This document shows, piece by piece, positions 1-64,000 of a stretch of 64,000 nucleotides of DNA. Position 1 is the first letter of the stretch. Each line of letters begins with the position of its first letter. The notes below the pieces were generated by a model. It saw only the letters and a program-made list of their open reading frames with translations. It ran no database searches and had not been told where the DNA came from. The translations under genes and the position numbers were made by a program. The stretch comes from Fistulifera solaris (Eukaryota > Bacillariophyta > Bacillariophyceae > Naviculales > Stauroneidaceae): NCBI GenBank assembly GCA_030295235.1, contig AP026136.1, positions 186,001 to 250,000 on the forward strand, read 5' to 3'.

Positions 1-2427
1 GGGTACTTTTTCTTCAGCAAGTTTGCCCGATTCTTTCTCCGGTGTTGTTTCGGGTTCGGGTTTCTCCTTTTGCATAGCGGCTTTAATTTTCTCTAACTGA
101 GCACGCTCCATACTCACGGGATCTTCGGAAAGTAACTGGGAAATGGCATCCATTTCGGCAGAAGTCAGTGAATGCTCCGCTTTGGTCTCGGATATTTCCT
201 CCGTACTTTCATTTGGAGAAGGCACTGCTTTCATTGACTCTGGCGCAGCAACGACCACTGGTTCTGCCTTGGTAGGCGTCGCTGTTGCAGACACAGGTTC
301 TTCTATGGCAGCCTTCTCTGCCTCGGCTTCCGTCGCTGCTCCCGCCTCGGTTTTAACTTTTTGTTTCTTGGCTGCCTCGCGGGCCGCTTCTTCTTCACGA
401 ATCAACTCATTCTGCTTCGACAAAACTTCTAATTTAATCTTTCGTACGTCGGGATTCGACATTTTTTCTTCGGATGTCGCCACATTCAAAATAACTTCGT
501 TCAGTACTTCCTTGTCCAGACCCGAAATGGTATCCGCCAATCCCGCTAAAGATTCACGGGGTTTCTCTTCATCTGGTTTACGCTCAAAAGCTTCTTCTTG
601 CAGGAAGAAGGTGCGACTCATGATGAGCAAGGAAATAGGGACATTCTTTTCAACACTCAACTCCAACCATTGAATCAACATGCGTTTGAACGCGTCCTTA
701 CTCAAACCCGTCGAACGCATTCCTCGTTCCCGACAAGCTTCTCGTAATTCCATTTTAGTTAATGAATCAATGCCTTCCCACAAAATGCGTTGGTCGTCCT
801 CTTTCAAAATACGAATTCGGTGTCTCAGTTGAAAACGCAAAAACGAGTCGGAACCGTAGGGAGGGATGCCCATGTATTTGCACATATTAATCAGTTGCAT
901 CCGTGGCATATTGTCCAACGTCAGGTCGTCTTGAAAGTAAGTTGCATACTTGATAATCAACTCAGGCGGGATCGTTCGCCCGCTTCGAGCGCTTTCCAAG
1001 AATTCCAGCATGGATCGTGCGGAGTCTTCCTGTTCGTGCATTCCTACCTCGTCACCAGCTTCTTGTAGTTCTTTCGTTTTCTTTTTCGCTTTGCGTCGTT
1101 GTTCTTTGGCCAACTCCTCTAGTGTTCTTTTGAGTTTGGCGGAAAGCATGAATGAGAAACATCAATGATGATTTTAAAAAGGATGACTGGCAAACACAAA
1201 TGAAAACTTACTCATGGAAGAAACTTGCCATCGCAATGCGTGACTGTAATTCTCGTTTCATGTTTTCCTCATTCTTGAGCGAATCTTGAAAGGTACTAGG
1301 GAGCATGTTCGGGAAGAGACGCAGCACAAAGGGCAAGGCGAATTCACCCAACGGAATGATAATGAACATGCTGAATGGAACCATTCGAAACAAATCCGAT
1401 ACGGTTCGTAGCAATTGCTTCCGTTCACGACGCGTCAAGGAAGAACCTTGCAATGTCTTGACTACCAAACTGCGAGATGTTTGGATGTCAGCCCACAGCA
1501 ACTATACAATCCAAATTAAGCCATGAAGTAATGGTGAGGTTGTACAGTCATCATTCAGCAAAAAACCCAAATTTCACGTACCTTGAAACCAACCCAATAG
1601 TGATGTATTTCGTCCTTGACGGCCTGTTTCATGTCGGCATATTTCTTACGCGTCTCCGTCGGATGGGTCAAATAATAGTACAGATTCCCCGGCAACTGAA
1701 AAAGAACCGCAACAACGTCGTAAACGCCGAAATGATCCCATCGACACCTTTCCGTACAATACTCCGGGGACTGGCCTTTTGAGTGATTCCAATGGATTCA
1801 TCTCCGACTCGATTCCAGACGGTGGAGTCGGGATACGTGTCGGGTCGAGTTTGTGTTTGACCACCGGACGAGGTGCCGTCCGCGCGGCTACTGAAAGCGA
1901 AGGTGGGACCGATGACGACGATGAAGAGTCGGGAGTAGGAGTCGGAGATGTTGAAAATTGCGCCAATTGTTGCAACCAAGGGGATTGATTCGGAATGTTG
2001 TAATTGCGATGGTACTGACTTCGACGTTTGCGATGACTTTCTCCGCCGTTTCGAGTAGAACTCAATACATCTAGCTGGACTAACGGATTTATTCTGAATT
2101 CCTTGGCTTCCAACACATCGGTCGATTGGATTATCGTCGCGTCTTGCATCGCTACAACTTTCGAAGAAGACCAGCCGATGTGGAGTGGCGACTGGAGTTG
2201 GCTTGGGCTGCACGGCAAAAGAGGCGAGAGCATTCGAATCTTTTCAAGTTTACTATGATCAAGAGAAGATTCCATCTTGTTTTGACTTCCACTCTCCGAC
2301 GTCTCTCGCTTTGGCAGATCCAAAAGACCGAAGTCGACGAGCGAACGATGGAATCTGTTTGTCGCCTCTTCCAATTGCTACGCGCTAATTGCCGCAAAGT
2401 ACCACTTCTTCGCCATGAATTCATCAT
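1..2427 (-). CDS. LETM1-like mitochondrial inner-membrane protein (partial, C-terminus off left edge)
   Basis: LETM1 proteins sit in the mitochondrial inner membrane and act in K+/H+ or Ca2+/H+ exchange and mitochondrial volume control. The conserved core is visible: LPGNLYYYLTHPTETRKKY (about 1,690-1,640), then LLWADIQTSRS...LTRRERKQLLRT and FALPFVLRLFPNMLPSTF (1,503-1,210), then RTIPPELIIKYATYFQDDLT and the FLRFQLRHRIR block in the exon running to base 1. An intron lies at about 1,504-1,580 (GTACGT...TATAG). A second lies at about 1,150-1,213 with a clear GTAAGT donor but no clean AG acceptor before MLSAKLKRTLEEL. The tail is Glu/Lys/Ala-rich coiled coil and continues beyond the window. The 5' end is unresolved: the N-terminal region changes frame at least twice between about 1,690 and 2,380, and the basic MMNSWRRSGTLRQLARSNW at 2,427 is only a candidate presequence. 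The family call is firm; the N-terminus is not. Confidence 0.85.
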
Positions 2428-4343
<1,916 letters not shown>

Positions 4344-4414
4344 TAAAAAAAAATCAAACTACGTCTATACGCTTTCGACTGTTTTAAAGCTAGAACACCA
4401 GCAAAAAGTTTCCT

Positions 4415-7400
4415 TTATTGTAAAGCCAATGTATCGGATTCTTGCTCACCCTCGACAGAGACTTCATCGCTGTAAAGGCCATCGTCCATGCTTAGAGGAT
4501 CGTTTTGATCGGAGACAGAACCCATCGGAGCCGTCAAACAGCTACCAGCGTCATCTGGATCAATATCCATATCTTCACCCGCCATAGCAATGTTACTGGA
4601 TCCCCTGCTCGAGCAATCAAGTCCGCGTTCGGCCTGAATCAGTGCAGGACTCGATGCCGTTGGTCTGGGCATCCGCAAATCGAACTCTTCACCGACGACA
4701 ACATCCTTTCGTCGATAGTACAAAACATAAGCTGCGTCGGAAATGACTTCCTTGGGATCAACATTAGTAGTGATTCGACTATCGTCGTAATAACACCACG
4801 ATCCATCATTATTGAGGCAATAAGCCGTATAATGACCTCCTCCAAGTCCGCCGTAGTGGTTACTGACTGCGTAACAATCGTAAACGGGTTTGCATCCTTC
4901 TTCCCAGCTGATCACTTGACCCGAGAGATCCAAATCTTTCAAAGGGAAATCGATGAATGTACTGATCTTATCGCGCCGGTGACTACGAGCCGAATAGTGG
5001 AAGCGTTTCAGATGAATAAGAAGAATAGGCGGCGACTTGTAAATGTGAAACTGTTTCCAGGCGCGTACGTGCTGTTTACATTGGCTGCAATACCACATCT
5101 CTGATTCGTCCAGCTGTTCCTTTTGACAAAATTTATCAATGCAATCCACCACAGAAATCGTTTTTGATCCGTTCTGTTTCATTGTACCTTCTATTGTATC
5201 CAGATCATCGACCGAATCGTACTCTTTGCGATCGAAATACCGTTCCGCAAGCTCCGACGGCCACTCGAGATTAATTACGCCGCAATCACCTACCAGCTCT
5301 GCAACACAATCTTGCTCCTTCTCGCTCTTATTGGACGCCAACGAGATTTGGTTCCACACCTCGGACAAAAGAGAATCAGAGGGCTCAATACTTCCGAGCG
5401 GATGCCCTGCGGTATGTACTCGATGACCGTAACCCTTGCGTTGGTACGTCAACGGCATCTGGCGAAGGCACAGTAGTCCAGGAGACCCAAAGCCACTCTC
5501 AACTCCTACGTCGGTGACAGGAAACGGTGGAAGCTGCACGGGAGAGCGTTCCGTATTTGCTGGTTGCTTGTCTGAGATGCGTATTGCCCTATCCATCCTT
5601 CGTGCAATTTCTTCTCGAAATTGATAGACGTTCATGTTGGAGGGGATACGCATGACGAATGAAGACCCCAGTCGTCCATCCTTACTAGAGTAGCCAGCCA
5701 CGTGTTTCTTCATCCGTATTTCGACCATTACACCATCCGGAAATTCAGATTGCTTCTCTCTTTCCGCGTCCAGAATTTCGCGACGCATTTGTTTCGCTAT
5801 AAAATCTAGAACTGCCAAATCATGTAAGGACTTCGCCTTAAAAAAGTCGATGAGTATCAGATCGTTCTTCTATGCCTCTGATAGGAGAGAAGTCGGACGT
5901 AGTTGTTTTCGATGTACTTGATTCGCGTCCCATACCACGTCCACGTTTCTGGCCTGATGTTTCATTTTCCTCGACTTCTTTCCAGCAAAGATCTATAAAT
6001 TGGTTCAATTTGTTGAGAAAATCGACCCGCTCTTTCGTCGAAAAGTACTTGATATCCAAAATGGTGGGATTGCTCGAGCGCGGATGAATGAACTTGCGAA
6101 GTTCTTCAAGCCACTGATCGTTGCCTTTTAATCGCGTCATCTCTTCGTAATCTAATTTCAAGCGTTTTTGATGACTCATTTCCTTCCGTAAACCTAGCAA
6201 AGTTTCGTCGACGGGTTCGCTTGTCTGTTCTTGGACTTCTTGCTCAATCTTTCGAATTGCCTCGAGTGGTTCAAGCTGATATATAACTGTCTCGTCCGTA
6301 TCCCGAATTGTGCTGATCTCTTTGTTTGGGTCATGCCAACTGTAAATGTCATTCTGCCACAGATCACATGCCAGAAGGTCTTCAATTTGTACATTGACGC
6401 CCGGGCCTGCCAATTCACTCTTCACAATTCGTTCCTGAACTCGTATTAGCATATCATTGATCGATGCGAGTTTATTGATAGTGATCTCGAAAGACTTTGG
6501 ACGCTGTTTTGGATCCAAAGGGACAAATATTACGCGCATGGTTCGCTCTGACGAACCCGGTATCGGAACGCTGAGAAACATGATAGGATCGAATGTCGTT
6601 GACACTCGACCGCATTCCGGTTCACTGCATTGGACACGACTTTTGACTTGTGCCATGAAAAGCTCCATAATGTAGCTATTTTCTCGCTTTAAATGAAGAT
6701 CCCAAGCCTTTCGCGCGGCCATTTCATCTGTCTCGTTTTCTCCTTGCTCTGGTTTCTCGACGTATGGCTTTTTCGTTACACGGTTCGTGTCTTCATGGAG
6801 AGCATCCAACAGATATGTCGCAAGTTCTTGGGAGTCGTGCTGGTCGTAACCCATGAATTGCTCGGCGTGCTTGCCCAAAGTATATTTGAAATTCCGAGGG
6901 TAAACAACATTTCCGGTGGAGTCAGGATCCCTGGAAAAGTGGAATTGTATCCATAATTACGCTCCATACTCGGCCTCTGCGTTGTTAGCCACATATCCGC
7001 CACCAACTTTGCGAAGTCTTGTGCTAGTTCTCCGCCGGTGCCCAAGGGGTTGTCTCGATTGAGGTCGGCCTCGTAGTCTCCAGAAAGAAAGTACTTCCGA
7101 AGAGGAGTTGTGTGCGTCAAGCATTGTATTGATGAGTTCATAAAGCAAGTATTCCCTAGCTGACCAAGTCCTGAGCCATACCGTCGTAACACAACACGAC
7201 TCTCGACAGTCTCCTCTGTTTTCGCACCGACTTCGCTGTTCCAACCCACGCGATAGGTTGGAGAAGTATCTCTTTCGGAGGAATCAGGGCCAGGTAGGAG
7301 TAAGATAGGTTGTGTAGTCGGTGATTCCTTTGAAAAATCCATATCCGCTGAAGGTTTAATATCCCAATCAGCATAATCATTTTCGTCATCTGATACATAA

Positions 7401-8144
7401 TCTACATTTTGTCCAGCTACTAGTGCTTCGTAGGCGAATCTACCCGACGCTGGGATTGGCTCTTGGTTGACCGGATGTTGGGCATTCGCTTCATTGAGTA
7501 TTACCACCAAACGTCTGCCATCGCGAGCAACTGGACGCTTGACCTCCTGATCGAAACCGAAGTGCAATTTGATGAACTTCCAAGTCGACGGCCCTACCAA
7601 AAAGAAGTCCTTCCAAAGCAGTATATCGCGTCGCAACTCGGGCTTTGTATGACGCTGTGCTTTTGAAAAACTCAATTTTCGTTGCTGTGGTTTCGAAGGA
7701 GAATCTGTGCTGTGTGTTTGAAGTTCCTGTAGTAAGGTCTGTTTGTTTTCTTCTTGGATGTGACGTTCCTCCTCTTCCTCGTCGCTAATTACATGATTAC
7801 GTACCAGCAAATCGGCCAACACTATTCGTCCGATTGCCTTTTCTTTCCAGTCGGGATCTTCCGTGCTGTGACTACCTGGACTGGGATGAACCAGATACGG
7901 CCATGCTTTTCGCATCCAATCGCCCGGAACGACGTAAAACGACAGCTCTTCCAAGTCGCTCGCTTTTTGGGATGCTTGTACTTTCATCACATGAAGCACG
8001 TCCTCATCCTACAGAAGAATGAAATGCAAGAATTAAATCACAGGGAAAATAAACACGTATGAATGACCGATTGCCTCGACTTACACTTGCGGAACTGTAT
8101 TCTTGCGCCAACGCAAGAGCGTCGGTCGATGTAACATCCATCAT
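4415..8144 (-). CDS. USP-type ubiquitin carboxyl-terminal hydrolase (USP4/11/15-like)
   Basis: Cysteine protease that removes ubiquitin from proteins. It begins at the first of two adjacent ATGs (8,144). A short first exon ends at 8,085, followed by a 76-nt intron (8,009-8,084). Next come a DUSP-like segment ([16 protein letters not shown]), a ubiquitin-like stretch, and the catalytic Cys box [18 protein letters not shown] (about 7,175-7,120). The QQF-type box is [21 protein letters not shown]. The zinc-ribbon-like pairs include CSEPEC and [10 protein letters not shown], and the His box is [11 protein letters not shown]...WCYYDDSRI. The catalytic domain is split by a roughly 350-residue insert, as in USP4/15. 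Length is about 1,215 aa. The C-terminus is acidic and Ser-rich, ending ESDTLALQ. Frame changes at a T-run near 6,935 and at TTTTTT/AAAAAA near 5,840 interrupt the open frame but not the similarity. It lies tail-to-tail with MetAP2, 87 bp away. Confidence 0.93.
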
Positions 8145-8796
8145 CGTTTCTTTACACGCACTACGATTGCCGTCACGACTAATCTACTTAGTAAATGATT
8201 GGATCAAATGATTCTATTTTCATTCCCCGGCCCTTGGTTTCCAGGAAAACGGGAGCCTGTCATTATTTTTTTTTGCGACGATGATCGACGCAAAACGACA
8301 TCGTGACCCCCGCGTTTCCCGCTCGGCAAAAATGGATGGCCCGCCTCTCAGTGATGAAAAACATGATGCGTCGTACCGCGTCTTACTCTCCAGAAACTCT
8401 TTCAGTACCAGGTACTGGTACGTCACGGTTCCATGATTTTCAGTCGATGAAATCGTTGCGAGTTGCGAGTAGGTCTACCCTATACCTGACACCCTTCCTT
8501 CTGCTCTTTCCATGATCTAACTAATAACTACCTTCAAGAGCATCTGCAAAGCATAGGTTGATTGCTACTTTAAAGTCCATCGCTGCTTTCAGGGTTTCCT
8601 GTACTTAGAAGCGAAATGTTGACGGAATGATACCATGACTGCATTGCAGTCATGAATCCTAAAGGGTCCGAGTTACTGCTACCTAACTACCAGGTACGGT
8701 ACCGTTCCTTCTGTCATTTGAATAGTTTTATCATTTGTTGCTAGTACAAAGAAAATAAGTTCGGTTACATTAGCCATGCATTTTTCGCTTATGATG
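8145..8796. other. Intergenic region between deubiquitinase and NTF2-like gene
   Basis: No gene seen. The region carries the promoter of the minus-strand deubiquitinase, two GTAC-rich palindromic clusters (about 8,403-8,421 and 8,693-8,703) and the perfect inverted repeat listed separately at 8,634-8,654. Confidence 0.4.
8634..8654. repeat. Perfect inverted repeat, 10-bp arms around one base
   Basis: CATGACTGCA, then one T, then TGCAGTCATG: two exactly complementary 10-base arms. It lies in the non-coding interval downstream of the NTF2-like gene and upstream of the deubiquitinase. It could be a dimeric transcription-factor site or a small cruciform or hairpin. Chance cannot be excluded. Confidence 0.7.
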
Positions 8797-10494
8797 CTAA
8801 ATTTGGTGCCGGGCGATATTTTTCGTGTTTACTGTAGAACCAAATGTAGGCGACCTTTGGCCACGACTGCCCTCAGTCAAGAGGAAAAGATTACTTTTCA
8901 ATCCTTTAACTGGTACAATAGATAACAAGTAGCGTATGAACTGAAACTCAGATGTTTTCCAATTGCTACCATGAAGCCACTCGCAGAAGTAAGGCCGTTG
9001 CGAAGATGAATTCGACACATGACGAAGCGGACGATAGATTGCAAAAGGTATGACAGCGTCGCTTGTAGACCACGCAGGGGTCACGTTGACGACTGATTTC
9101 TTCTCACAGCGAATTCTGCAATACATATTTTAATGGAGTAAATTTACATGGTTACACTACTCTCGGCACTTTATTGCATCTGGCTTACACTTCATGGCGT
9201 TCCATGTCATCGTCTGCTATATAACTCGAAGACGTCACACTGGGCGGTTGCGCGAAACTAGAATTGTTTTGAGTGGTCGACATTGAATCGAAACGCAAGT
9301 CTTGACTATCGGTGCTGCTTCTTTGTGTTGTGCAGGTGTTCAATCTTGCCGGAGACTTGTTGTTGCTGTAGGTCGTTACCGCGTCTCCGACTTTTTTTCG
9401 TGACTGTTTGTGCGACGACCTTCGCATTCCGAAAGATTGTTTCGGCGGTTTGTGAGTTTCGAGCCTTTCCAAGCATTGACATGAGGTGCGATCCGCCTCG
9501 ACGTAGTGTTTCGGTGGTCTGATGGGTCTTGTACACGGCTCGATTGTCAAATGTAGGACAGTAGGATAAAAGTTTTCCTTGATTGTCCGTTTCGAAAACA
9601 TCTACTATAGTCATCGTGACCAGATCACCAATTTGTAGCTGATTCACAAACTCATCGTTGCTGTGTGATTGTTTCGGTCCATGGCGGTGTTCGGATAAAG
9701 GAGCGAATTCGTTCATCCAGGTCCAAACAACGCGATGCGCCGCTGTCACTCGATATCGTCCGCCGGCAATCCTCATCACCGTTAAGCCAGGTGGGTCAAT
9801 TATATTTAAATGGTCACCTCCAGGCATTAGTGCTAATACAAATATCGGAAAAATGTGAGAGAACAGAGGAGAACAGTCAAACGAGAAAAAAAGCAGAACA
9901 ATACTGGGGAGATGGAAAGCTGCCACGCGTACTCGTCAAGCAGCATACTATGCCTCACCTAGCCATCTTAAAAATAATTGCGAGATCGACGAAATGCCGG
10001 CAGCAGCTTCTAATTCGATCCCCTCGAGTCGCTCAATGCCAAATAACTGCGATGCGGTGTGTGCTTGCGGCAGCATTCACTTCGGCGTCATCGGCAAACA
10101 CCACAAACGGCAATGGCGTGGCCGTCGACGTCGCTTTTGGTTCATGAAACGCGACCGACTCGGCTTCAGTGAGTGATTCATTGTCGTATTCGGCATTCCA
10201 TTGCTCTAACGTCGTCGCCCCTCGAGCCGGATGCGTCGCTAACGCTTTTTGAAACTCCTCAGGATTGCTGAGTAAATACAGCAGTGCTAAATGCATTTCA
10301 TGAATTGTGTCTGTCGCATCCGCGTGACTTGTCGAGTGGTAGTGCCCCGTCATGGATGATGACCCGGCCATAGTGTGTATGGCCAGATAGGATTCCGAGT
10401 CTGCGACGGAAGCATGATCCATAGACTCGAACTCGCCATTGGTTGCTTCGCTGCGTTGAAAGTCATATGCTGACAGCGAACTTTGTTGGTTCAT
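8797..10494 (-). CDS. Conserved protein with NTF2/SnoaL-like fold
   Basis: Three exons: 10,494-9,959, 9,832-9,189 and 9,115-8,797. The introns have GTGAGG...ATTAG and GTAAGC...TGCAG ends. The N-terminal third is polar (MNQQSSLSAYDF) and contains a helical block (EMHLALLYLLSNPEEFQKAL). The centre resembles an NTF2-like cone: GGDHLNIIDPPGLTVMRIAG, RVVWTWMNEF, then GDLVTMTIVDVFETDNQGKL and SYCPTFDNRAVYKT. The C-terminal exon has no recognised domain (AVIPFAIYRPLRHV...). One frame change lies at about 10,045-10,060 and a second in the T-run at about 9,392-9,400. No catalytic activity can be assigned. SnoaL-like folds are used by cyclases, isomerases and binding proteins. Confidence 0.6.
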
Positions 10495-11254
10495 GGTACG
10501 ATTAATAAGCTCTTGGTGTTGCTTCTATTCGATTTGTTGTTAAGCGTCTTTCGTGCGAGTATGATTCAACATTTCGTTCATAATAAAAAAAGACAGCCGT
10601 TGAGCGAGAACGGACGCTTTTGTGTGCCGTTGAGAGCAAAAGAAACCAGGTAGAGAGAGGGAGAAAAAGGGCGGAGCTGAAAGATGACGTCGAGTTCGAG
10701 ACCCGATAACCAACAACGCGGGACAGGTACCAAAGCATGATAAGGTTAGGAATTATTCTTGATATGTCATGCAATGCGTCACAAATCACAAAGTAGTCCA
10801 CAGATGAGAAATCTACTATCGTTCTTAAAAGTAGTAATGATGTTTGCTCTTCGCATTCCGCGTCCGGGAGACGAAAAAAGGTATTTGACTGTAATTAGTA
10901 CCGAACAATGCTTTCTCTAATTGCACCGTTTGGCCAATCAAAAGGTCATTGAACCACGAACGCGACAGACCACACTTTGGCCTATAAGAGATAAGAGCGG
11001 ATGAGATTGTGTTCTTTCAAGTGGGGAAGATTCCAGTTCGAATTAAGACACATTAGACGCCGTCAATCGTAATTCGCGCTCATGTACCCTTCGGCGTCGT
11101 GCATCGTTGACAGTAGCAATGGACACCCACAAAACACAAGCGGGAAGGAGAAAAAGCCACCAAGAGTGGCGACTGAATTCCTTCAAATGTGTTTCAGTGA
11201 TAAAAGAGGACTTTCGTGAGTGTTTAGTACCGCAGGCCTTGCAGTTTTTCGCCG
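10495..11254. other. Divergent intergenic region
   Basis: I see no supported gene here. A 99-codon minus-strand frame at 10,502-10,801 shows no domain and was not accepted. The interval holds the promoters of the NTF2-like gene (minus) and the following plus-strand gene. A near-consensus TGACGTCG occurs at about 10,685. Confidence 0.35.
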
Positions 11255-12195
11255 ATGCCATCGCTCATAAAAACGATGCGATCATTCATTCCCTCAACCA
11301 TGACAAGCACTTCGAACAGCACTCCCAAGATTGCACGTCGTCGCTCTATGCCGAAGTCTATCACCACCGATTCTACCGAACCATCCTCTGTTTGCTCACG
11401 CATTCAAATGATGCTCACTTCGTTATCCGATCGAACGCTGATGAATTCGAATAGCACCGATCGACAATCGCTCTCTCAAACATTGAGTCGAACGTTTTCT
11501 TTACGATATTTTCATAACAAAACAGGTAAAGCGAAAGCCAATGTGAGCATCCCCAAAGAAATAAGCGTAGGAACTCGTAAAGAGTTTCGTAAAGAAGCGG
11601 TGAAGAGAGCTAACCCGTGCTCCCCGAAGAAAGCAAAAATTGTAACTCCCATCGAAATTCATGTTAATGGTCTCGACACAGCGAGCACTTTTACTCCCAA
11701 GGACGTCACTGTTGACCTCCGAAAGACTGCTACAATGAAAAAATTCTCTCCACTAGTATAGACGCCTCGCCGACCGAAATATGCATTGAGAGTCTTTGGA
11801 CGTCTCCCAAAAATGATAACAATCGCCGAAAAGAAACAAAGCAGTCGGTTGCTAGTCCCTCTCCTTCCATCAAGAAGCAGATCACGATTCCTCTCTTGAT
11901 GAGCCCTCAGAAAAGCCCTCCTCCTCGTGCTGTTTTGGCACGCAGCCTTTTGGAGAATCAACCGAACGATGCCGCATGGAAGTTGGAGAAACCTCCGATT
12001 CTTTTCTCGCGCGCGTCCCCGCCCTCCCGCACCGTCAGTCGCTATGCTTCCTCCCAGAATCTCGTCAGTGTACATGCGACACCCGCTCGACCGGAAATGT
12101 ACAAACAAACGTCGGTGTACATTCCCAAAGCGGACTTGGACAAGTTGTGCAACATGTACGACGATATTGTCGACACTCCCTTTCGAGCTCACTAG
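11255..12195 (+). CDS. Hypothetical disordered Ser/Pro-rich protein
   Basis: Function unknown. Translation gives a low-complexity, Ser/Thr/Lys-rich chain (KIARRRSMPKSITTDSTEPS) with several Ser/Thr-Pro sites and basic patches. It ends in a more conserved-looking helix, YIPKADLDKLCNMYDDIVD, followed by TPFRAH and stop. The frame changes once near 11,745-11,755 (A/T runs); after it the protein continues as SIDASPTEICIESLWTSPK. The start is uncertain: ATGs at 11,255, 11,276 and 11,300 are all in frame, and 11,300 (MTSTSNSTPK) looks most natural. The composition suggests a nuclear or cytoskeletal adaptor with a short C-terminal binding helix. That is inference only. Confidence 0.5.
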
Positions 12196-12429
12196 AGGTC
12201 GACCATGCGGAGAGCGAAAAACGATTCATAATTTGAAAGTGTTCGACACTGTTCACTGAAACAATCAGTTGATGATAAAGCATTTACTAGATTGTACACT
12301 TATGCCAATATTTATTGTGTGTCTCTTGACCTGGCTCTCTAGAGTTTGTTGTCCTGAAAAAGACTATTCGGGAAGGAGCAAGATCGTTGTGTTTAAAGTA
12401 ATTAGTTCTATGGAGATTCGATACGCCTG

Positions 12430-13244
12430 TTACATCGATAGCTGACTTGAGACGACAAAAGCGTTGTCAAAATCAGCAACAAAGGATGATTTGGCAAAGG
12501 AGTCACTGAACTTCACTTCGGACGCCCATGTTGTGACGCAGGTGCTTGAGTCAAACGGATTCCAATCATCCGTACCAAAAGAGTCCTTTGCGATTTCGTT
12601 TTGATTTGGTAAAGAATGAACCGGCGCCTTCTTAGCAGCATCCTCCTGTATTGAATTTGGTGTCTGTAACGACGAGGGATCCGAAGCGTGTTCCTTTGTC
12701 TTTGCCGTTGATTGTACCGGTGAGCGATACCTCGGTGTCATAGGGACTGCTCGCCGCGGTGACTTCTCCACTTTAATAGTTGATGCTGATCGGTTCAAAT
12801 CAGTCAAGATGAAATCAATGTCGGGGCTTGGGAGTTTGTTGTTTTGTGCAGGCCTGCAATTGTTTTCAATGGTCGCAGCAAGAAGGACGGTCTTTTAACG
12901 GCTTCTTCGAGACTCGGACCACGGCTTCGTTGGCTTTTTTCGGGAGGCTCGAGAACTACTGGATCTTCCCACTGTCGTTTCCCTCAAGCGAGTATCCGGC
13001 AGATTGTCTATCAAATACTCATCTCGTTGGCTGCCCGTCGATTCGTCATGCCCAGCGCATTGCACGGCTTCGTCGAGTTCCCTTAGTTCACGAGCAATAT
13101 TGCGGGATACACGGGGGATACCAATCGTCTGTTTTGGGGCCGACATGTCGTTTCGTATAACTTTTGATCCTTTTCCGCTGGAGTCACCTTTCTCCGCGGA
13201 CTAGGAGGCTCTACCCCTCGAATCCTGTGTGATACAACCATTGA
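12430..13244 (-). CDS. Hypothetical disordered protein with SPRR/SPKK-like sites
   Basis: Function unknown. The probable start is MVVSHRIRG (13,244), followed by GVEPPSPRRKVTPAEKDQ, a helical segment (SRNIARELRELDEAVQC), then PSPDIDFILTDLNRS and KSPRRAVPMTPRYRSP. It ends in an acidic/aromatic tail (FGTDDWNPFDSS...FDNAFVVSS). Three frame changes at short A- or C-runs (about 13,170, 12,940 and 12,845) join these pieces. Repeated S/T-P-R/K sites look like CDK targets. The NPF motif and DW dipeptide in the tail resemble short linear motifs that bind EH or adaptin domains. This is inference from composition only. Confidence 0.45.
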
Positions 13245-13724
13245 TTTATTAACTAAATGTTGTTGAACCTTGAGTTTTCCAATGTATTTGTCGTCAGTTG
13301 CAGTTGCTCGTAAAGTGACACTTGAATGGGACTGCTCACATGAGAATGAGATCAGTTGGTGCAGAGTGTCCGGAAAGGGAAACCATTCAACGCATCGTGG
13401 ATCATGGGAAAGAGAACAAAAAAATTGATTTTGTGAGCCAACGGGCATTTTCCCACTCGGAAATCTGTACGGACTTTTTTTCAACGCATGGAAACCAGAA
13501 ATTCATTATGTACAAAACGGAAATTTTTGCGCGAAGCGAAGCGGACGGGTTTTTGTCACTCGCGCACCTCGCGCGTCTCCGCTTCGGCATTCTTCATTCG
13601 TGACTCCATCTCGTGACTGAACCTTTGATAAAAATCCATTCATTCGTTCGAAATGTTGCGCGATGACACCGTTTGTTGTCAAATGTCAAACACTCATTCA
13701 TTCTTGTCCTCAGTCGTCCACCGG
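13245..13724. other. Divergent intergenic region upstream of SET-domain gene
   Basis: No supported gene. An additional 5' exon of the minus-strand hypothetical gene could lie here: an open frame runs to about 13,484 and a possible acceptor (CACACAG) sits at about 13,230. I could not fix its boundaries. Confidence 0.3.
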
Positions 13725-15054
13725 ATGAGACCACTTTTGTAATCTTCACTCTTGTCTTAAGCTTGTTGAGCAGAATTCATACGCATGCTAATGAACACGA
13801 TGCTCAAAAATTGGCTCAATTCGAGGACTGGATCCGCACGAATGCATGGATCCATTCGAATGTCACTCTTTCGATATTTCCTCAAGGAAACGGCCTAAAA
13901 GTTACATCGACTCTACCAGAAAATACAAAAATTATGACCATCCCCATTGATTTGCAAATATCTCGAGACAGCATGATGAAATCGCTCCTCTCTCGCTGTA
14001 ACGATTCTTCCATTGATATGAATAGGTTCATAAAGGTTCTCAAAGATCTAAATGACGCAGAACTTATAGCTATCGGGATGGTAATTGAAAATTGTTTCTA
14101 CGAGAAATCGCATTTCTATCCATACCTATCAATCCTTTCTACCGAAACCCCTCAGCTCTTGTTTGCATGGAATCAGAAAGAGCTAGACTATCTTCACGAC
14201 GATCAACTCGTCGGGCTCGCCCTAGATACAGCTCGACGACTCGACTACGTATGGGTCAAACTTTCACAATCACAGTACCTTCCATCATCCTGTCTCTCGC
14301 TGGAATCATTTCAACGGCTCTATGCCATCACCTTGTCACATTCCATGTGGCTTCCCGACAGTGTGCTACGAATCGTACCCATGGCCGAACAAATCAATCA
14401 TGCTCCGTCCAATCAGACGAACTCCATTTTTCTGCTTTTCACGTTCACAATGAAAGCGATGGATCCATTTCAGTATTTTTGGATCGACTGGTAGAAGAAG
14501 GAGAGCAGATTTACGAGGAGTACGACCGATTGGATAATTCCTGGCACTTACTCCAATTTGGCTTTGTTGCCGAGGAAAATCCTTATCATTGTGTTGTTCT
14601 TCACTTGATACCTGCGGACGTCCATTGGGATGGTACTGCTTGTGTGCGTCAAGACAATACATACATCCCGGACCAGCATGTCGATCTGCTGATTGCGCGA
14701 TATACGGATAATCCTCAATGCTTGGAACGAATCCGTTCCCTTGACGCACGAGGCATTCAAGAAAGTTGCTCGACTACAGCGATTGCCCGTACCGACCAGA
14801 CTACTGTTCCTGCTTTGGACGAAATGTTGATAAGAAATGCGGCGCGACGAGATTCTCGGAGTGATCCTTCTTTAATGGAAAGCTTGAAACAGCAACTGGA
14901 ACATATCGAGAAGGGTTGGTCCGTGGTCGAGGCAGATGTCAACCCCAAACGACTGGCTCTAGCGATACGATTTCGACTTGAAGACGCCAAACTGGTTCTG
15001 AAATTGGCAAAGAGAGATATCGGCGACGAACGAATAACAACGGACGAGCTTTAA
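13725..15054 (+). CDS. SET-domain protein (SETD3/Rubisco-LSMT-like) with N-terminal signal peptide
   Basis: The likely start is MRPLFVIFTLVLSLL... at 13,725, an excellent signal peptide if one T is restored in the run near 13,735; an upstream in-frame ATG lies at 13,684. The body matches the SETD3/RLSMT type: a leading LAQFEDWIRTNAW segment and NGLKVTSTLPENTKIMTIP (the split SET N-part). A helical insert follows (HFYPYLSILS). The AdoMet/catalytic core is VPMAEQINHAPSN (the NH motif) and, after a frame change near 14,400-14,440, GEQIYEEYDRLDNSWHLLQFGF (the Tyr and N..LL..YGF elements). A C-terminal helical LSMT substrate-binding-like domain ends at 15,054. Length is about 440 aa, normal. Members methylate Lys or His on non-histone proteins. 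An ER or plastid-directed copy is plausible here; the substrate is unknown. Confidence 0.8.
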
Positions 15055-15163
15055 CTCATATGATATATACATGACTCTACGATCAACACACCATTTATTC
15101 AAGTATTTTATTTAGTTTGCGAGCGAGACGCTTTTCCGCTCGAAGAAGACGCCCCAAGAAGTA

Positions 15164-15690
15164 TTAATCATCTTCATCATCCTCGTCAATCAGTGAATCA
15201 TCATGCTCAGCACGAAACTTTCGAACTAGCTCCATTTCATTGTAGTGTCGTTTCCTATGTTCCTTAAATTCCATCGCCTTCATTTCCTTTTTTTCGTTCC
15301 TCCTCCACATCCGAGTGATCGGATGTGTGCGATGGACTACTCGGAAAAGCCTCTCGCACCGCCGCCACACTATCTAATCGCGTCTGCAAGGTATCCCAAC
15401 TAATGCTCTCTTTTTTGCGTCGCGGGTGACTTGGGGCGACGCGAGTCGTCGCTTTCGGCACCCGAATCGTAATGCATGTACGGAGTATTTGGTTCTTCAA
15501 TTTTCATTCGCGTACCGCGCAGGAGATCGTGCTCTTCGATAGCTGCTTCATCCCATTTTAAATGCCGGTCTTTGTTGTTGTGTGTCGTTTTCTTTTTCCG
15601 CAAGGCGGGCTTGGCCCGGCGATGTTGGCCTTCACCGATCTCTCGGGCACTCGGTTTGCGATCGTCCTCTGATGATTCCGAGTCGCTCAT
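15164..15690 (-). CDS. Protein phosphatase inhibitor 2 (IPP-2/PPP1R2-like)
   Basis: Small disordered regulator of protein phosphatase 1. It starts at MSDSESSEDD (15,690). The family signatures are HLKWDEAAIEEHD (the KLxWDE-type box), RGTRMKIEEPNTPYMHYDSG (PP1-binding/phospho-Thr region) and SISWDTLQTRL. The C-terminal HRKRHYNEMELVRKFR helix covers the PP1 active site in the family, and is followed by an acidic end, DEDDEDD. Length is about 175 aa, normal. The frame changes twice, both at A-runs (AAAAAA about 15,413 and AAAAAAA about 15,290). Confidence 0.9.
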
Positions 15691-16141
15691 TGTAATCAGT
15701 TCTATAATACTACGTCGTGGCACCTCGTGCCTGTTCGTTCTATCAAATAATCAAATGGCTTGTGCTCACGGTGCTTCGGTTGTCTTGTATCTTCTAAGGT
15801 GTCACGATCGCACACGCGAGAAGCGTTTGTTTTGAGAATAAACGCAATAAAAGCGCCACCGTGATGGCTGGACCTGCCCGCCAGCCGTTTGAATGCCTGA
15901 AGATGCACTATCAGCAAAGCAGTAGGCGCCCTTTATCCACAATGCAGTGCCGATGCGATTGAATAGCCACTGACACTGACGGGATCGTGAATGTAGAACG
16001 AATGCATTCGAACCAAAAAGCTCGAGCCGCAAAAATGCTTGAGCTCATTATAACACCAAAACCGGTTGAGTTATTTTGTATTCTCATTCATTTGAAAGAC
16101 CATAATTTCTTTTAGCTTTGATTACTGTCTCAAGAAAAATA
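15691..16141. promoter_or_regulatory. Divergent promoter region IPP-2 / MsrA
   Basis: No gene seen. The 450-bp gap separates two divergently transcribed genes and must contain both promoters. No specific element was recognised. Confidence 0.35.
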
Positions 16142-16869
16142 ATGGTGGCGATTTCGAACAAACTCGCTTTGGGTGCTGGTAAGAAATTCAAAACAAGTAG
16201 TTGTGCTGCTTTCGTTTGTGTGCTCACAACAAGCTTTTCGCTTTGTCTCTTACCTTCTATCAGGTTGCTATTGGGGTACAGAGAAGTTCATTGTCAAGGA
16301 CTTTCAGAAGAAATTTCCAGGATCAGTAAAGGATGCGAAAGTTGGATTCATGTCTCCCGATCCAAATGCCATGGCGAACCCCTCCTACCGTCAGGTAAGT
16401 TCACGTTCACAAAATATCTTTCATCCTTCATTATCTTGTTCAAGCATACAAATCTCAACTTTGTTCCAAGGTATGCTCCGGAACCACGGGACACGTGGAA
16501 GTTTTGTGGGTGGAATTGAATGATCCATCGACGACATTCGAGCCCCTCATTCGTTTCTTTTTTCAATTCCACGATCCGACGACCAAAGATCGTCAAGGCA
16601 ACGATACGGGGTCGCAGTACGGATCGGCCATTTTCTGTGAAGATGACGCACAAAAGGCCATTGCACAAAAGGTCAAAGCGGAAGTACAGCAGTTGTTGGA
16701 TGCGGGAAAAATCAACAGCTATGCCAAGAAGCAAGTCGAAACGATTGTTGTGGATATGAATCCGTTTTATCCGGCACATGAAGAGCATCAGCAGTATTTG
16801 GAAAAGAATCCTTCGGGATACTGCAATCATTATTATCGATTCAAGGAGTGGCCAATTGCTTTGAATTGA
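16142..16869 (+). CDS. Peptide methionine sulfoxide reductase A (MsrA)
   Basis: Repairs oxidised methionine (S-sulfoxide) in proteins, using thioredoxin. Three exons: 16,142-16,178, 16,264-16,394 and 16,471-16,869, all with GTAAG donors and CAG/AAG acceptors and no frame break. Exon 1 joins exon 2 to form the active site GAGCYWGTEKF, where the family's usual GCFWG has Tyr for Phe; the Cys is the nucleophile. Next come SYRQVCSGTTGHVEVLWVE, then FFQFHDPTTKDRQGNDTGSQ with the family's FW..HDPT and D.G.QYRS-type box (here GSQYGSAIF, with Gly where Arg is usual). Finally there is FYPAHEEHQQYL and GYCNHYYRF, whose Cys may be the resolving residue. Length is about 188 aa. No targeting peptide is evident, so it is probably cytosolic. 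Confidence 0.95.
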
Positions 16870-17021
16870 AATGATATCCAACGTGATCAGCGAAACCAAG
16901 GGTGTTGCATCGTAATGTAATTGTTAAACATGGACCAGACTAGTGAAAAATCATAGCAAGATTATATTTAAATGATACAAAGTAAATTTCACAGGGAAAA
17001 AGTTTGGTGTGGCGTGTTGGC

Positions 17022-18383
17022 TTAGCAGATCCCGGGCTTGTTCAGCAATTGCGTACTAAGTGACTGAAACTGTGTTCCATCGTCAGCAAAACACACAGAA
17101 AGAACTGTATAGGCTACTGCGGTCAATGCTGTCACTTTTAACGTGAAGACCACTATCAAGAACGGAAGTCTCAACAGGAACCAAAACAAAACGATTGTTG
17201 ATTGCTTCCACATTTCTAGAAAAAGTAATGGCAATGAGGTTCGTTGCATGGTGATCGGCTCTTCAGCATCTTCTAGCGTCAATTCTACCAGGTCGTCTTT
17301 CTTTGAGTTGATACTATTCTCCGTTTCGGCGGTAGCGTCATCTTCTGACAGTAAGAGCAGAGTCGCATCGGAAGACGTGACAAGATTGCTTACGTTACAT
17401 GTATCGGCTTCCTTCGACAAATCCAGAAATGGAGACATACTGCTTGGCGGTGCAAGTCCTTGCACTTCCTTTATTCGGCTCGATACAGTGATGGCGTGTG
17501 TCCTCTGTACATCTGATATGGTGTTTTCATCTTTCATAATAGCAGATCGCTTAACTCCGATTGCGTCCTCTGCTGATAAGTGATCGGCTAAAGCAACAGA
17601 ATCGTTCCTCTCAACCCTAGTTTTTCCTCCGTCGCTTTCACTGTAGTCCGTGTAATAAAGAGGTGATGTTGGCACTTCAGTGATTCGGTAAGGTATCTTC
17701 CGAGGGTCTTCCATTCGTGGAACTTTATCGTCAAATTCGTCGGACTGTGCTATCGTAAACAGCCTGCCCTCATCCTTTTCTGTGGAGATCGAAGTACTTG
17801 TCGCGTCAGAGCGAATGAAAGAAGTCTTGTCAACTCTGTCTTCTTTTCCTGTTTCACTGACATGAAAGCCTTCAACGCCTATTTCCTGTACCGTTAGAAA
17901 GATCGAAGTATTTATATTTTGTGGTGAATGAATGAATTTGTCTTGTTTGCGGGTAATGACGAATGGTTTGAATCCGCTGTTCTCTGTTGCAGGAATAGCA
18001 TCTGGCGGGATAGAATCTGTGTTTGAGCTTTTCTCAAGGCGATTTTCGTCTCCTTTATGGTCATCAGAGCAAGAGAACTTGACTTTTCTTTGTTTTAACC
18101 TTTGATACGACAATCTTCTAGGCGTAATCTCTTCACTCGGTTGACCAACGACCGCTTGTTTCTTAACGCTGCGTCGTCGAATAAAGCTATCTTTCGCGGC
18201 TCGAATTTCGGAAGTTCGGCTAAAATCATCGAGACATGGTCTGTACGGTTTCGAGTCGCATCTGTCCCCCGAAAGCACCAACTCGCTGATGAATGTATTG
18301 TTGCGGTTCATTAGAAGCGAATCAACATCCGATTTGTCTTTAAACGGTTGAATTGTGCTGCAATGAAATAATACGACCTGCAT
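17022..18383 (-). CDS. Hypothetical protein with C-terminal membrane tail (paralogue candidate 1)
   Basis: Intact 453-aa frame of unknown function. Residues 1-370 are polar and largely disordered (RPCLDDFSRTSEIRAAKDSF, RRLSYQRLKQRKVKFSCS). The C-terminal roughly 75 residues hold two hydrophobic stretches, TIVLFWFLLRLPFLIVVFTL and VTALTAVAYTVLSV, then QLLNKPGIC and stop. Its overall layout (long soluble N-part, W...LP plus long hydrophobic hairpin, short polar tail ending in PG-hydrophobic) matches the next gene at 18,713-20,763, which lies on the same strand. Such hairpins could anchor a protein to the ER, a lipid droplet or a plastid envelope. This is inference. Confidence 0.65.
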   Translation of the reverse strand: MQVVLFHCSTIQPFKDKSDVDSLLMNRNNTFISELVLSGDRCDSKPYRPCLDDFSRTSEIRAAKDSFIRRRSVKKQAVVGQPSEEITPRRLSYQRLKQRKVKFSCSDDHKGDENRLEKSSNTDSIPPDAIPATENSGFKPFVITRKQDKFIHSPQNINTSIFLTVQEIGVEGFHVSETGKEDRVDKTSFIRSDATSTSISTEKDEGRLFTIAQSDEFDDKVPRMEDPRKIPYRITEVPTSPLYYTDYSESDGGKTRVERNDSVALADHLSAEDAIGVKRSAIMKDENTISDVQRTHAITVSSRIKEVQGLAPPSSMSPFLDLSKEADTCNVSNLVTSSDATLLLLSEDDATAETENSINSKKDDLVELTLEDAEEPITMQRTSLPLLFLEMWKQSTIVLFWFLLRLPFLIVVFTLKVTALTAVAYTVLSVCFADDGTQFQSLSTQLLNKPGIC

Positions 18384-18712
18384 GACGGTTTCGAAATTCG
18401 AACTGCTGCCCCAAAATCGACAACAACCGATTCAAACCGTTGACCGTTAAAGTTTTACTAGTGTATTAGATTTTCCGTTATAGAGCCGTTAATGTATTGT
18501 CTCTTTCACACTTTACCTGGTTCTAGGGCTGTCGTCGATCATCCAAGAGGTTGAATCAAGAATCCTGTTAACGTTGGCTAAATAATTACAGTCTAGCCAG
18601 GCCATAAAGCAAGGACACAATATCATACGATAGAAGAATTAATAATAAATTATCTCTGATTATAGAGGTCAATGCGGTTATTTGTTCCGATCAGCAACCC
18701 ACACTCCTTTTG
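18384..18712. other. Intergenic region between the two tail-anchored-like genes
   Basis: About 330 bp between two genes on the same (minus) strand. It is AT-rich, with no gene or clear motif seen. It contains the 3' end of the upstream gene and the promoter of 17,022-18,383. Confidence 0.35.
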
Positions 18713-20763
18713 TTACATCAAACCAGGTCGACTGTACATCTCGCTATAGAGTCTTCCTATCTCGATGTCTCCATAATACATCCATATCGTTGCTAATAGG
18801 ACGATCGTGACCGATGAAACAGTTGTAGCCAATAGGATTCGTACGGGAAGTCCAATGAAGATAGTCCACAAGATTGTCTTGATCACGTCAAAAACATGCC
18901 TACAAAGAGTAACACAATATTCGCTTCTTCGGGAGGCGGCAATGGTGAAGTTTTCTTCTTTTCAATATTTTTGTTTTCCTTCTGTGGTTCAACCGTTATT
19001 GCATCTGTATTGACGCCGACATCTCGACCAAGGGCTTTCGAAGCTACTACGGGTGGAGGTAATGTGGGTTCAGTTGCTCCACTGGCCATTTGTTGCGACG
19101 CAAAGATCATCGTGGCAATCGCTGTGCAATAGTGTTCTCGAACCGTTCGGGCGGTGAGGTATATGGAGTCCAAGTCGTATTCCCTTTCATTTGCTTCCCT
19201 GTCAATATACAAGATATTCCCTAACGGTTCATCTTCCGCATTCTTGTACTCAATCCAATCCGATCCATCCGCTAGCTGATGACGGACGTTATCTTCTCCG
19301 TAGAGCGCCAACAGCGACGAATCGGCATTGATGCGAGCCACCACTTCCAGTGTCGAAGCTTTCATAGCATCGGCCGACATTTCGTACAACTTGGAGGTTT
19401 GCTGACCGGCACCGAACCACAATTCTCGTTCCGACGCCACTCCGTAGGGCCGGCGCACAATGAAGGTAGCCTTGTCGGATTCATACTCGTGCACCGTGTC
19501 TTTGGTGGCACGAATCAATGCGTCACGATCCGGGGCAAGCAATTGGTCTTGCTTGTTGCGCTTGGGATGGGGCGTCGGAACGTGACGTCTACGGGGTGAC
19601 ATGAGCAGGGGAGACGATATTTTCGGCGATAAGAATCCAATGGTCGGCCTACCCGACACTTGACCCCGGGCCAACTTGACCGCTGCCGCATCCCCTTCCC
19701 GATCCGCCATGCGCACAATGTCCTCCATACTCGGTGCTGTTCGACGTTGCAACTGCTTTACTTCATCTTGCAATTTCGCCACCTGTTTGAGAGCATCTGC
19801 TCTCTCATTCTCAGCGCGAATCAGTTCCTTTTGCATTCTTAGTTCGGGTGTTTGGGAGGTCGCCGAGTCCGTCGTCAAGGACTTGGCCACTTCTTTCATG
19901 TTTCGCAAAATCTCCATGCGATTTGCACTCGCCATAGACTTGGGTGGCTGATTTTCTTGCAGCATGTCGGGTGGTGACGGAGCGGATGTTTCCGGGGTGT
20001 CGGCCTGCGTTTCGAATGGAAACGGTGTCGCCCCGGCCTTGGTAGTAAATACTTGCTCGATAGGTGTCTCTGCGTGCTTATCCGGAAATGGCGTAGCCCC
20101 AGCGAATCGGGTATTGCCCCCGTTGACTTTACTGACATGCGGGGTTCCTTTGTTCTGGGGAAAGCTTTTTAAAGGCAGGGGTCGCTACCGGTGCCGGCGG
20201 CTCCTCGCTGAACGAGACAGCGCTCATTTTCGCCGGCGAAATGGGCAAGCTCGCTGGAGGCTGTGGAATAGGACGTGATTCCTGCGGCGCAAAGGAAACC
20301 GACGGTGTTCCTTCGGCCGGTTTATTCAACATGGGCGGGGGTGGTGGCGGCGGAGGGCGCACGGGAGGAGGCACTGCGTGACCGACTCGAAGGGTTTTCA
20401 CCCGAAAAGAAGCATCCAATCGACGCGCTAGCGTTTCTGCCTTCGGTGGAGGTCCTTCGGGGATGGTAGCCGCGGGCTGAAGTTTTTGTCGCTTTTGGGG
20501 GCGGTAGGAAAAAGATCACTATGACGGACTTCCAAACGCCCCCGCGACGGAAGTTGCGGAACGGCAAGCTGAGACCGAGCCATATTCAGGACCGAGCTTT
20601 GTTCACGCTGTTGTTGCAACAATCGAATTTGTTCTCGGCGGTAAGCAATGGCTTCATCGACCTGATTGTCGGTTGCATTACTGTCTTGCTTTGGCGTGCC
20701 TCCGGCTCGCAGTTTTTTCAGAGGCTGAGACATGGGGTGTCCTGGTGAAACCGCTGTTTGCAT
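18713..20763 (-). CDS. Hypothetical coiled-coil protein with C-terminal membrane hairpin (paralogue candidate 2)
   Basis: Function unknown, about 680 aa. It starts at MQTAVSPGHPMSQPLKKLR (20,763). It has a helix (AIAYRREQIRLLQQQREQ), a Pro-rich stretch (RPPPPPPPPMLN), two GATPFP repeats, a coiled coil (MRMQKELIRAENERADALKQ region, about 19,830-19,740) and a globular section. That section includes LWFGAGQQTSKLYEMSADAM and DWIEYKNAEDEPLGNILYID. The C-terminus has membrane segments NIVLLFVGMFF and TILWTIFIGLPVRILLATT...SVTIVLLATIWMYYG, then MYSRPGLM and stop. Frame changes occur near 20,490-20,500, 20,430, 20,160 (A-run) and 18,893 (T-run); each is flanked by coherent protein. Its tail resembles that of the neighbouring gene at 17,022. 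Confidence 0.6.
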
Positions 20764-21191
20764 GATTTCAGATCCTGAGGACAGTAAGCTATAGAAGAGA
20801 AAGAAGAGACAAAAAGATTCGATGTATTGCACAGGGTGAGAAGGAAGGTAATTGTTGCTAGCTCCTACTATACCCCTACAAAAAACATGAAGCACGCGAC
20901 CGTACTTGACTTTTGTGCCTCTTTCGCGGTGTGCTCGGTGCTCGCATCTCGCATTGGATTCCGCTCCTTTTCACAAAAAGACCAGTGTGAAAATGATGCG
21001 CACAATAAGAGCGCGCGAGAGGAGTTGTTTCATTCATTGAGTGAACCATGTAACGAACGTATCGCATCGTTACCAATTACCAAGGCGTGTATTTTACGGA
21101 GCTATGACAAACATTGAAAGATCAAACACAATGAAATAAGAAACGGCTGGGCTATCGTCTGTGCTTTGTATTGCAATAATAGATCATAAAA
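20764..21191. promoter_or_regulatory. Divergent promoter region
   Basis: A 428-bp gap between a minus-strand and a plus-strand gene. No gene or specific motif recognised. Confidence 0.3.
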
Positions 21192-24100
21192 ATGGATTAC
21201 TCTCTTTCGAACGAAAACGAAACGCAAGAAATGACGACTAACGATCAACCAGAAGTGTGGCTCGAAGCGACCCCGAGTGATCAAGCCTGGATGGAGAAAT
21301 TTGGGAGGCTCGTCCTTTTCCGAGAGGCCCACGGACATTGCAATGTTCCGAAAAGTTCCGAAGACAAAGAACTGGGAACATGGGTCGCGAATCAAAAATC
21401 CTTTCATCGAGCCGGAACGTTGCGGAAAGACCGCGAGAAGCTGTTAAACGAGATCGATTTCAGTTGGACTGCGCGCGCCAGACAGGATTACTCATCCAGT
21501 TTGACAATGCAATGGATGGAACGCTACAATCAACTCGTCGCCTTTAAAGCGAAGCATGGACATTTCCAGGTCACGAAAAATGACATTTCTTTGAAAAATT
21601 GGGTAAGTGCTCAGCGATTGTCATATAGGTCGGGCACATTGCATCAAGAACGAAAGGACTTGCTCGACCAAATCGGCTTCGTGTGGAATGCACGGAATGG
21701 ACGCCAGAAATCTGTGGCGCCGGCGCCTAAATTGGACTTGGCTTCTGTGCAAAACAATGAAGAGTCGTGGAATCAAATGTTTGCGCGATTGAAGGAATTT
21801 TACGAGCAACACGGTCACACCGATGTTCAAGCGAACTCGGATGACTTGGAACTCTTGCAATGGGTGTCATTGCAACAAAATTCTACACAAACTGGGACAT
21901 TTGAATGAAAAGTACAAAAAGGCCCTTCTCGAGATCGGATTGTCGTGGAAGCCGCAAATACTACAGGATAATGCCACCGAGAATGATCGCCAAATGTCGC
22001 CTACCCTAGAGGACGAACTATGGATGTCCCAATTTCGACTCCTACGTGAGTTTCGGCAGCAACATGGGCACACGAACGTACCGCGTACGGGTGAAACCAG
22101 TACGTTAGCTCAATGGTGGTTTGTTCAGCAGCGTCTTTTGGAGAGAGGTCGACTGTCGGAAGACAAGAAAAAGCAGTTGGCGGATCTCTTAGGAGCCGAG
22201 TCGTCGATGAAGACTACAGCGCTTAACTCAAGCAGTACATCGCGTGAACCGCAAGTCGCGTCAGTAAATGAAGGTTTGACGTCGGCGCCAGTATCCAGTC
22301 ATGCACAAGCTTCGTCAATGACAGCGGTAATAATGGGAGCAGTAGCAGAAGCAGATCCTATCAAATCAGTATTTGTAGAATCATCACCGGGATCAGTATC
22401 CAGCCATGCACAACTTTCTCCAAGGGCAGCGGCTTCGATGGAGATAGAACAAGCTCGTGGTCATGATATGGTTTCCTGCGCTGGAGACACGGGTAAGAAT
22501 TTTCCAAATGCAACAGCAACGATCAATACAGCAGACAGTTCCTCGGAAGGTCCTGTTGTTCAGCTTGCAGACCACGCTTCAAAGTCACGATGGATTGCAA
22601 ATGCGACAGCGGTAGAAGCCTCGTCGGAAGCGATGCAATCTTCCAACGTCGACAGCGACGCGCCGAGAATTATCCAAAAGTTCGCCATCGGCACGCGGAT
22701 AGAAAAGGTATTTGACGTAGACGGAGTGTTGCAGGTGTTTGGTGGAAATGTGTATTCGTTTGAACAGTTTGAAGAGGAAGACGGTACTCACACGTGGGGG
22801 TATATGATCCATTATGATGATGGCGATAAAGAGCATATGCTGGAAACGGATGTAGAAAAGAATCTGGTTGTCATAAAGAAACAAAAACGGGCAACGAAAA
22901 GTCATCAAAATCCAAAGTCGTCGAAGCGAGCGAAACGAACGAGTCCGTCTAGTAATGATGCGAATTCTGCGCCATCTGCGGAGACAACAACTCCATCTAC
23001 CACGAACGTTGCCATGGCTTCTGTTGTCCAGGACGCAGGAACAAGCAGCGTTACTACTTCCACGGGAACTTTAAAAGATCCTTCAAAGTCTAGTCCAAGT
23101 CTGGAAACAAAGAAGGCATCTAAAGAAAAAGAGACTGGATGGGTTCCTCGTGTGAAGGACGCAAGACTGTTGCGGCAATCTGGGGAAGGCACAAAGGAAT
23201 CACTAGTCGTAACCGTCGGTAAAGAGACTGTATTAGCGAATACGAAACCGATGAATGATTTAGAAAACGATAGCTCATCTTCAGAAGATGAGCCTTTGCA
23301 CTGCTGGTACGTAAACAAGCTCGGACGGGTGGAAAACAAGACAACCAAGACAATCGAAGCGATGGCGTTGATCTGGAGCAAATGTATTTGCCAGATAGTC
23401 CTGAAGTCCAGACGGACCTAACGTCCACCAACCAAGCAAAAGATATGCAACACGAGCTTGCTGACAAGGATCAGCAGTTACAATTACCGGTAGGCCAGCA
23501 AAATCATAGCGTCTCAAAGCATGTAATTCATGAGAAAGTGATACAACACGAGCTTGCTGACAAGGATCAGCAGTTACGATTACAGGTGAGCCAGCAAAAT
23601 CAAAGCGCAGCAAAGAATGCGAATCAAGAGAAAGAGATACAACACGAGTTTGTTAAAAAGGATCAGCAGTTACGATTGCAGGTGAGCCAGCAAAATCAAA
23701 GCGCAGCAAAGAATGCGAATCAAGAGAAAGAGATACAACACGAGTTTGTTGACAAGGATCAGCAGTTACAATTACCGGTAAGCCAGCTACAACAAAGTGT
23801 CGCAAAGAATGCGAGTCGAGAGAAAGTGATACAACACGAGCTTGCGGACAAGGATCAGCAGTTACGATTGTCGGTGAGCCAGCAAAATCAATGTGTCGCA
23901 AAGAACGCGAATAAAGCGAACCGGTACGAGATAGTGGATCTTGTCGATGATGATGATGATGAGGAGGAGGAGGAGTCAAAGCAGTCAACGATAGCTAATT
24001 CACGGCAAACCTCAAATGAGACGGTGAACCCTACTCAGAAGTTTCCAAAGGGTACGACAATTTCAAGAAAGTTTTTTGATCTGAGTGACAACGAACAAGA

Positions 24101-24246
24101 AAAAGTCATATGGGGGTAAAGTTATTGACTTTGTTTTCCTAGCGCAGGAGAAGAACTGGTATTACTTCATCCAGTACGACGATGGTGATACAGAGTTTAT
24201 GGACGAATGGGAAGTAGCCAAATTCTCGGCGTCGATGCGAAGATAA
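21192..24246 (+). CDS. Helicase-associated (HA) repeat plus Tudor-like protein, copy 1
   Basis: Four HA domains in a row (PF03457-type; W..L..F...HGH..VP...L..W...Q...G.L...R...L..I.F.W). They begin at WMEKFGRLVLFREAHGHCNV (about residue 32), WMERYNQLVAFKAKHGHFQV, WNQMFARLKEFYEQHGHTDV and WMSQFRLLREFRQQHGHTNV. After a Ser/Ala-rich linker comes a Tudor-like domain, GTRIEKVFDVDGVLQVFGG...YMIHYDDGDKEHML (about 22,690-22,850), then a basic KSSKRAKR nuclear-signal-like patch. Next are a five-fold 32-residue repeat and a second Tudor-like domain, FPKGTTISRKFF...WYYFIQYDDGDTEFMDEWEV, ending at 24,246. Frame changes occur near 21,880 (A-run), 23,370 and GGGGG at about 24,113. HA domains are probably nucleic-acid-binding, and DGD Tudor folds bind methylated tails. 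A chromatin or DNA-associated role is inferred. Confidence 0.8.
23448..23927 (+). repeat. Five tandem 96-bp repeats encoding a 32-residue coiled-coil unit
   Basis: The unit starts at 23,448, 23,544, 23,640, 23,736 and 23,832, each beginning CAACACGAG. The encoded unit reads HELADKDQQLRLQVSQQNQS followed by AAKNANQEKEIQ, with exact 96-bp spacing that keeps frame. Copies 2 and 3 are almost identical; copies 1, 4 and 5 have diverged, as expected from recent unequal exchange. The second paralogue (25,127-26,641) lacks this block. Confidence 0.95.
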
Positions 24247-25126
24247 GAAGCGATTGAATCGTTCTTCCGTTCGGTCAAATGCAGTGGATGAGGAGCGATT
24301 GACAGTTTGAGCTTGCACTTCAGGAAAGTGGTGTGACGTCAAGTTGCTATGGTCTATGGTCCTGTACACCGCTGTAGAAATCACACAGGATCAAAGCTCC
24401 GAAAGCAAGAAGTTATTTAGCAGTACGGCTGACCTTTGATTGGTAATAAAGATCCCTTTTCATTTTACTATAACAATAACGTTGACTTTTGACGGGACTG
24501 AAATCAAGCGGAGTCGAATTACCACCTAAATGGTGTCTCTAGAGTGTGCAGAAAGTAAGACAGTAGATGGTAGTGATTGATCGCACCGTCACCGACTGCC
24601 CCTGTCCTCCACCTATCCTTATTATGGCCCTGTATTCGGTGAGAGAATAATCGATTTGTGCGAATGAAAGGAGATGACGATGACATGGGTGCTTAAGAAC
24701 CGCACGAAAAATAATGAGAAAAGGTGCGATTTTGTTCTGAAAATCTGTTCCCTGGACGGCAGATTAAAGGATGTCCATGTCCGTCGATGATGCTTGAAGC
24801 GTCCATTCCGACGCTCAACAAGTTAAAAATGGGACAAGAACATACGAAAAAAGCGCCCGTAAATCGGATCGGACGCGCGACGCTTCCGGACCCCTTAGTT
24901 TTGGCGGGATAGTCGCGCGAAGCCGCGCGATTTGTGGGATCGACAAAAATCTTCGGCGTGGGGCGAGAATTGGCGCCAAACGAAAAGAAATGACACCAAA
25001 TACCAGAATGAGGTTTGTTTTTTTGTCAATGTAATTTTTGTGCAAACATTATTGAAGCAAACGACCTGCCAAAACCTCTCCTTGAACGATATAAAAGAAA
25101 CAGAAGTACGGAATATAACTAGAGCG
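24247..25126. other. Intergenic region between the two HA-repeat paralogues
   Basis: No supported gene. It contains the perfect palindrome TGACGTCA (24,334-24,341), listed separately. An open frame runs from 24,932 into the next gene, but the first codons have no domain content and the start is placed at 25,127. Confidence 0.35.
24334..24341. promoter_or_regulatory. CRE-type palindrome TGACGTCA
   Basis: Perfect bZIP/CREB consensus about 790 bp upstream of HA-repeat copy 2 and 90 bp after the end of copy 1. In diatoms TGACGT/ACGTCA elements are known CO2/cAMP-responsive sites in carbonic anhydrase promoters. Function here is unproven. Confidence 0.3.
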
Positions 25127-26641
25127 ATGAACGCGGAAAGAGGATTATCAAATACGCGAGTCGACCCGGATGAGGCATGGATGGAAAAACATCGGCGGCT
25201 CGAGGTTTACAAACAGGTACACGGTCATTGCCGAGTTCCGAAGACGTACGAGGATCACTCTCTAGCTTACTGGGTTAAAAAGCAGCGATCGGTGCAACGA
25301 GCGGGCACTTTGCGGGACGATCGCGAGCGTTTACTGAACATTTTGGGTTTCACTTGGAGCCAGCCACGCACGGCGATCTCAGAACTTCAAGCTTGGATTG
25401 AGAAATACAATCAACTAATTGTGTACAAACAGAAAAGCGGACATTTCGATGTTTCTTTTGCGGAGGACAGTAATTTGAGTGCATGGGTTAACACCCAACG
25501 CGAGCTGTACAGGTCCGGGGTATTGCAGAAAGAGCGTCAGGAACTGTTGGAAAAGATTGGATTTGCTTTTTGTGGGAACGTAAGTTCCCAGCAAGGTGAT
25601 ACGGATGCAGCGGTCCTTGCAGATGACGAAAATGAACGAGCATGGAATCAAATGTTTGATCGATTACATGTATTTTTCCTTCAGCATGGACATACAGATG
25701 TAGCATCAAGTGGAGAAAACCAGGATCTTGCAGGATGGGTCTCCTTACAACGAAGTTTGCACAAAGAAGGACGTCTCAATGACAAGCAGGTTGATGCTCT
25801 TACTGAGATGAACTTCTCGTGGGATGCTGCAGCCCAACTAGCGATGGACGACCAGCAAGTGCCCAAGACCGAGGAAGAAGTGTGGATGTCACACTTTGGA
25901 TTACTCTGCGATTTCAAAAGGCAGCATGGGCACATGCTTGTTCCGCAAAGCGGCGAAACAAGTGCATTAGCCCAGTGGCTATTCGCACAACAACGACTTC
26001 TTTACAGCAGTATGTTGCCGGGGGACAAGATGAAACTGCTGGCCGGCGCCTGGATTACGGAATCGTTCGAGATGGTAGCGGCCACTTTGGCTACTAAGCC
26101 GAGTGATGTACCGAGTGTAAAATGCGATGAAAATGCCGTTGTAGGCATCGCTAATCTGTCATCGAGTAATAATGTGTCGTACGCCGCTGCATCCACGAAT
26201 TTATCCGCGGCTAATGTAACAGCAGGAAGTCACTCGTCGGAAGCGACACTGCGTCCAAAGATTGAGAAGGAGACACCGGTGGTCGGTCAAAAGTTCGTCA
26301 TCGGTACACGGATCGAAAAGCTCTTCAAAGCAAATCGAGGTTTGCAGGTTTTTGGTGGCACGGTCATTGCCTTTGAGGAGTACGAAGAAAAAGACGGCAC
26401 AGCCGCCTGGGCCTACTTGATTCTCTACGACGATGGTGACCAAGAGCACATGCTTGAGGCAGACGTGGCAAAGCATCTCGCTGGCTCAAAACGGAAGAAG
26501 CGTTTGGTGAGAAATCCGTCTAAACCCAGGTCACCCAAACGACCAAAACAGTCGAAAGGGGTGGTTCCGATGAAGCGCGACGTCTTCCGAGCCCCGTCAG
26601 GAGCACTCCATGCTATGGGAAATCTGTCGTGGACGTCGTAG
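25127..26641 (+). CDS. Helicase-associated (HA) repeat plus Tudor-like protein, copy 2
   Basis: Intact 504-aa paralogue of the gene at 21,192, in the same order and orientation: a tandem duplication. Four HA repeats begin at WMEKHRRLEVYKQVHGHCRV, WIEKYNQLIVYKQKSGHFDV, WNQMFDRLHVFFLQHGHTDV and WMSHFGLLCDFKRQHGHMLV. A Ser/Ala-rich linker leads to the Tudor-like domain GTRIEKLFKANRGLQVFGG...YLILYDDGDQEHMLEADV and a basic tail (KRKKRLVRN, SPKRPKQSK) that looks like a nuclear localisation signal. The start MNAERGLSNT (25,127) was chosen because upstream codons of the same frame are low-quality and the first HA repeat follows directly. It lacks the 96-bp repeats and second Tudor-like domain of copy 1. 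Role inferred as nuclear, nucleic-acid or chromatin binding. Confidence 0.85.
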   Translation: MNAERGLSNTRVDPDEAWMEKHRRLEVYKQVHGHCRVPKTYEDHSLAYWVKKQRSVQRAGTLRDDRERLLNILGFTWSQPRTAISELQAWIEKYNQLIVYKQKSGHFDVSFAEDSNLSAWVNTQRELYRSGVLQKERQELLEKIGFAFCGNVSSQQGDTDAAVLADDENERAWNQMFDRLHVFFLQHGHTDVASSGENQDLAGWVSLQRSLHKEGRLNDKQVDALTEMNFSWDAAAQLAMDDQQVPKTEEEVWMSHFGLLCDFKRQHGHMLVPQSGETSALAQWLFAQQRLLYSSMLPGDKMKLLAGAWITESFEMVAATLATKPSDVPSVKCDENAVVGIANLSSSNNVSYAAASTNLSAANVTAGSHSSEATLRPKIEKETPVVGQKFVIGTRIEKLFKANRGLQVFGGTVIAFEEYEEKDGTAAWAYLILYDDGDQEHMLEADVAKHLAGSKRKKRLVRNPSKPRSPKRPKQSKGVVPMKRDVFRAPSGALHAMGNLSWTS

Positions 26642-27184
26642 GAAACAAGATTCCTGAATGACAGCCCGCATTTCGCGCGTTCTTGATACAAAGCTACCAC
26701 GCACCTCAATTTACCACTCGTCAATCTGCAGGGAAGGGAAAAGCGTCGATCAAGTAGGCTAGCCAAGGTGGATTAGTAACAACAGATTCATTTTTTTCGT
26801 ATCCCGTAAAAAGGTTCAGACGGTTCTAAAGTATAGGCTAAAGAACAGAATAGGGTGTCCCCTAGTTCGTCGACAGTAGAATATCCTTGAGCTACGATGG
26901 GGTTTATCCGCTTGCTTTTACACCGTCGTTTCGTCAATAAAACGTAGTAATTGCTGTGCGTTCAAACTGCCCAAAACATGGTGTGAAAATCACGTACAGG
27001 CTACAACTTTCCAACTATACAACTTTTGGGGTCCTCCACCAACTTTCGACTCTAAACCCTAAACTGCCGGTCCTCGACGAAAATCCTGCGAGCGCTTCAA
27101 CAAAAAAAAAGATCTGCATGTATGGTAAAGGCTCGAAACGAGCCGTGTTCCTTTGTGTTCATTTCGAAAACAAGTCGAAAGCAG
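26642..27184. other. Intergenic region
   Basis: About 540 bp between two plus-strand genes. No gene, RNA or repeat recognised. It must contain the promoter of the DUF2358 gene. Confidence 0.35.
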
Positions 27185-27963
27185 ATGACGTTGGTTTCTC
27201 GCAAAACAGTGTCGTGTGTTCATCTGCTGGTGCTTCTGTTGCTTGTCGGCCTTTGCCGTGGGTTCACTCCGAAAGCAACCACGACACGTTCTTTCCACCA
27301 TCATCTAGCCAAGGGTGACAGGGAATCACCCGAACTAACCAACAATCCCTTCACCAAAGCCTCGTGGTATGCTGTTGAAGCCTTTGGGAAAGTATTCGGA
27401 ACTCCCGTGAAAAATGTCGATGATTCGGAGCTTATGGTCATCGATCGTTCGAGGCCTCCATCGTCAATGGAAGAGACCATCCAACGACTGAAAGAAGACA
27501 ACGATCGACAATACTTCCTGTCGGGCACCATCGATGAACTGATTTACGATGAAGATTGCACATTTTCCGATCCCTTTGTATCCTTTCAAGGGAGAAAACG
27601 CTTTGTCGAAAACTTGCAAAATTTGGGATCGTTCATTACCCAGTACAGTGCCAAGCCGCTGGATTACACGCAAAATGACACGGACGGAACGACCGTGGTG
27701 CAAACCAAATTTATGGTAAAATTGCAACTGAATCTTCCTTGGAAACCCGTGTTGGCATGGCCCTGGGGCGTTGTTTGCACCATTGATCCGGAAACGAAAT
27801 TAATTACGAAGCATCAAGAAGTTTGGGATATTGCGCCTTGGGAAGTAAGTACTTATCATAGATGTGTGTTTTTGCTGTCTTGACAACCTAACTCTTCGTT
27901 TGATTGTGTTGTGCTTTATAGGGAGTCAAGCAAATTTTTCGAAAACCCACAACTTCCGTCTAA
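27185..27963 (+). CDS. Plastid-targeted DUF2358 (SnoaL-like) protein
   Basis: Two exons (27,185-27,844 and 27,922-27,963) separated by a 77-nt GTAAGT...ATAG intron. The start MTLVSRKTVSCVHLLVLLLL gives a clean signal peptide. The peptide is followed by LCRG-FTPKATTTRSF, a plastid-type cleavage site with Phe at +1 and a Thr/Arg-rich transit peptide. An in-frame ATG 63 bp upstream would bury the signal. The mature part matches the DUF2358 (PF10184) pattern: ETIQRLKEDNDRQYFLSGTI, DELIYDEDCTFSDPFVSFQG, RKRFVENLQNLG and LPWKPVLAWPWGV, then EVWDIAPWEGVKQIFRKP. These proteins are found in plants and algae with an NTF2-like fold and no settled function. Confidence 0.88.
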
Positions 27964-28004
27964 CGTTAGAGTAAACAATTACTTTATGTCTCCATTTTCG
28001 CTCT

Positions 28005-28961
28005 CTAGCCCCAAAATTGGTTTTCGTAAATCATTTCTTCTCGCGGATAACGTCGGCTACGCCAATCGACATGATTCGTCATCGGTGATGCTGCTCGACC
28101 GGTTGGAATCACCAACGGAATCGCGTAACGACTGGGAATGCGCAAGTCACGACGAATGCCGGGTACATCAATGCCTTCCATTGGTATCGTTGCCAAGCCC
28201 CGTGATGAACACGCCAACATATATGTCATGGCGACCAACATGGCGTTCTTCGTCGACCACGTTTCGGTACTACTCAAGGTGGGCAGCGTGGGTGGAAGTC
28301 GTAAGACGCGTGTCACGAAATGGAGCATCGACATGGCCCATCGAAAGAAAAACGAAAGGATTGCCGATAGAAATCGTGGCAGTGGATATCCTGAACTGAA
28401 TACAGCAATGTAGACCGCCAACAGTTTGGTCAATTGTCGATTTTGCTGATTCAAAAATTGTGAAAAACGGGGCAATGTTTTCAAGACTTTCCGATCGGCG
28501 AGAAAGACGGCCGTACAATCGGCATCACGGACACGGTCCGCATTCGGACCCAAACAATACCGGGAAAGCGCCAGCTTTTGCTCCGGACTGTGTACCATGA
28601 TGACTTTGTACGGTTGTGTATTGAAAGAAGATGGTGCCAATCGAGCCAAATCGATGCATTCGAGTGCTTGGCGAATGATTTCAGGATCCGATGGTGATGC
28701 CGTGACGAATTCGGGCACCGTAGAATTGGCACGTTGAAAGCTTTTGCAGGCGAATCTTGATATGACGGCTTGATCGAACGATAAAATATTCCTATTGTTG
28801 CTTTGCGATGTATCTGCAGCTGAAGAAGAAAAGAGAATGGACCTGGATGATGGCGAGCGAGGCGCCACAGAATAGCATTTGCCGAAGGGAAGATTTGTCA
28901 GAAGAATGAGTGGCCCTGCAAGCCATGCTATCGACTCCAGTCGTTTGAGAAAAAACTTCAT
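28005..28961 (-). CDS. Nitroreductase-family flavoprotein with N-terminal targeting peptide
   Basis: FMN-dependent oxidoreductase family. The start MKFFLKRLESIAWLAGPLIL (28,961) begins a signal peptide, followed by a Ser/Arg-rich stretch (YSVAPRSPSSRSILFSSS) typical of diatom plastid or periplastid import. Family landmarks are SRFACKSFQ (near the FMN-phosphate-binding Arg region), LARLAPSSFNTQPYKVIMV, NAMLVAMTYMLACSSRGLAT, PMEGIDVPGIRRDLRIPSRY and, at the end, SRRYPREEMIYENQFWG. Length is about 318 aa, intact. It lies tail-to-tail, 41 bp from the DUF2358 gene. The substrate cannot be read from sequence. Confidence 0.85.
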   Translation of the reverse strand: MKFFLKRLESIAWLAGPLILLTNLPFGKCYSVAPRSPSSRSILFSSSAADTSQSNNRNILSFDQAVISRFACKSFQRANSTVPEFVTASPSDPEIIRQALECIDLARLAPSSFNTQPYKVIMVHSPEQKLALSRYCLGPNADRVRDADCTAVFLADRKVLKTLPRFSQFLNQQNRQLTKLLAVYIAVFSSGYPLPRFLSAILSFFFRWAMSMLHFVTRVLRLPPTLPTLSSTETWSTKNAMLVAMTYMLACSSRGLATIPMEGIDVPGIRRDLRIPSRYAIPLVIPTGRAASPMTNHVDWRSRRYPREEMIYENQFWG

Positions 28962-29605
28962 AAAATGAGGGTTTTGTAGGGATTGATGACGAAAGATAAA
29001 TATGTTAGTTTCAAGACAACAAGGAGTAAACAACAAATAATGATGGAATAATTTGAACGAAGGAATACAGAAAAAAAAGTCGTTTGCCATGAAGGATGGT
29101 GGATGGCGGATTGAGTGACGATCGGGAGAGCATCCCAGTATCAAGCAAAGTGTAAGCATTTTCGGTTCCGACGACTCAACTGAAATGCAGTCCCGGAAAG
29201 TGTCGACCGAACTCATTTTTTAGTAAGACAATGGTGGCTCTGACTGCAACATGAATTATGGGTTTCAGCAGTGGAAACGGTAGATCATCATACGATTGGT
29301 GTGGCAGCGGTCTTTCTTTTAGTATGTTCAACAAGACCTATGATCATTGAAAAATGATTCAGCTTTTGTCGATAGTAGTAAATATTTCTTGAAGCCACGG
29401 CTTTCCGTTATGGGTGGGCATATATTTTTTGAAAACAATCGCTCGCGATTGTAAACTAAAATTGTTTAAACATTTCTATGCGCAAATCTTTGAAATTAAA
29501 AAATTAGCACGTGCAATCTATTTTACAGGAGCTTGGTCCATGATGCAAGATTCCGGGTACTATGCGATGGAATTCCCAAAATGACGAGTTTCATCTTTCG
29601 ATCGC
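28962..29605. other. Intergenic region
   Basis: About 640 bp between two minus-strand genes. AT-rich, no gene seen. It contains the nitroreductase promoter and the ChlP 3' region. Confidence 0.35.
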
Positions 29606-31181
29606 TTAGATGCGCTTCTTGCTTTCCTCAGGGTTGGAGAAAACGGCATCCGGCTTGGCCTTCTTGTATCCGCCAATGAGCGACTTGATGGTGGTACCAA
29701 GAAGCTTCAAGTCATCGAGGGGGTTGTTTCCCTGAACAGTCTTGTACAAGTAAGAGTCGAAAGTGACTTGTTGCACGTACTTGGATTCGCAAAGCTCAAC
29801 AAAGGCTTCTCGGGCTCCGTTGTTAGAGTAGAACACTCTCTGAAGGATGTCAAGTACGGCGTAAGTGGGTCCGTACAAGTTGTCGTACTTCTTGATGTAA
29901 GTACTTTCAATCTCGGCCTGAGAAGGAAGACGAGATCCACCCTTCATGAGGGCAACAATTTCTTCGGCAGCCATGCGTCCCGACTTGGCGGCGAAGTAGA
30001 TACCTTCACCCGAGCACTTGGTGACGTAACCAGCGGCATCACCGACCAACGCAATACGTCCTTGAACACGACGAGGGCGGTAGTGCTCGGGGATGGGGTG
30101 GGCCTCGACCTTAATGATCTTTCCTCCGGCAATCTTGTCACCGGCACGGTCGCGGATGGCCTTTTGGTATTGCTTAATGGCAGGGCGGTTAACAACGGTT
30201 CCAGTTCCGACACCGACGTGGTCGTACTTGGGGAAGACCCATCCGTAGAAATCGGGAGACACATCATCACCGACATACATCTCCGCCATCTCCTCGTAGA
30301 ATTTCATCTTCTCATCAGGGATCTTAATGCGCTCCTGGAAGGCAATGGCAAAGTTGTATAAACCAGCATCCATGGCCTTGGCCACACGCGAGTTGGCACC
30401 ATCGGCACCGACAATCACATCGACATCCATGGTCTTGGCCACACCGGCCTTGGATCCCTCCGTGTATTCTTGGTAGTGGATCGTGTATCGGCTGTCTTCG
30501 TTGGTTTTGTGGTCCGCAGGGACATCGATGCTGGTCACCAAACCGTTGACAATCTCCGCACCGTACTGTTGTGCGCGGTCGCGGAGGTATTGGTCCAAGA
30601 TTTCACGACGGCACATACCAATGTACTCATCCGGCTTCAATGTGCTTCCAATGGAAACCTCAACACCCGTGGGGGACACAAGATTCATTTGACGGACCTA
30701 GAAAAGAATAGAGAAGAACGAATGAGATTACGTCAGAGAAGGATCATGGCAGAAGTCGAACGCTGGGGTGACATTGACCCAGACTAAGACATTCTCGAGC
30801 ACGGCAGGTGTGTTCCGATCTTATTCACAAAAAAAAAACTGTAGAGAGCATGACAACCGAAGCGTATCTTACCTTACGGTCGACCACCGACTCGGGGAGG
30901 TCGAATTCGCCCACCATGCAGAGAGGAATGGCTCCACCACATGGCTTGGCGTTGTCGAGCTTTCGCTCAATCAAGACAGTATCAATTCCCTTCTCTTGGG
31001 CAAAGATCTCCGCAGCGCAGGCTCCCGAAGGACCTCCACCGACGACGGCAACCTTGTATTTCATGTCGAGGGCCGAGGACGAGGAGGGAACGCCGACGAG
31101 GCTCTTTCCGGTGAAGGAAGAGGCGGAGAAAGCTGACGCAGAAGCGACAACTCCAGCAAGAGTAACAAGAGTGAACTTCAT
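29606..31181 (-). CDS. chlP: Geranylgeranyl diphosphate/chlorophyll reductase, plastid
   Basis: Reduces the geranylgeranyl chain to phytyl for chlorophyll a and tocopherol. Two exons: 31,181-30,873 and 30,698-29,606, with a 174-nt GTAAGA...CTAG intron. The N-terminus MKFTLVTLAGVVASASAF-SASSF is a textbook diatom bipartite plastid peptide (ASA-F). Next come the FAD Rossmann motif VAVVGGGPSGACAAE, GGAIPLCMVGEFDLP, DVDVIVGADGANSRVAKAMD, YGWVFPKYDHVGVGTGTV, RIALVGDAAGYVTKCSGEGI and the C-terminal IGGYKKAKPD. Length is about 467 aa, normal for ChlP, with no frame breaks. Three TGACGT/ACGTCA half-sites lie 345-485 bp upstream of the start. Confidence 0.96.
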
Positions 31182-31954
31182 CTTAATCTGGTGTGGGATT
31201 TGGCTTTAAAGTACCGAGATGGAAGGAAAGGGAAAGTAGTGATGGAGAGAAGATTTGTGTTATGGTCGATGTTGGTCGGTAGAAGTTGAACCTTTTCGTC
31301 GGTCGCGGCGATCCGCAGAAGCCAATGTACAAGTACGTAGCCGTCCTACTGGAGCCATTCTATGGTGGGATCTTTGCGGTCAGGCCGCAGTTTGAAAGTT
31401 CAAAAGGAACTTCAACATGCATGGAATCCTTTTAATGACTTTTGCAAACCTAAAAATCATTCACGATTCTATTGCTGCACTTTAATTGCTATTGTAATTT
31501 TCGGAACCGACGAAGTCAGTCACGTATGACGTTTTGACTTTTCATTCGGAGTCTCTCGTGACTGCTTATTGTGACGTAGAACGGAAGGATGGCGAACACG
31601 CTGACTCAGAAAAGGCAAGACAGTTTCAATAGCTCGAAGGAACAAGATTTCTGAAATGTTACGTCACACTGCGGTTGACTGTTTACCGTTTTGTTCTTCC
31701 ACCGAGTCTGACGTTTGTTGTGGAATCCGTATCCGCACAGCGACACGGCGAGCCACGAGCCACGAATCGTGCCGAAACGTGTTTCACGCATGGCGAAGGC
31801 ATCCAAACTCGCTACTAAGTTCCAGAAGAGCAGCGCCAATGAGGAGTCAATACTTTGACTTGAATTAGTAAAATCTTTCTAGGCTTACTAGAAAGGGATT
31901 GTAGAAGCAACGTAGCGATTGTTAGCATCAATTAGGCAACGGGCGTGGCTCGAA
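31182..31954. promoter_or_regulatory. Upstream region of ChlP with three TGACGT half-sites
   Basis: No supported gene. TGACGT occurs at 31,527-31,532 and 31,572-31,577 and ACGTCA at 31,661-31,666, three CRE-type half-sites within 140 bp. A light, CO2 or cAMP-linked bZIP input to chlorophyll synthesis is possible but untested. Confidence 0.3.
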
Positions 31955-32361
31955 TTAGTTATGAGTTATGAGACGTATCTCTTGTAGGCACCAGAGTGAC
32001 TGGAAGCGCGTGGGATCGCTTGTCGGGTCCTTGACGACAATACAATACTCACGGTTTTTCCGCACTCCAGCAAGATCGGGTCTCAATACCTGCACACGGT
32101 TGTTCTTTCGGAGCGCATGACTGGAGGGTGATTGTCTCCCTTTGGTGCCAGCATAACAAATTCCACTGGGATAATCTTATTTATCGCATTCTCCATGCTA
32201 GATCCATTTTCGCTAACTCTACGCCTGCTGCTCGCTTGTTCCGTTTCTTCAATTGCAGCGCATAATCTCTGTTGTGTTGTAGTGCGACCTGGTAGTGCTT
32301 GTCTGATGAAAGCAAAAGTTGTTCGATCACCATAAGTAGTAATATTCAAATGTACTGTCAT
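31955..32361 (-). CDS. Small hypothetical protein
   Basis: About 133 aa, no family recognised. It starts MTVHLNITTYGDRTTFAFIR, with a Thr/Arg-rich middle (TTTQQRLCAAIEETEQASSRRR), then IIPVEFVMLAPKGDNHPPVM. After a frame change near 32,100-32,115 (AAC/AA runs) it continues NNRVQVLRPDLAGVRKNREY, CIVVKDPTSDPTRFQSLWCL and QEIRLITHN before stop. Coherent protein-like sequence on both sides of the frame change supports a real gene, but the evidence is composition only. Confidence 0.4.
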
Positions 32362-33121
32362 TTTATTCGTCTCCGCCCACGCAACACGTCATATTTTGTT
32401 GTTTCCTTGCTTTGAAACGAATCATCATCGATGATCTTTGCTGGGTGAAGCGAGTGTCATTCATCTAGAGTAACAGTGGGACGAGCGACACCATCGCCAG
32501 CAACGAACTAAAGAGAGCCTCGCAACACTCGCCTTTTTGAATCATGGTTGCTTTAAAATTTTGAAACAAAGATGATTTTCTTTTTCTTCATTGACGTGTT
32601 CCGAGAGTTGTGGATGTCTTCAAAGAGAGGCTACGCTTGGACCATTACTAAAGATCATGTCACCATGCCTCAAGTTCTTTTCATATATCACAGAAAAGAT
32701 CAGCCCAAGAATCATTCAATTGGTTTGTTTGCCTTGACGTTGATTTGAAAGGATTCATTCATTCATTTATTCATTCATCATCCATCGTTGGCATTTGGTT
32801 TCTTTCCAGAAAAAGTCGTCCTCCTAGGGTTTTGCAGGGTCACTCCCTTTTAGCGACGCAAACCATGATTGCGATTAATTTAGTACACCAATTTCCTGAC
32901 ATATCCGCCATATTGAAAAATATAGCCGTTTTCACAGTGCATTCTTTGTACTCTCCGCATCGCCCTCTATTTTCGTTGGCGCTGCGTCAACAACGGTGAT
33001 GACCAACTTACTTGTTTACATGTATTGTTGTTACCACCAACGCGAACTTGGCGAAACTATTCTTCGACCATTGGAATCCAATAGCACTCCTTTTTCTCAA
33101 ACATTCATTGCAGCAACTAAC
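32362..33121. other. Divergent intergenic region upstream of P450 reductase
   Basis: About 760 bp without a supported gene. It contains a short tandem TTCATTCA-type repeat at about 32,755-32,780 and otherwise nothing recognised. Confidence 0.3.
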
Positions 33122-35193
33122 ATGACAGAGGATATTACGAATTTATTGAGCTCGATTTCGGCCATTAGCGGCATTGCGACCGTTCTTCTCGGTTCCTTGT
33201 TAGCTTACGTCCTGTTGAAACGCGACTCCTCCTCCGCGTCCTCCATCATCTCCCCACCACCACCACCTCCTCATCCGAAAAGGTTCCCCTGGATCCCAAC
33301 AAATACCCTGGAGGAGAAATCACCGTCTATTATGGGACACAAACGGGAACGGCCGAATCGTTTGCTCGTGTGTTGGAACGTGAAGGCCCCCAGTACGGTT
33401 TTTTTTGTGCACGTAATCGATTTGGAAGATGTCACTGTAGAGGATGTAGCGTCCCGCAACAAGAATGAAAAAAGACGGTATTGCCCGCGCGATTTTGATT
33501 TCGGCCACGTACGGAGAAGGAGAAGCACCCGACAATGCGATCCAATTTGCGAATGAATTGTGTGAAAAGGCGAATACGCAAATTCTCTTTCAACAAATCA
33601 AACATCCGGAGGAACCTCTTGAACCGACGTGTTTGCAGAATGTTCACTACAGTATCTTTGGTCTGGGAAACAAACAGTACGATCATTACAACTCCATGGC
33701 CAAGTTTCTCGATCACGCCATGGAGCGCTGTGGAGCTCAGCGATTGGCGGAAACAGGTTTGGGGGACGATGACGATGATCTCGAAAGTGATTTTGAAAAT
33801 TGGAAAGACCAAGTCTTGTGGCCGGCTTTAAAGAAACAATATCTGCAACAAGAATTTGTGGGAGCCGCATCGATGATTCCCGAAAACGAATGGCCCGAGT
33901 GTCCGTACGCGATCGAATATCATCCTTCCACCATCACCACCACCACCACCCCCGTGACTTTTTTTCCGTGAAGATCAAATTCATTCGCACAGTCGACATT
34001 ACTTTACCGCTATCGACTGTCCTGTTCGAGTCAAACGGGAGTTACGGACCGACCAAGATCCTGGATCCACCGTGCATGTCGAAATCGATCTATCGGCACA
34101 ACCACTGTTCAAATACCAAACGGCCGACAATTTGGGAGTCTTGCCCATTAATGATCCGGTCATTGTCGAACAAGTCGCCCAATCACTTTCCTTGGATTTG
34201 GATCAAGTCTTTTCGTTGCAAGCTGCGCCGAATCATGAATGGCACGGGGCTCCGTTTCCCATGCCACTTAGCGTTCGCGAATGTTTGATGCGCTATTGCG
34301 ATTTGACCGGTGCGCCACGACGATCGGATCTCAAATTATTGGCGTCCTATGCCACCGATCCCATCGATCAGAAAGTTTTGTTGCGCATGGCCTCGAAAGA
34401 AGGACGCAATGAATATCGGGAAAAGATTCTCGAGGAATATGTCGGCATGGCGGGGTTATTGCAAAAGTGTCCCTCCATTCAAATGCCCCTAGAGCACTTT
34501 TTGGGAATTTGTCCGTTACTGCAAACTCGGTTCTTTACCATTAGTTCTTCCTCGTCGGTTCATCCCAACACCGTACATTTGACGGTGGCCGTCACGGAGC
34601 ATGAACGCAAGGATGGTACACTGTTTCAAGGGGTTTGTTCAAACCATTTGGCATCGCGTCAACCGTCGGTCGACACGGTTCGTGTGTTTGTCCGCGCGTC
34701 CACCTTTCGCTTGCCGAAAGACACATCTCGTCCGATCCTGATGATTGGACCCGGTACGGGCATTGCTCCCATGCGAGCACTGCTGCAGGAACGAGAATAT
34801 CAACGTCACGTGCAAAAGAAAACCGTCGGCCAGAATATTTTGTACTTTGGTTGCAAAACGTCGAGTCAAGATTATATATATCGTGACGAAATGGAAGCGT
34901 GGGTGCAAAACGGTGTACTCGATCATCTCCGCGTAGCGTTTTCCCGAGAAACGGAAGGGAAGAAAGTCTATGTGCAACATTTGCTGGTCAATCACAGCGA
35001 AGAAACATGGCATTTGTTGGAGCAGGAGGGCGCTTATGTGTACGTATGTGGGGCGGTCAAGATGGGCCAGGATGTAGCAGAAGCGTTGAACAAGATCGTA
35101 TCGTCGCATGGCAATTTGTCGCATGACGAAGCCAAGGCGTACTTGTCGCAAATGAGTGCGGAGGGACGGTTCGTCCAAGAACTTTGGGCGTAA
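33122..35193 (+). CDS. NADPH-cytochrome P450 reductase
   Basis: ER-anchored diflavin enzyme passing electrons from NADPH to P450s and other haem oxygenases. The start MTEDITNLLSSISAISG gives an N-terminal membrane anchor (VLLGSLLAYVLL), then a Pro-rich linker. The flavodoxin domain includes VYYGTQTGTAESFARVLE, ISATYGEGEAPDNA and FGLGNKQYDHYNSMAKFLD. The FAD/connecting domain includes REDQIHSHSRHYFTAIDCPV, MPLSVRECLMRYCDLTGAP and RFFTISSSSSVHPN. The NADPH domain includes MIGPGTGIAPMRALLQER, YFGCKTSSQDYIYRDEM and YVYVCGAVKMGQDVAEAL; it ends in VQELWA, whose penultimate Trp is the stacking residue. Length is about 690 aa, normal. Frame changes lie at AAAA (about 33,280), TTTTTTT (about 33,400), AAAAAA (about 33,470) and TTTTTT (about 33,965). 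Confidence 0.95.
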
Positions 35194-35405
35194 AAAATTC
35201 ATTCGTTTCCTCGAGGTTTATCCATTATACAGAATAGAGCATTTGGAAAAAAGGTGATCGAAGCAATCCTTCGCACGCTTGTCATGTCGGAATTGTTGAT
35301 ACGGTTTTGAACCGTGTCATTCCGGTTTCCTGACAGAGAACAGAGTGCACATATGCATTGAGATATATCAAAGTTACGTAGCAGCATGTACTTTTCAACA
35401 GTCTA

Positions 35406-37050
35406 TTACTTAGTATTATTCTCTTCATCAAATAACTTTTTGGTTAAATGAAAGTCAGGCACATATCCCGGAACAAAGGTACCATGTAAGGCGAAAGAAA
35501 GGAACGTAGGAATCGGTGCTTCACAAATGGGACCTTTAGCGATGTTTTGGCAATCAAAGACACAGAAGGTCGTTTCCTCTTTGATTCCGTTCAATTTGTA
35601 GGCTAGTAAATAACCATCGTCTTCGGCGTTGTCGTCGCCACGAGGCACAAAACAGACTTCTCCAATAAACTCATCGACCGACTCGGGCAACCACTTCTGC
35701 ACCGTGCGACCTTGTTGGACATCAATTTTGGGAAATCCCTTGTGTGGGCTGTCCTACCGTGATGCTAGCACCGGCCCCCACATAAACATACTGGTATGGC
35801 TTGGAAACGTAGTTGGGATGAATGACTGGGAATTCTACGTTCGCACTGGCATCGTTCGACATGGTGGTCACCGACAAGAGCTTTCGTTGGGCCAAATCGA
35901 TCCGGTATCGGCGCAACTGATACGCATTCGTGCTCAAATCAAAGGTTTCCCAAAGAGGTCGTTCGGGGTACTTGTTCGATTCGGTATCGGCAAAGTTCAC
36001 GTCATCTGCCATGATGGCATCCACCACAAACGTTCCATCTTTGTCTTCAAACGCATTGCTTAAATGGAACGTAAAGGCGACGGGAATTTCGATTTCAATA
36101 ACTTCTTCCTTGCCCGTTCGAGGCAATAGAAAAATCTTGGCGGCTGTCGCTTCTTTATCCGACAAAATACATTCCGCCACACTCTTCTTTCCCAACACAA
36201 AGGGCCATACATTGAATTTGACGGGTGCCTGGAAGGCACAAACGTAGTTTTTCGATATAGCCATGTCGTGAGCGAGACCAAATCCGGGCAAGGCAAATTT
36301 ACGTTTGCTGATCAGTTTCAAATCCTTTCCGGAATGCTCGTACACGGTAAACATATGTCCTTTACTGGGATCCGAAACTGATGGATCCTGGCCGACGGCA
36401 AAGTTGACAATGTTCCCGGAGTCAGGGTCGATTTTGTAGTGTGCCGCGTAATTCTCTGCAGGTCCCAAGGAACCTTCCATATCAACAGCGTCGTCACCGA
36501 TCGTCTGCAAAGTATCCGGACGCAACTGGAATGGCTTGCCGCCTTCCCATAATGCATACAAATGATTGTTCGAGTACAATACGTGCGTATTCGCCAGATT
36601 TTTCGTCTTCAAATCAAAGATATTCGACCACCAGGCTCCTTTGTTCTTGGCCGTTCCAAACATTCCGCGATAACGTACTTTCCCCGCGGTCAATTCTTCC
36701 ACATATCCCGGTGTTTGTACAAAGCGATTCCGAAACCATGCTTTCCCGTTCGCAAAGGTCACGGCTGTCACCATGCCATCTCCATCAAACGGATGAACGA
36801 CGATTTCGTCTCCGACTTGGAATTTGGCGTGTCCATTTTGAAAGAACGTCCCCGTAAGGTCGGTAGGAAAATTGCCTTCAATTTCGTAACATTCTTCGGA
36901 TGTGACGGTATGAAAACCTTTGTGAAAGGCTTCTCGATTGAAGGTTTCGCGGATCATAATGTCGTTCGTCGATGCCGTCGCCGATAAGCTCATGGTGGTC
37001 GACAGGGAAGACGCCAAAACGGCGCTGTAAGACAAGAAGGATAACTTCAT
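35406..37050 (-). CDS. Carotenoid cleavage dioxygenase / RPE65-family protein
   Basis: Non-haem iron enzyme family that oxidatively cleaves carotenoids or apocarotenoids. The N-terminal MKLSFLSYSAVLASSLSTTM looks like a signal peptide. Beta-propeller landmarks are the entry motif FPTDLTGTFFQNGHAKFQV, then HPFDGDGMVTAVTF and WFRNRFVQTPGY. Candidate iron ligands follow in order: His in YAAHYKIDP, His in GFGLAHDMAIS, His in FTFHLSNAFED (with the second-shell Glu) and His in SFALHGTFVPG at the C-terminus. Length is about 548 aa, normal. One frame change lies near 35,740. Substrate unknown: it could make retinal, xanthoxin-like or other apocarotenoids. It is tail-to-tail with the P450 reductase. 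Confidence 0.92.
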
Positions 37051-37515
37051 TGTTGCGCACTATTAATAGCCTGCTTCAAGGACTGATAAAGTAATGCAAT
37101 TCTTAAAGGATGGGAATGAATGAAGAAGTATACAATGAAATAATGACAAAAGAGAATGTCTGGCGTAATGGGGGAAAGAACATCTCCCTTGTTTTCCACC
37201 TCATCACGTCACTTTTCACCAAAAAATCCGAGCCGACACGGAGTATTTTTCTCAGTTCTCGACCGGGATTCGAATATAGCACTTTGTAAGTCAGACTTCA
37301 AGTAGAACGATAGAGTAAATAACGGCTATGGCTCGCAAACAAATGTACTAGTGACATGTGACGTCATCATTCATGCCAACACCCAACATGACGAAAACAA
37401 GAAAGACATCACCGAGCGAGAAAGAACAAAATCAAAACGACGAGCACCTTCCAAAGAAAACAAAGGTTTTCCAGTGTATCCAATGCATCTAATCATCACA
37501 CAATCGTAATTCATC
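37051..37515. promoter_or_regulatory. Divergent promoter with CRE palindrome
   Basis: Separates the CCD gene (minus) from the alpha/beta hydrolase (plus). A perfect TGACGTCA lies at 37,359-37,366, about 310 bp from the CCD start and 150 bp from the hydrolase start. No other element was recognised. Confidence 0.35.
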
Positions 37516-38491
37516 ATGAGAAAATACCCTAGCGAAGACAGCATTACCGTGACTCGACACTACTATTCACGACAGCATCGTACCTTTGAGACCAGTCTCG
37601 ATGTATACGTGCCATCATCTTCCACCACCAGGATATCGTCGATCGTCGTCTTGGTCGTTGGGTCGGCTTGGATGGGACATACGCCCTGGATCTATCGTGG
37701 GACATCGTGGTGGAATCGTGCCGGACCACGGGCCGTCGCCCAAACGTCCCTCTGCATTTGTGTCCGACATCGGGGGCCTTTTTCCAGATTCCTTCTCCAT
37801 CCATACTGTGCGTTATTTTGTTGGTGTCATGGCTGGGTACGACTTCTTTCTGGATAACTCTGTTTCTCTTCTTGACATGGATGTGGTTGAAGATGGTGGG
37901 TCAAGATGCGGCATCGTTGGCCGAAATGCAAAGTGATGTCGAACAAGCCATTCAGTGGATTCAACAAAACAAGTCCAATCTTTGTGGACAATATACGGGT
38001 GGAAAGGATGTTCCCATGTATTTTGGTGGATACAGTTCCGGAGCTCATGTGGCCTTGACTGTCTTGCAACGTTCTGCAGAACTTACTTCCGTGTTTCAAG
38101 GAATTGTTCTCCTTTCGGGTGTCTTGGCGGTACGACCAGCAGAAGTCTTACCGGAAAAGGATCACCCCGATGGTTAACAGATAGTATTTTACAAATTGTC
38201 TTTGGACTCAAAGACGCGAAAAGCATCCCATCCCCTTTAGCCGGTACCATTCCTCCATTGCCTCATCTTATAATCGGTTGCGAAGAAGAACTGTGGGGAT
38301 GGAATTGGTTGAATGTCTTTTTTTGTTCCCGATCGTACGCCGAAAAAGCCCGACACTGTGGGATTCCCGTCTCGTATCACGAAATTGTGTCCGATCATTG
38401 GTTCATCTTGTCTCATCCCGAATTGCCGAAACTGCTACAAAGGGAATTGCCACGATTGGTCCCGTCATCATCGGAACAAGAACAATCATAA
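37516..38491 (+). CDS. Alpha/beta hydrolase, carboxylesterase-like, with internal membrane segments
   Basis: N-terminal YPSEDSITVTRHYYSRQHRT and LDVYVPSSST lead to SIVVLVVGSAWMGHTPWIYR, the position of the oxyanion-hole strand in esterases. A hydrophobic stretch (ILLVSWLGTTSFWITLFLFL) follows. The nucleophile elbow is FGGYSSGAHVAL (G-Y-S-S-G), the acid probably lies in the HLIIGCEEELWGWN region, and the catalytic His is in SDHWFILSHPEL. It resembles the prenylcysteine methylesterase/arylformamidase-like branch. Length is about 325 aa. Several frame changes (near 37,640-37,790 and 38,155-38,175) interrupt the open frame. The activity is inferred from the fold; the substrate is unknown. Confidence 0.65.
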
Positions 38492-38792
38492 TAACAGTTA
38501 AGACAGATTTGAATAGAGGATAAAGAATTTATGAGCCAATAACCATTGTGTATTAAGGAGAAAGCAGAAGAAACTATACTCAATCTACGATTTTGGCCTT
38601 GTTGATGTCTACGGTGTTTTCCTATTTCACTATAGATCTTAACTGTAAGTAACCTTTTTTCACGACTGCATTTCAGTCCTGAGTTGTCGTGCCTTTTGCA
38701 CCGTTCACTATCACATTACTAGTGTTCTATTGTTACCATCGACAGCCATAACACTACAACCTTATTATTCTTCGTCATTAAATCTTCTTACC

Positions 38793-40086
38793 ATGGATAG
38801 AAACATGCCAGAAACGGCTCATGAGGATAATAATAGTACGAGCAGCGAAAATGATCAGCCAATCAACAGCAAACGTCCGTTAACAGCCACAACGACAAGT
38901 CCAACGGCCAAACGACCACGATCGACCGAAGATACAGACAGCAATTTCTTGAAACTAGCGAAATCTCGACTTTCGAAATGGGCGGTACGATTGTTTGATC
39001 CGAATCGACCGCGGGGTCTCGTGGAAGCTCCCCAAACGATTCCCTTAAATGACGAAGTTTTGCAAGCCTTTGGGCAACGAGAAAAAAGCCCACGATGCCG
39101 CGCGGGGATTGTCGCTGGACATTGATTCCACCATTGATGACGAAGAAGAGGATGACACAAAGAATCTTGACGCGAATCCACCACTGCAACATGTCAAAGT
39201 CAAAATCACCAATCTGAAATACACGACGACACGCACGACGTTGGAAGCCGCGTGTCAAAACTTTGGACCGGTCGAACAAATCCATCTCCTCATGGATAAT
39301 GGTGATAATAGTGAAGACGATAAAAACAAAGGTGTTGCCTATGTGACATTCCGTGAGGAAGGTGCGGCACAAGCCTGTATTGAGGGTCTCCAAAAACTCG
39401 AAGGACGGCCCTTGAATGTCACCATGGCCATTTCCACCACCACCGCCATGACACCGAAAGCCTCCATCGCACGCTATTATTTGGAACAAGAAAACAACAT
39501 TTCGTTCAAATGCTATCGCTGCGGAACACCGGGACATGTGGAAGCCGATTGTACTGCCGTACCCAAAGCCCGTCCGTGTCCGCTCTGTGCCCAATTGGAT
39601 CACGATCTACGGACATGTCCCTCGAAAGCGGTGTGTTTCAATTGTGGTGTTCCGGGACATGTTGCCCGACAGTGTGTCCGACCCCGGGGTTTACCATCCC
39701 GACGGTTGGATGTCTTGCCGTATACGGCCACCCGCGCCGCCGTGTGTCCGTCGTGTCAACAACCGGGACATTTTCTGTGTCAAGAATTCAAATGGTTTGT
39801 TGGACTACAGGGTGGAATGACGTGTTTCAATTGTGGTCGTTTTGGACACAATGGTTTTGATTGTGATCGAATCCGACCGGAAGATTGTTTGCATCGGGAG
39901 GATTTGGTGTTGACAGAATTGGAGCTCGTCGATAAAGAACAACGGACGGAAGAATTGATTCAAGCGGAGCAACGTCATCGTGAAGAAGAAGAAGAAGAAA
40001 CGTCACGACGAATTGAAGTAGAACGACGTCGTGCCAAGAGTGCTCCACCACCTCGACTTCGAAAAGACCGATGGCGTAAATCATGA
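38793..40086 (+). CDS. RRM plus five CCHC zinc-knuckle RNA-binding protein
   Basis: The start MDRNMPETAHEDN lies in a CCATGG context. The polar N-part carries KRPRSTED and LAKSRLSKWAVRLFDPNRPR. After a frame change near 39,080 (A-run) comes an acidic stretch (DDEEEDD) and an RRM (HVKVKITNLKYTTTRTTLEA ... GVAYVTFREEGAAQACIEGL). Five CCHC-type knuckles follow: CYRCGTPGHVEADC, CPLCAQLDHDLRTC, CFNCGVPGHVARQC, CPSCQQPGHFLC and CFNCGRFGHNGFDC. A charged Glu/Arg coiled coil ends at 40,086. About 430 aa. It resembles Air1/2, CNBP and zinc-knuckle splicing factors; combined RRM and knuckle layout suggests mRNA processing or surveillance in the nucleus. Confidence 0.85.
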
Positions 40087-40168
40087 ACTAGAACATAAGG
40101 TGTGAATCACTAGGCCATCCAAAAGCGTGAAACATCGGGAAATATTATCTTTTTTTTCAAATTCTTCA

Positions 40169-41482
40169 TTAGCCATCCATTAAACGCGGTATCAAGTTAA
40201 CTTTGGGAATGTGATCGAACCACAAATAATCGGCCACTTTGGATTGGTACGCCAATGTTTCGGGACCCGTCCCAATCTCCAATCGCAGGAACCGACTTTT
40301 CGACAAGGTATCTTCGGCCGTGGGATTGAGCAAAATCGTCGTGACCGAATCGTCTGTCACTTGAAATTGTCCCAAAAATCGACACAGACGAGGAATGCGT
40401 CCATTCAAACCGTACAAGAATCGGACATTGACCATGGGAGTGACGGTGACTACCAACGGTGCCGTCCCGTGGTTCGCCGCGTATTGCGCACACGCCGTCG
40501 CGGCCGTTTCGTGTTCCAAAATTGTTTGCGAAAAGAAATTGGCAAAGTCGAGCGTGGGTGGCAAATCCTTGATGAGAGATCGATCGGTATAGACTTTGAA
40601 TTTGGGATCTTGTGGCAACGCAATGAAACCCTGTGGATCAATGACGTATTGGGTCCGACGGTCCATGTCGACCGTTTGGAGACCACCCTTTTGGACGGCT
40701 TGGATGTCTTGAATTTCGGGTGATAAAGCAATTAAATCTAATTTCTTGATTTTGGCAATTTGCCACAGTGGTTGATAGAGTGTTTGCAGGGTGAAATCGA
40801 CGTTGGCTTGTGATAAAGCTTGCAGTAGATCGTCTTCCTGGCATTGATTGGACATGTACTGATTCAGCATCGATTGCACACTGTACGGGAACGGCAATCC
40901 GAGTGCCGTGGATTCTTTACTACTACGACGGTGCGACGCCATAGTCCCCACGAGATCGGCCGCGAATTGAATATCACTGGCGGTACATTGCTGGGGCAAT
41001 CCCAAACACACAAAGGTCGGACCCGCTTGCGGTCTGGTTTTGGTGACCGACTCTATGGTCCCAAAGACGGCCTTGTTGAGCATATTATTCAAATTGATGG
41101 TATCTACGACAATGGCTTGTTTGTTGGTCCCGGATCCTTGGGCGAGTTCTTTCAAAATCTGGGTTTGTTGGGACGGTCGGAGGGGCAAGAGTGTCGGCGG
41201 AATGGTCGAATCGACGCGATACGCGGTCGGACGAATGGCGGGTCGATAGTCGGCGGCGGATGCTATTTGGGGTTTTAATACGACGGTAGAAGCCATTCCC
41301 GAAAGAATCTGACGTCGCGATGGTAGCATATCGAGTGCAGTGGTTATCGGGGTGGAAGTTGTCAACGTTGAAAAACTGTGAGTGGTAAGCGTCAATGAAC
41401 TCCATGACAGTATGAATAACCAGTATGTTGACATTCTCAGCTTCAGCATCCTGGAGAAGGCAAGCGGATGACTTATTTGCAT
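40169..41482 (-). CDS. Candidate ChaN/PF04187-like protein targeted to the thylakoid lumen
   Basis: Intact 437-aa frame; the start may be MQISH (41,482) or MLKLRMSTYW (41,449). The N-terminus has a signal-like STYWLFILSWSSLTLTT-HSFST, then a second targeting element, SRRQILSGMASTVVLKP-QIASAADY. That element has twin Arg, a hydrophobic core and an A-x-A site, as in Tat-dependent lumen proteins. The mature part follows the order of ChaN-like haem-binding proteins: TFVCLGLPQQCTASDIQFAA (the usual LGE-H..D position, here lacking the acidic/His pair), IAKIKKLDLIALSPEIQDIQ, YVIDPQGFIALPQDPKF and APLVVTVTPMVNVRFLYGLN. The family match is by pattern only and the typical haem residues are not obvious, so it may be a degenerate or different Tiki-like fold. 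Confidence 0.5.
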   Translation of the reverse strand: MQISHPLAFSRMLKLRMSTYWLFILSWSSLTLTTHSFSTLTTSTPITTALDMLPSRRQILSGMASTVVLKPQIASAADYRPAIRPTAYRVDSTIPPTLLPLRPSQQTQILKELAQGSGTNKQAIVVDTINLNNMLNKAVFGTIESVTKTRPQAGPTFVCLGLPQQCTASDIQFAADLVGTMASHRRSSKESTALGLPFPYSVQSMLNQYMSNQCQEDDLLQALSQANVDFTLQTLYQPLWQIAKIKKLDLIALSPEIQDIQAVQKGGLQTVDMDRRTQYVIDPQGFIALPQDPKFKVYTDRSLIKDLPPTLDFANFFSQTILEHETAATACAQYAANHGTAPLVVTVTPMVNVRFLYGLNGRIPRLCRFLGQFQVTDDSVTTILLNPTAEDTLSKSRFLRLEIGTGPETLAYQSKVADYLWFDHIPKVNLIPRLMDG

Positions 41483-41998
41483 TTGATTGAAATGAATTGA
41501 TTATAAGGTGGATCCGATTGACAATTGTAGCATGATCGGCATGTTGTCATGGTGAGAGTTTATCGTTTTTTGTTTTTGTTGAGGTTTTTCTCATTGATCG
41601 GAGAACTGACAGACTGACGTCATAGAGGGAAGGCAGGTGATTGGAAATTGGAATACAATTATTTCTACGTCGGGACACACTACCAGTACCATCACATTTC
41701 TTGTAGGGAAGAGACGGAGTTGATCCTATATTTGTGTCGTTGTGGTTTTCTAGTTTATGATGACCAGAATGTCCCTTGTCCGTTGAGGGTCACGGTCATG
41801 GAGCACGAACAAGCCGTTGCGTCGATGGAGGCACACGGCACACAACACAGGTATTTCTTGTGTTTTTGTTTTATTCCTGAACTTTGAAGTACTGCTGCGG
41901 AGTATTATTATTAAATCTCTTGTTGTAAATAATATATATTGTTGCTTTTTTTTGCTGACAAGGGAGCGTCATTGAAAAAGACGCCTCGATTCACAAGA
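41483..41998. promoter_or_regulatory. Divergent promoter with CRE palindrome
   Basis: Lies between the lumenal ChaN-like gene (minus) and prolyl 4-hydroxylase (plus). A perfect TGACGTCA occurs at 41,615-41,622, 133 bp from the ChaN-like start. An 79-codon plus-strand frame at 41,648-41,887 has no recognisable domain and is not accepted as a gene. Confidence 0.35.
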
Positions 41999-43324
41999 AT
42001 GCTATCATTCCGAATTATTCTGTTCGCATGCGCTCTCGGCTGGACACCATCTTACGGTCAATCGTCGAAACGGCATGTTTCCATTCTCAATGACTCGACG
42101 TCCCTCAAAGCGCAAGTGAATTGGGTACATCCCCAAACGGGCGACCGCGTGCCCCTTTCCAGTGAATCACTGCGTCCTGGAGGGGAATTTCCCCTCGATA
42201 CTTTTGTGGGTCATGAATTGGAATTGCAAGAAATCGATTGTTCGCCAGCGTGTCGTCGCACTTCCTTTGTCGTATCCGAACGCCATCCCCCGGTCGTTCG
42301 TTTAGTAGACAACTTTGAACTGGTATGGCAAGATACTTTGACGAAAACAACAACAACAACAACACAAGCCGAGACGTTAGTACAAGACTGTCGCCAACAG
42401 GCCCAACAACAACCCGATCCCTTGAACTACCTTTCCCAGTGCGTCGAACAAGGCATGGCGGCCGCTTTGGAACAAATTCAACAAGACATTGCCTTTCAAA
42501 CATCGGTACGGACCGATATTGCGCATATGCTCGAAAATTATACCTGTTTGGATGGTTCATTAGAATCGACGCCCGATGTTCGTCAAGAACAGTGGCAACA
42601 CAAACCCGGTGAACCTGTGTTGCAAGTGCATGTCAAACACGAACGACCCGCCAGTCGCATTCACATGATTGAAGATTTCATTCGTCCCGATGAATGCAAA
42701 GCAATGGAAGAAGCGGCGGCTGTCACATTGCATCGCGCCACCGTCGCCGATGGTAAAGGTGGTTCCCGGGTTTCGGAAAATCGCAAAGCGATGCAAGCCG
42801 GTATTACTGTACCCTGGCATTTAGAGGTCGACGATCATCCAATTGCCCGATTGAGTCGGCGGGTATACGATTATACCAATCATGTGTTGGGCTTGAACAT
42901 TGATGAATTCGGACAAGAAGATCTCATGTCCATTCAGTACTTTGGCCGTGGACGCAACGATACGACACCGGATCGGTATACGCCGCATTGCGATGGAGAT
43001 TGTACGGGACAACCGCACAAATCTGGCACGCGGATGGCGACTTTGGTCATGTATTGTGACGTGGCGACCGATGGGGGTCATACCAACTTTCGCAATGCGG
43101 GCGTGCACGTCAAACCCACCACCGGGGCCGGCATTTTCTTTTCGTACATTGATCCGGACACTTTGGTCATGGATTCGGGATATACGGAACATTCGGGGTG
43201 TCCCGTGTTTGAAGGAACGAAACGCATTGTCACGCAGTGGGTGCGATTGGGTGTGGATACGGAAAATCCGTGGGATAGTTACAATACGTTGGGAATCAAA
43301 AAGTCGTTGGCGGAGGAGGAATAA
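41999..43324 (+). CDS. Secretory prolyl 4-hydroxylase (2OG-Fe(II) dioxygenase)
   Basis: Hydroxylates prolines in secretory proteins using 2-oxoglutarate, Fe(II) and ascorbate. The start MLSFRIILFACALGWTPSYG (41,999) gives a signal peptide. The luminal N-part has a Gln-rich coiled segment and paired Cys (CSPACRR). The C-terminal P4Hc domain begins RIHMIEDFIRPDECKAMEEA. The iron ligands are seen in YTPHCDGDCTG (H-x-D) and SGYTEHSGCPV (distal His), with the 2-oxoglutarate-binding Lys in GTKRIVTQWVR. Length is 441 aa, intact. An unusual Cys cluster around the H-x-D motif (CDGDC) may form a disulphide. The substrate could be cell-wall or frustule-associated glycoproteins; that is inference. Confidence 0.93.
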   Translation: MLSFRIILFACALGWTPSYGQSSKRHVSILNDSTSLKAQVNWVHPQTGDRVPLSSESLRPGGEFPLDTFVGHELELQEIDCSPACRRTSFVVSERHPPVVRLVDNFELVWQDTLTKTTTTTTQAETLVQDCRQQAQQQPDPLNYLSQCVEQGMAAALEQIQQDIAFQTSVRTDIAHMLENYTCLDGSLESTPDVRQEQWQHKPGEPVLQVHVKHERPASRIHMIEDFIRPDECKAMEEAAAVTLHRATVADGKGGSRVSENRKAMQAGITVPWHLEVDDHPIARLSRRVYDYTNHVLGLNIDEFGQEDLMSIQYFGRGRNDTTPDRYTPHCDGDCTGQPHKSGTRMATLVMYCDVATDGGHTNFRNAGVHVKPTTGAGIFFSYIDPDTLVMDSGYTEHSGCPVFEGTKRIVTQWVRLGVDTENPWDSYNTLGIKKSLAEEE

Positions 43325-43548
43325 TGTGTGGTAGAGCCGATAGATCGTAACTAGTAGTAGGAGGTGTATTTAGTTGGTAAAAAAAGGGAATCGCTCGATT
43401 GTGCGTTAGTCGTTGTGTTTTGCTGTCCGTCTCTCTTTCGTTGTGCCGGTATGGCGTATCGTTTCGTTTTCGCTAGTTTTCAAAAAAAAATTGGGAAGAC
43501 TTTATATTATGTTCAATCCATCACCTCTATGGCTGTCATTGTTTTCTT

Positions 43549-44985
43549 TTAGGATGTTTCCGCCAGTGTTCTTGTACTCAAATAATTCCGAATGGCCACT
43601 AAATTGCTGCACAAATCACGCACAATCCGTCCCTCAATCATGCGGACGGGCAGATACGCCCGTGGACTCACTTCCACGGCGTACGTCAAACGCATATACT
43701 CCGTACCGGGTGGTGAACAACCCGGTAAGGGTTGCATCCTCCAAACGCCTTGATACATACGGAATTCTCCGTCATCATTTTCAATCGATTGCATGGAAAT
43801 ATCGCGGGTCGGTAATTTGGAGACGGCAAAGGGTCGAGGGAATTTGTACCGTTCGAGAGGAATCGTCGTCAAGTCGTTGGCCCGTTGTTTTCGGGATTTG
43901 CCTTCCCAAACATCATCCTGAAAATGGGCAAAATCGGGCAAGCCCTGGGGCCATTCCCGAACTTCGAGTGTCGTGCGGGCGGAAAATTGGAGACCGGCAA
44001 TCTTGGCACCACCGACTTGTCGTAACAGAGCTCCTTTCATTTGTTGCGCCAATTGTTGGCACTGTTCACTTTCAGAACGGGATTTATCAACCACGAGTCG
44101 TTCGGAAGCCGAATATTCTTGCAACACTTCATTGACGACCAGGTTGGGAACGACATCTTGCAAATGAGAATAATCCGTGAGGACATTCCATACATCCTCC
44201 ACGGACGCCATAATATCAATCCCCGCAAAGATCCGTCGGGAATTCTCGGGTGCTTTTTCCACTCGTACGACGGGTTCACCCGGCACCAAACACTGATCAT
44301 CGTCCAAGAACGGTGGCGCCATTTCACTGGTACCGTAATCGACATCTTCAAAAGCGAGGGTGGAAATATCCACATCACTACTGTTGACCGCCGCCACATA
44401 CATATCCGCCAATGCCTTCGAGGCGGCTTCTTCTTCAGCTTGTTCAACGACTACCAGGGCCCCTTCAATGGCTTGTTCCAACGTGGCCGCTTGGACGGCT
44501 TGCAACGACAATCGTGTTTGCCTTTTGGCGTGTTCGATGGCGGCGCGGGTTTCTTGCACGGCTTGTTCCAATTGCAGTAATTTGTCTTCGAGTGGTCGGA
44601 ATGTGTCGCTGATTATTGTATTTAAATCATCATCATTTTCGGAAGTAGTGGTTGCTTTCGTGTCTTTCATCTTGCGCTGTCGTTGTTGCAAATCTTCCAC
44701 CGCCATGTCCATGGCCGTCAATGTCGCATTTGACAAGACGGCACCGACGGGTGATATGAGAGCAATGGGTTTGGACATGGTCTTCACCAAATTGGTGACG
44801 CGCTGTTTCAATCGGGCTTTGCGTTCTTCGGGGAGTGGACGACTGGCGGGGAGTGGATGATGATGATTCGTCGTTGTAGGAGTGTGTCGACGACTCTTCT
44901 TCTTGGGCAAGCCAAACGCATCGATGGAGCCAAGCAGCAACAGCAGTACAGCGACCGTTTGAAAAGGATAATTTCTTGATTGCAT
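43549..44985 (-). CDS. Plastid-targeted START/COQ10-like (polyketide cyclase/dehydrase) protein
   Basis: The start MQSRNYPFQTVAVLLLLLGS-IDAFGLPKKKSRR has a signal peptide then a DAF-type plastid cleavage site and a basic transit region; an in-frame ATG 60 bp upstream would mask it. Residues about 50-190 are helical with a coiled coil (EDKLLQLEQAVQETRAAIEH). The C-terminal half is a SRPBCC/START cyclase domain: RRIFAGIDIMASVEDVWNVL, TDYSHLQDVVPNLVVNEVLQ, ARTTLEVREWP, then YMRLTYAVEVSPRAYLPVRM and IEGRIVRDLCSNLVAIRNYL. 478 aa, intact. Cyanobacterial and plant relatives are annotated only as cyclase/dehydrase. A role in binding a quinone, lipid or pigment precursor is possible, not shown. Confidence 0.85.
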   Translation of the reverse strand: MQSRNYPFQTVAVLLLLLGSIDAFGLPKKKSRRHTPTTTNHHHPLPASRPLPEERKARLKQRVTNLVKTMSKPIALISPVGAVLSNATLTAMDMAVEDLQQRQRKMKDTKATTTSENDDDLNTIISDTFRPLEDKLLQLEQAVQETRAAIEHAKRQTRLSLQAVQAATLEQAIEGALVVVEQAEEEAASKALADMYVAAVNSSDVDISTLAFEDVDYGTSEMAPPFLDDDQCLVPGEPVVRVEKAPENSRRIFAGIDIMASVEDVWNVLTDYSHLQDVVPNLVVNEVLQEYSASERLVVDKSRSESEQCQQLAQQMKGALLRQVGGAKIAGLQFSARTTLEVREWPQGLPDFAHFQDDVWEGKSRKQRANDLTTIPLERYKFPRPFAVSKLPTRDISMQSIENDDGEFRMYQGVWRMQPLPGCSPPGTEYMRLTYAVEVSPRAYLPVRMIEGRIVRDLCSNLVAIRNYLSTRTLAETS

Positions 44986-45443
44986 GATGAATGAGGAGAG
45001 TGTTTGTGAGTGAATGACGAAAACGCAAACAAACGAGGAACGCAAACAGATATAGAGAAAGGTGAGGAGTATGAGGAGGAGGAGGGGAAAAAAATGGCTT
45101 TCTCGTCGTCATCTGTCTGTCATCTCGCATCAACTTTTTCCTCCCTCTCATCACGCGGAGCAGCTTGTCGATCTTGGAAGTATCCGGGAAAGTGTACAAT
45201 GGTGTCGCCTTGGAAGGCTGACGTATGCGGTGTGTCGGATAGGGGAATAACGTCACAACAATGTCTTCGCGGTAACCAAAACTGAGTCTCGGTGTGAGAT
45301 GCTTCGCACATTCATCAGACGACTTTGGCTTCGCAAAAAAAAAAAAACAAGAGATGTGAGACGCGACGATCGATCGAGCCATTGCAAAACGACAAAAAAA
45401 GTACTCAGTAACCCTTTCCATCTCCTTGCACCCAAATAATAAT
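44986..45443. promoter_or_regulatory. Divergent promoter region with TGACGT and ACGTCA half-sites
   Basis: Between the START-like gene (minus) and the ROK kinase (plus). Half-sites TGACGT at 45,219-45,224 and ACGTCA at 45,250-45,255 face each other 25 bp apart. No gene accepted here. Confidence 0.35.
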
Positions 45444-46579
45444 ATGACACAAGAAGAAGAAGAAGAAGAAGATACGTATTGGATTGCGGCTGTCGAAGCG
45501 GGCGGGACATCCTTTCAGATTGCCATTTGTCAAGTAGTGACCGGCGGAGCCCGTCCCACGATTGTGCATCGGAGGGAAATTCCGTCCGATCAAGCGCCGC
45601 ATGTGACGTTAGAGGCGTGTGCTTCCTTTTTCAAACAATTCTCGTATCCGTATCGTGTTTTGGGGATTGCGACCTTTGGACCGGTCGGATTGCGTCCCGA
45701 ACATCCTGAAACGTACGGACGAATTTTATCCACTTCACCCAAAGAAGCCTGGAGAAATGTCGATCTACTAACACCCCTTCGGGAAGCTTGTTTATCGAAC
45801 AATCCTCACATTAAAGTGCGTTTGGAAACCGATGTCAATGCCCCTGCCTGGGCCGAATATCTGGAGGGAAATGGAAAAATTTCCAGTTGTGCGTATATTA
45901 CCGGCGGAACCGGCGTCGGTGTTGGCTTGGTCGTCAATCATAAAACCGTTCACGGAAGAATGCATCCGGAAGGAGGACATGTGGCGGTACTGCCGTTGCC
46001 CACCGATACCTTTGGCGGATATTCGTGGGGTACCAATTGTCCGTATGGGGGTCAAAATACCGTCGAAGGCTTGGCATCGGCGGTAGCTCTCACGGAACGA
46101 TTGCAAACCTTACAATCACCCGACGCACCACCCCTGCAACGTAGTATTTTGAGTACTTTGCCGGACGATCATGAAATATGGGATCATGCGGCAAATGCCT
46201 TGGCGAGTTTGTGTACGACCTTGTTATTGACCTTGTCGATCGAAAAAATTGTCTTGGGGGGTGGTGTCATGAAACGGCCGGGATTGTTACAAAGATACAA
46301 CGCCGAACCGTCGAACTGATCAATGGTTATATTGAGTTGCCCATTACAAACATGTCGACTCTCATTACGACGTCAGCGGCGGGAGAAGATGCCGGATTGG
46401 TGGGTGCCATTGTATTGGCGCAATCGGCGTGTTGTGACGAAGAAGCGGCACGCGAACAGCAAAAACTCACCAAGATGAAACAAACCGCATTTACGTATGG
46501 AATATGGCACCGCCTGTTGGTGGGAAGCCTTTTGACGGCCGTCTTGTGCAAACGCTTTTATCGAACGACCAATAAATAG
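45444..46579 (+). CDS. ROK-family fructokinase-like sugar kinase with hydrophobic tail
   Basis: Phosphorylates fructose or a related hexose with ATP. It starts MTQEEEEEEDTYWIAAVEAG. Family features are the phosphate-1 loop EAGGTSFQIAI, LGIATFGPVGLRPE, the catalytic Asp in RLETDVNAPAWAEYLEG, YITGGTGVGVGLVVN, the HPEGGHVAVLP box and SWGTNCPYGGQNTVEGLASA. The last stands where ROK fructokinases have a zinc-binding H/C cluster; here it keeps only part of it. Near the C-terminus are KIVLGGGVMKRPGLL and, after a frame change at about 46,290-46,310, the helix VELINGYIELPITN. The final 25 residues (IWHRLLVGSLLTAVLCKRFY) form a hydrophobic basic-ended tail unusual for a sugar kinase. Length 378 aa. 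Bacterial-like ROK kinases are common in stramenopiles. Confidence 0.85.
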
Positions 46580-46658
46580 ATGCGGTTACTTCGTATCATA
46601 AACAAAAAGACATTGAAAGAAAAACGTAGCTTTAGTATTAGTAGCGCGCGCTCGCATT

Positions 46659-47933
46659 TTACAATGCGGCCTTTTCCAACTGCGCCGCCAAGTCGTCAAT
46701 GTCTTGATCGTCTCTTTCGTCCTCGTCGTCGTCGTCGTCGTCATCATCTTCCAACAAGTCCTCCTCATCAATGACAACATTGGGATACATGGCCCGCAAT
46801 TGCTGGACTTGCTTTCGCGTCATTTCCGTTTCCGTCAAAATGAAAGTTTCTAGGTTCGCAATTTTGTGTTGCAACAGTAACTGGACGGCCTCGGTCTCCA
46901 ACAAATTTTCCGACAAATTGAGTTCGCGCAAGGACGTGGTTTGTTGTAAATACGGCAACAGCTGCACAAGTCCTTCGTGTTCGATTTCGTTCGTGGCAAG
47001 TTCCAAACACTGTACGGTAGGGTGTTGCAGTAAATATTGCGTCAACCGTTCCATCCCTTCCACTTCCAGTTCATTGCCACTGACCTTGAGGGAAGTCAAT
47101 TGCGCTTTCGATTTCGTCAAGGCCGTGAGGAGTAATTCCAAACCATCGGGTTGTAAGGAACAATCGACGACATTGAGTGCTTCAAGATGCGGACTTTGGG
47201 CAATGGCTGCACAAAGATCATGAATGGGATGTTCCGGGTCATCACCGGATTTGAGTTCGGAATCCATCACGTTGATGTCACGCACATGGGGATTTGCGCG
47301 CGTTTGTTCCGCCAATCCTTGACAAATGGCTTTCGTGCCCTGTTCCAAGGGACGACAACCATTGTAATGCAAGACTTGCAACTGTTGCCATTGGGGCAGA
47401 AGTGTTCCGACGACTTGGGCACCCTGCGGCCCAATTTGATTGCGTCCCAAACGAATGGCTTGTAAATCGGGTCGCACTTGTAATACGAGCAGTGATTCTT
47501 TCGATAAACCGGTATTTTCCAACGTCAAGGTGTGTGGCAATTGCAAAAGATCACGCAACAATTCGATACCCCGAATCCCCAGGGCATTGTCATCGAGATG
47601 AAGGACTTCCAGGGACGACGAAGTACTGCTACTACCAAAGACGTCATTGAAAAAGGATAAACTCGCCAATCCCTCTTCCGTCACGAGACCCGCAATGATA
47701 TCATCGATTTTGAGAGTATGAATGCGATGCACAATCGATTGTTGCAAGAATTCGCGCAAGACATCTAAACATTCTTTCCGCCAGACCCGACACGACAAAT
47801 CCAACACAATGGGGACGTCGTACGGTAGCAACTGTGTTTGCCATTGCTCTACCAGTGATTCGGCGATGGTAGTTGTGATGGGTACCAAACGATCCCCGTG
47901 TGAATGAAGTGTTAGCATATTATTTGTTGTCAT
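46659..47933 (-). CDS. Ran GTPase-activating protein (RanGAP)-like leucine-rich repeat protein
   Basis: Activates GTP hydrolysis by Ran in the cytoplasm or at the nuclear rim. The start MTTNNMLTLHSHGDR (47,933) was chosen because upstream codons of the open frame translate a simple-sequence repeat. The body is a row of RI-type LRRs (LEVLHLDDNALGIRGIELLR, LQAIRLGRNQIGPQGAQVVG, LEALNVVDCSLQPDGLELLL, LTSLKVSGNELEVEGMERLT, LRELNLSENLLETEAVQLLL). It is followed by a long acidic stretch (DEEDLLEDDDDDDDDEDERD) and the short end LAAQLEKAAL. LRRs plus acidic tail is the Rna1/RanGAP layout. 424 aa, intact. The catalytic Arg finger of RanGAPs lies in the N-terminal LRRs; I could not identify it with certainty. 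Confidence 0.75.
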   Translation of the reverse strand: MTTNNMLTLHSHGDRLVPITTTIAESLVEQWQTQLLPYDVPIVLDLSCRVWRKECLDVLREFLQQSIVHRIHTLKIDDIIAGLVTEEGLASLSFFNDVFGSSSTSSSLEVLHLDDNALGIRGIELLRDLLQLPHTLTLENTGLSKESLLVLQVRPDLQAIRLGRNQIGPQGAQVVGTLLPQWQQLQVLHYNGCRPLEQGTKAICQGLAEQTRANPHVRDINVMDSELKSGDDPEHPIHDLCAAIAQSPHLEALNVVDCSLQPDGLELLLTALTKSKAQLTSLKVSGNELEVEGMERLTQYLLQHPTVQCLELATNEIEHEGLVQLLPYLQQTTSLRELNLSENLLETEAVQLLLQHKIANLETFILTETEMTRKQVQQLRAMYPNVVIDEEDLLEDDDDDDDDEDERDDQDIDDLAAQLEKAAL

Positions 47934-47950
47934 GAAAACAAAATGAATCA

Positions 47951-47995
47951 AGGAAGGAAGGAAGGAAGGAAGGAAGGAAGGAAGGAAGGAAGGAA
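47951..47995. repeat. (AAGG)n microsatellite
   Basis: About 11 tandem GGAA/AAGG units immediately 5' of the RanGAP start, so probably in its 5' leader or core promoter. Length is likely to vary between strains. Confidence 0.95.
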
Positions 47996-48213
47996 AAGGA
48001 TGATAATACTGCTTGGAGTTGGGAAGGGGAAAAAAAGAAAATGACGGGTCTTGAATATCAAGTACTTCTTGTACAAGCAGTTCCAGGTTCCAGCCATGCA
48101 TCTCGTTTGGGCGGTTCGATGACGCAAGCCGCGGGATGCGGGATGACCGTTGGATGAGGAATAATCGACTGTACTATACTAATGACTGTATGGTGTCTGT
48201 CTGTCTATGCGTG

Positions 48214-48244
48214 CCTGACGTACGTCCGACCGACGTACGACAGG
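48214..48244. repeat. Inverted repeat, 13-bp arms (one mismatch), 5-bp loop
   Basis: Left arm CCTGACGTACGTC, spacer CGACC, right arm GACGTACGACAGG. The inner 8 bp of each arm pair perfectly and only one position mismatches. It lies in the divergent RanGAP / phytochelatin synthase interval, about 230 bp before the synthase start. It could be a stem-loop or a dimeric factor site; the arms include TGACGT. Confidence 0.7.
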
Positions 48245-48473
48245 CCTTCCATCAGTCCTTCCATCCGTTCGACTTCGCTTTTGCACGTTGGAGTTGGACG
48301 CACTTTCCGCACCCGCTGGTTGCGTTTGTCACGCCATGTTCCTTTTTTTTTTTGTTGTTCCTTTTCTTGATTTCCTCCTCGGGTCACACAATTACACAAG
48401 TCGGCTGTTTGCTGGATGAATTAATTTCTCCTTGTGTGTGTATACATGTATTGATGATTCAGTCAATGACAGA

Positions 48474-49543
48474 ATGACTTGGGGTTCACAGCGCTTTTTA
48501 CAACGCATCTATCAAAGTCCCAGAAGGAAGAATCATCCTCTACATCGCGTGATACCATCCTGGCATCCTCGTTCATCGTCGTCTTCCCTAGCGCAAGACG
48601 AGGATCCTTTGATCGAATATGATAGACCACAGAAAAAAGTGACACATTGTCCGACATGTACTTGTTCATCCTCATTACAGCCAATGCCACCACCCTTGCC
48701 GGAACCCCAATATTCCGTTCGACGCCGGGTCTTGCCGTCGCATTTGACGGCACTCCATTCGACCCAAGGGACACATCTGCTGTTGGAAGCATTGACGAAC
48801 AATAGTGCCGCAGCATACATTCCACTAACGGAACATTTTTGTAATCAATCCGATCCGGCCTTTTGTGGCATTACCACCTTACTCATGGTATTGAATGCGT
48901 TTGCGGTAGATCCGATGGTCCGATGGAAAGGGGGATGGCGGTATTTTGGAGATGAAACCGTATTATTGAGTCAATGTTGTTTGTCGGCAGAATTGGTGCG
49001 ACGAGTCGGTGTGACGATGGAACAGTTGCAACAATTGGCGGTCTGTCACGGATTGCGCGTGCAAATGGAACGCCCCATCACCCACAACAATGAACAACTC
49101 TTTCGAACTCATGTCAAAGAATGTTTGCAACCAACCGAGCATCCTTCAGCGATGCTTGTGGTATCGTATGCCCGGAGTGCCTTGGGACAAACGGGAGAAG
49201 GACATTTTCACCGCTGGCAGCGTATCATGAAGCGTCGGATCAAGTACTCTTATTGGATGTGGCGCGATTCAAATATCCACCGTACTGGGTCCCCGTATCG
49301 GAATTGTATCAGGCCATGACTTGGATCGACAAAGTCACGGCACAATCGCGGGGGTGGTACGTGATGCGTCCACCCTTGCTTTCCAGTAGTTACAAGGGCG
49401 TCCCGATTGTGTCGGAAGAACGTCGTCCGGCGTCGCTGGTGCCATTGGCCGGTCAAAGTGTTTCCCGGTGTCCTCTGCATCCGGTGAAAATCGATTTTTG
49501 TCAGGCCGTTCGGCCACGGAATGTCCGTCGCACCAAGTCCTAG
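48474..49543 (+). CDS. Phytochelatin synthase
   Basis: Makes phytochelatins, (gamma-Glu-Cys)n-Gly, from glutathione when cadmium, zinc or similar metals are bound. The start MTWGSQRFLQRIYQSPRRK gives a basic, Arg-rich N-terminus suggestive of a mitochondrial presequence. The catalytic domain is clear: YIPLTEHFCNQSDPAFCGIT (catalytic Cys), TLLMVLNAFAVDPMVRWKGG, WRYFGDETVLLSQCCLSAEL, LVVSYARSALGQTGEGHFHP (catalytic His) and, after a frame change near 49,210, LLLDVARFKYPPYWVPVSEL (catalytic Asp). It then ends in a short tail (RGWYVMRPP...). About 356 aa, shorter than plant enzymes, because the Cys-rich C-terminal metal-sensing domain is reduced to a few Cys (SRCPLHPVKIDFC). A pair of CPTCTC cysteines lies in the N-terminal extension. 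Confidence 0.93.
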
Positions 49544-49557
49544 TTTCGAAAGGCTGT

Positions 49558-49559
<2 letters not shown>

Positions 49560-49587
<28 letters not shown>
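49560..49587. repeat. (TC)n microsatellite
   Basis: About 14 CT units just downstream of the phytochelatin synthase stop, in the short convergent gap to the ORC6-like gene. Confidence 0.95.
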
Positions 49588-49588
<1 letters not shown>

Positions 49589-49635
49589 AAAGGAACTGTT
49601 TTTGTTTTGTATTCTAAAATAGTTGCATTTTTATT

Positions 49636-50694
49636 TCATGTCAAAACACCGTATTTGCGAAGAATGTCGTCTGCCGCCAGTGCCAAGAGTTGACTGTTCG
49701 TGTGGTTATCGATTGAGTTATCGCTCCGTAATTGACTACGAGCCTGATCCATAGCACTCTCGAGTTGTAGTTGTCGCCACTCCAAGAATCGACTATCTTG
49801 TTCTTCTTCGTCTTCTCGTTGACGAAATGTATCTTCCTCTGGCATGGCTGGTTCTATTTCAGGAATTGAGTCTACTTCCATGGCATCCTCTTTCTCGGGT
49901 AAAGGACGCTTGCGTTGCCGAATCATCGTATTCGGCTGTTTCAATGTGTGATAGGTATCCTTCACAAAGGGCAGTACTTGCTTCAATTCCAAGCGCGTAA
50001 ATTCGGTGGAAGCATCGATGAGGTCCTCGAGGGCCACGTCGGCGACACAATACAAAGCCGCCGCCTCGTACGCGGGTCCGTATCGTACGAAATCATACAA
50101 TTGACCCCGACGATCGGATTCACTCATGGAAGGATTGTTTATTACGAATTGCATCATTTGATCAAACAATTGTTGCGCCAATTGACACGCCTTGGCTGAA
50201 TCTAATATTTGGAGTCGAATCGCCAAATCTTCGATGCGCCGCCCATCGGCTTGCGCGGTGGTGGACCGGGACGATCGTCGTCGTTCTTCAATGGGGCGTT
50301 TCGCCAGTTGTTGGCGGATGGCTTGCACTTGTGTGCTTCGTTTGATCGGTAAATATTGTTGTATGGAAAGAGTGCTCGGCTGTTGCAGATAATTGTTGAG
50401 GCATTGTTGCAGTTGTTCGAGATGCAGTGTTTTTATATTCACCGCCTTTTCCAACTTTTGCCACGGCAGACGGCTTTTTGTTTCTTGACGATACGCCAAC
50501 TCCAACAAGACAGCCGCACGAGTATTGGAACGATCGTATTTGCCGAGACTTCCTGTTTTGACGCGTGTTTCGAGGATACGGACATTTTCCGCGGCTTTGC
50601 GGATCACTTCTTTCGAAATATCCACCGCGTGATTTTTCGTCAGTATTTCGGCTAATCTTTCGACTGGGTTTCCCACTTGAAACGTAAGTGGCAT
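49636..50694 (-). CDS. Origin recognition complex subunit 6 (ORC6)-like
   Basis: Candidate smallest subunit of the replication-origin complex, with TFIIB-like cyclin folds. The first fold reads VIRKAAENVRILETRVKTGS, DRSNTRAAVLLELAYRQETK, LEKAVNIKTLHLEQLQQCLN. This matches the ORC6 pattern of paired helices with a conserved small-residue LELA-type helix and a Lys-rich recognition helix. A linker (RRRSSRSTTAQADGRR) precedes the second fold: IEDLAIRLQILDSAKACQLA, YGPAYEAAALYCVADVALED, EFTRLELKQVLPFVKD. The C-terminus is acidic and charged (EKEDAMEVDSIPEIEPAMPE) and ends in a helix, ALAADDILRKYGVLT. 352 aa, intact. ORC6 is poorly conserved, so this call rests on architecture. Confidence 0.6.
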   Translation of the reverse strand: MPLTFQVGNPVERLAEILTKNHAVDISKEVIRKAAENVRILETRVKTGSLGKYDRSNTRAAVLLELAYRQETKSRLPWQKLEKAVNIKTLHLEQLQQCLNNYLQQPSTLSIQQYLPIKRSTQVQAIRQQLAKRPIEERRRSSRSTTAQADGRRIEDLAIRLQILDSAKACQLAQQLFDQMMQFVINNPSMSESDRRGQLYDFVRYGPAYEAAALYCVADVALEDLIDASTEFTRLELKQVLPFVKDTYHTLKQPNTMIRQRKRPLPEKEDAMEVDSIPEIEPAMPEEDTFRQREDEEEQDSRFLEWRQLQLESAMDQARSQLRSDNSIDNHTNSQLLALAADDILRKYGVLT

Positions 50695-51172
50695 TGTAAG
50701 GAGACTAGGGTGAGTAGGCGAGACTTTCTATGAGAGTACGAGTGAATGATTAGCAATTTACTTTGTACTAGGGTACCTTGTACGTTCGTCAAATTGTCAT
50801 GGTCGCCCGCGATCGCGGTGCAAAATGTTGGCTATAATTATTTTGGCTGGCCGAGTTTTGGTGCCGGTCCGCCGATAGGTTGATCGCGACAATACCGGGA
50901 TGAAGCTATTTCCGTTGGGGATATCTGTTGGTGTTTCCGAGTACATTCTATTCCAGATTTATTACGATACTTATAGGTTGTGTCCTAATAGGGATCGCGC
51001 CTTTCACTCTGTGTCACATTCTTGATATAAAGGTTTATACAAAAATGAAGAATGCATATTTTCGACGGAAAATACCAAAATCCCATCGTCCAACAATTTG
51101 TTGGTTTGCGGCACGGCGTGACAACTTAAATGTGATCAAGATTAAATACCTTATACATCGCATATAACAACC
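50695..51172. promoter_or_regulatory. Divergent promoter ORC6-like / kinesin-MAP65
   Basis: No gene seen. The gap contains a GTAC-rich cluster (about 50,765-50,783) close to the ORC6-like start. Two genes expected to act in the cell cycle share this interval, so coordinate control is possible. Confidence 0.35.
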
Positions 51173-54100
51173 ATGACTTCCTCAAGAGTTCGTGTAGCGG
51201 TTCGTGTGCGGCCATTGGGTCATCAAGAGGTCGCGCAAGGAGGGACTCACGTAGTGACGGCGCGACACCCCGAGATTCGTTTGGGGGAACGACGATTTAC
51301 CTTCGATTCAGTGTTTGATACGTCCGTGAGCCAGGCTGCTTTGTTTGATGAAGTTTCCGGACCACTACAAACCAGTTTTTTGGATGGTTACAATGCTACG
51401 GTGAGTTCTCTGAGTTGAGCTTGTGGCAACAAGGTGCCCGATTCTTTCTGTCCTCTCACAATTGAATTTCTTTTGTAGATTATGGCGTACGGGCAGACGG
51501 GTTCAGGAAAAACGTTTACAATGGGCAGTGAAGCTCATTCAGAGCTTGAAATTACGGATAGTACGGGTTTAATTCCGCGTTTCATGAGTGGCGTTTTCGA
51601 AGAACTGGAACAACGCCGCGGCACAATCGCGCTCTCGCAATACAAATTGGAAGCGTCGTTCCTGGAAGTATACGGAGAAGATGTCCATGATCTGTTGCTA
51701 GAATCTCGTCCGTCGTTGCCTCTCCGAGAAGGCGCGAATGGGGGGATCGTTTGTCCGGGGTTGACGATGAGACACGTACAAACGGCCGAACAAGCGCTGG
51801 AAGTTCTTCACGAAGGAACGAAGAACCGAACCACCGCGGCCACACTCATGAATCTCACAAGCAGTCGTTCCCATGCTGTTTTTACTGTGACGCTCACACA
51901 AACAGCTCAGATGCAAAACAGTGACGTTGAAGTTACCACCACGAGTCGATTCACGTTTGTGGACTTGGCCGGAAGTGAACGACTAAAAAGACGGGTGCCG
52001 AAGGCACTCGGGCGAAAGAAGGCATTAAAATCAACGAGGGGCTTCTTGCTTTGGGAAATGTTATCAATGCTTTGGCGGATGATGAGCGATTATTGGAAGG
52101 AAAGAAAATGCACGTTCCCTATCGTCAGTCAAAATTGACTCGGTTGCTGCAAGACGCATTGGGCGGAAACAGCCAGACTCTGTTCCTCGCCTGCATCTCA
52201 CCGTCCGATACAAACGCTAGCGAGAGTTTGTCAACTTTACATTACGCAAATCGAGCCCGTAACATCAAAAATGCTCCGACGAAGAACGTCGATTCGAATG
52301 TCTTGGAAATGCACCGTTTGCAAGCATACAATAATATACTTCAAAGCGAGCTGGTCAAACTTCGTTTTGGCGGCGGCGAGAACGAGAACCCTGAGATATC
52401 TGTGGACGAATTACTGATGAAAAGTGAAGTTAACGATTATCTTTCGCGACTACATCAAATTGCAATGACCTCTAAGGAGGGGTCAATAATAAGTCATCAC
52501 GCTTCAGTGACTCTAACGTCGCCGAAGCCAAGTAAGCTGAGACCCTGCCCGAGTTCCGTGCTCCGCGACATCTCTCCGAACAAGTCAATATTTGAACACT
52601 GCGATGCAGACATGCTGACGGAAGTGAACCCAGACGAGGAAATGTCTATCTTGAACCACCTACTAGAACTTCAGCAAAAGACTCAAGACTTCGATGACTC
52701 AAAGAGGAAGGACGATGAAGCACTGAAAGCTGTTACGGGGGAACTTGCCGAGCAGGAGGCTATGCTACTTCAACTTCGAGATAGTCTCAAAGTCTACCAT
52801 CATATGAAAGACCAATACGAGAAACTGATGGTCGAGGTACAACACCTCGAGACCGAAAAGGCACAGCTTGCTGAGCAACTCGAGAAAGCCAAAAGTGATC
52901 CTAGCGCAGGATGCTCCGTTGCGATTAAATTGAATCTGGAGAAGGTGGAACAAAACTTAGCTAGAGCACGAGATGAGACAAGAAAATATCGACAGATGTG
53001 CAAAAAGGCGGAGCAAGAACAGCAAAAGTGTCTCGTGTTGGAACGTAAGGTCAGCGAACTGAAGTCCAAGAGCGCAGCTCTGGTACGAAAACAGAAAGCG
53101 GCAGCGGCACAGTTTCGTGACTATACTGAATCCAAGCAGCGCGAAATCGCCACCTTGAAGAGAAAAGAAAAAAGCTACTGAAAAGAAGATGAGCAAGCTG
53201 CAATCAGAAATTCAAATTCATCGCAGGAACCTTGATAAACGTCAGGTATTCTGCAACAAACTTTCATCGAAACTCAAGGAGACGGAGACGCATTTGATGA
53301 AGTTGCTGGCTCTCCGTAAAAAAAGAATGTCGTGAAAGATATGCCAAGACAGGCAACCACCGCGCAACCATAGTTTCGAAGGATGCCAATATCCAGCAGG
53401 GCCGTGCTCCTGCTGACGATGAGGTATTGAAGTCGATCAAGATGCTCGTTGACAGAGTTGTATCAGCAGCTGTGAGTAAGGAATGCGCAAAGAAGAAGTA
53501 CCAGAGCAGATTCAATGAATACACACAGACTATGAGGCTTCTTGTAGATCAGGTCAATGCTTTGGAAGGGTTTAAGAGTACTGAAAGTGGGGATTCGGAG
53601 GACGGATTGCAGCAGGAAGCCGAGCAGCAAATTGAAGAACTTGAGCTCAAAATAGAGTTACTAGCGGGAGATTTAGAGCAGCTCAGTTCCGAGCTTCCAG
53701 CCGACGAGGAAGGTGCGAATGACGCTTTGGAGCATGTCAATCAGCTGCTTGGGGATAAAGAGGCGCCTGTTCTTCGTAGCATGTTAGCCGCTTATCTTCA
53801 AGAATTGATACATGCAGAGGTACGAGATGCCAGCTCAAAAACTTAACAAGATTACATTGACTCACCGTTTTTCTTTCAGTTTGAAAACAAACAGCTTTCT
53901 GAATCCATCAAGAGAAAGGAGTCCGTCGTTGAAGGTTTGGAGTCCGAAATTGCACACTTGTCTTCTCGGATTTCCATATTGAATACCAGGGGTGAAGAAC
54001 ACGAAACATCATTGGTTGAAGTAGAAAAGCAAAAATTAGAAATCGCAAACCAGAGCCTAGCAAGCAAAGTTGCGGAATTGGAAGACAGGACAAAAACGTT

Positions 54101-56185
54101 GAAGAAATTGGAAACAGAAGATCGCATTGAGAAGATGAAACTTGCCACAGCGCTAGAAAGGGTCGCTCTACTGGAGGCTGCTCTTAAACAAAAAGATGTT
54201 CCTAATGGTTCAGAAATGGTTCTACGAGCCATGCAAGGCATCTGGGAGAAATTAGGGACGTCAATAGAGGACCGCGAGAAGGTCAAGAAACAGATTGAAA
54301 ATTGTTTGGATGATACATGCAATCGCAAACTTGAGGAGGCGCAAAAGCAGTTGGAATGCTCCTTATCGGTTCTTGAACGCGAAACGGCGAAAATGCAATT
54401 CATGTATTTATCTTTAGCCGAAGACATTCCGATGCTCTCAGAAACGCAACAACCTGTGTACCAGCAACTGGAAGAAGTGCAGACAAAGTCAAAATCGATC
54501 GAGGCTTGGTTCGAAACTGCTTTAAAGCGGAGAGACGAAATTGCTGACCAAGCGCAAAACCTAGTCGCAAGTCTAGAACTTGAATTTGGAGGCCTAAGCA
54601 ATGATTTGCAAGTAGCCATTCTTGAAGCAGGTGCATCTCGTGATCAATTTGATGTCCCGATGCATCTAGAAGACAGCTTTTTGTCAAGTTGTGAAGCTCA
54701 ACTACGTCGCCTTCGAGTCGAAAAGTCCAAAGCGACTGCAAAGTATGCATCCATACAAACCGAAACACAAAAGCTAATCGCGGATATGAATCTTCCGGAA
54801 TCTGCTATTCTTCCCATGGTGCACACTTACCTTGAAAAGCAGTCGCTTGGCCTTCCTTCATGGTGGCGAAACGAGATTGCAGCAGCAGTGACGTTTTCAC
54901 TAGTTTCTGAGACTGGCTTCAGCAGGCACACTTCGGCCTATGTCAAACATCTCAGCAAACTTCACGAAATAGTCACGGCGGTATCTCTTGCGCGCGGTCA
55001 TCTGTCCGCCAAACTGAAAGGTATTGTTCAGAAAGCACAAGAAACGCTCCTTGATACTGTTGATGAAGAAATAGATGCAAAAGAGGCGTACTCTAGTTTT
55101 CATGACGCTCTTTTCCGACTCCCGCCTCTTTCAAGAGAAATGATCAACGCCTGTAGTTCGGAGGTTGATGCGTTGTTGACTGGCGTGCAGTCGATGATTC
55201 AAAGCGAAATCGAGGCTCTAACGGTTGTCTGGGAAGCACTTGACATATCGAGCAGCAAACGAGGGACGTTTTGGGGTGAAATCCAAGAATCGATGAGATC
55301 AATAGAAAACAGTATGTCGAGTGTATTCGACGGCGATGCTTCCTCAAACTGCATATGGGATCTCGAAGACTGGATACTTCCAGCTAAGGAGAAAGCTACA
55401 GTAACTTTTTTGGAACTTGAAAAGCTGCTTTTCAAACTTCAAAAGATTCATAAAGAAGTCGAAAGGCTTTCAGCAAAGCAGGACGTTAAGAGCCGGATAA
55501 TTTCTTTGGATTCTGAGATACGAATCCTAAATGCCAAGCTTGCAGAATTTGAAGAAACGAAGTGCGACAAAGAGAGACTAATAACAAAGAAAGCCACGAG
55601 CTCCACGCTGCTCAAGGAAGAGCGGTATCGAAAGCAAATGCAATCAAAATTTTCGGCGAAATTCGCACAGCTTGCGTCGCTTCTCAAAACGTGGTCAATC
55701 GACGACGACGGCCAATTTGATCCTAGGCTTTTAAGTGAGGAAGTTCGAATTCTTCTTGCAAATTCAAACGAAATTGATTCGCTGGTTGAAAAACGTACCG
55801 AATTTATGCATTTACGTACCATTCAACCAAAGACTACCAACAAGCGAAAAGCGGACGGGGAAGTGCAGCCGAGAAAGATTGCGAGAATTCAAAGTCGCGA
55901 TAATGAAAAACCTTTACCATTGCCATCAAGGCTGGATGCTAAGAACGTGATCCAGAATATGGCGTCTTGTGATGGTAAGAAACTCAGTCCCTTAAGGGCG
56001 AAGAAGACCCAAGCTTCCGGAAAGCTTCAAAAGCGCCACGCGTCCCGCTATCCAACAAATTAGAATCAAGTCAGGTGGCAAAAGGCCTTTCTCCAAAGAA
56101 AAAACTCACCCTCCCTCCGTTTGGACATGTTCTTGAGAAAGCATTTACTCCAAGAGACAAAAATAAAGAAAACGAAATCATTTAA
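51173..56185 (+). CDS. Kinesin-4 (KIF4-like) motor fused to a MAP65/PRC1/Ase1-like domain
   Basis: About 1,620 aa in three exons (51,173-51,400; 51,479-53,819; 53,880-56,185). Motor: [14 protein letters not shown]-loop [14 protein letters not shown], switch [12 protein letters not shown], switch [45 protein letters not shown] and [12 protein letters not shown], best fitting kinesin-4. A long coiled coil follows, including the KIF4-like [20 protein letters not shown] ... [13 protein letters not shown] block. From about 54,200 to 55,810 it reads like MAP65/PRC1: [60 protein letters not shown] and [20 protein letters not shown]. The tail is basic, then [14 protein letters not shown]. Frame changes lie at A-runs near 51,987, 53,170 and 53,320 and near 56,030; none falls between the KIF4-like coiled coil (from 53,427) and the MAP65-like part. 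Likely role: crosslinking and length control of antiparallel spindle microtubules. Confidence 0.85.
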
Positions 56186-56251
56186 CTAGCTGATATTCAT
56201 CAATTAAAATTACATATAATAGTACCATTGCCATAAAATTGCGCATGTCAT

Positions 56252-57801
56252 TTATGTATCATCTAGCCATACCATAACAACGCAAATATTATCCCCTGAT
56301 CCTCTTTTGAAGGCCTCGTACGCAACGCTCTTGGCCATATTCTTCCGGAGCACGAGCTTGTATCTGTCCTTTTCTTGGCTATCCATGACATCATTGTTTC
56401 TCAGCTCATTCTCTATTCGATCATGCACGAACGAAACAACATCTTGACTCGACATAGCATCCCATAACCCATCGGATGCCAAGAGTATAAACTCGTCGCG
56501 GTCGTCGAGAACTGGAAAATGTTTGATCTCTACCTCGCCACTCACAATGGGCTTTGCGTATCGGTCTCCAATAGCCCTTGATAAAGATAAATTTCGAACG
56601 CGATGGACTTTGGCAAACCTATCCCACTCTATGGTTTCACCCATTCGCATTATACGTGCCTTTTCGCGTTCTTCATTCGGCTTGTGGTCGGTTGTCAGGT
56701 CGATAGCCTGACCCGCTCGACTCAATATGGCACGGCTATCCCCAATATTTGCCGACATCACCGTCCGGTATCCCGCTTCATTATCATGTAGGAAAACAGC
56801 AACAGCAGTACTTCCTTGGTAATGGAGTGCATCATCTTGTAAAACATCCTCTTCAATTCGGTTAAACGCATCACGAAGTGCACTAGCAAGACACGCCAGC
56901 GACGGATTCGCTTGATGCTGGGGACAAGTTATGCTCTCTTCATCGTGTAACTCTTTTAAACTTTCTCCAAGCTGTTGATAAAGCCGTCGCTTGAGATACT
57001 GGCTAACACCTCCTCCTCCGTGTCCATCAAAAACGGCAGCGAAGCGACCTCCATCGGCAACGAAGTATTCGTCCTCCATGGTGATTCGTCCACCTTTTAT
57101 AGCTCGAGCAGATATCTGTATTGGAAAACTGGTGTGAGAGCTGAACTTGATCGAACTTGACGAAAAACAAATGTGAGTACACTTACGTCATAAACTCGTC
57201 GCCGATCGTGAAGAATAGGAACGTTGGGTGCATGCGCTTCCCTGTCCAATTCGTCCACAACAATGCCTCGTTTATCTTGCTCATCATGTAGTGAAGCTTC
57301 CACATCGTTACGAGGATCAGCGAGATACAAGGCAGAAGCATTGGTAGCGCTTTCTCCTCCTTGATTTCCACCACTGTTCCTTGGAGGGGGCTGGTCACCA
57401 GAGGATCGGTAACTTTGCGACGGAAAAAGCGACACAAGTGTCGCAGATCCAGCGAAGGCAATGACAGTAGAGAACAGAATCTGGCGGAGGGATATCCAGT
57501 CCTTCTTTTCGCTTCTCTGTGTCGTATTTTCAGAGCTACCTAATGCGGTAGAGAATTCTCGGCATGCGAGCGCGGAATGATACAGAGGAAGAGCTTGTTG
57601 GTTCACGGTCGATACGAGCATCCTAGACGGTCTGGCTGCATTTGATAATGAGGGGGAGTCAGAGAAAAAGCGCGGTAATTGCCCATTGTTTTTTCGATCT
57701 CTGCAGGGTCCGCTGGTATACTGGTATTGATAACAGCAGCGAGATCTGGGTAGCAAGCTCGACGAAGTAGCGCTGTACGCTGAGGATCTCACATAGCTCA
57801 T
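56252..57801 (-). CDS. PP2C-type Ser/Thr phosphatase with mitochondrial-type presequence and membrane anchor
   Basis: Mn/Mg-dependent protein phosphatase. Two exons (57,801-57,187 and 57,115-56,252) with a 71-nt GTAAGT...ACAG intron. The start MSYVRSSAYSATSSSLLPRS gives a basic Ser-rich presequence. A single membrane segment, LRQILFSTVIAFAGSATLVS, lies at about residues 130-150. The PP2C core follows: RVYDISARAIKGGRITMEDE, RFAAVFDGHGGGGVSQYLKR (metal Asp/Gly), QGSTAVAVFLHD, SANIGDSRAILSRAG, DLTTDHKPNEEREKARI, VRNLSLSRAIGDRYAKP, FILLASDGLWDAMSSQDVVS and RGSGDNICVVMVW. All metal-binding Asp motifs appear present. About 492 aa. The layout suggests an organelle membrane phosphatase, probably mitochondrial inner membrane. 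Confidence 0.92.
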
Positions 57802-58554
57802 AGTGCGAATGAAAGGGAGAAACTGAACACTATTGAGGCTTTCTCTTGTTTTTGGACTGCTGTAAAGAGGATCAACCTCGAGCAACAACAATGAGATATC
57901 CAGGGGGAAAGAACAACGAAGGATACGAGGCCTTGAGCTGTTGCCCCGGCTACGTTTCTCGAAAGAAATTTCAGCTGTTGACAACTTCGTGTCTTCGAAG
58001 GAACTGTCCAAGAAACTGTACTCACCAATCGTGACTCGGGTGCAAACAGGACAGCAATCGTTTCCGTTCCGGTAGTTTTGTGGCTGTTCTTCGCGAACTT
58101 TCTACCTTGAAGTCCGGCAGCTTTTGGTCGCAACGGTAATGGAAAACGGAGTACATGGTACATGGTATCTTTGATCATTATTGGAAACGACGTTGAAATT
58201 CTGCCTCCAGTACAAGATTCTACGTAGCGTCTACGACGACGCAGAATTTTAACGCCGTTTCTTATCGTTGCGTTTTGCGCGTTGCGCGTTGTGCTACAAA
58301 GTCATAGTACTGCAAACAACCGTTTCAGCTATATCCTAAACAGTGCGACAGATGCCGGATCAATCGCTTTATTTCCTACTTTCTGTTTAGTGCATCAGCT
58401 GTCTCCAACGCATAATTATGGGATTGCCGTCCGCTTTCTGCTTCACCCTTTTCAAGAACGCTTTGGAAAGAGAACCAGAAAAGACGCAATTGGTTTGCAA
58501 CTTTCACCCATCGTGTTTTAGCTTATACTCCCTAATTCAATAACAGTACGAATA
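57802..58554. promoter_or_regulatory. Divergent intergenic region PP2C / TLDc
   Basis: No accepted gene. Minus-strand open frames at 57,798-58,178 and up to 58,011 overlap the PP2C start region but show no domain. A GTAC-rich cluster lies at about 58,151-58,165. Confidence 0.35.
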
Positions 58555-60042
58555 ATGATACCCAAGATGCTCGATGAAAAGAAAGATGGCGATAAGGCAT
58601 CCTTGGCCGATGATTTGCCCAGCATGATGTCCGAAAAGAATTGTGAGAGGCCAAAGTTTTCTCCATCCAATAAATTTTCTCTCAATGCAACAGGGAAGCG
58701 ACTAAAAGAGCACTTTTCCTCAACGCCAATCGATCCTGAACTAGCGTCGTCGTTTACAGAAAGTAATCGGCTTACCGACGCAGAGAAAGCCTACCTTGGG
58801 TCGCTTTTAAGGAAAGGTGATTTATCTCTGATAGAACGCGCCACGAAGCGACTTAGTGACCCGATCGTTTTTCCACCCGCAGAAGAAGTCGACACAGAAA
58901 CCACATTACCTGCCGCTGCGGATGTTGCTTTTTCATCTGCGACAACGAAACGCCGGAACTCGCAAGTTCAACAAGAGCTTTATCGCTTACATGAAACTAG
59001 CTCGGTTAATCCAAGTCATCTTTTGAAACGAATAAACTATCTTCAGAAGAACTCGATGCTGGAGGACGCGGAAGATAAATCATCTGGGCGAGAATCTGAT
59101 TTGGGAGAGATAGATTTCAGTGATGCTGTTGCCGCTGTAGACGCGTGGAACCCCTTTAAAGATGTGTCTAGTTGGATTGACGGCAGCCAAGGAGTTGAAG
59201 TAGGAGACAATGGAGTCCCAATTCCGAAAGAAGGAGGATCTCAAGCTGCACAGAGACTGTCACATGCTACTGATCCCTTTCGCATTCTAGGCACGACTGC
59301 GGATGACGTCTCATGCCATCCGCATGTTTGTCGCCTCCGCTTATGGAGTCCTTGCTTGCTTTTGTGCCCGAGCCCTTTGCGCATCATAATTTCTGGCTCA
59401 AATATTCACTGGTTAGAGACGGAGCAAATATGTGGACCTTTTGCGTCAGGTTCGTGCGTCCGAAGTATCATTTCTGGCGATTGAGACAGTGGACGGATAC
59501 GTTTTTGGAAGTTTTACTTGTCAAGCTTGGAGATTGTCCCAGGGCTGGTATGGTAAGCAGACTGGTGAGGCAGCATTTTGTGGAAAATGAGACGTTCCAG
59601 GGATATTGATTTTATCGATGTAGCGCGATCGTTCGTGGATCAAGTAAACAAGGAGAGCGAAATTCAAGTCTTTCCTTACCGCGAAGGCAATGCAGCAGTG
59701 CAATACTGCTCTCCAGAGCGGTTGATGCTCGGTCAAGGTGAACTGCTTCCTCGAAATGAACTGAAAGGCAAGCATTATGGCCATGGTTTGTACCTGGAAG
59801 GATCTTTGCTGAAAGGATCCACTAGCAACTGTGAGACGTTTGGAAACCCGTGCCTAATCAATGCCGAGGAGCGAGGAGCTCTATTTGAAGTAGCGAATTT
59901 AGAAGTGTGGACGCTGACTTCGCATTTAGACATCCAAAGCGCAGAGCAATCAGAGCTATTGCAGCTTTTCTTGCTAAATCGTGACAGGGACGAAGGGAAA
60001 AATCTGAACTTTATGAAAATTCTCGTTGGAGGTCCGATTTGA
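58555..60042 (+). CDS. TLDc-domain protein (OXR1/NCOA7-like)
   Basis: TLDc proteins protect against oxidative stress and bind and regulate the V-ATPase. The start MIPKMLDEKKDGDK is followed by about 250 residues of mostly disordered, acidic/Ser-rich sequence including DAWNPFKDVSSWID. The TLDc domain begins LMESLLAFVPEPFAHHNFWL, then YSLVRDGANMWTF, FLAIETVDGYVFGSF, QGWYGKQTGEAAFLW, IQVFPYREGNAAVQYCSPER, GHGLYLEGSLLKGSTSNCET, FGNPCLI and FEVANLEVWTLTS. Frame changes near 59,320, 59,445 (T-run) and 59,577 (TTTT) split the domain but similarity is continuous. About 495 aa. The family call rests on the strongly conserved S-x-x-C-x-TFGNPCL motif. Confidence 0.9.
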
Positions 60043-60274
60043 AATGTTGACTCCAATCATCTCACACTGATTCATTAGGTTCGCTGCTAAGTCTTTTGAG
60101 GGCTCCCAACGAGAGCTTTCTACGGTAAACTGAACCTATTGACCTAAAGTGGCGCACAAAGGCTTCCACTCTTTAAAGCTTTGATTCGAACTAATGAAAA
60201 AAGATTAACAAAAGAAATCATTTTTTTTCAAAGTTAGCATACTTGAACTTTGCTGTGCCCCCCTACCTGAGAAA
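60043..60274. other. Convergent intergenic gap
   Basis: About 230 bp between the 3' ends of the TLDc and galactokinase genes. It has a poly-T/poly-A stretch and no gene. Confidence 0.4.
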
Positions 60275-61631
60275 TTAGTGCGGCTTACAATCGACGTCTA
60301 CGGCCAACACACGGGCACCAGCCGAAGCGGTTGTGACAAAAACATCACATTCTTTGTCGTACTTCGCTTTGTAAGCTCCCTTCAACGCTTCCGTCAACTC
60401 CTCTACCTTGTCTTTTTTTCACAAGAGTGATGGTGCAGCCACCAAATCCACCTCCTGTGATTCTGCTTCCGTATACTCCTTCAACCTTTTGCGCAGTCTC
60501 CACCAACAGATCAACCTCTTCACAACTCACGTCGAAATCATCCTTCAAACTCGCATGACTGTCATTCATAAGTGCACCGACGCGGTCCCAGAGTCCCATC
60601 TTCAGTGCTGTTTTGCATTCGAGTACTCGTTTATTTTCAGTCACAACGTGTTTCGCGCGCCTGTAAATGATATCGCCCATCTTTTCCCTGGCGTCTTCGC
60701 AATCCTGGAGGTTTGCATCGCGCAAGCTCAGAACGTGGTAAAGAGGAATATTCTGCATGGTAGACACAGCGTCGGCGCACTCGCGTCGCCTCTTTCCGTA
60801 TTCGCCATCCGCAATCTCGTGTGCAACGTTCGAGTTCGCCACAACAATGGCTGGGGTATCCTCGGCTTGCTTGAATGGAATTTGGGTTATTTCGAGCGAC
60901 TGGCAGTCGAGAAGCATGCAGTTGTTTTTCTCGGCAGCGGATGAAACATACTGATCCATGATACCACAGGGTGATAAAGCCCATTCATTCTCCGCTTTCT
61001 GACAACGAATGGCTCGTTCTCGCTTAATGTCTCCGCTCGAAGTGGCGGAAAACGCCATGTCGTGCATGAAGCACTCCAGTAGGGTGGCCGTAGCAGTTTC
61101 GAGAGCCGCCGAACTGGACAATCCGGCACCTATGGGCACGTCACTCGCAAAAGAGATAGCCAGATCCAGCGTGCAGCCTTCATGAGGCAAATCGGGGACG
61201 TATTGAACGATCGTTCCTACCACATAGTTCGTCCACGATTTCGGTGTCGTCTCGTCTGGGGGTGTAAGAGCGTTCACTGCCAACTTTCTTTCTTCAACAA
61301 GATCATCACCATCGTTCTTTTGAGATGAGATCATTCTTAGACGGATTGTAGTAGGACCAGAACCTTTCCCTGTGTGAACAAATCCTGTTCCGTAAGCAAC
61401 GACTTGATAATCAATGGCCATGGGGAGGCAATACCCGTCGTTATAGTCAGTATGCTCTCCTATCAAGTTCACACGTCCAGGAGCACAGACAATAAAGGCT
61501 GGAGGTTTGTGTGTTTCGGCCAGGTATGCCAGTTTGCTCTTGTAGAGGTTCTTGGCTTCGTCAACGAGTTTGGAAACATTAGTGGGAAGCTTTGTATTGG
61601 CCAATTTCGGAGGATGGTGAGTCTCAGACAT
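60275..61631 (-). CDS. Galactokinase (GHMP family)
   Basis: Phosphorylates galactose at C1 in the Leloir pathway. The start is MSETHHPPKLANTKL. Motifs in order are the galactokinase signature APGRVNLIGEHTDYNDGYCL, the GHMP ATP-binding loop PIGAGLSSSAALETATATLL, ALSPCGIMDQYVSSAAEKNN (catalytic Asp in the MDQ motif), LLDCQSLEITQIPF, VVANSNVAHEIADGEYGKRR and the third motif GSRITGGGFGGCTITLV. A frame change at the 7-A run near 60,415 leads to KVEELTEALKGAYKAKYDKE, CDVFVTTASAGARVLAVD and stop. About 452 aa, normal. No targeting peptide, so cytosolic. Confidence 0.95.
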
Positions 61632-62488
61632 ACTGGGTATATGAGTGTATCGAGAAGAGAATCTAATTCGCTATGAGTCTAGCCAAGTTATAGATTGACC
61701 AGGTTTTTAAAAGAAGTGATCAAAAGGATTTCCAAGCAAAGTTATGAGAGTCATCGTCATCGATCGCAAAAACGGTGTAATCTTGATGCGCGAGATGTGA
61801 GAGGGAGAGAAAAGATCGTTGTACGTTGCGACTTGGACTACCAAGTACTGGAATCTGGTATGGTATCGAAGACACCATGACCGATGACCCCATTGCACGA
61901 ATAAGGATAGCAGCTTTTAGTACTATACGGTAGATAATAAGGTTAGCTTCCTAGTCTAGTAAACCTGTCCCAGTCCCAGTGCTGCCTATTGTGCCCAATG
62001 CTGTTACTAAGTTCTCCTTCAAAGTATTTGTTTGTGAAAGTCATATCTTTCTTGCTCCGAGATAGCCTTCAAGAGTAGGATCAAAACCTAAATGTGCTTC
62101 AGCATGCATGTTCATTTCATCTCGTCCAAATCCGCAACATAGTCGATGAAGACCAATAGGTGTATGTCGGATTTGTGGAGATTCCTTAGTCAAGAACTAG
62201 AACAAAGTAGACTACAAACATAAGCTTCTTTTTCTCATTCTACTTCCTCTAAGTCCATTCATTACCAAAGAAAATCCAGAAAAAGCCAATCCTTCGCATC
62301 GGCTTATTTCTACCCCGTATGTTTGAAAGAGCAAATCGCATGCAGATTTGCAGCCAATATTTGTCAGCAATGTTGTAAATTTTTACTAGTTTTTCAACCA
62401 AGAGAATTTGTGAAATTATCTATCTTGAACAACGGTATCTTGAACAACGGTAATTGTTCAATGACACGCAAAATCAATGTAACGGTGC
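61632..62488. other. Intergenic region
   Basis: About 860 bp between two minus-strand genes. No gene, RNA or repeat accepted. A direct TATCTTGAACAACGG duplication lies at about 62,421-62,450. Confidence 0.35.
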
Positions 62489-62899
62489 TCAAGGTGCTTC
62501 AGCATCCTTTCCGGCTTCCTCGGCATCTTTTGCTTTCTTCTGCTCCCAGTAGCTATCCATATCTTCATCAAGCTTTTTGCTGGCGACCTTTTCATCCTTC
62601 ATCATGTAGTCGTCCATTTCCTTATCCAGATCTTCTTTCGTTTTCGGCTTCTCCTTCTGCTGGGGCTTCTTCTTGTCTTTCGGTATTCCTTGATACTTGG
62701 CCTTATTCAACTTTTGCCTTTCCTTACGGGACATTTTGTTTTTGTCGGGAGTTTGTGACGTTTTGAGAAGGCTTCCTTTGGGCTCTTTGGCTTTCGTGCC
62801 CTTCTTGATGACCTTCTTGTCAGCAGCGGCGTTCTGTTTGGCGCCCTGGGGCTTGTTCTTCGCCTTACCCTTTCTAGCTTGTGAATAGCTTCTGGCCAT
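62489..62899 (-). CDS. Small basic protein with FoP/ALY-type C-terminal helices
   Basis: 136 aa, intact. The N-terminal two thirds are Lys/Gln/Ala-rich and disordered (MARSYSQARKGKAKNKPQG, KMSRKERQKLNKAKYQ). The C-terminus carries two copies of a short acidic helix: KEDLDKEMDDYMMKDE and SKKLDEDMDSYWEQKK. The LDxxMDxYW/M pattern is that of the FoP-duplication / ALY-REF C-terminal motif, which contacts the UAP56/DDX39 RNA helicase in mRNA export factors. There is no RRM here, so this may be a small CHTOP/FYTTD-like export adaptor. Inference from the motif only. Confidence 0.6.
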   Translation of the reverse strand: MARSYSQARKGKAKNKPQGAKQNAAADKKVIKKGTKAKEPKGSLLKTSQTPDKNKMSRKERQKLNKAKYQGIPKDKKKPQQKEKPKTKEDLDKEMDDYMMKDEKVASKKLDEDMDSYWEQKKAKDAEEAGKDAEAP

Positions 62900-63776
62900 G
62901 ATTTACGTTTGAATCAATTGAATTAATCGGAAGGTCTTGAAATCTTGCAATGATTCGAATAGCTTTGACATCCAACAGCAAATAGGGACGACGCCGGTCG
63001 GTCGTCGTTGTACTCAACGGATCACGAATCAATCATCAATCAATCGCGAAATATCACGAACCATCTGGCGTGCAAGGGAAGTACAGGTTGTCCCATACAA
63101 ACCTAAATGTCTCTGTTTGTTTTGGTGTCGGTCGGCTTGCATCCGGCACTTGATCTTGCACTGTAATCTGACACTAAAACCAAAAACAGGAACCATGCTT
63201 GCGTGACCGGATGACTTTTGTCCTTTTTCTGTCCGATGCCCCATGCATCTGACACCATAGCGAAGACGATCCGGAACAAGATTTCAAGACGACGACAAAA
63301 GCAAGACCATGGTACCGGTACCGGTAATGACCATGACCATGAATCTTTGAAAGATTAATCGGTTAGTATGTGGGCTTTTTGATTGCGCTGTGCTTTATAA
63401 AAGATAGTTATTCCACTTCACAATTAAAGACTTGCGTGGCGGTTGCCGTAAAAAAGCGGGACATGTTGTCCTAGTTCGCGTTTTCGTTTGCAATGCCAGC
63501 CAAATTGACTGACGAGCTTTCTAGACTACGTGAAAATGCAGACGCCCAGTTCTAGAAATGGACGAAAATGATTATTGAGAATCTTTAAGTAAACACAATC
63601 ATGACAAGTACATCGGCGCAATAAGCAACCCTTTCCTCGACGGCAACGGGTCGATCTTCCGCGTACGTTACCTATGAAACAATCATTAAGTCGATACGAA
63701 TGAAGAAAGCCCCCGAAACTATACCACACATTCCCCCCAAGAAGTTGACACATGACGCCGTTCGTGGCGGTTGCGC
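62900..63776. other. Intergenic region with GGTACC repeats
   Basis: About 880 bp without an accepted gene. It contains a short tandem of GGTACC palindromes (63,310-63,325) followed by CCATGA repeats. Confidence 0.35.
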
Positions 63777-64000
63777 TTAGGCAGCGGCTTCAACGGCCGG
63801 AGCTGATTCCACTGGCGCAGCATCGGCAGCCTTCTTCGCTCCCTTCTTTGCTTTAGGAGCAGCAGCCTTCTTCTCCTTCGGAACAGCCTTGGCCTTTTTG
63901 GGAGCGGCAGCTTTTTTCGGGGCGGCCTCCTTCTTCGCAGCGGGGGCTTTCTTGGCTGCGGTTCCCTTCTTTGCCACTATCTTTTTCTGCTCGGCCTCGC
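63777..64000 (-). CDS. C-terminal Lys/Ala/Pro-rich tail of a basic protein (partial, cut by right edge)
   Basis: The frame is open from the right edge to the stop at 63,777. It reads EAEQKKIVAKKGTAAKK, then repeated AAxKK/APKK units (PAAKKEAAPKKAAAPKK, AKAVPKEKKAAAPKAKK) and an end poor in Lys (APVESAPAVEAAA). This resembles the tail of histone H1 or of a basic ribosomal or nucleoid protein. The globular part is outside the window, so the identity cannot be decided. Confidence 0.55.
   Translation of the reverse strand, partial: EAEQKKIVAKKGTAAKKAPAAKKEAAPKKAAAPKKAKAVPKEKKAAAPKAKKGAKKAADAAPVESAPAVEAAA

Follow-up and report, generated by a model that had tools for sequence, protein, structure and literature searches.

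A kinesin-4 motor and a divergent MAP65/PRC1/Ase1-like region joined in one gene of the diatom Fistulifera solaris

The window analysed here, a stretch of 64,000 nucleotides from Fistulifera solaris (contig AP026136.1, positions 186,001 to 250,000), harbors on its forward strand a gene that extends from an ATG at 51173 to a stop codon at 56183–56185. From N- to C-terminus the predicted protein comprises a kinesin-4 motor, a kinesin-4 stalk, a MAP65/PRC1/Ase1-like region of ∼540 residues, and a tail with PFG and KEN motifs (Table 1). An earlier note on this DNA had given the same start and stop, and its quoted peptides were found again, as were the motor and a stalk of kinesin-4 type. However, the single uninterrupted frame of 708 codons that it described does not hold: the gene has two introns and four frame breaks, and the long open reading frame (53847–56063) counts 738 codons from stop to stop, with the motor and the quoted coiled coil lying outside of it in other frames.

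Table 1. Features of the fusion gene (positions in the window)
Feature	Position	Strand	Remarks
Kinesin-4/MAP65-like fusion gene	51173..56185	+	three exons; 1624 aa once spliced and read past the assembly breaks; equals P0001 except two X
Exon 1	51173..51400	+	followed by a GT-AG intron
Intron 1	51401..51478	+	gtgag...tag; GT-AG
Exon 2	51479..53819	+	remainder of the motor and most of the stalk; contains three 1-base frame breaks
Intron 2	53820..53879	+	gtacg...cag; GT-AG, 60 bases; connects ...ELIHAE with FENKQ...
Exon 3	53880..56185	+	stalk end, MAP65-like region, and tail; frame break near 56029
Kinesin motor domain	51185..52287	+	residues 5–346; PF00225 in three frame pieces
KIF21A_4th stalk domain (PF25764)	52669..53169	+	43.0 bits against a cut-off of 33.1
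MAP65/PRC1/Ase1-like region	54207..55826	+	residues 966–1505; based on relatives and profiles; dN/dS 0.073
LLKEERYRK block	55608..55634	+	paired by hhalign with QLMEEEKMAR of free MAP65; pattern in 58/67 relatives
Tail	55827..56182	+	residue 1506 to end; dN/dS 0.212
PFGHVL	56117..56134	+	near the C-terminus; pattern within the last 150 residues in 54/67 relatives
KEN tripeptide	56165..56173	+	within the last 60 residues in 47/67 fusion relatives versus 14/120 listed free MAP65s

The four breaks in the window are of one base each and lie in the A-run 51985–51989 and at about 53168, 53318, and 56029. As a public F. solaris record from another contig (P0001, 1624 aa) reads through the gene unbroken, they are most simply taken as errors of this assembly. 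After insertion of an N where a base is missing (two sites) and omission of one base at each of the other two, the translation agrees with P0001 throughout, save for two X. The homeolog L005 has the same domain order as the window copy and is free of three of the four breaks, the break in the A-run being common to both copies. Identity between the homeologs is 77% in intron 2 and 87–93% in the coding segments. The dN/dS values derived from their DNA alignment are 0.055 for the motor, 0.119 for the stalk, 0.073 for the MAP65-like region, and 0.212 for the tail, and at the level of the sequence they show purifying selection on the fusion gene.

Motor and stalk are of the kinesin-4 type. The best PDB match of the motor is KIF4 (3zfc/3zfd, E 5.1e-86), first of 85 sequences at E≤1e-60 (among the 60 listed), and the stalk domain PF25764 is found at E≤0.01 in all 28 motor-bearing relatives that were scanned. 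In a tree of 13 motor loci, out of 30 fetched, 11 fused motors form one clade with a support of 100/98, and the F. solaris motor nearest to this clade is an unfused kinesin-4 (support 85/77). KIF4 has a cysteine-rich C-terminal domain; none of the Pfam matches listed in the general scan of the window protein and the 28 relatives is to this domain.

Through the C-terminal half we found 67 relatives; the two protein searches aimed at the fusion scored the best 7993 and 8000 candidates, that is, those with the most shared words. Motor motifs are present in the same chain in 41 relatives, and in 32 by a stricter pattern that also requires the LLKEE block. The models of the other 26 are without a motor, perhaps because the callers of open reading frames halted at introns or because the contigs ended. 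The fusion occurs in several diatoms and in addition in Triparma verrucosa and T. pacifica (Bolidophyceae, Parmales). It is therefore not confined to diatoms: the Triparma proteins rule out a diatom-only fusion and speak against the lineage-specific diatom design which had been proposed in the earlier note. Four proteins derived from MMETSP span the junction: P0055 and P0062 comprise the motor, the stalk, and the MAP65-like half; P0049 has all three, its motor being cut at the start; and P0065 has the stalk and the MAP65-like half. The transcript support that had been sought is thus available in relatives, F. solaris itself being outside of this set.

That two adjacent genes were merely joined by annotation or assembly is extremely improbable: the frames in the window are indeed broken, the stalk is separated from the long open reading frame by a 60-base intron, and the 26 relatives' models lack the motor, but the public gene model P0001 is unbroken on another contig, the homeolog has the same order, the 41 relatives bear motor motifs in the same chain, and the four transcript-derived proteins already contradict such a merger in the relatives. 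As judged from the sequence, the natural fusion of kinesin-4 and MAP65 that had been claimed is real, and it is present in many relatives. Our literature searches found no paper describing a kinesin-4/MAP65 fusion.

In F. solaris the likeness of the C-terminal half to MAP65 is very divergent and is visible only through relatives and profiles. A search against PF03999, as proposed in the earlier note, gave no match with this half alone even at E≤10, and phmmer found nothing in the PDB at E≤1. Taken literally, the refutation test of that note is failed by the F. solaris sequence in its profile part; the less divergent relatives, in contrast, do match the family. Among the 28 relatives picked from the 67 for bearing a motor, 18 have a PF03999 match at E≤0.01 and 10 have none at this threshold. 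The curated cut-off of 26.9 bits is exceeded by at least four proteins (P0018, 32.2; P0002, 30.2; P0059, 29.0; P0009, 28.7), whereas of five relatives inspected singly P0060 stays below it (24.7) and P0055 has no match; in P0002 and P0018 the match covers positions 2–414 of the 477 of the profile. When compared by hhalign with 120 listed free MAP65s, the fused half is collinear over 449 columns (3–537 on 85–551, E 1.5e-7, probability 93.9) with 17% identity. The order of N-terminal rod and C-terminal microtubule-binding region is hence that of MAP65, with the signal stemming mostly from the first ∼105 columns and the C-terminal slices alone being weak (probability 4.7 for 150–544, 7.7 for 250–544, 9.3 for 280–544, and 1.9 for 380–544). 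A profile search of the PDB yielded PRC1 (4l3i/4l6y, chain 20–260, E 0.039) at rank five, below four coiled-coil chains.

One could argue that the C-terminal half is nothing but a long coiled-coil tail of a kinesin and that its similarity to MAP65 is a coiled-coil artefact. Such an artefact would fit the missing PF03999 match of F. solaris itself, the predominance of coiled coils in the PDB profile search, and the low similarity, which is weak for the C-terminal part alone. Nevertheless, we regard it as quite unlikely, as four relatives lie above the curated cut-off, two of them along most of the profile, and as the hhalign probability stayed <1 for all seven reversed slices and for all five slices taken from the stalks of the fusion proteins. 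In addition, four coil and motor pieces of unfused kinesin-4 are without a PF03999 match at E≤10, and the relatives share invariant tryptophans and the LLKEE block, which are unlike plain heptad filler.

The separate Ase1/PRC1 gene which the earlier note had proposed to look for does exist: F. solaris has a normal separate MAP65 on C15 and C16, and also an unfused kinesin-4 (L040 on C24; C23 carries matching pieces). Going by this gene complement, the fusion is an addition to both, and a replacement of either is ruled out. The fixed 1:1 stoichiometry that had been postulated would thus apply to the fused pool, whereas a strict ratio between the total amounts of bundler and motor is not implied, as separate MAP65 and unfused kinesin-4 persist. 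Their presence also makes a different job of the fusion possible.

We consider it highly probable that the gene codes for one protein in which a KIF4-type kinesin-4 motor and stalk runs, at its C-terminal end, directly into the N-terminus of a crosslinker of the MAP65/PRC1/Ase1 type. By analogy, it would likely act on antiparallel microtubule overlaps as a covalent module of the PRC1–KIF4A type. Its MAP65-like rod would form dimers with a preference for antiparallel overlaps, and its motor would walk toward the plus ends, slow plus-end growth, and compact the overlap or slide it. In the fused pool each bundler would come with exactly one motor, and any tuning would need to be brought about by the separate MAP65, by dosage, or by phosphorylation and destruction via the SP/TP...KEN tail, whose KEN tripeptide we take to be a candidate APC/C degron. 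In human cells the overlap-trimming motor and the overlap-holding bundler are separate partner proteins. In vitro the PRC1/KIF4A ratio sets the overlap length, as stated in a passage of PMC6616649. A ratio naturally fixed in one chain would allow testing whether the separate, regulated contact matters; RNP editing of both homeologs has been reported for other F. solaris genes (PMC13276009).

The diatom spindle is a key model for anaphase B, and in a 2016 review it was only speculated that Ase1p may be part of the matrix which anchors kinesins at its midzone (PMC5192431). The fusion gene is a concrete candidate for this matrix. We tentatively suggest, as a possibility with rather modest chances, that the fused protein serves diatoms as the motor-anchoring crosslinker at the midzone of the central spindle. 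It would then belong to the osmiophilic matrix and might be the ∼205-kDa midzone phosphoprotein of Stephanopyxis. This phosphoprotein was reportedly found in work of the 1980s; the calculated mass of the 18 of 67 relatives that appear full length by a simple rule is 176–222 kDa. If this were true, overlap length would be largely intrinsic to one molecule.

It is likewise conceivable, if rather unlikely, that the fusion works on interphase microtubules or in cytokinesis or valve formation instead of the spindle midzone, a reading that overlaps with the best explanation both in architecture and in odds. The spindle could be run by the unfused kinesin-4 and the separate MAP65, a survey mentions roles of kinesin-4/10 outside nuclear division (PMC2867816), and the occurrence of the fusion in Parmales means that it did not arise for the diatom spindle. 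Yet the fused partners are the known midzone pair, and the KEN near the C-terminus of most relatives hints at destruction in the cell cycle.

The fusion can be set against its unfused counterparts. The unfused kinesin-4 L040 of F. solaris shares with the fusion the best PDB match, KIF4, and the PF25764 stalk, and differs from it in that the pieces scanned bear no PF03999 match. The free F. solaris MAP65/PRC1 (L001; P0068/P0069, FisN_30Hh041, FisN_30Lh041) is collinear with the fused half over the 449 aligned columns, but it reaches 223.9 bits with PF03999, whereas the fused half of this species scores none. Human KIF4A and PRC1 represent the same pair of families. According to a passage of PMC6200392, the C-terminus of KIF4A is thought likely to contact the N-terminus of PRC1, which is the order found in the fusion. 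The human pair consists of two proteins with a reversible contact, whereas the fusion unites both in one chain with a very divergent MAP65-like half.

By joining three exons separated by two introns, both of the GT–AG type, we obtained a spliced gene (table) whose product carries a kinesin-4 (KIF4) motor, a stalk, and a MAP65/PRC1/Ase1-like half. It is identical, except for two X, to P0001, a 1624-residue record titled kinesin family member 4/21/27 [Fistulifera solaris]. As the contig of P0001 has 729,882 bases and the window contig 1,366,870, this record stems from another assembly. The unbroken P0001, its relatives, and transcripts from some of these relatives establish that the fusion claimed in the earlier note is real and conserved, with domains of two known midzone partners joined in one protein. 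Its uninterrupted 708-codon frame, however, was not borne out: the long open reading frame (53847–56063, 738 codons) starts within intron 2, and the window copy has four one-base frame breaks (at 51985–51989, about 53168, about 53318, and about 56029). The homeologous gene on contig C11 (L005) is 89% identical to the window gene over 5013 bases, lacks three of the four breaks, and shows further ones, chiefly in base runs, that are peculiar to it. The break in the A run at 51985–51989 is found in both copies but not in P0001, and thus is most simply explained as a systematic error in a base run. Pseudogene readings of broken frames elsewhere in the assembly need care.

Features of the fusion gene and its surroundings in the window
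Feature	Position	Strand	Remark
Divergent upstream neighbour	49636–50727	-	head to head with the fusion gene in both homeologs; L005 counterpart at 197–1063 (-)
Fusion gene	51173–56185	+	spliced, joined; ATG 51173, stop 56183–56185
Exon 1	51173–51400	+	
Exon 2	51479–53819	+	
Exon 3	53880–56185	+	
PFGxxL	56117–56134		conserved, C-terminal
PP2C phosphatase	56252–57187	-	PF00481, E 1.8e-45

A search with residues 960–1624 of the joined protein against 5.8 billion proteins gave 52 matches at E ≤ 0.001, including itself, and a portion of the Triparma relative P0051, used as a further query, gave 32 proteins, 15 of them new; pooled, both searches yield 67 fusion relatives (P0001–P0067). Motor motifs and the C-terminal half occur in one model in 41 of the 67, and motor motifs together with the LLKEE block in 32, while the models of 26 contain no motor. 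Four relatives are supplied by MMETSP transcriptomes: P0049 from Kryptoperidinium foliaceum, a dinoflagellate with a diatom endosymbiont (motor start missing), P0055 from Triparma pacifica, P0062 from Extubocellulus spinifer, and P0065, which comprises the stalk and the MAP65-like half. The metagenomic P0013 and P0014 are titled DNA repair exonuclease SbcCD ATPase subunit, a name that probably reflects misannotation of a coiled coil.

Other diatoms, in which the earlier note had proposed to look, have the fusion in one model, namely Seminavis, Epithemia, a Bacillariaceae MAG, and Extubocellulus, a centric diatom (Thalassiosirophyceae). The other named holders are Fistulifera, Kryptoperidinium, Triparma verrucosa, and T. 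pacifica; Mayamaea, Fragilaria, and T. columacea are represented by models without the motor. Triparma (Bolidophyceae/Parmales) belongs to the sister group of the diatoms, and thus the fusion would be older than the diatoms if it was inherited vertically.

The assignment of the C-terminal half to MAP65/PRC1/Ase1 finds support in the relatives but not in the F. solaris sequence alone, which gave no match to PF03999 (MAP65_ASE1) at E ≤ 10 and none among PDB chains at E ≤ 1. Precomputed Pfam columns list PF03999 for 24 of the 67 relatives, together with the motor family PF00225 for 15. We scanned 28 relatives selected for having a motor: at E ≤ 0.01, a threshold looser than the curated cut-off, PF00225 (by selection) and the KIF21A-like stalk PF25764 were found in all 28 and PF03999 in 18. 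P0002 (30.2 bits) and P0018 (32.2 bits) exceed the PF03999 cut-off of 26.9 and are collinear with profile positions 2–414 of 477; P0059 (29.0 bits, best stretch just 357–414) and P0009 (28.7 bits, just 2–202) also exceed it, P0060 stays below (24.7 bits), and for P0055 nothing matched at E ≤ 0.01.

In addition, the fused region was represented by a profile (67 rows, 59 retained by the program), which was compared with free MAP65s (120 listed of 254 matches to the F. solaris MAP65, the named ones being diatoms). The profiles align over 449 columns with inserts dropped (E 1.5e-7, probability 93.9, 17% identity) and over 197 with inserts kept (E 1.2e-8, probability 95.6), whereas the control slices, seven of them reversed and five from the stalk, all had a probability <1. 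The first ~105 columns carry the bulk of the signal; C-terminal slices alone reached just 1.9 to 9.3. A PDB search with an 18-row profile (the window and 17 motor-less relatives) found PRC1 at E 0.039, ranked fifth behind four coiled-coil chains. Taken together, the relatives' PF03999 matches, the profile comparisons, and the PDB match support, at the sequence level and short of proof of the fold itself, homology of the fused region, whose C-terminal part is divergent, to MAP65/PRC1/Ase1.

In the fusion gene PF00225 is matched as three frame pieces and PF25764 with 43.0 bits, and the best solved relative of the motor is KIF4 (E 5.1e-86). A tree was built from 23 motors: P0001, those of nine relatives, and 13 of 30 retrieved F. 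solaris motor loci, the homeologous fusion among them. All 11 fused motors group into a single clade (bootstrap 100, SH-aLRT 98). Outside this clade the unfused kinesin-4 L006 lies nearest, joined without strong support (85/77); three long branches leave other parts of the topology unsure. Between the homeologs dN/dS is 0.055 for the motor (340 codons), 0.119 for the stalk (616), 0.073 for the MAP65-like region (539), and 0.212 for the tail (118), showing that selection keeps both halves.

The tail ends with PFGxxL and KEN, the latter a candidate APC/C degron. The PFG pattern occurs in 54 of the 67 relatives versus none of the 120 free MAP65s, and KEN within the last 60 residues in 47 versus 14, these rows being related by descent and hence not independent.

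Fistulifera solaris also has separate MAP65 genes, which the earlier note had proposed to look for: normal copies lie on C15 and C16 (two pieces; proteins P0068 and P0069). A second, unfused kinesin-4 (L040, C24:475500–482700) extends across several frames (introns or breaks), four scanned pieces of it gave no MAP65 match, and matching pieces are present on C23. The upstream neighbour of the fusion gene, which we take to resemble ORC6, gave just a sub-threshold Cyclin_C match in Pfam. The phosphatase gene ends 66 bases from the fusion stop, and a similar open reading frame follows the fusion in L005 (6605–7468).

As far as our searches reach, the fusion is undescribed. No description was found among the matches listed, including those on diatom kinesin and MAP65 biology and diatom spindle elongation; the searches covered few subscription journals and a report may be in print elsewhere. 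In the main text of a 2006 kinesin survey that included Thalassiosira pseudonana, MAP65, PRC1, and ASE1 are absent, and most diatom kinesins are described as short, perhaps through poor gene models (PMC1434745); the three names are likewise absent from that of a 2010 survey (PMC2867816). For the diatom central spindle, a review of anaphase B uses the description almost paracrystalline and speculates that Ase1p may belong to its kinesin-anchoring matrix (PMC5192431).

In vitro, a higher PRC1/KIF4A ratio gives a longer overlap (PMC6616649), and in human cells one of the two sliding modules that elongate the spindle includes PRC1-dependent KIF4A (PMC8098747). We infer as the likeliest function that the fused protein would act in the midzone as crosslinker and motor in one self-contained molecule, and that tuning of the overlap would fall to the separate MAP65. 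For the human proteins, the C-terminus of KIF4A is considered a likely partner of the N-terminus of PRC1, which forms the link between microtubules (PMC6200392); in the fusion the same two ends are joined covalently.
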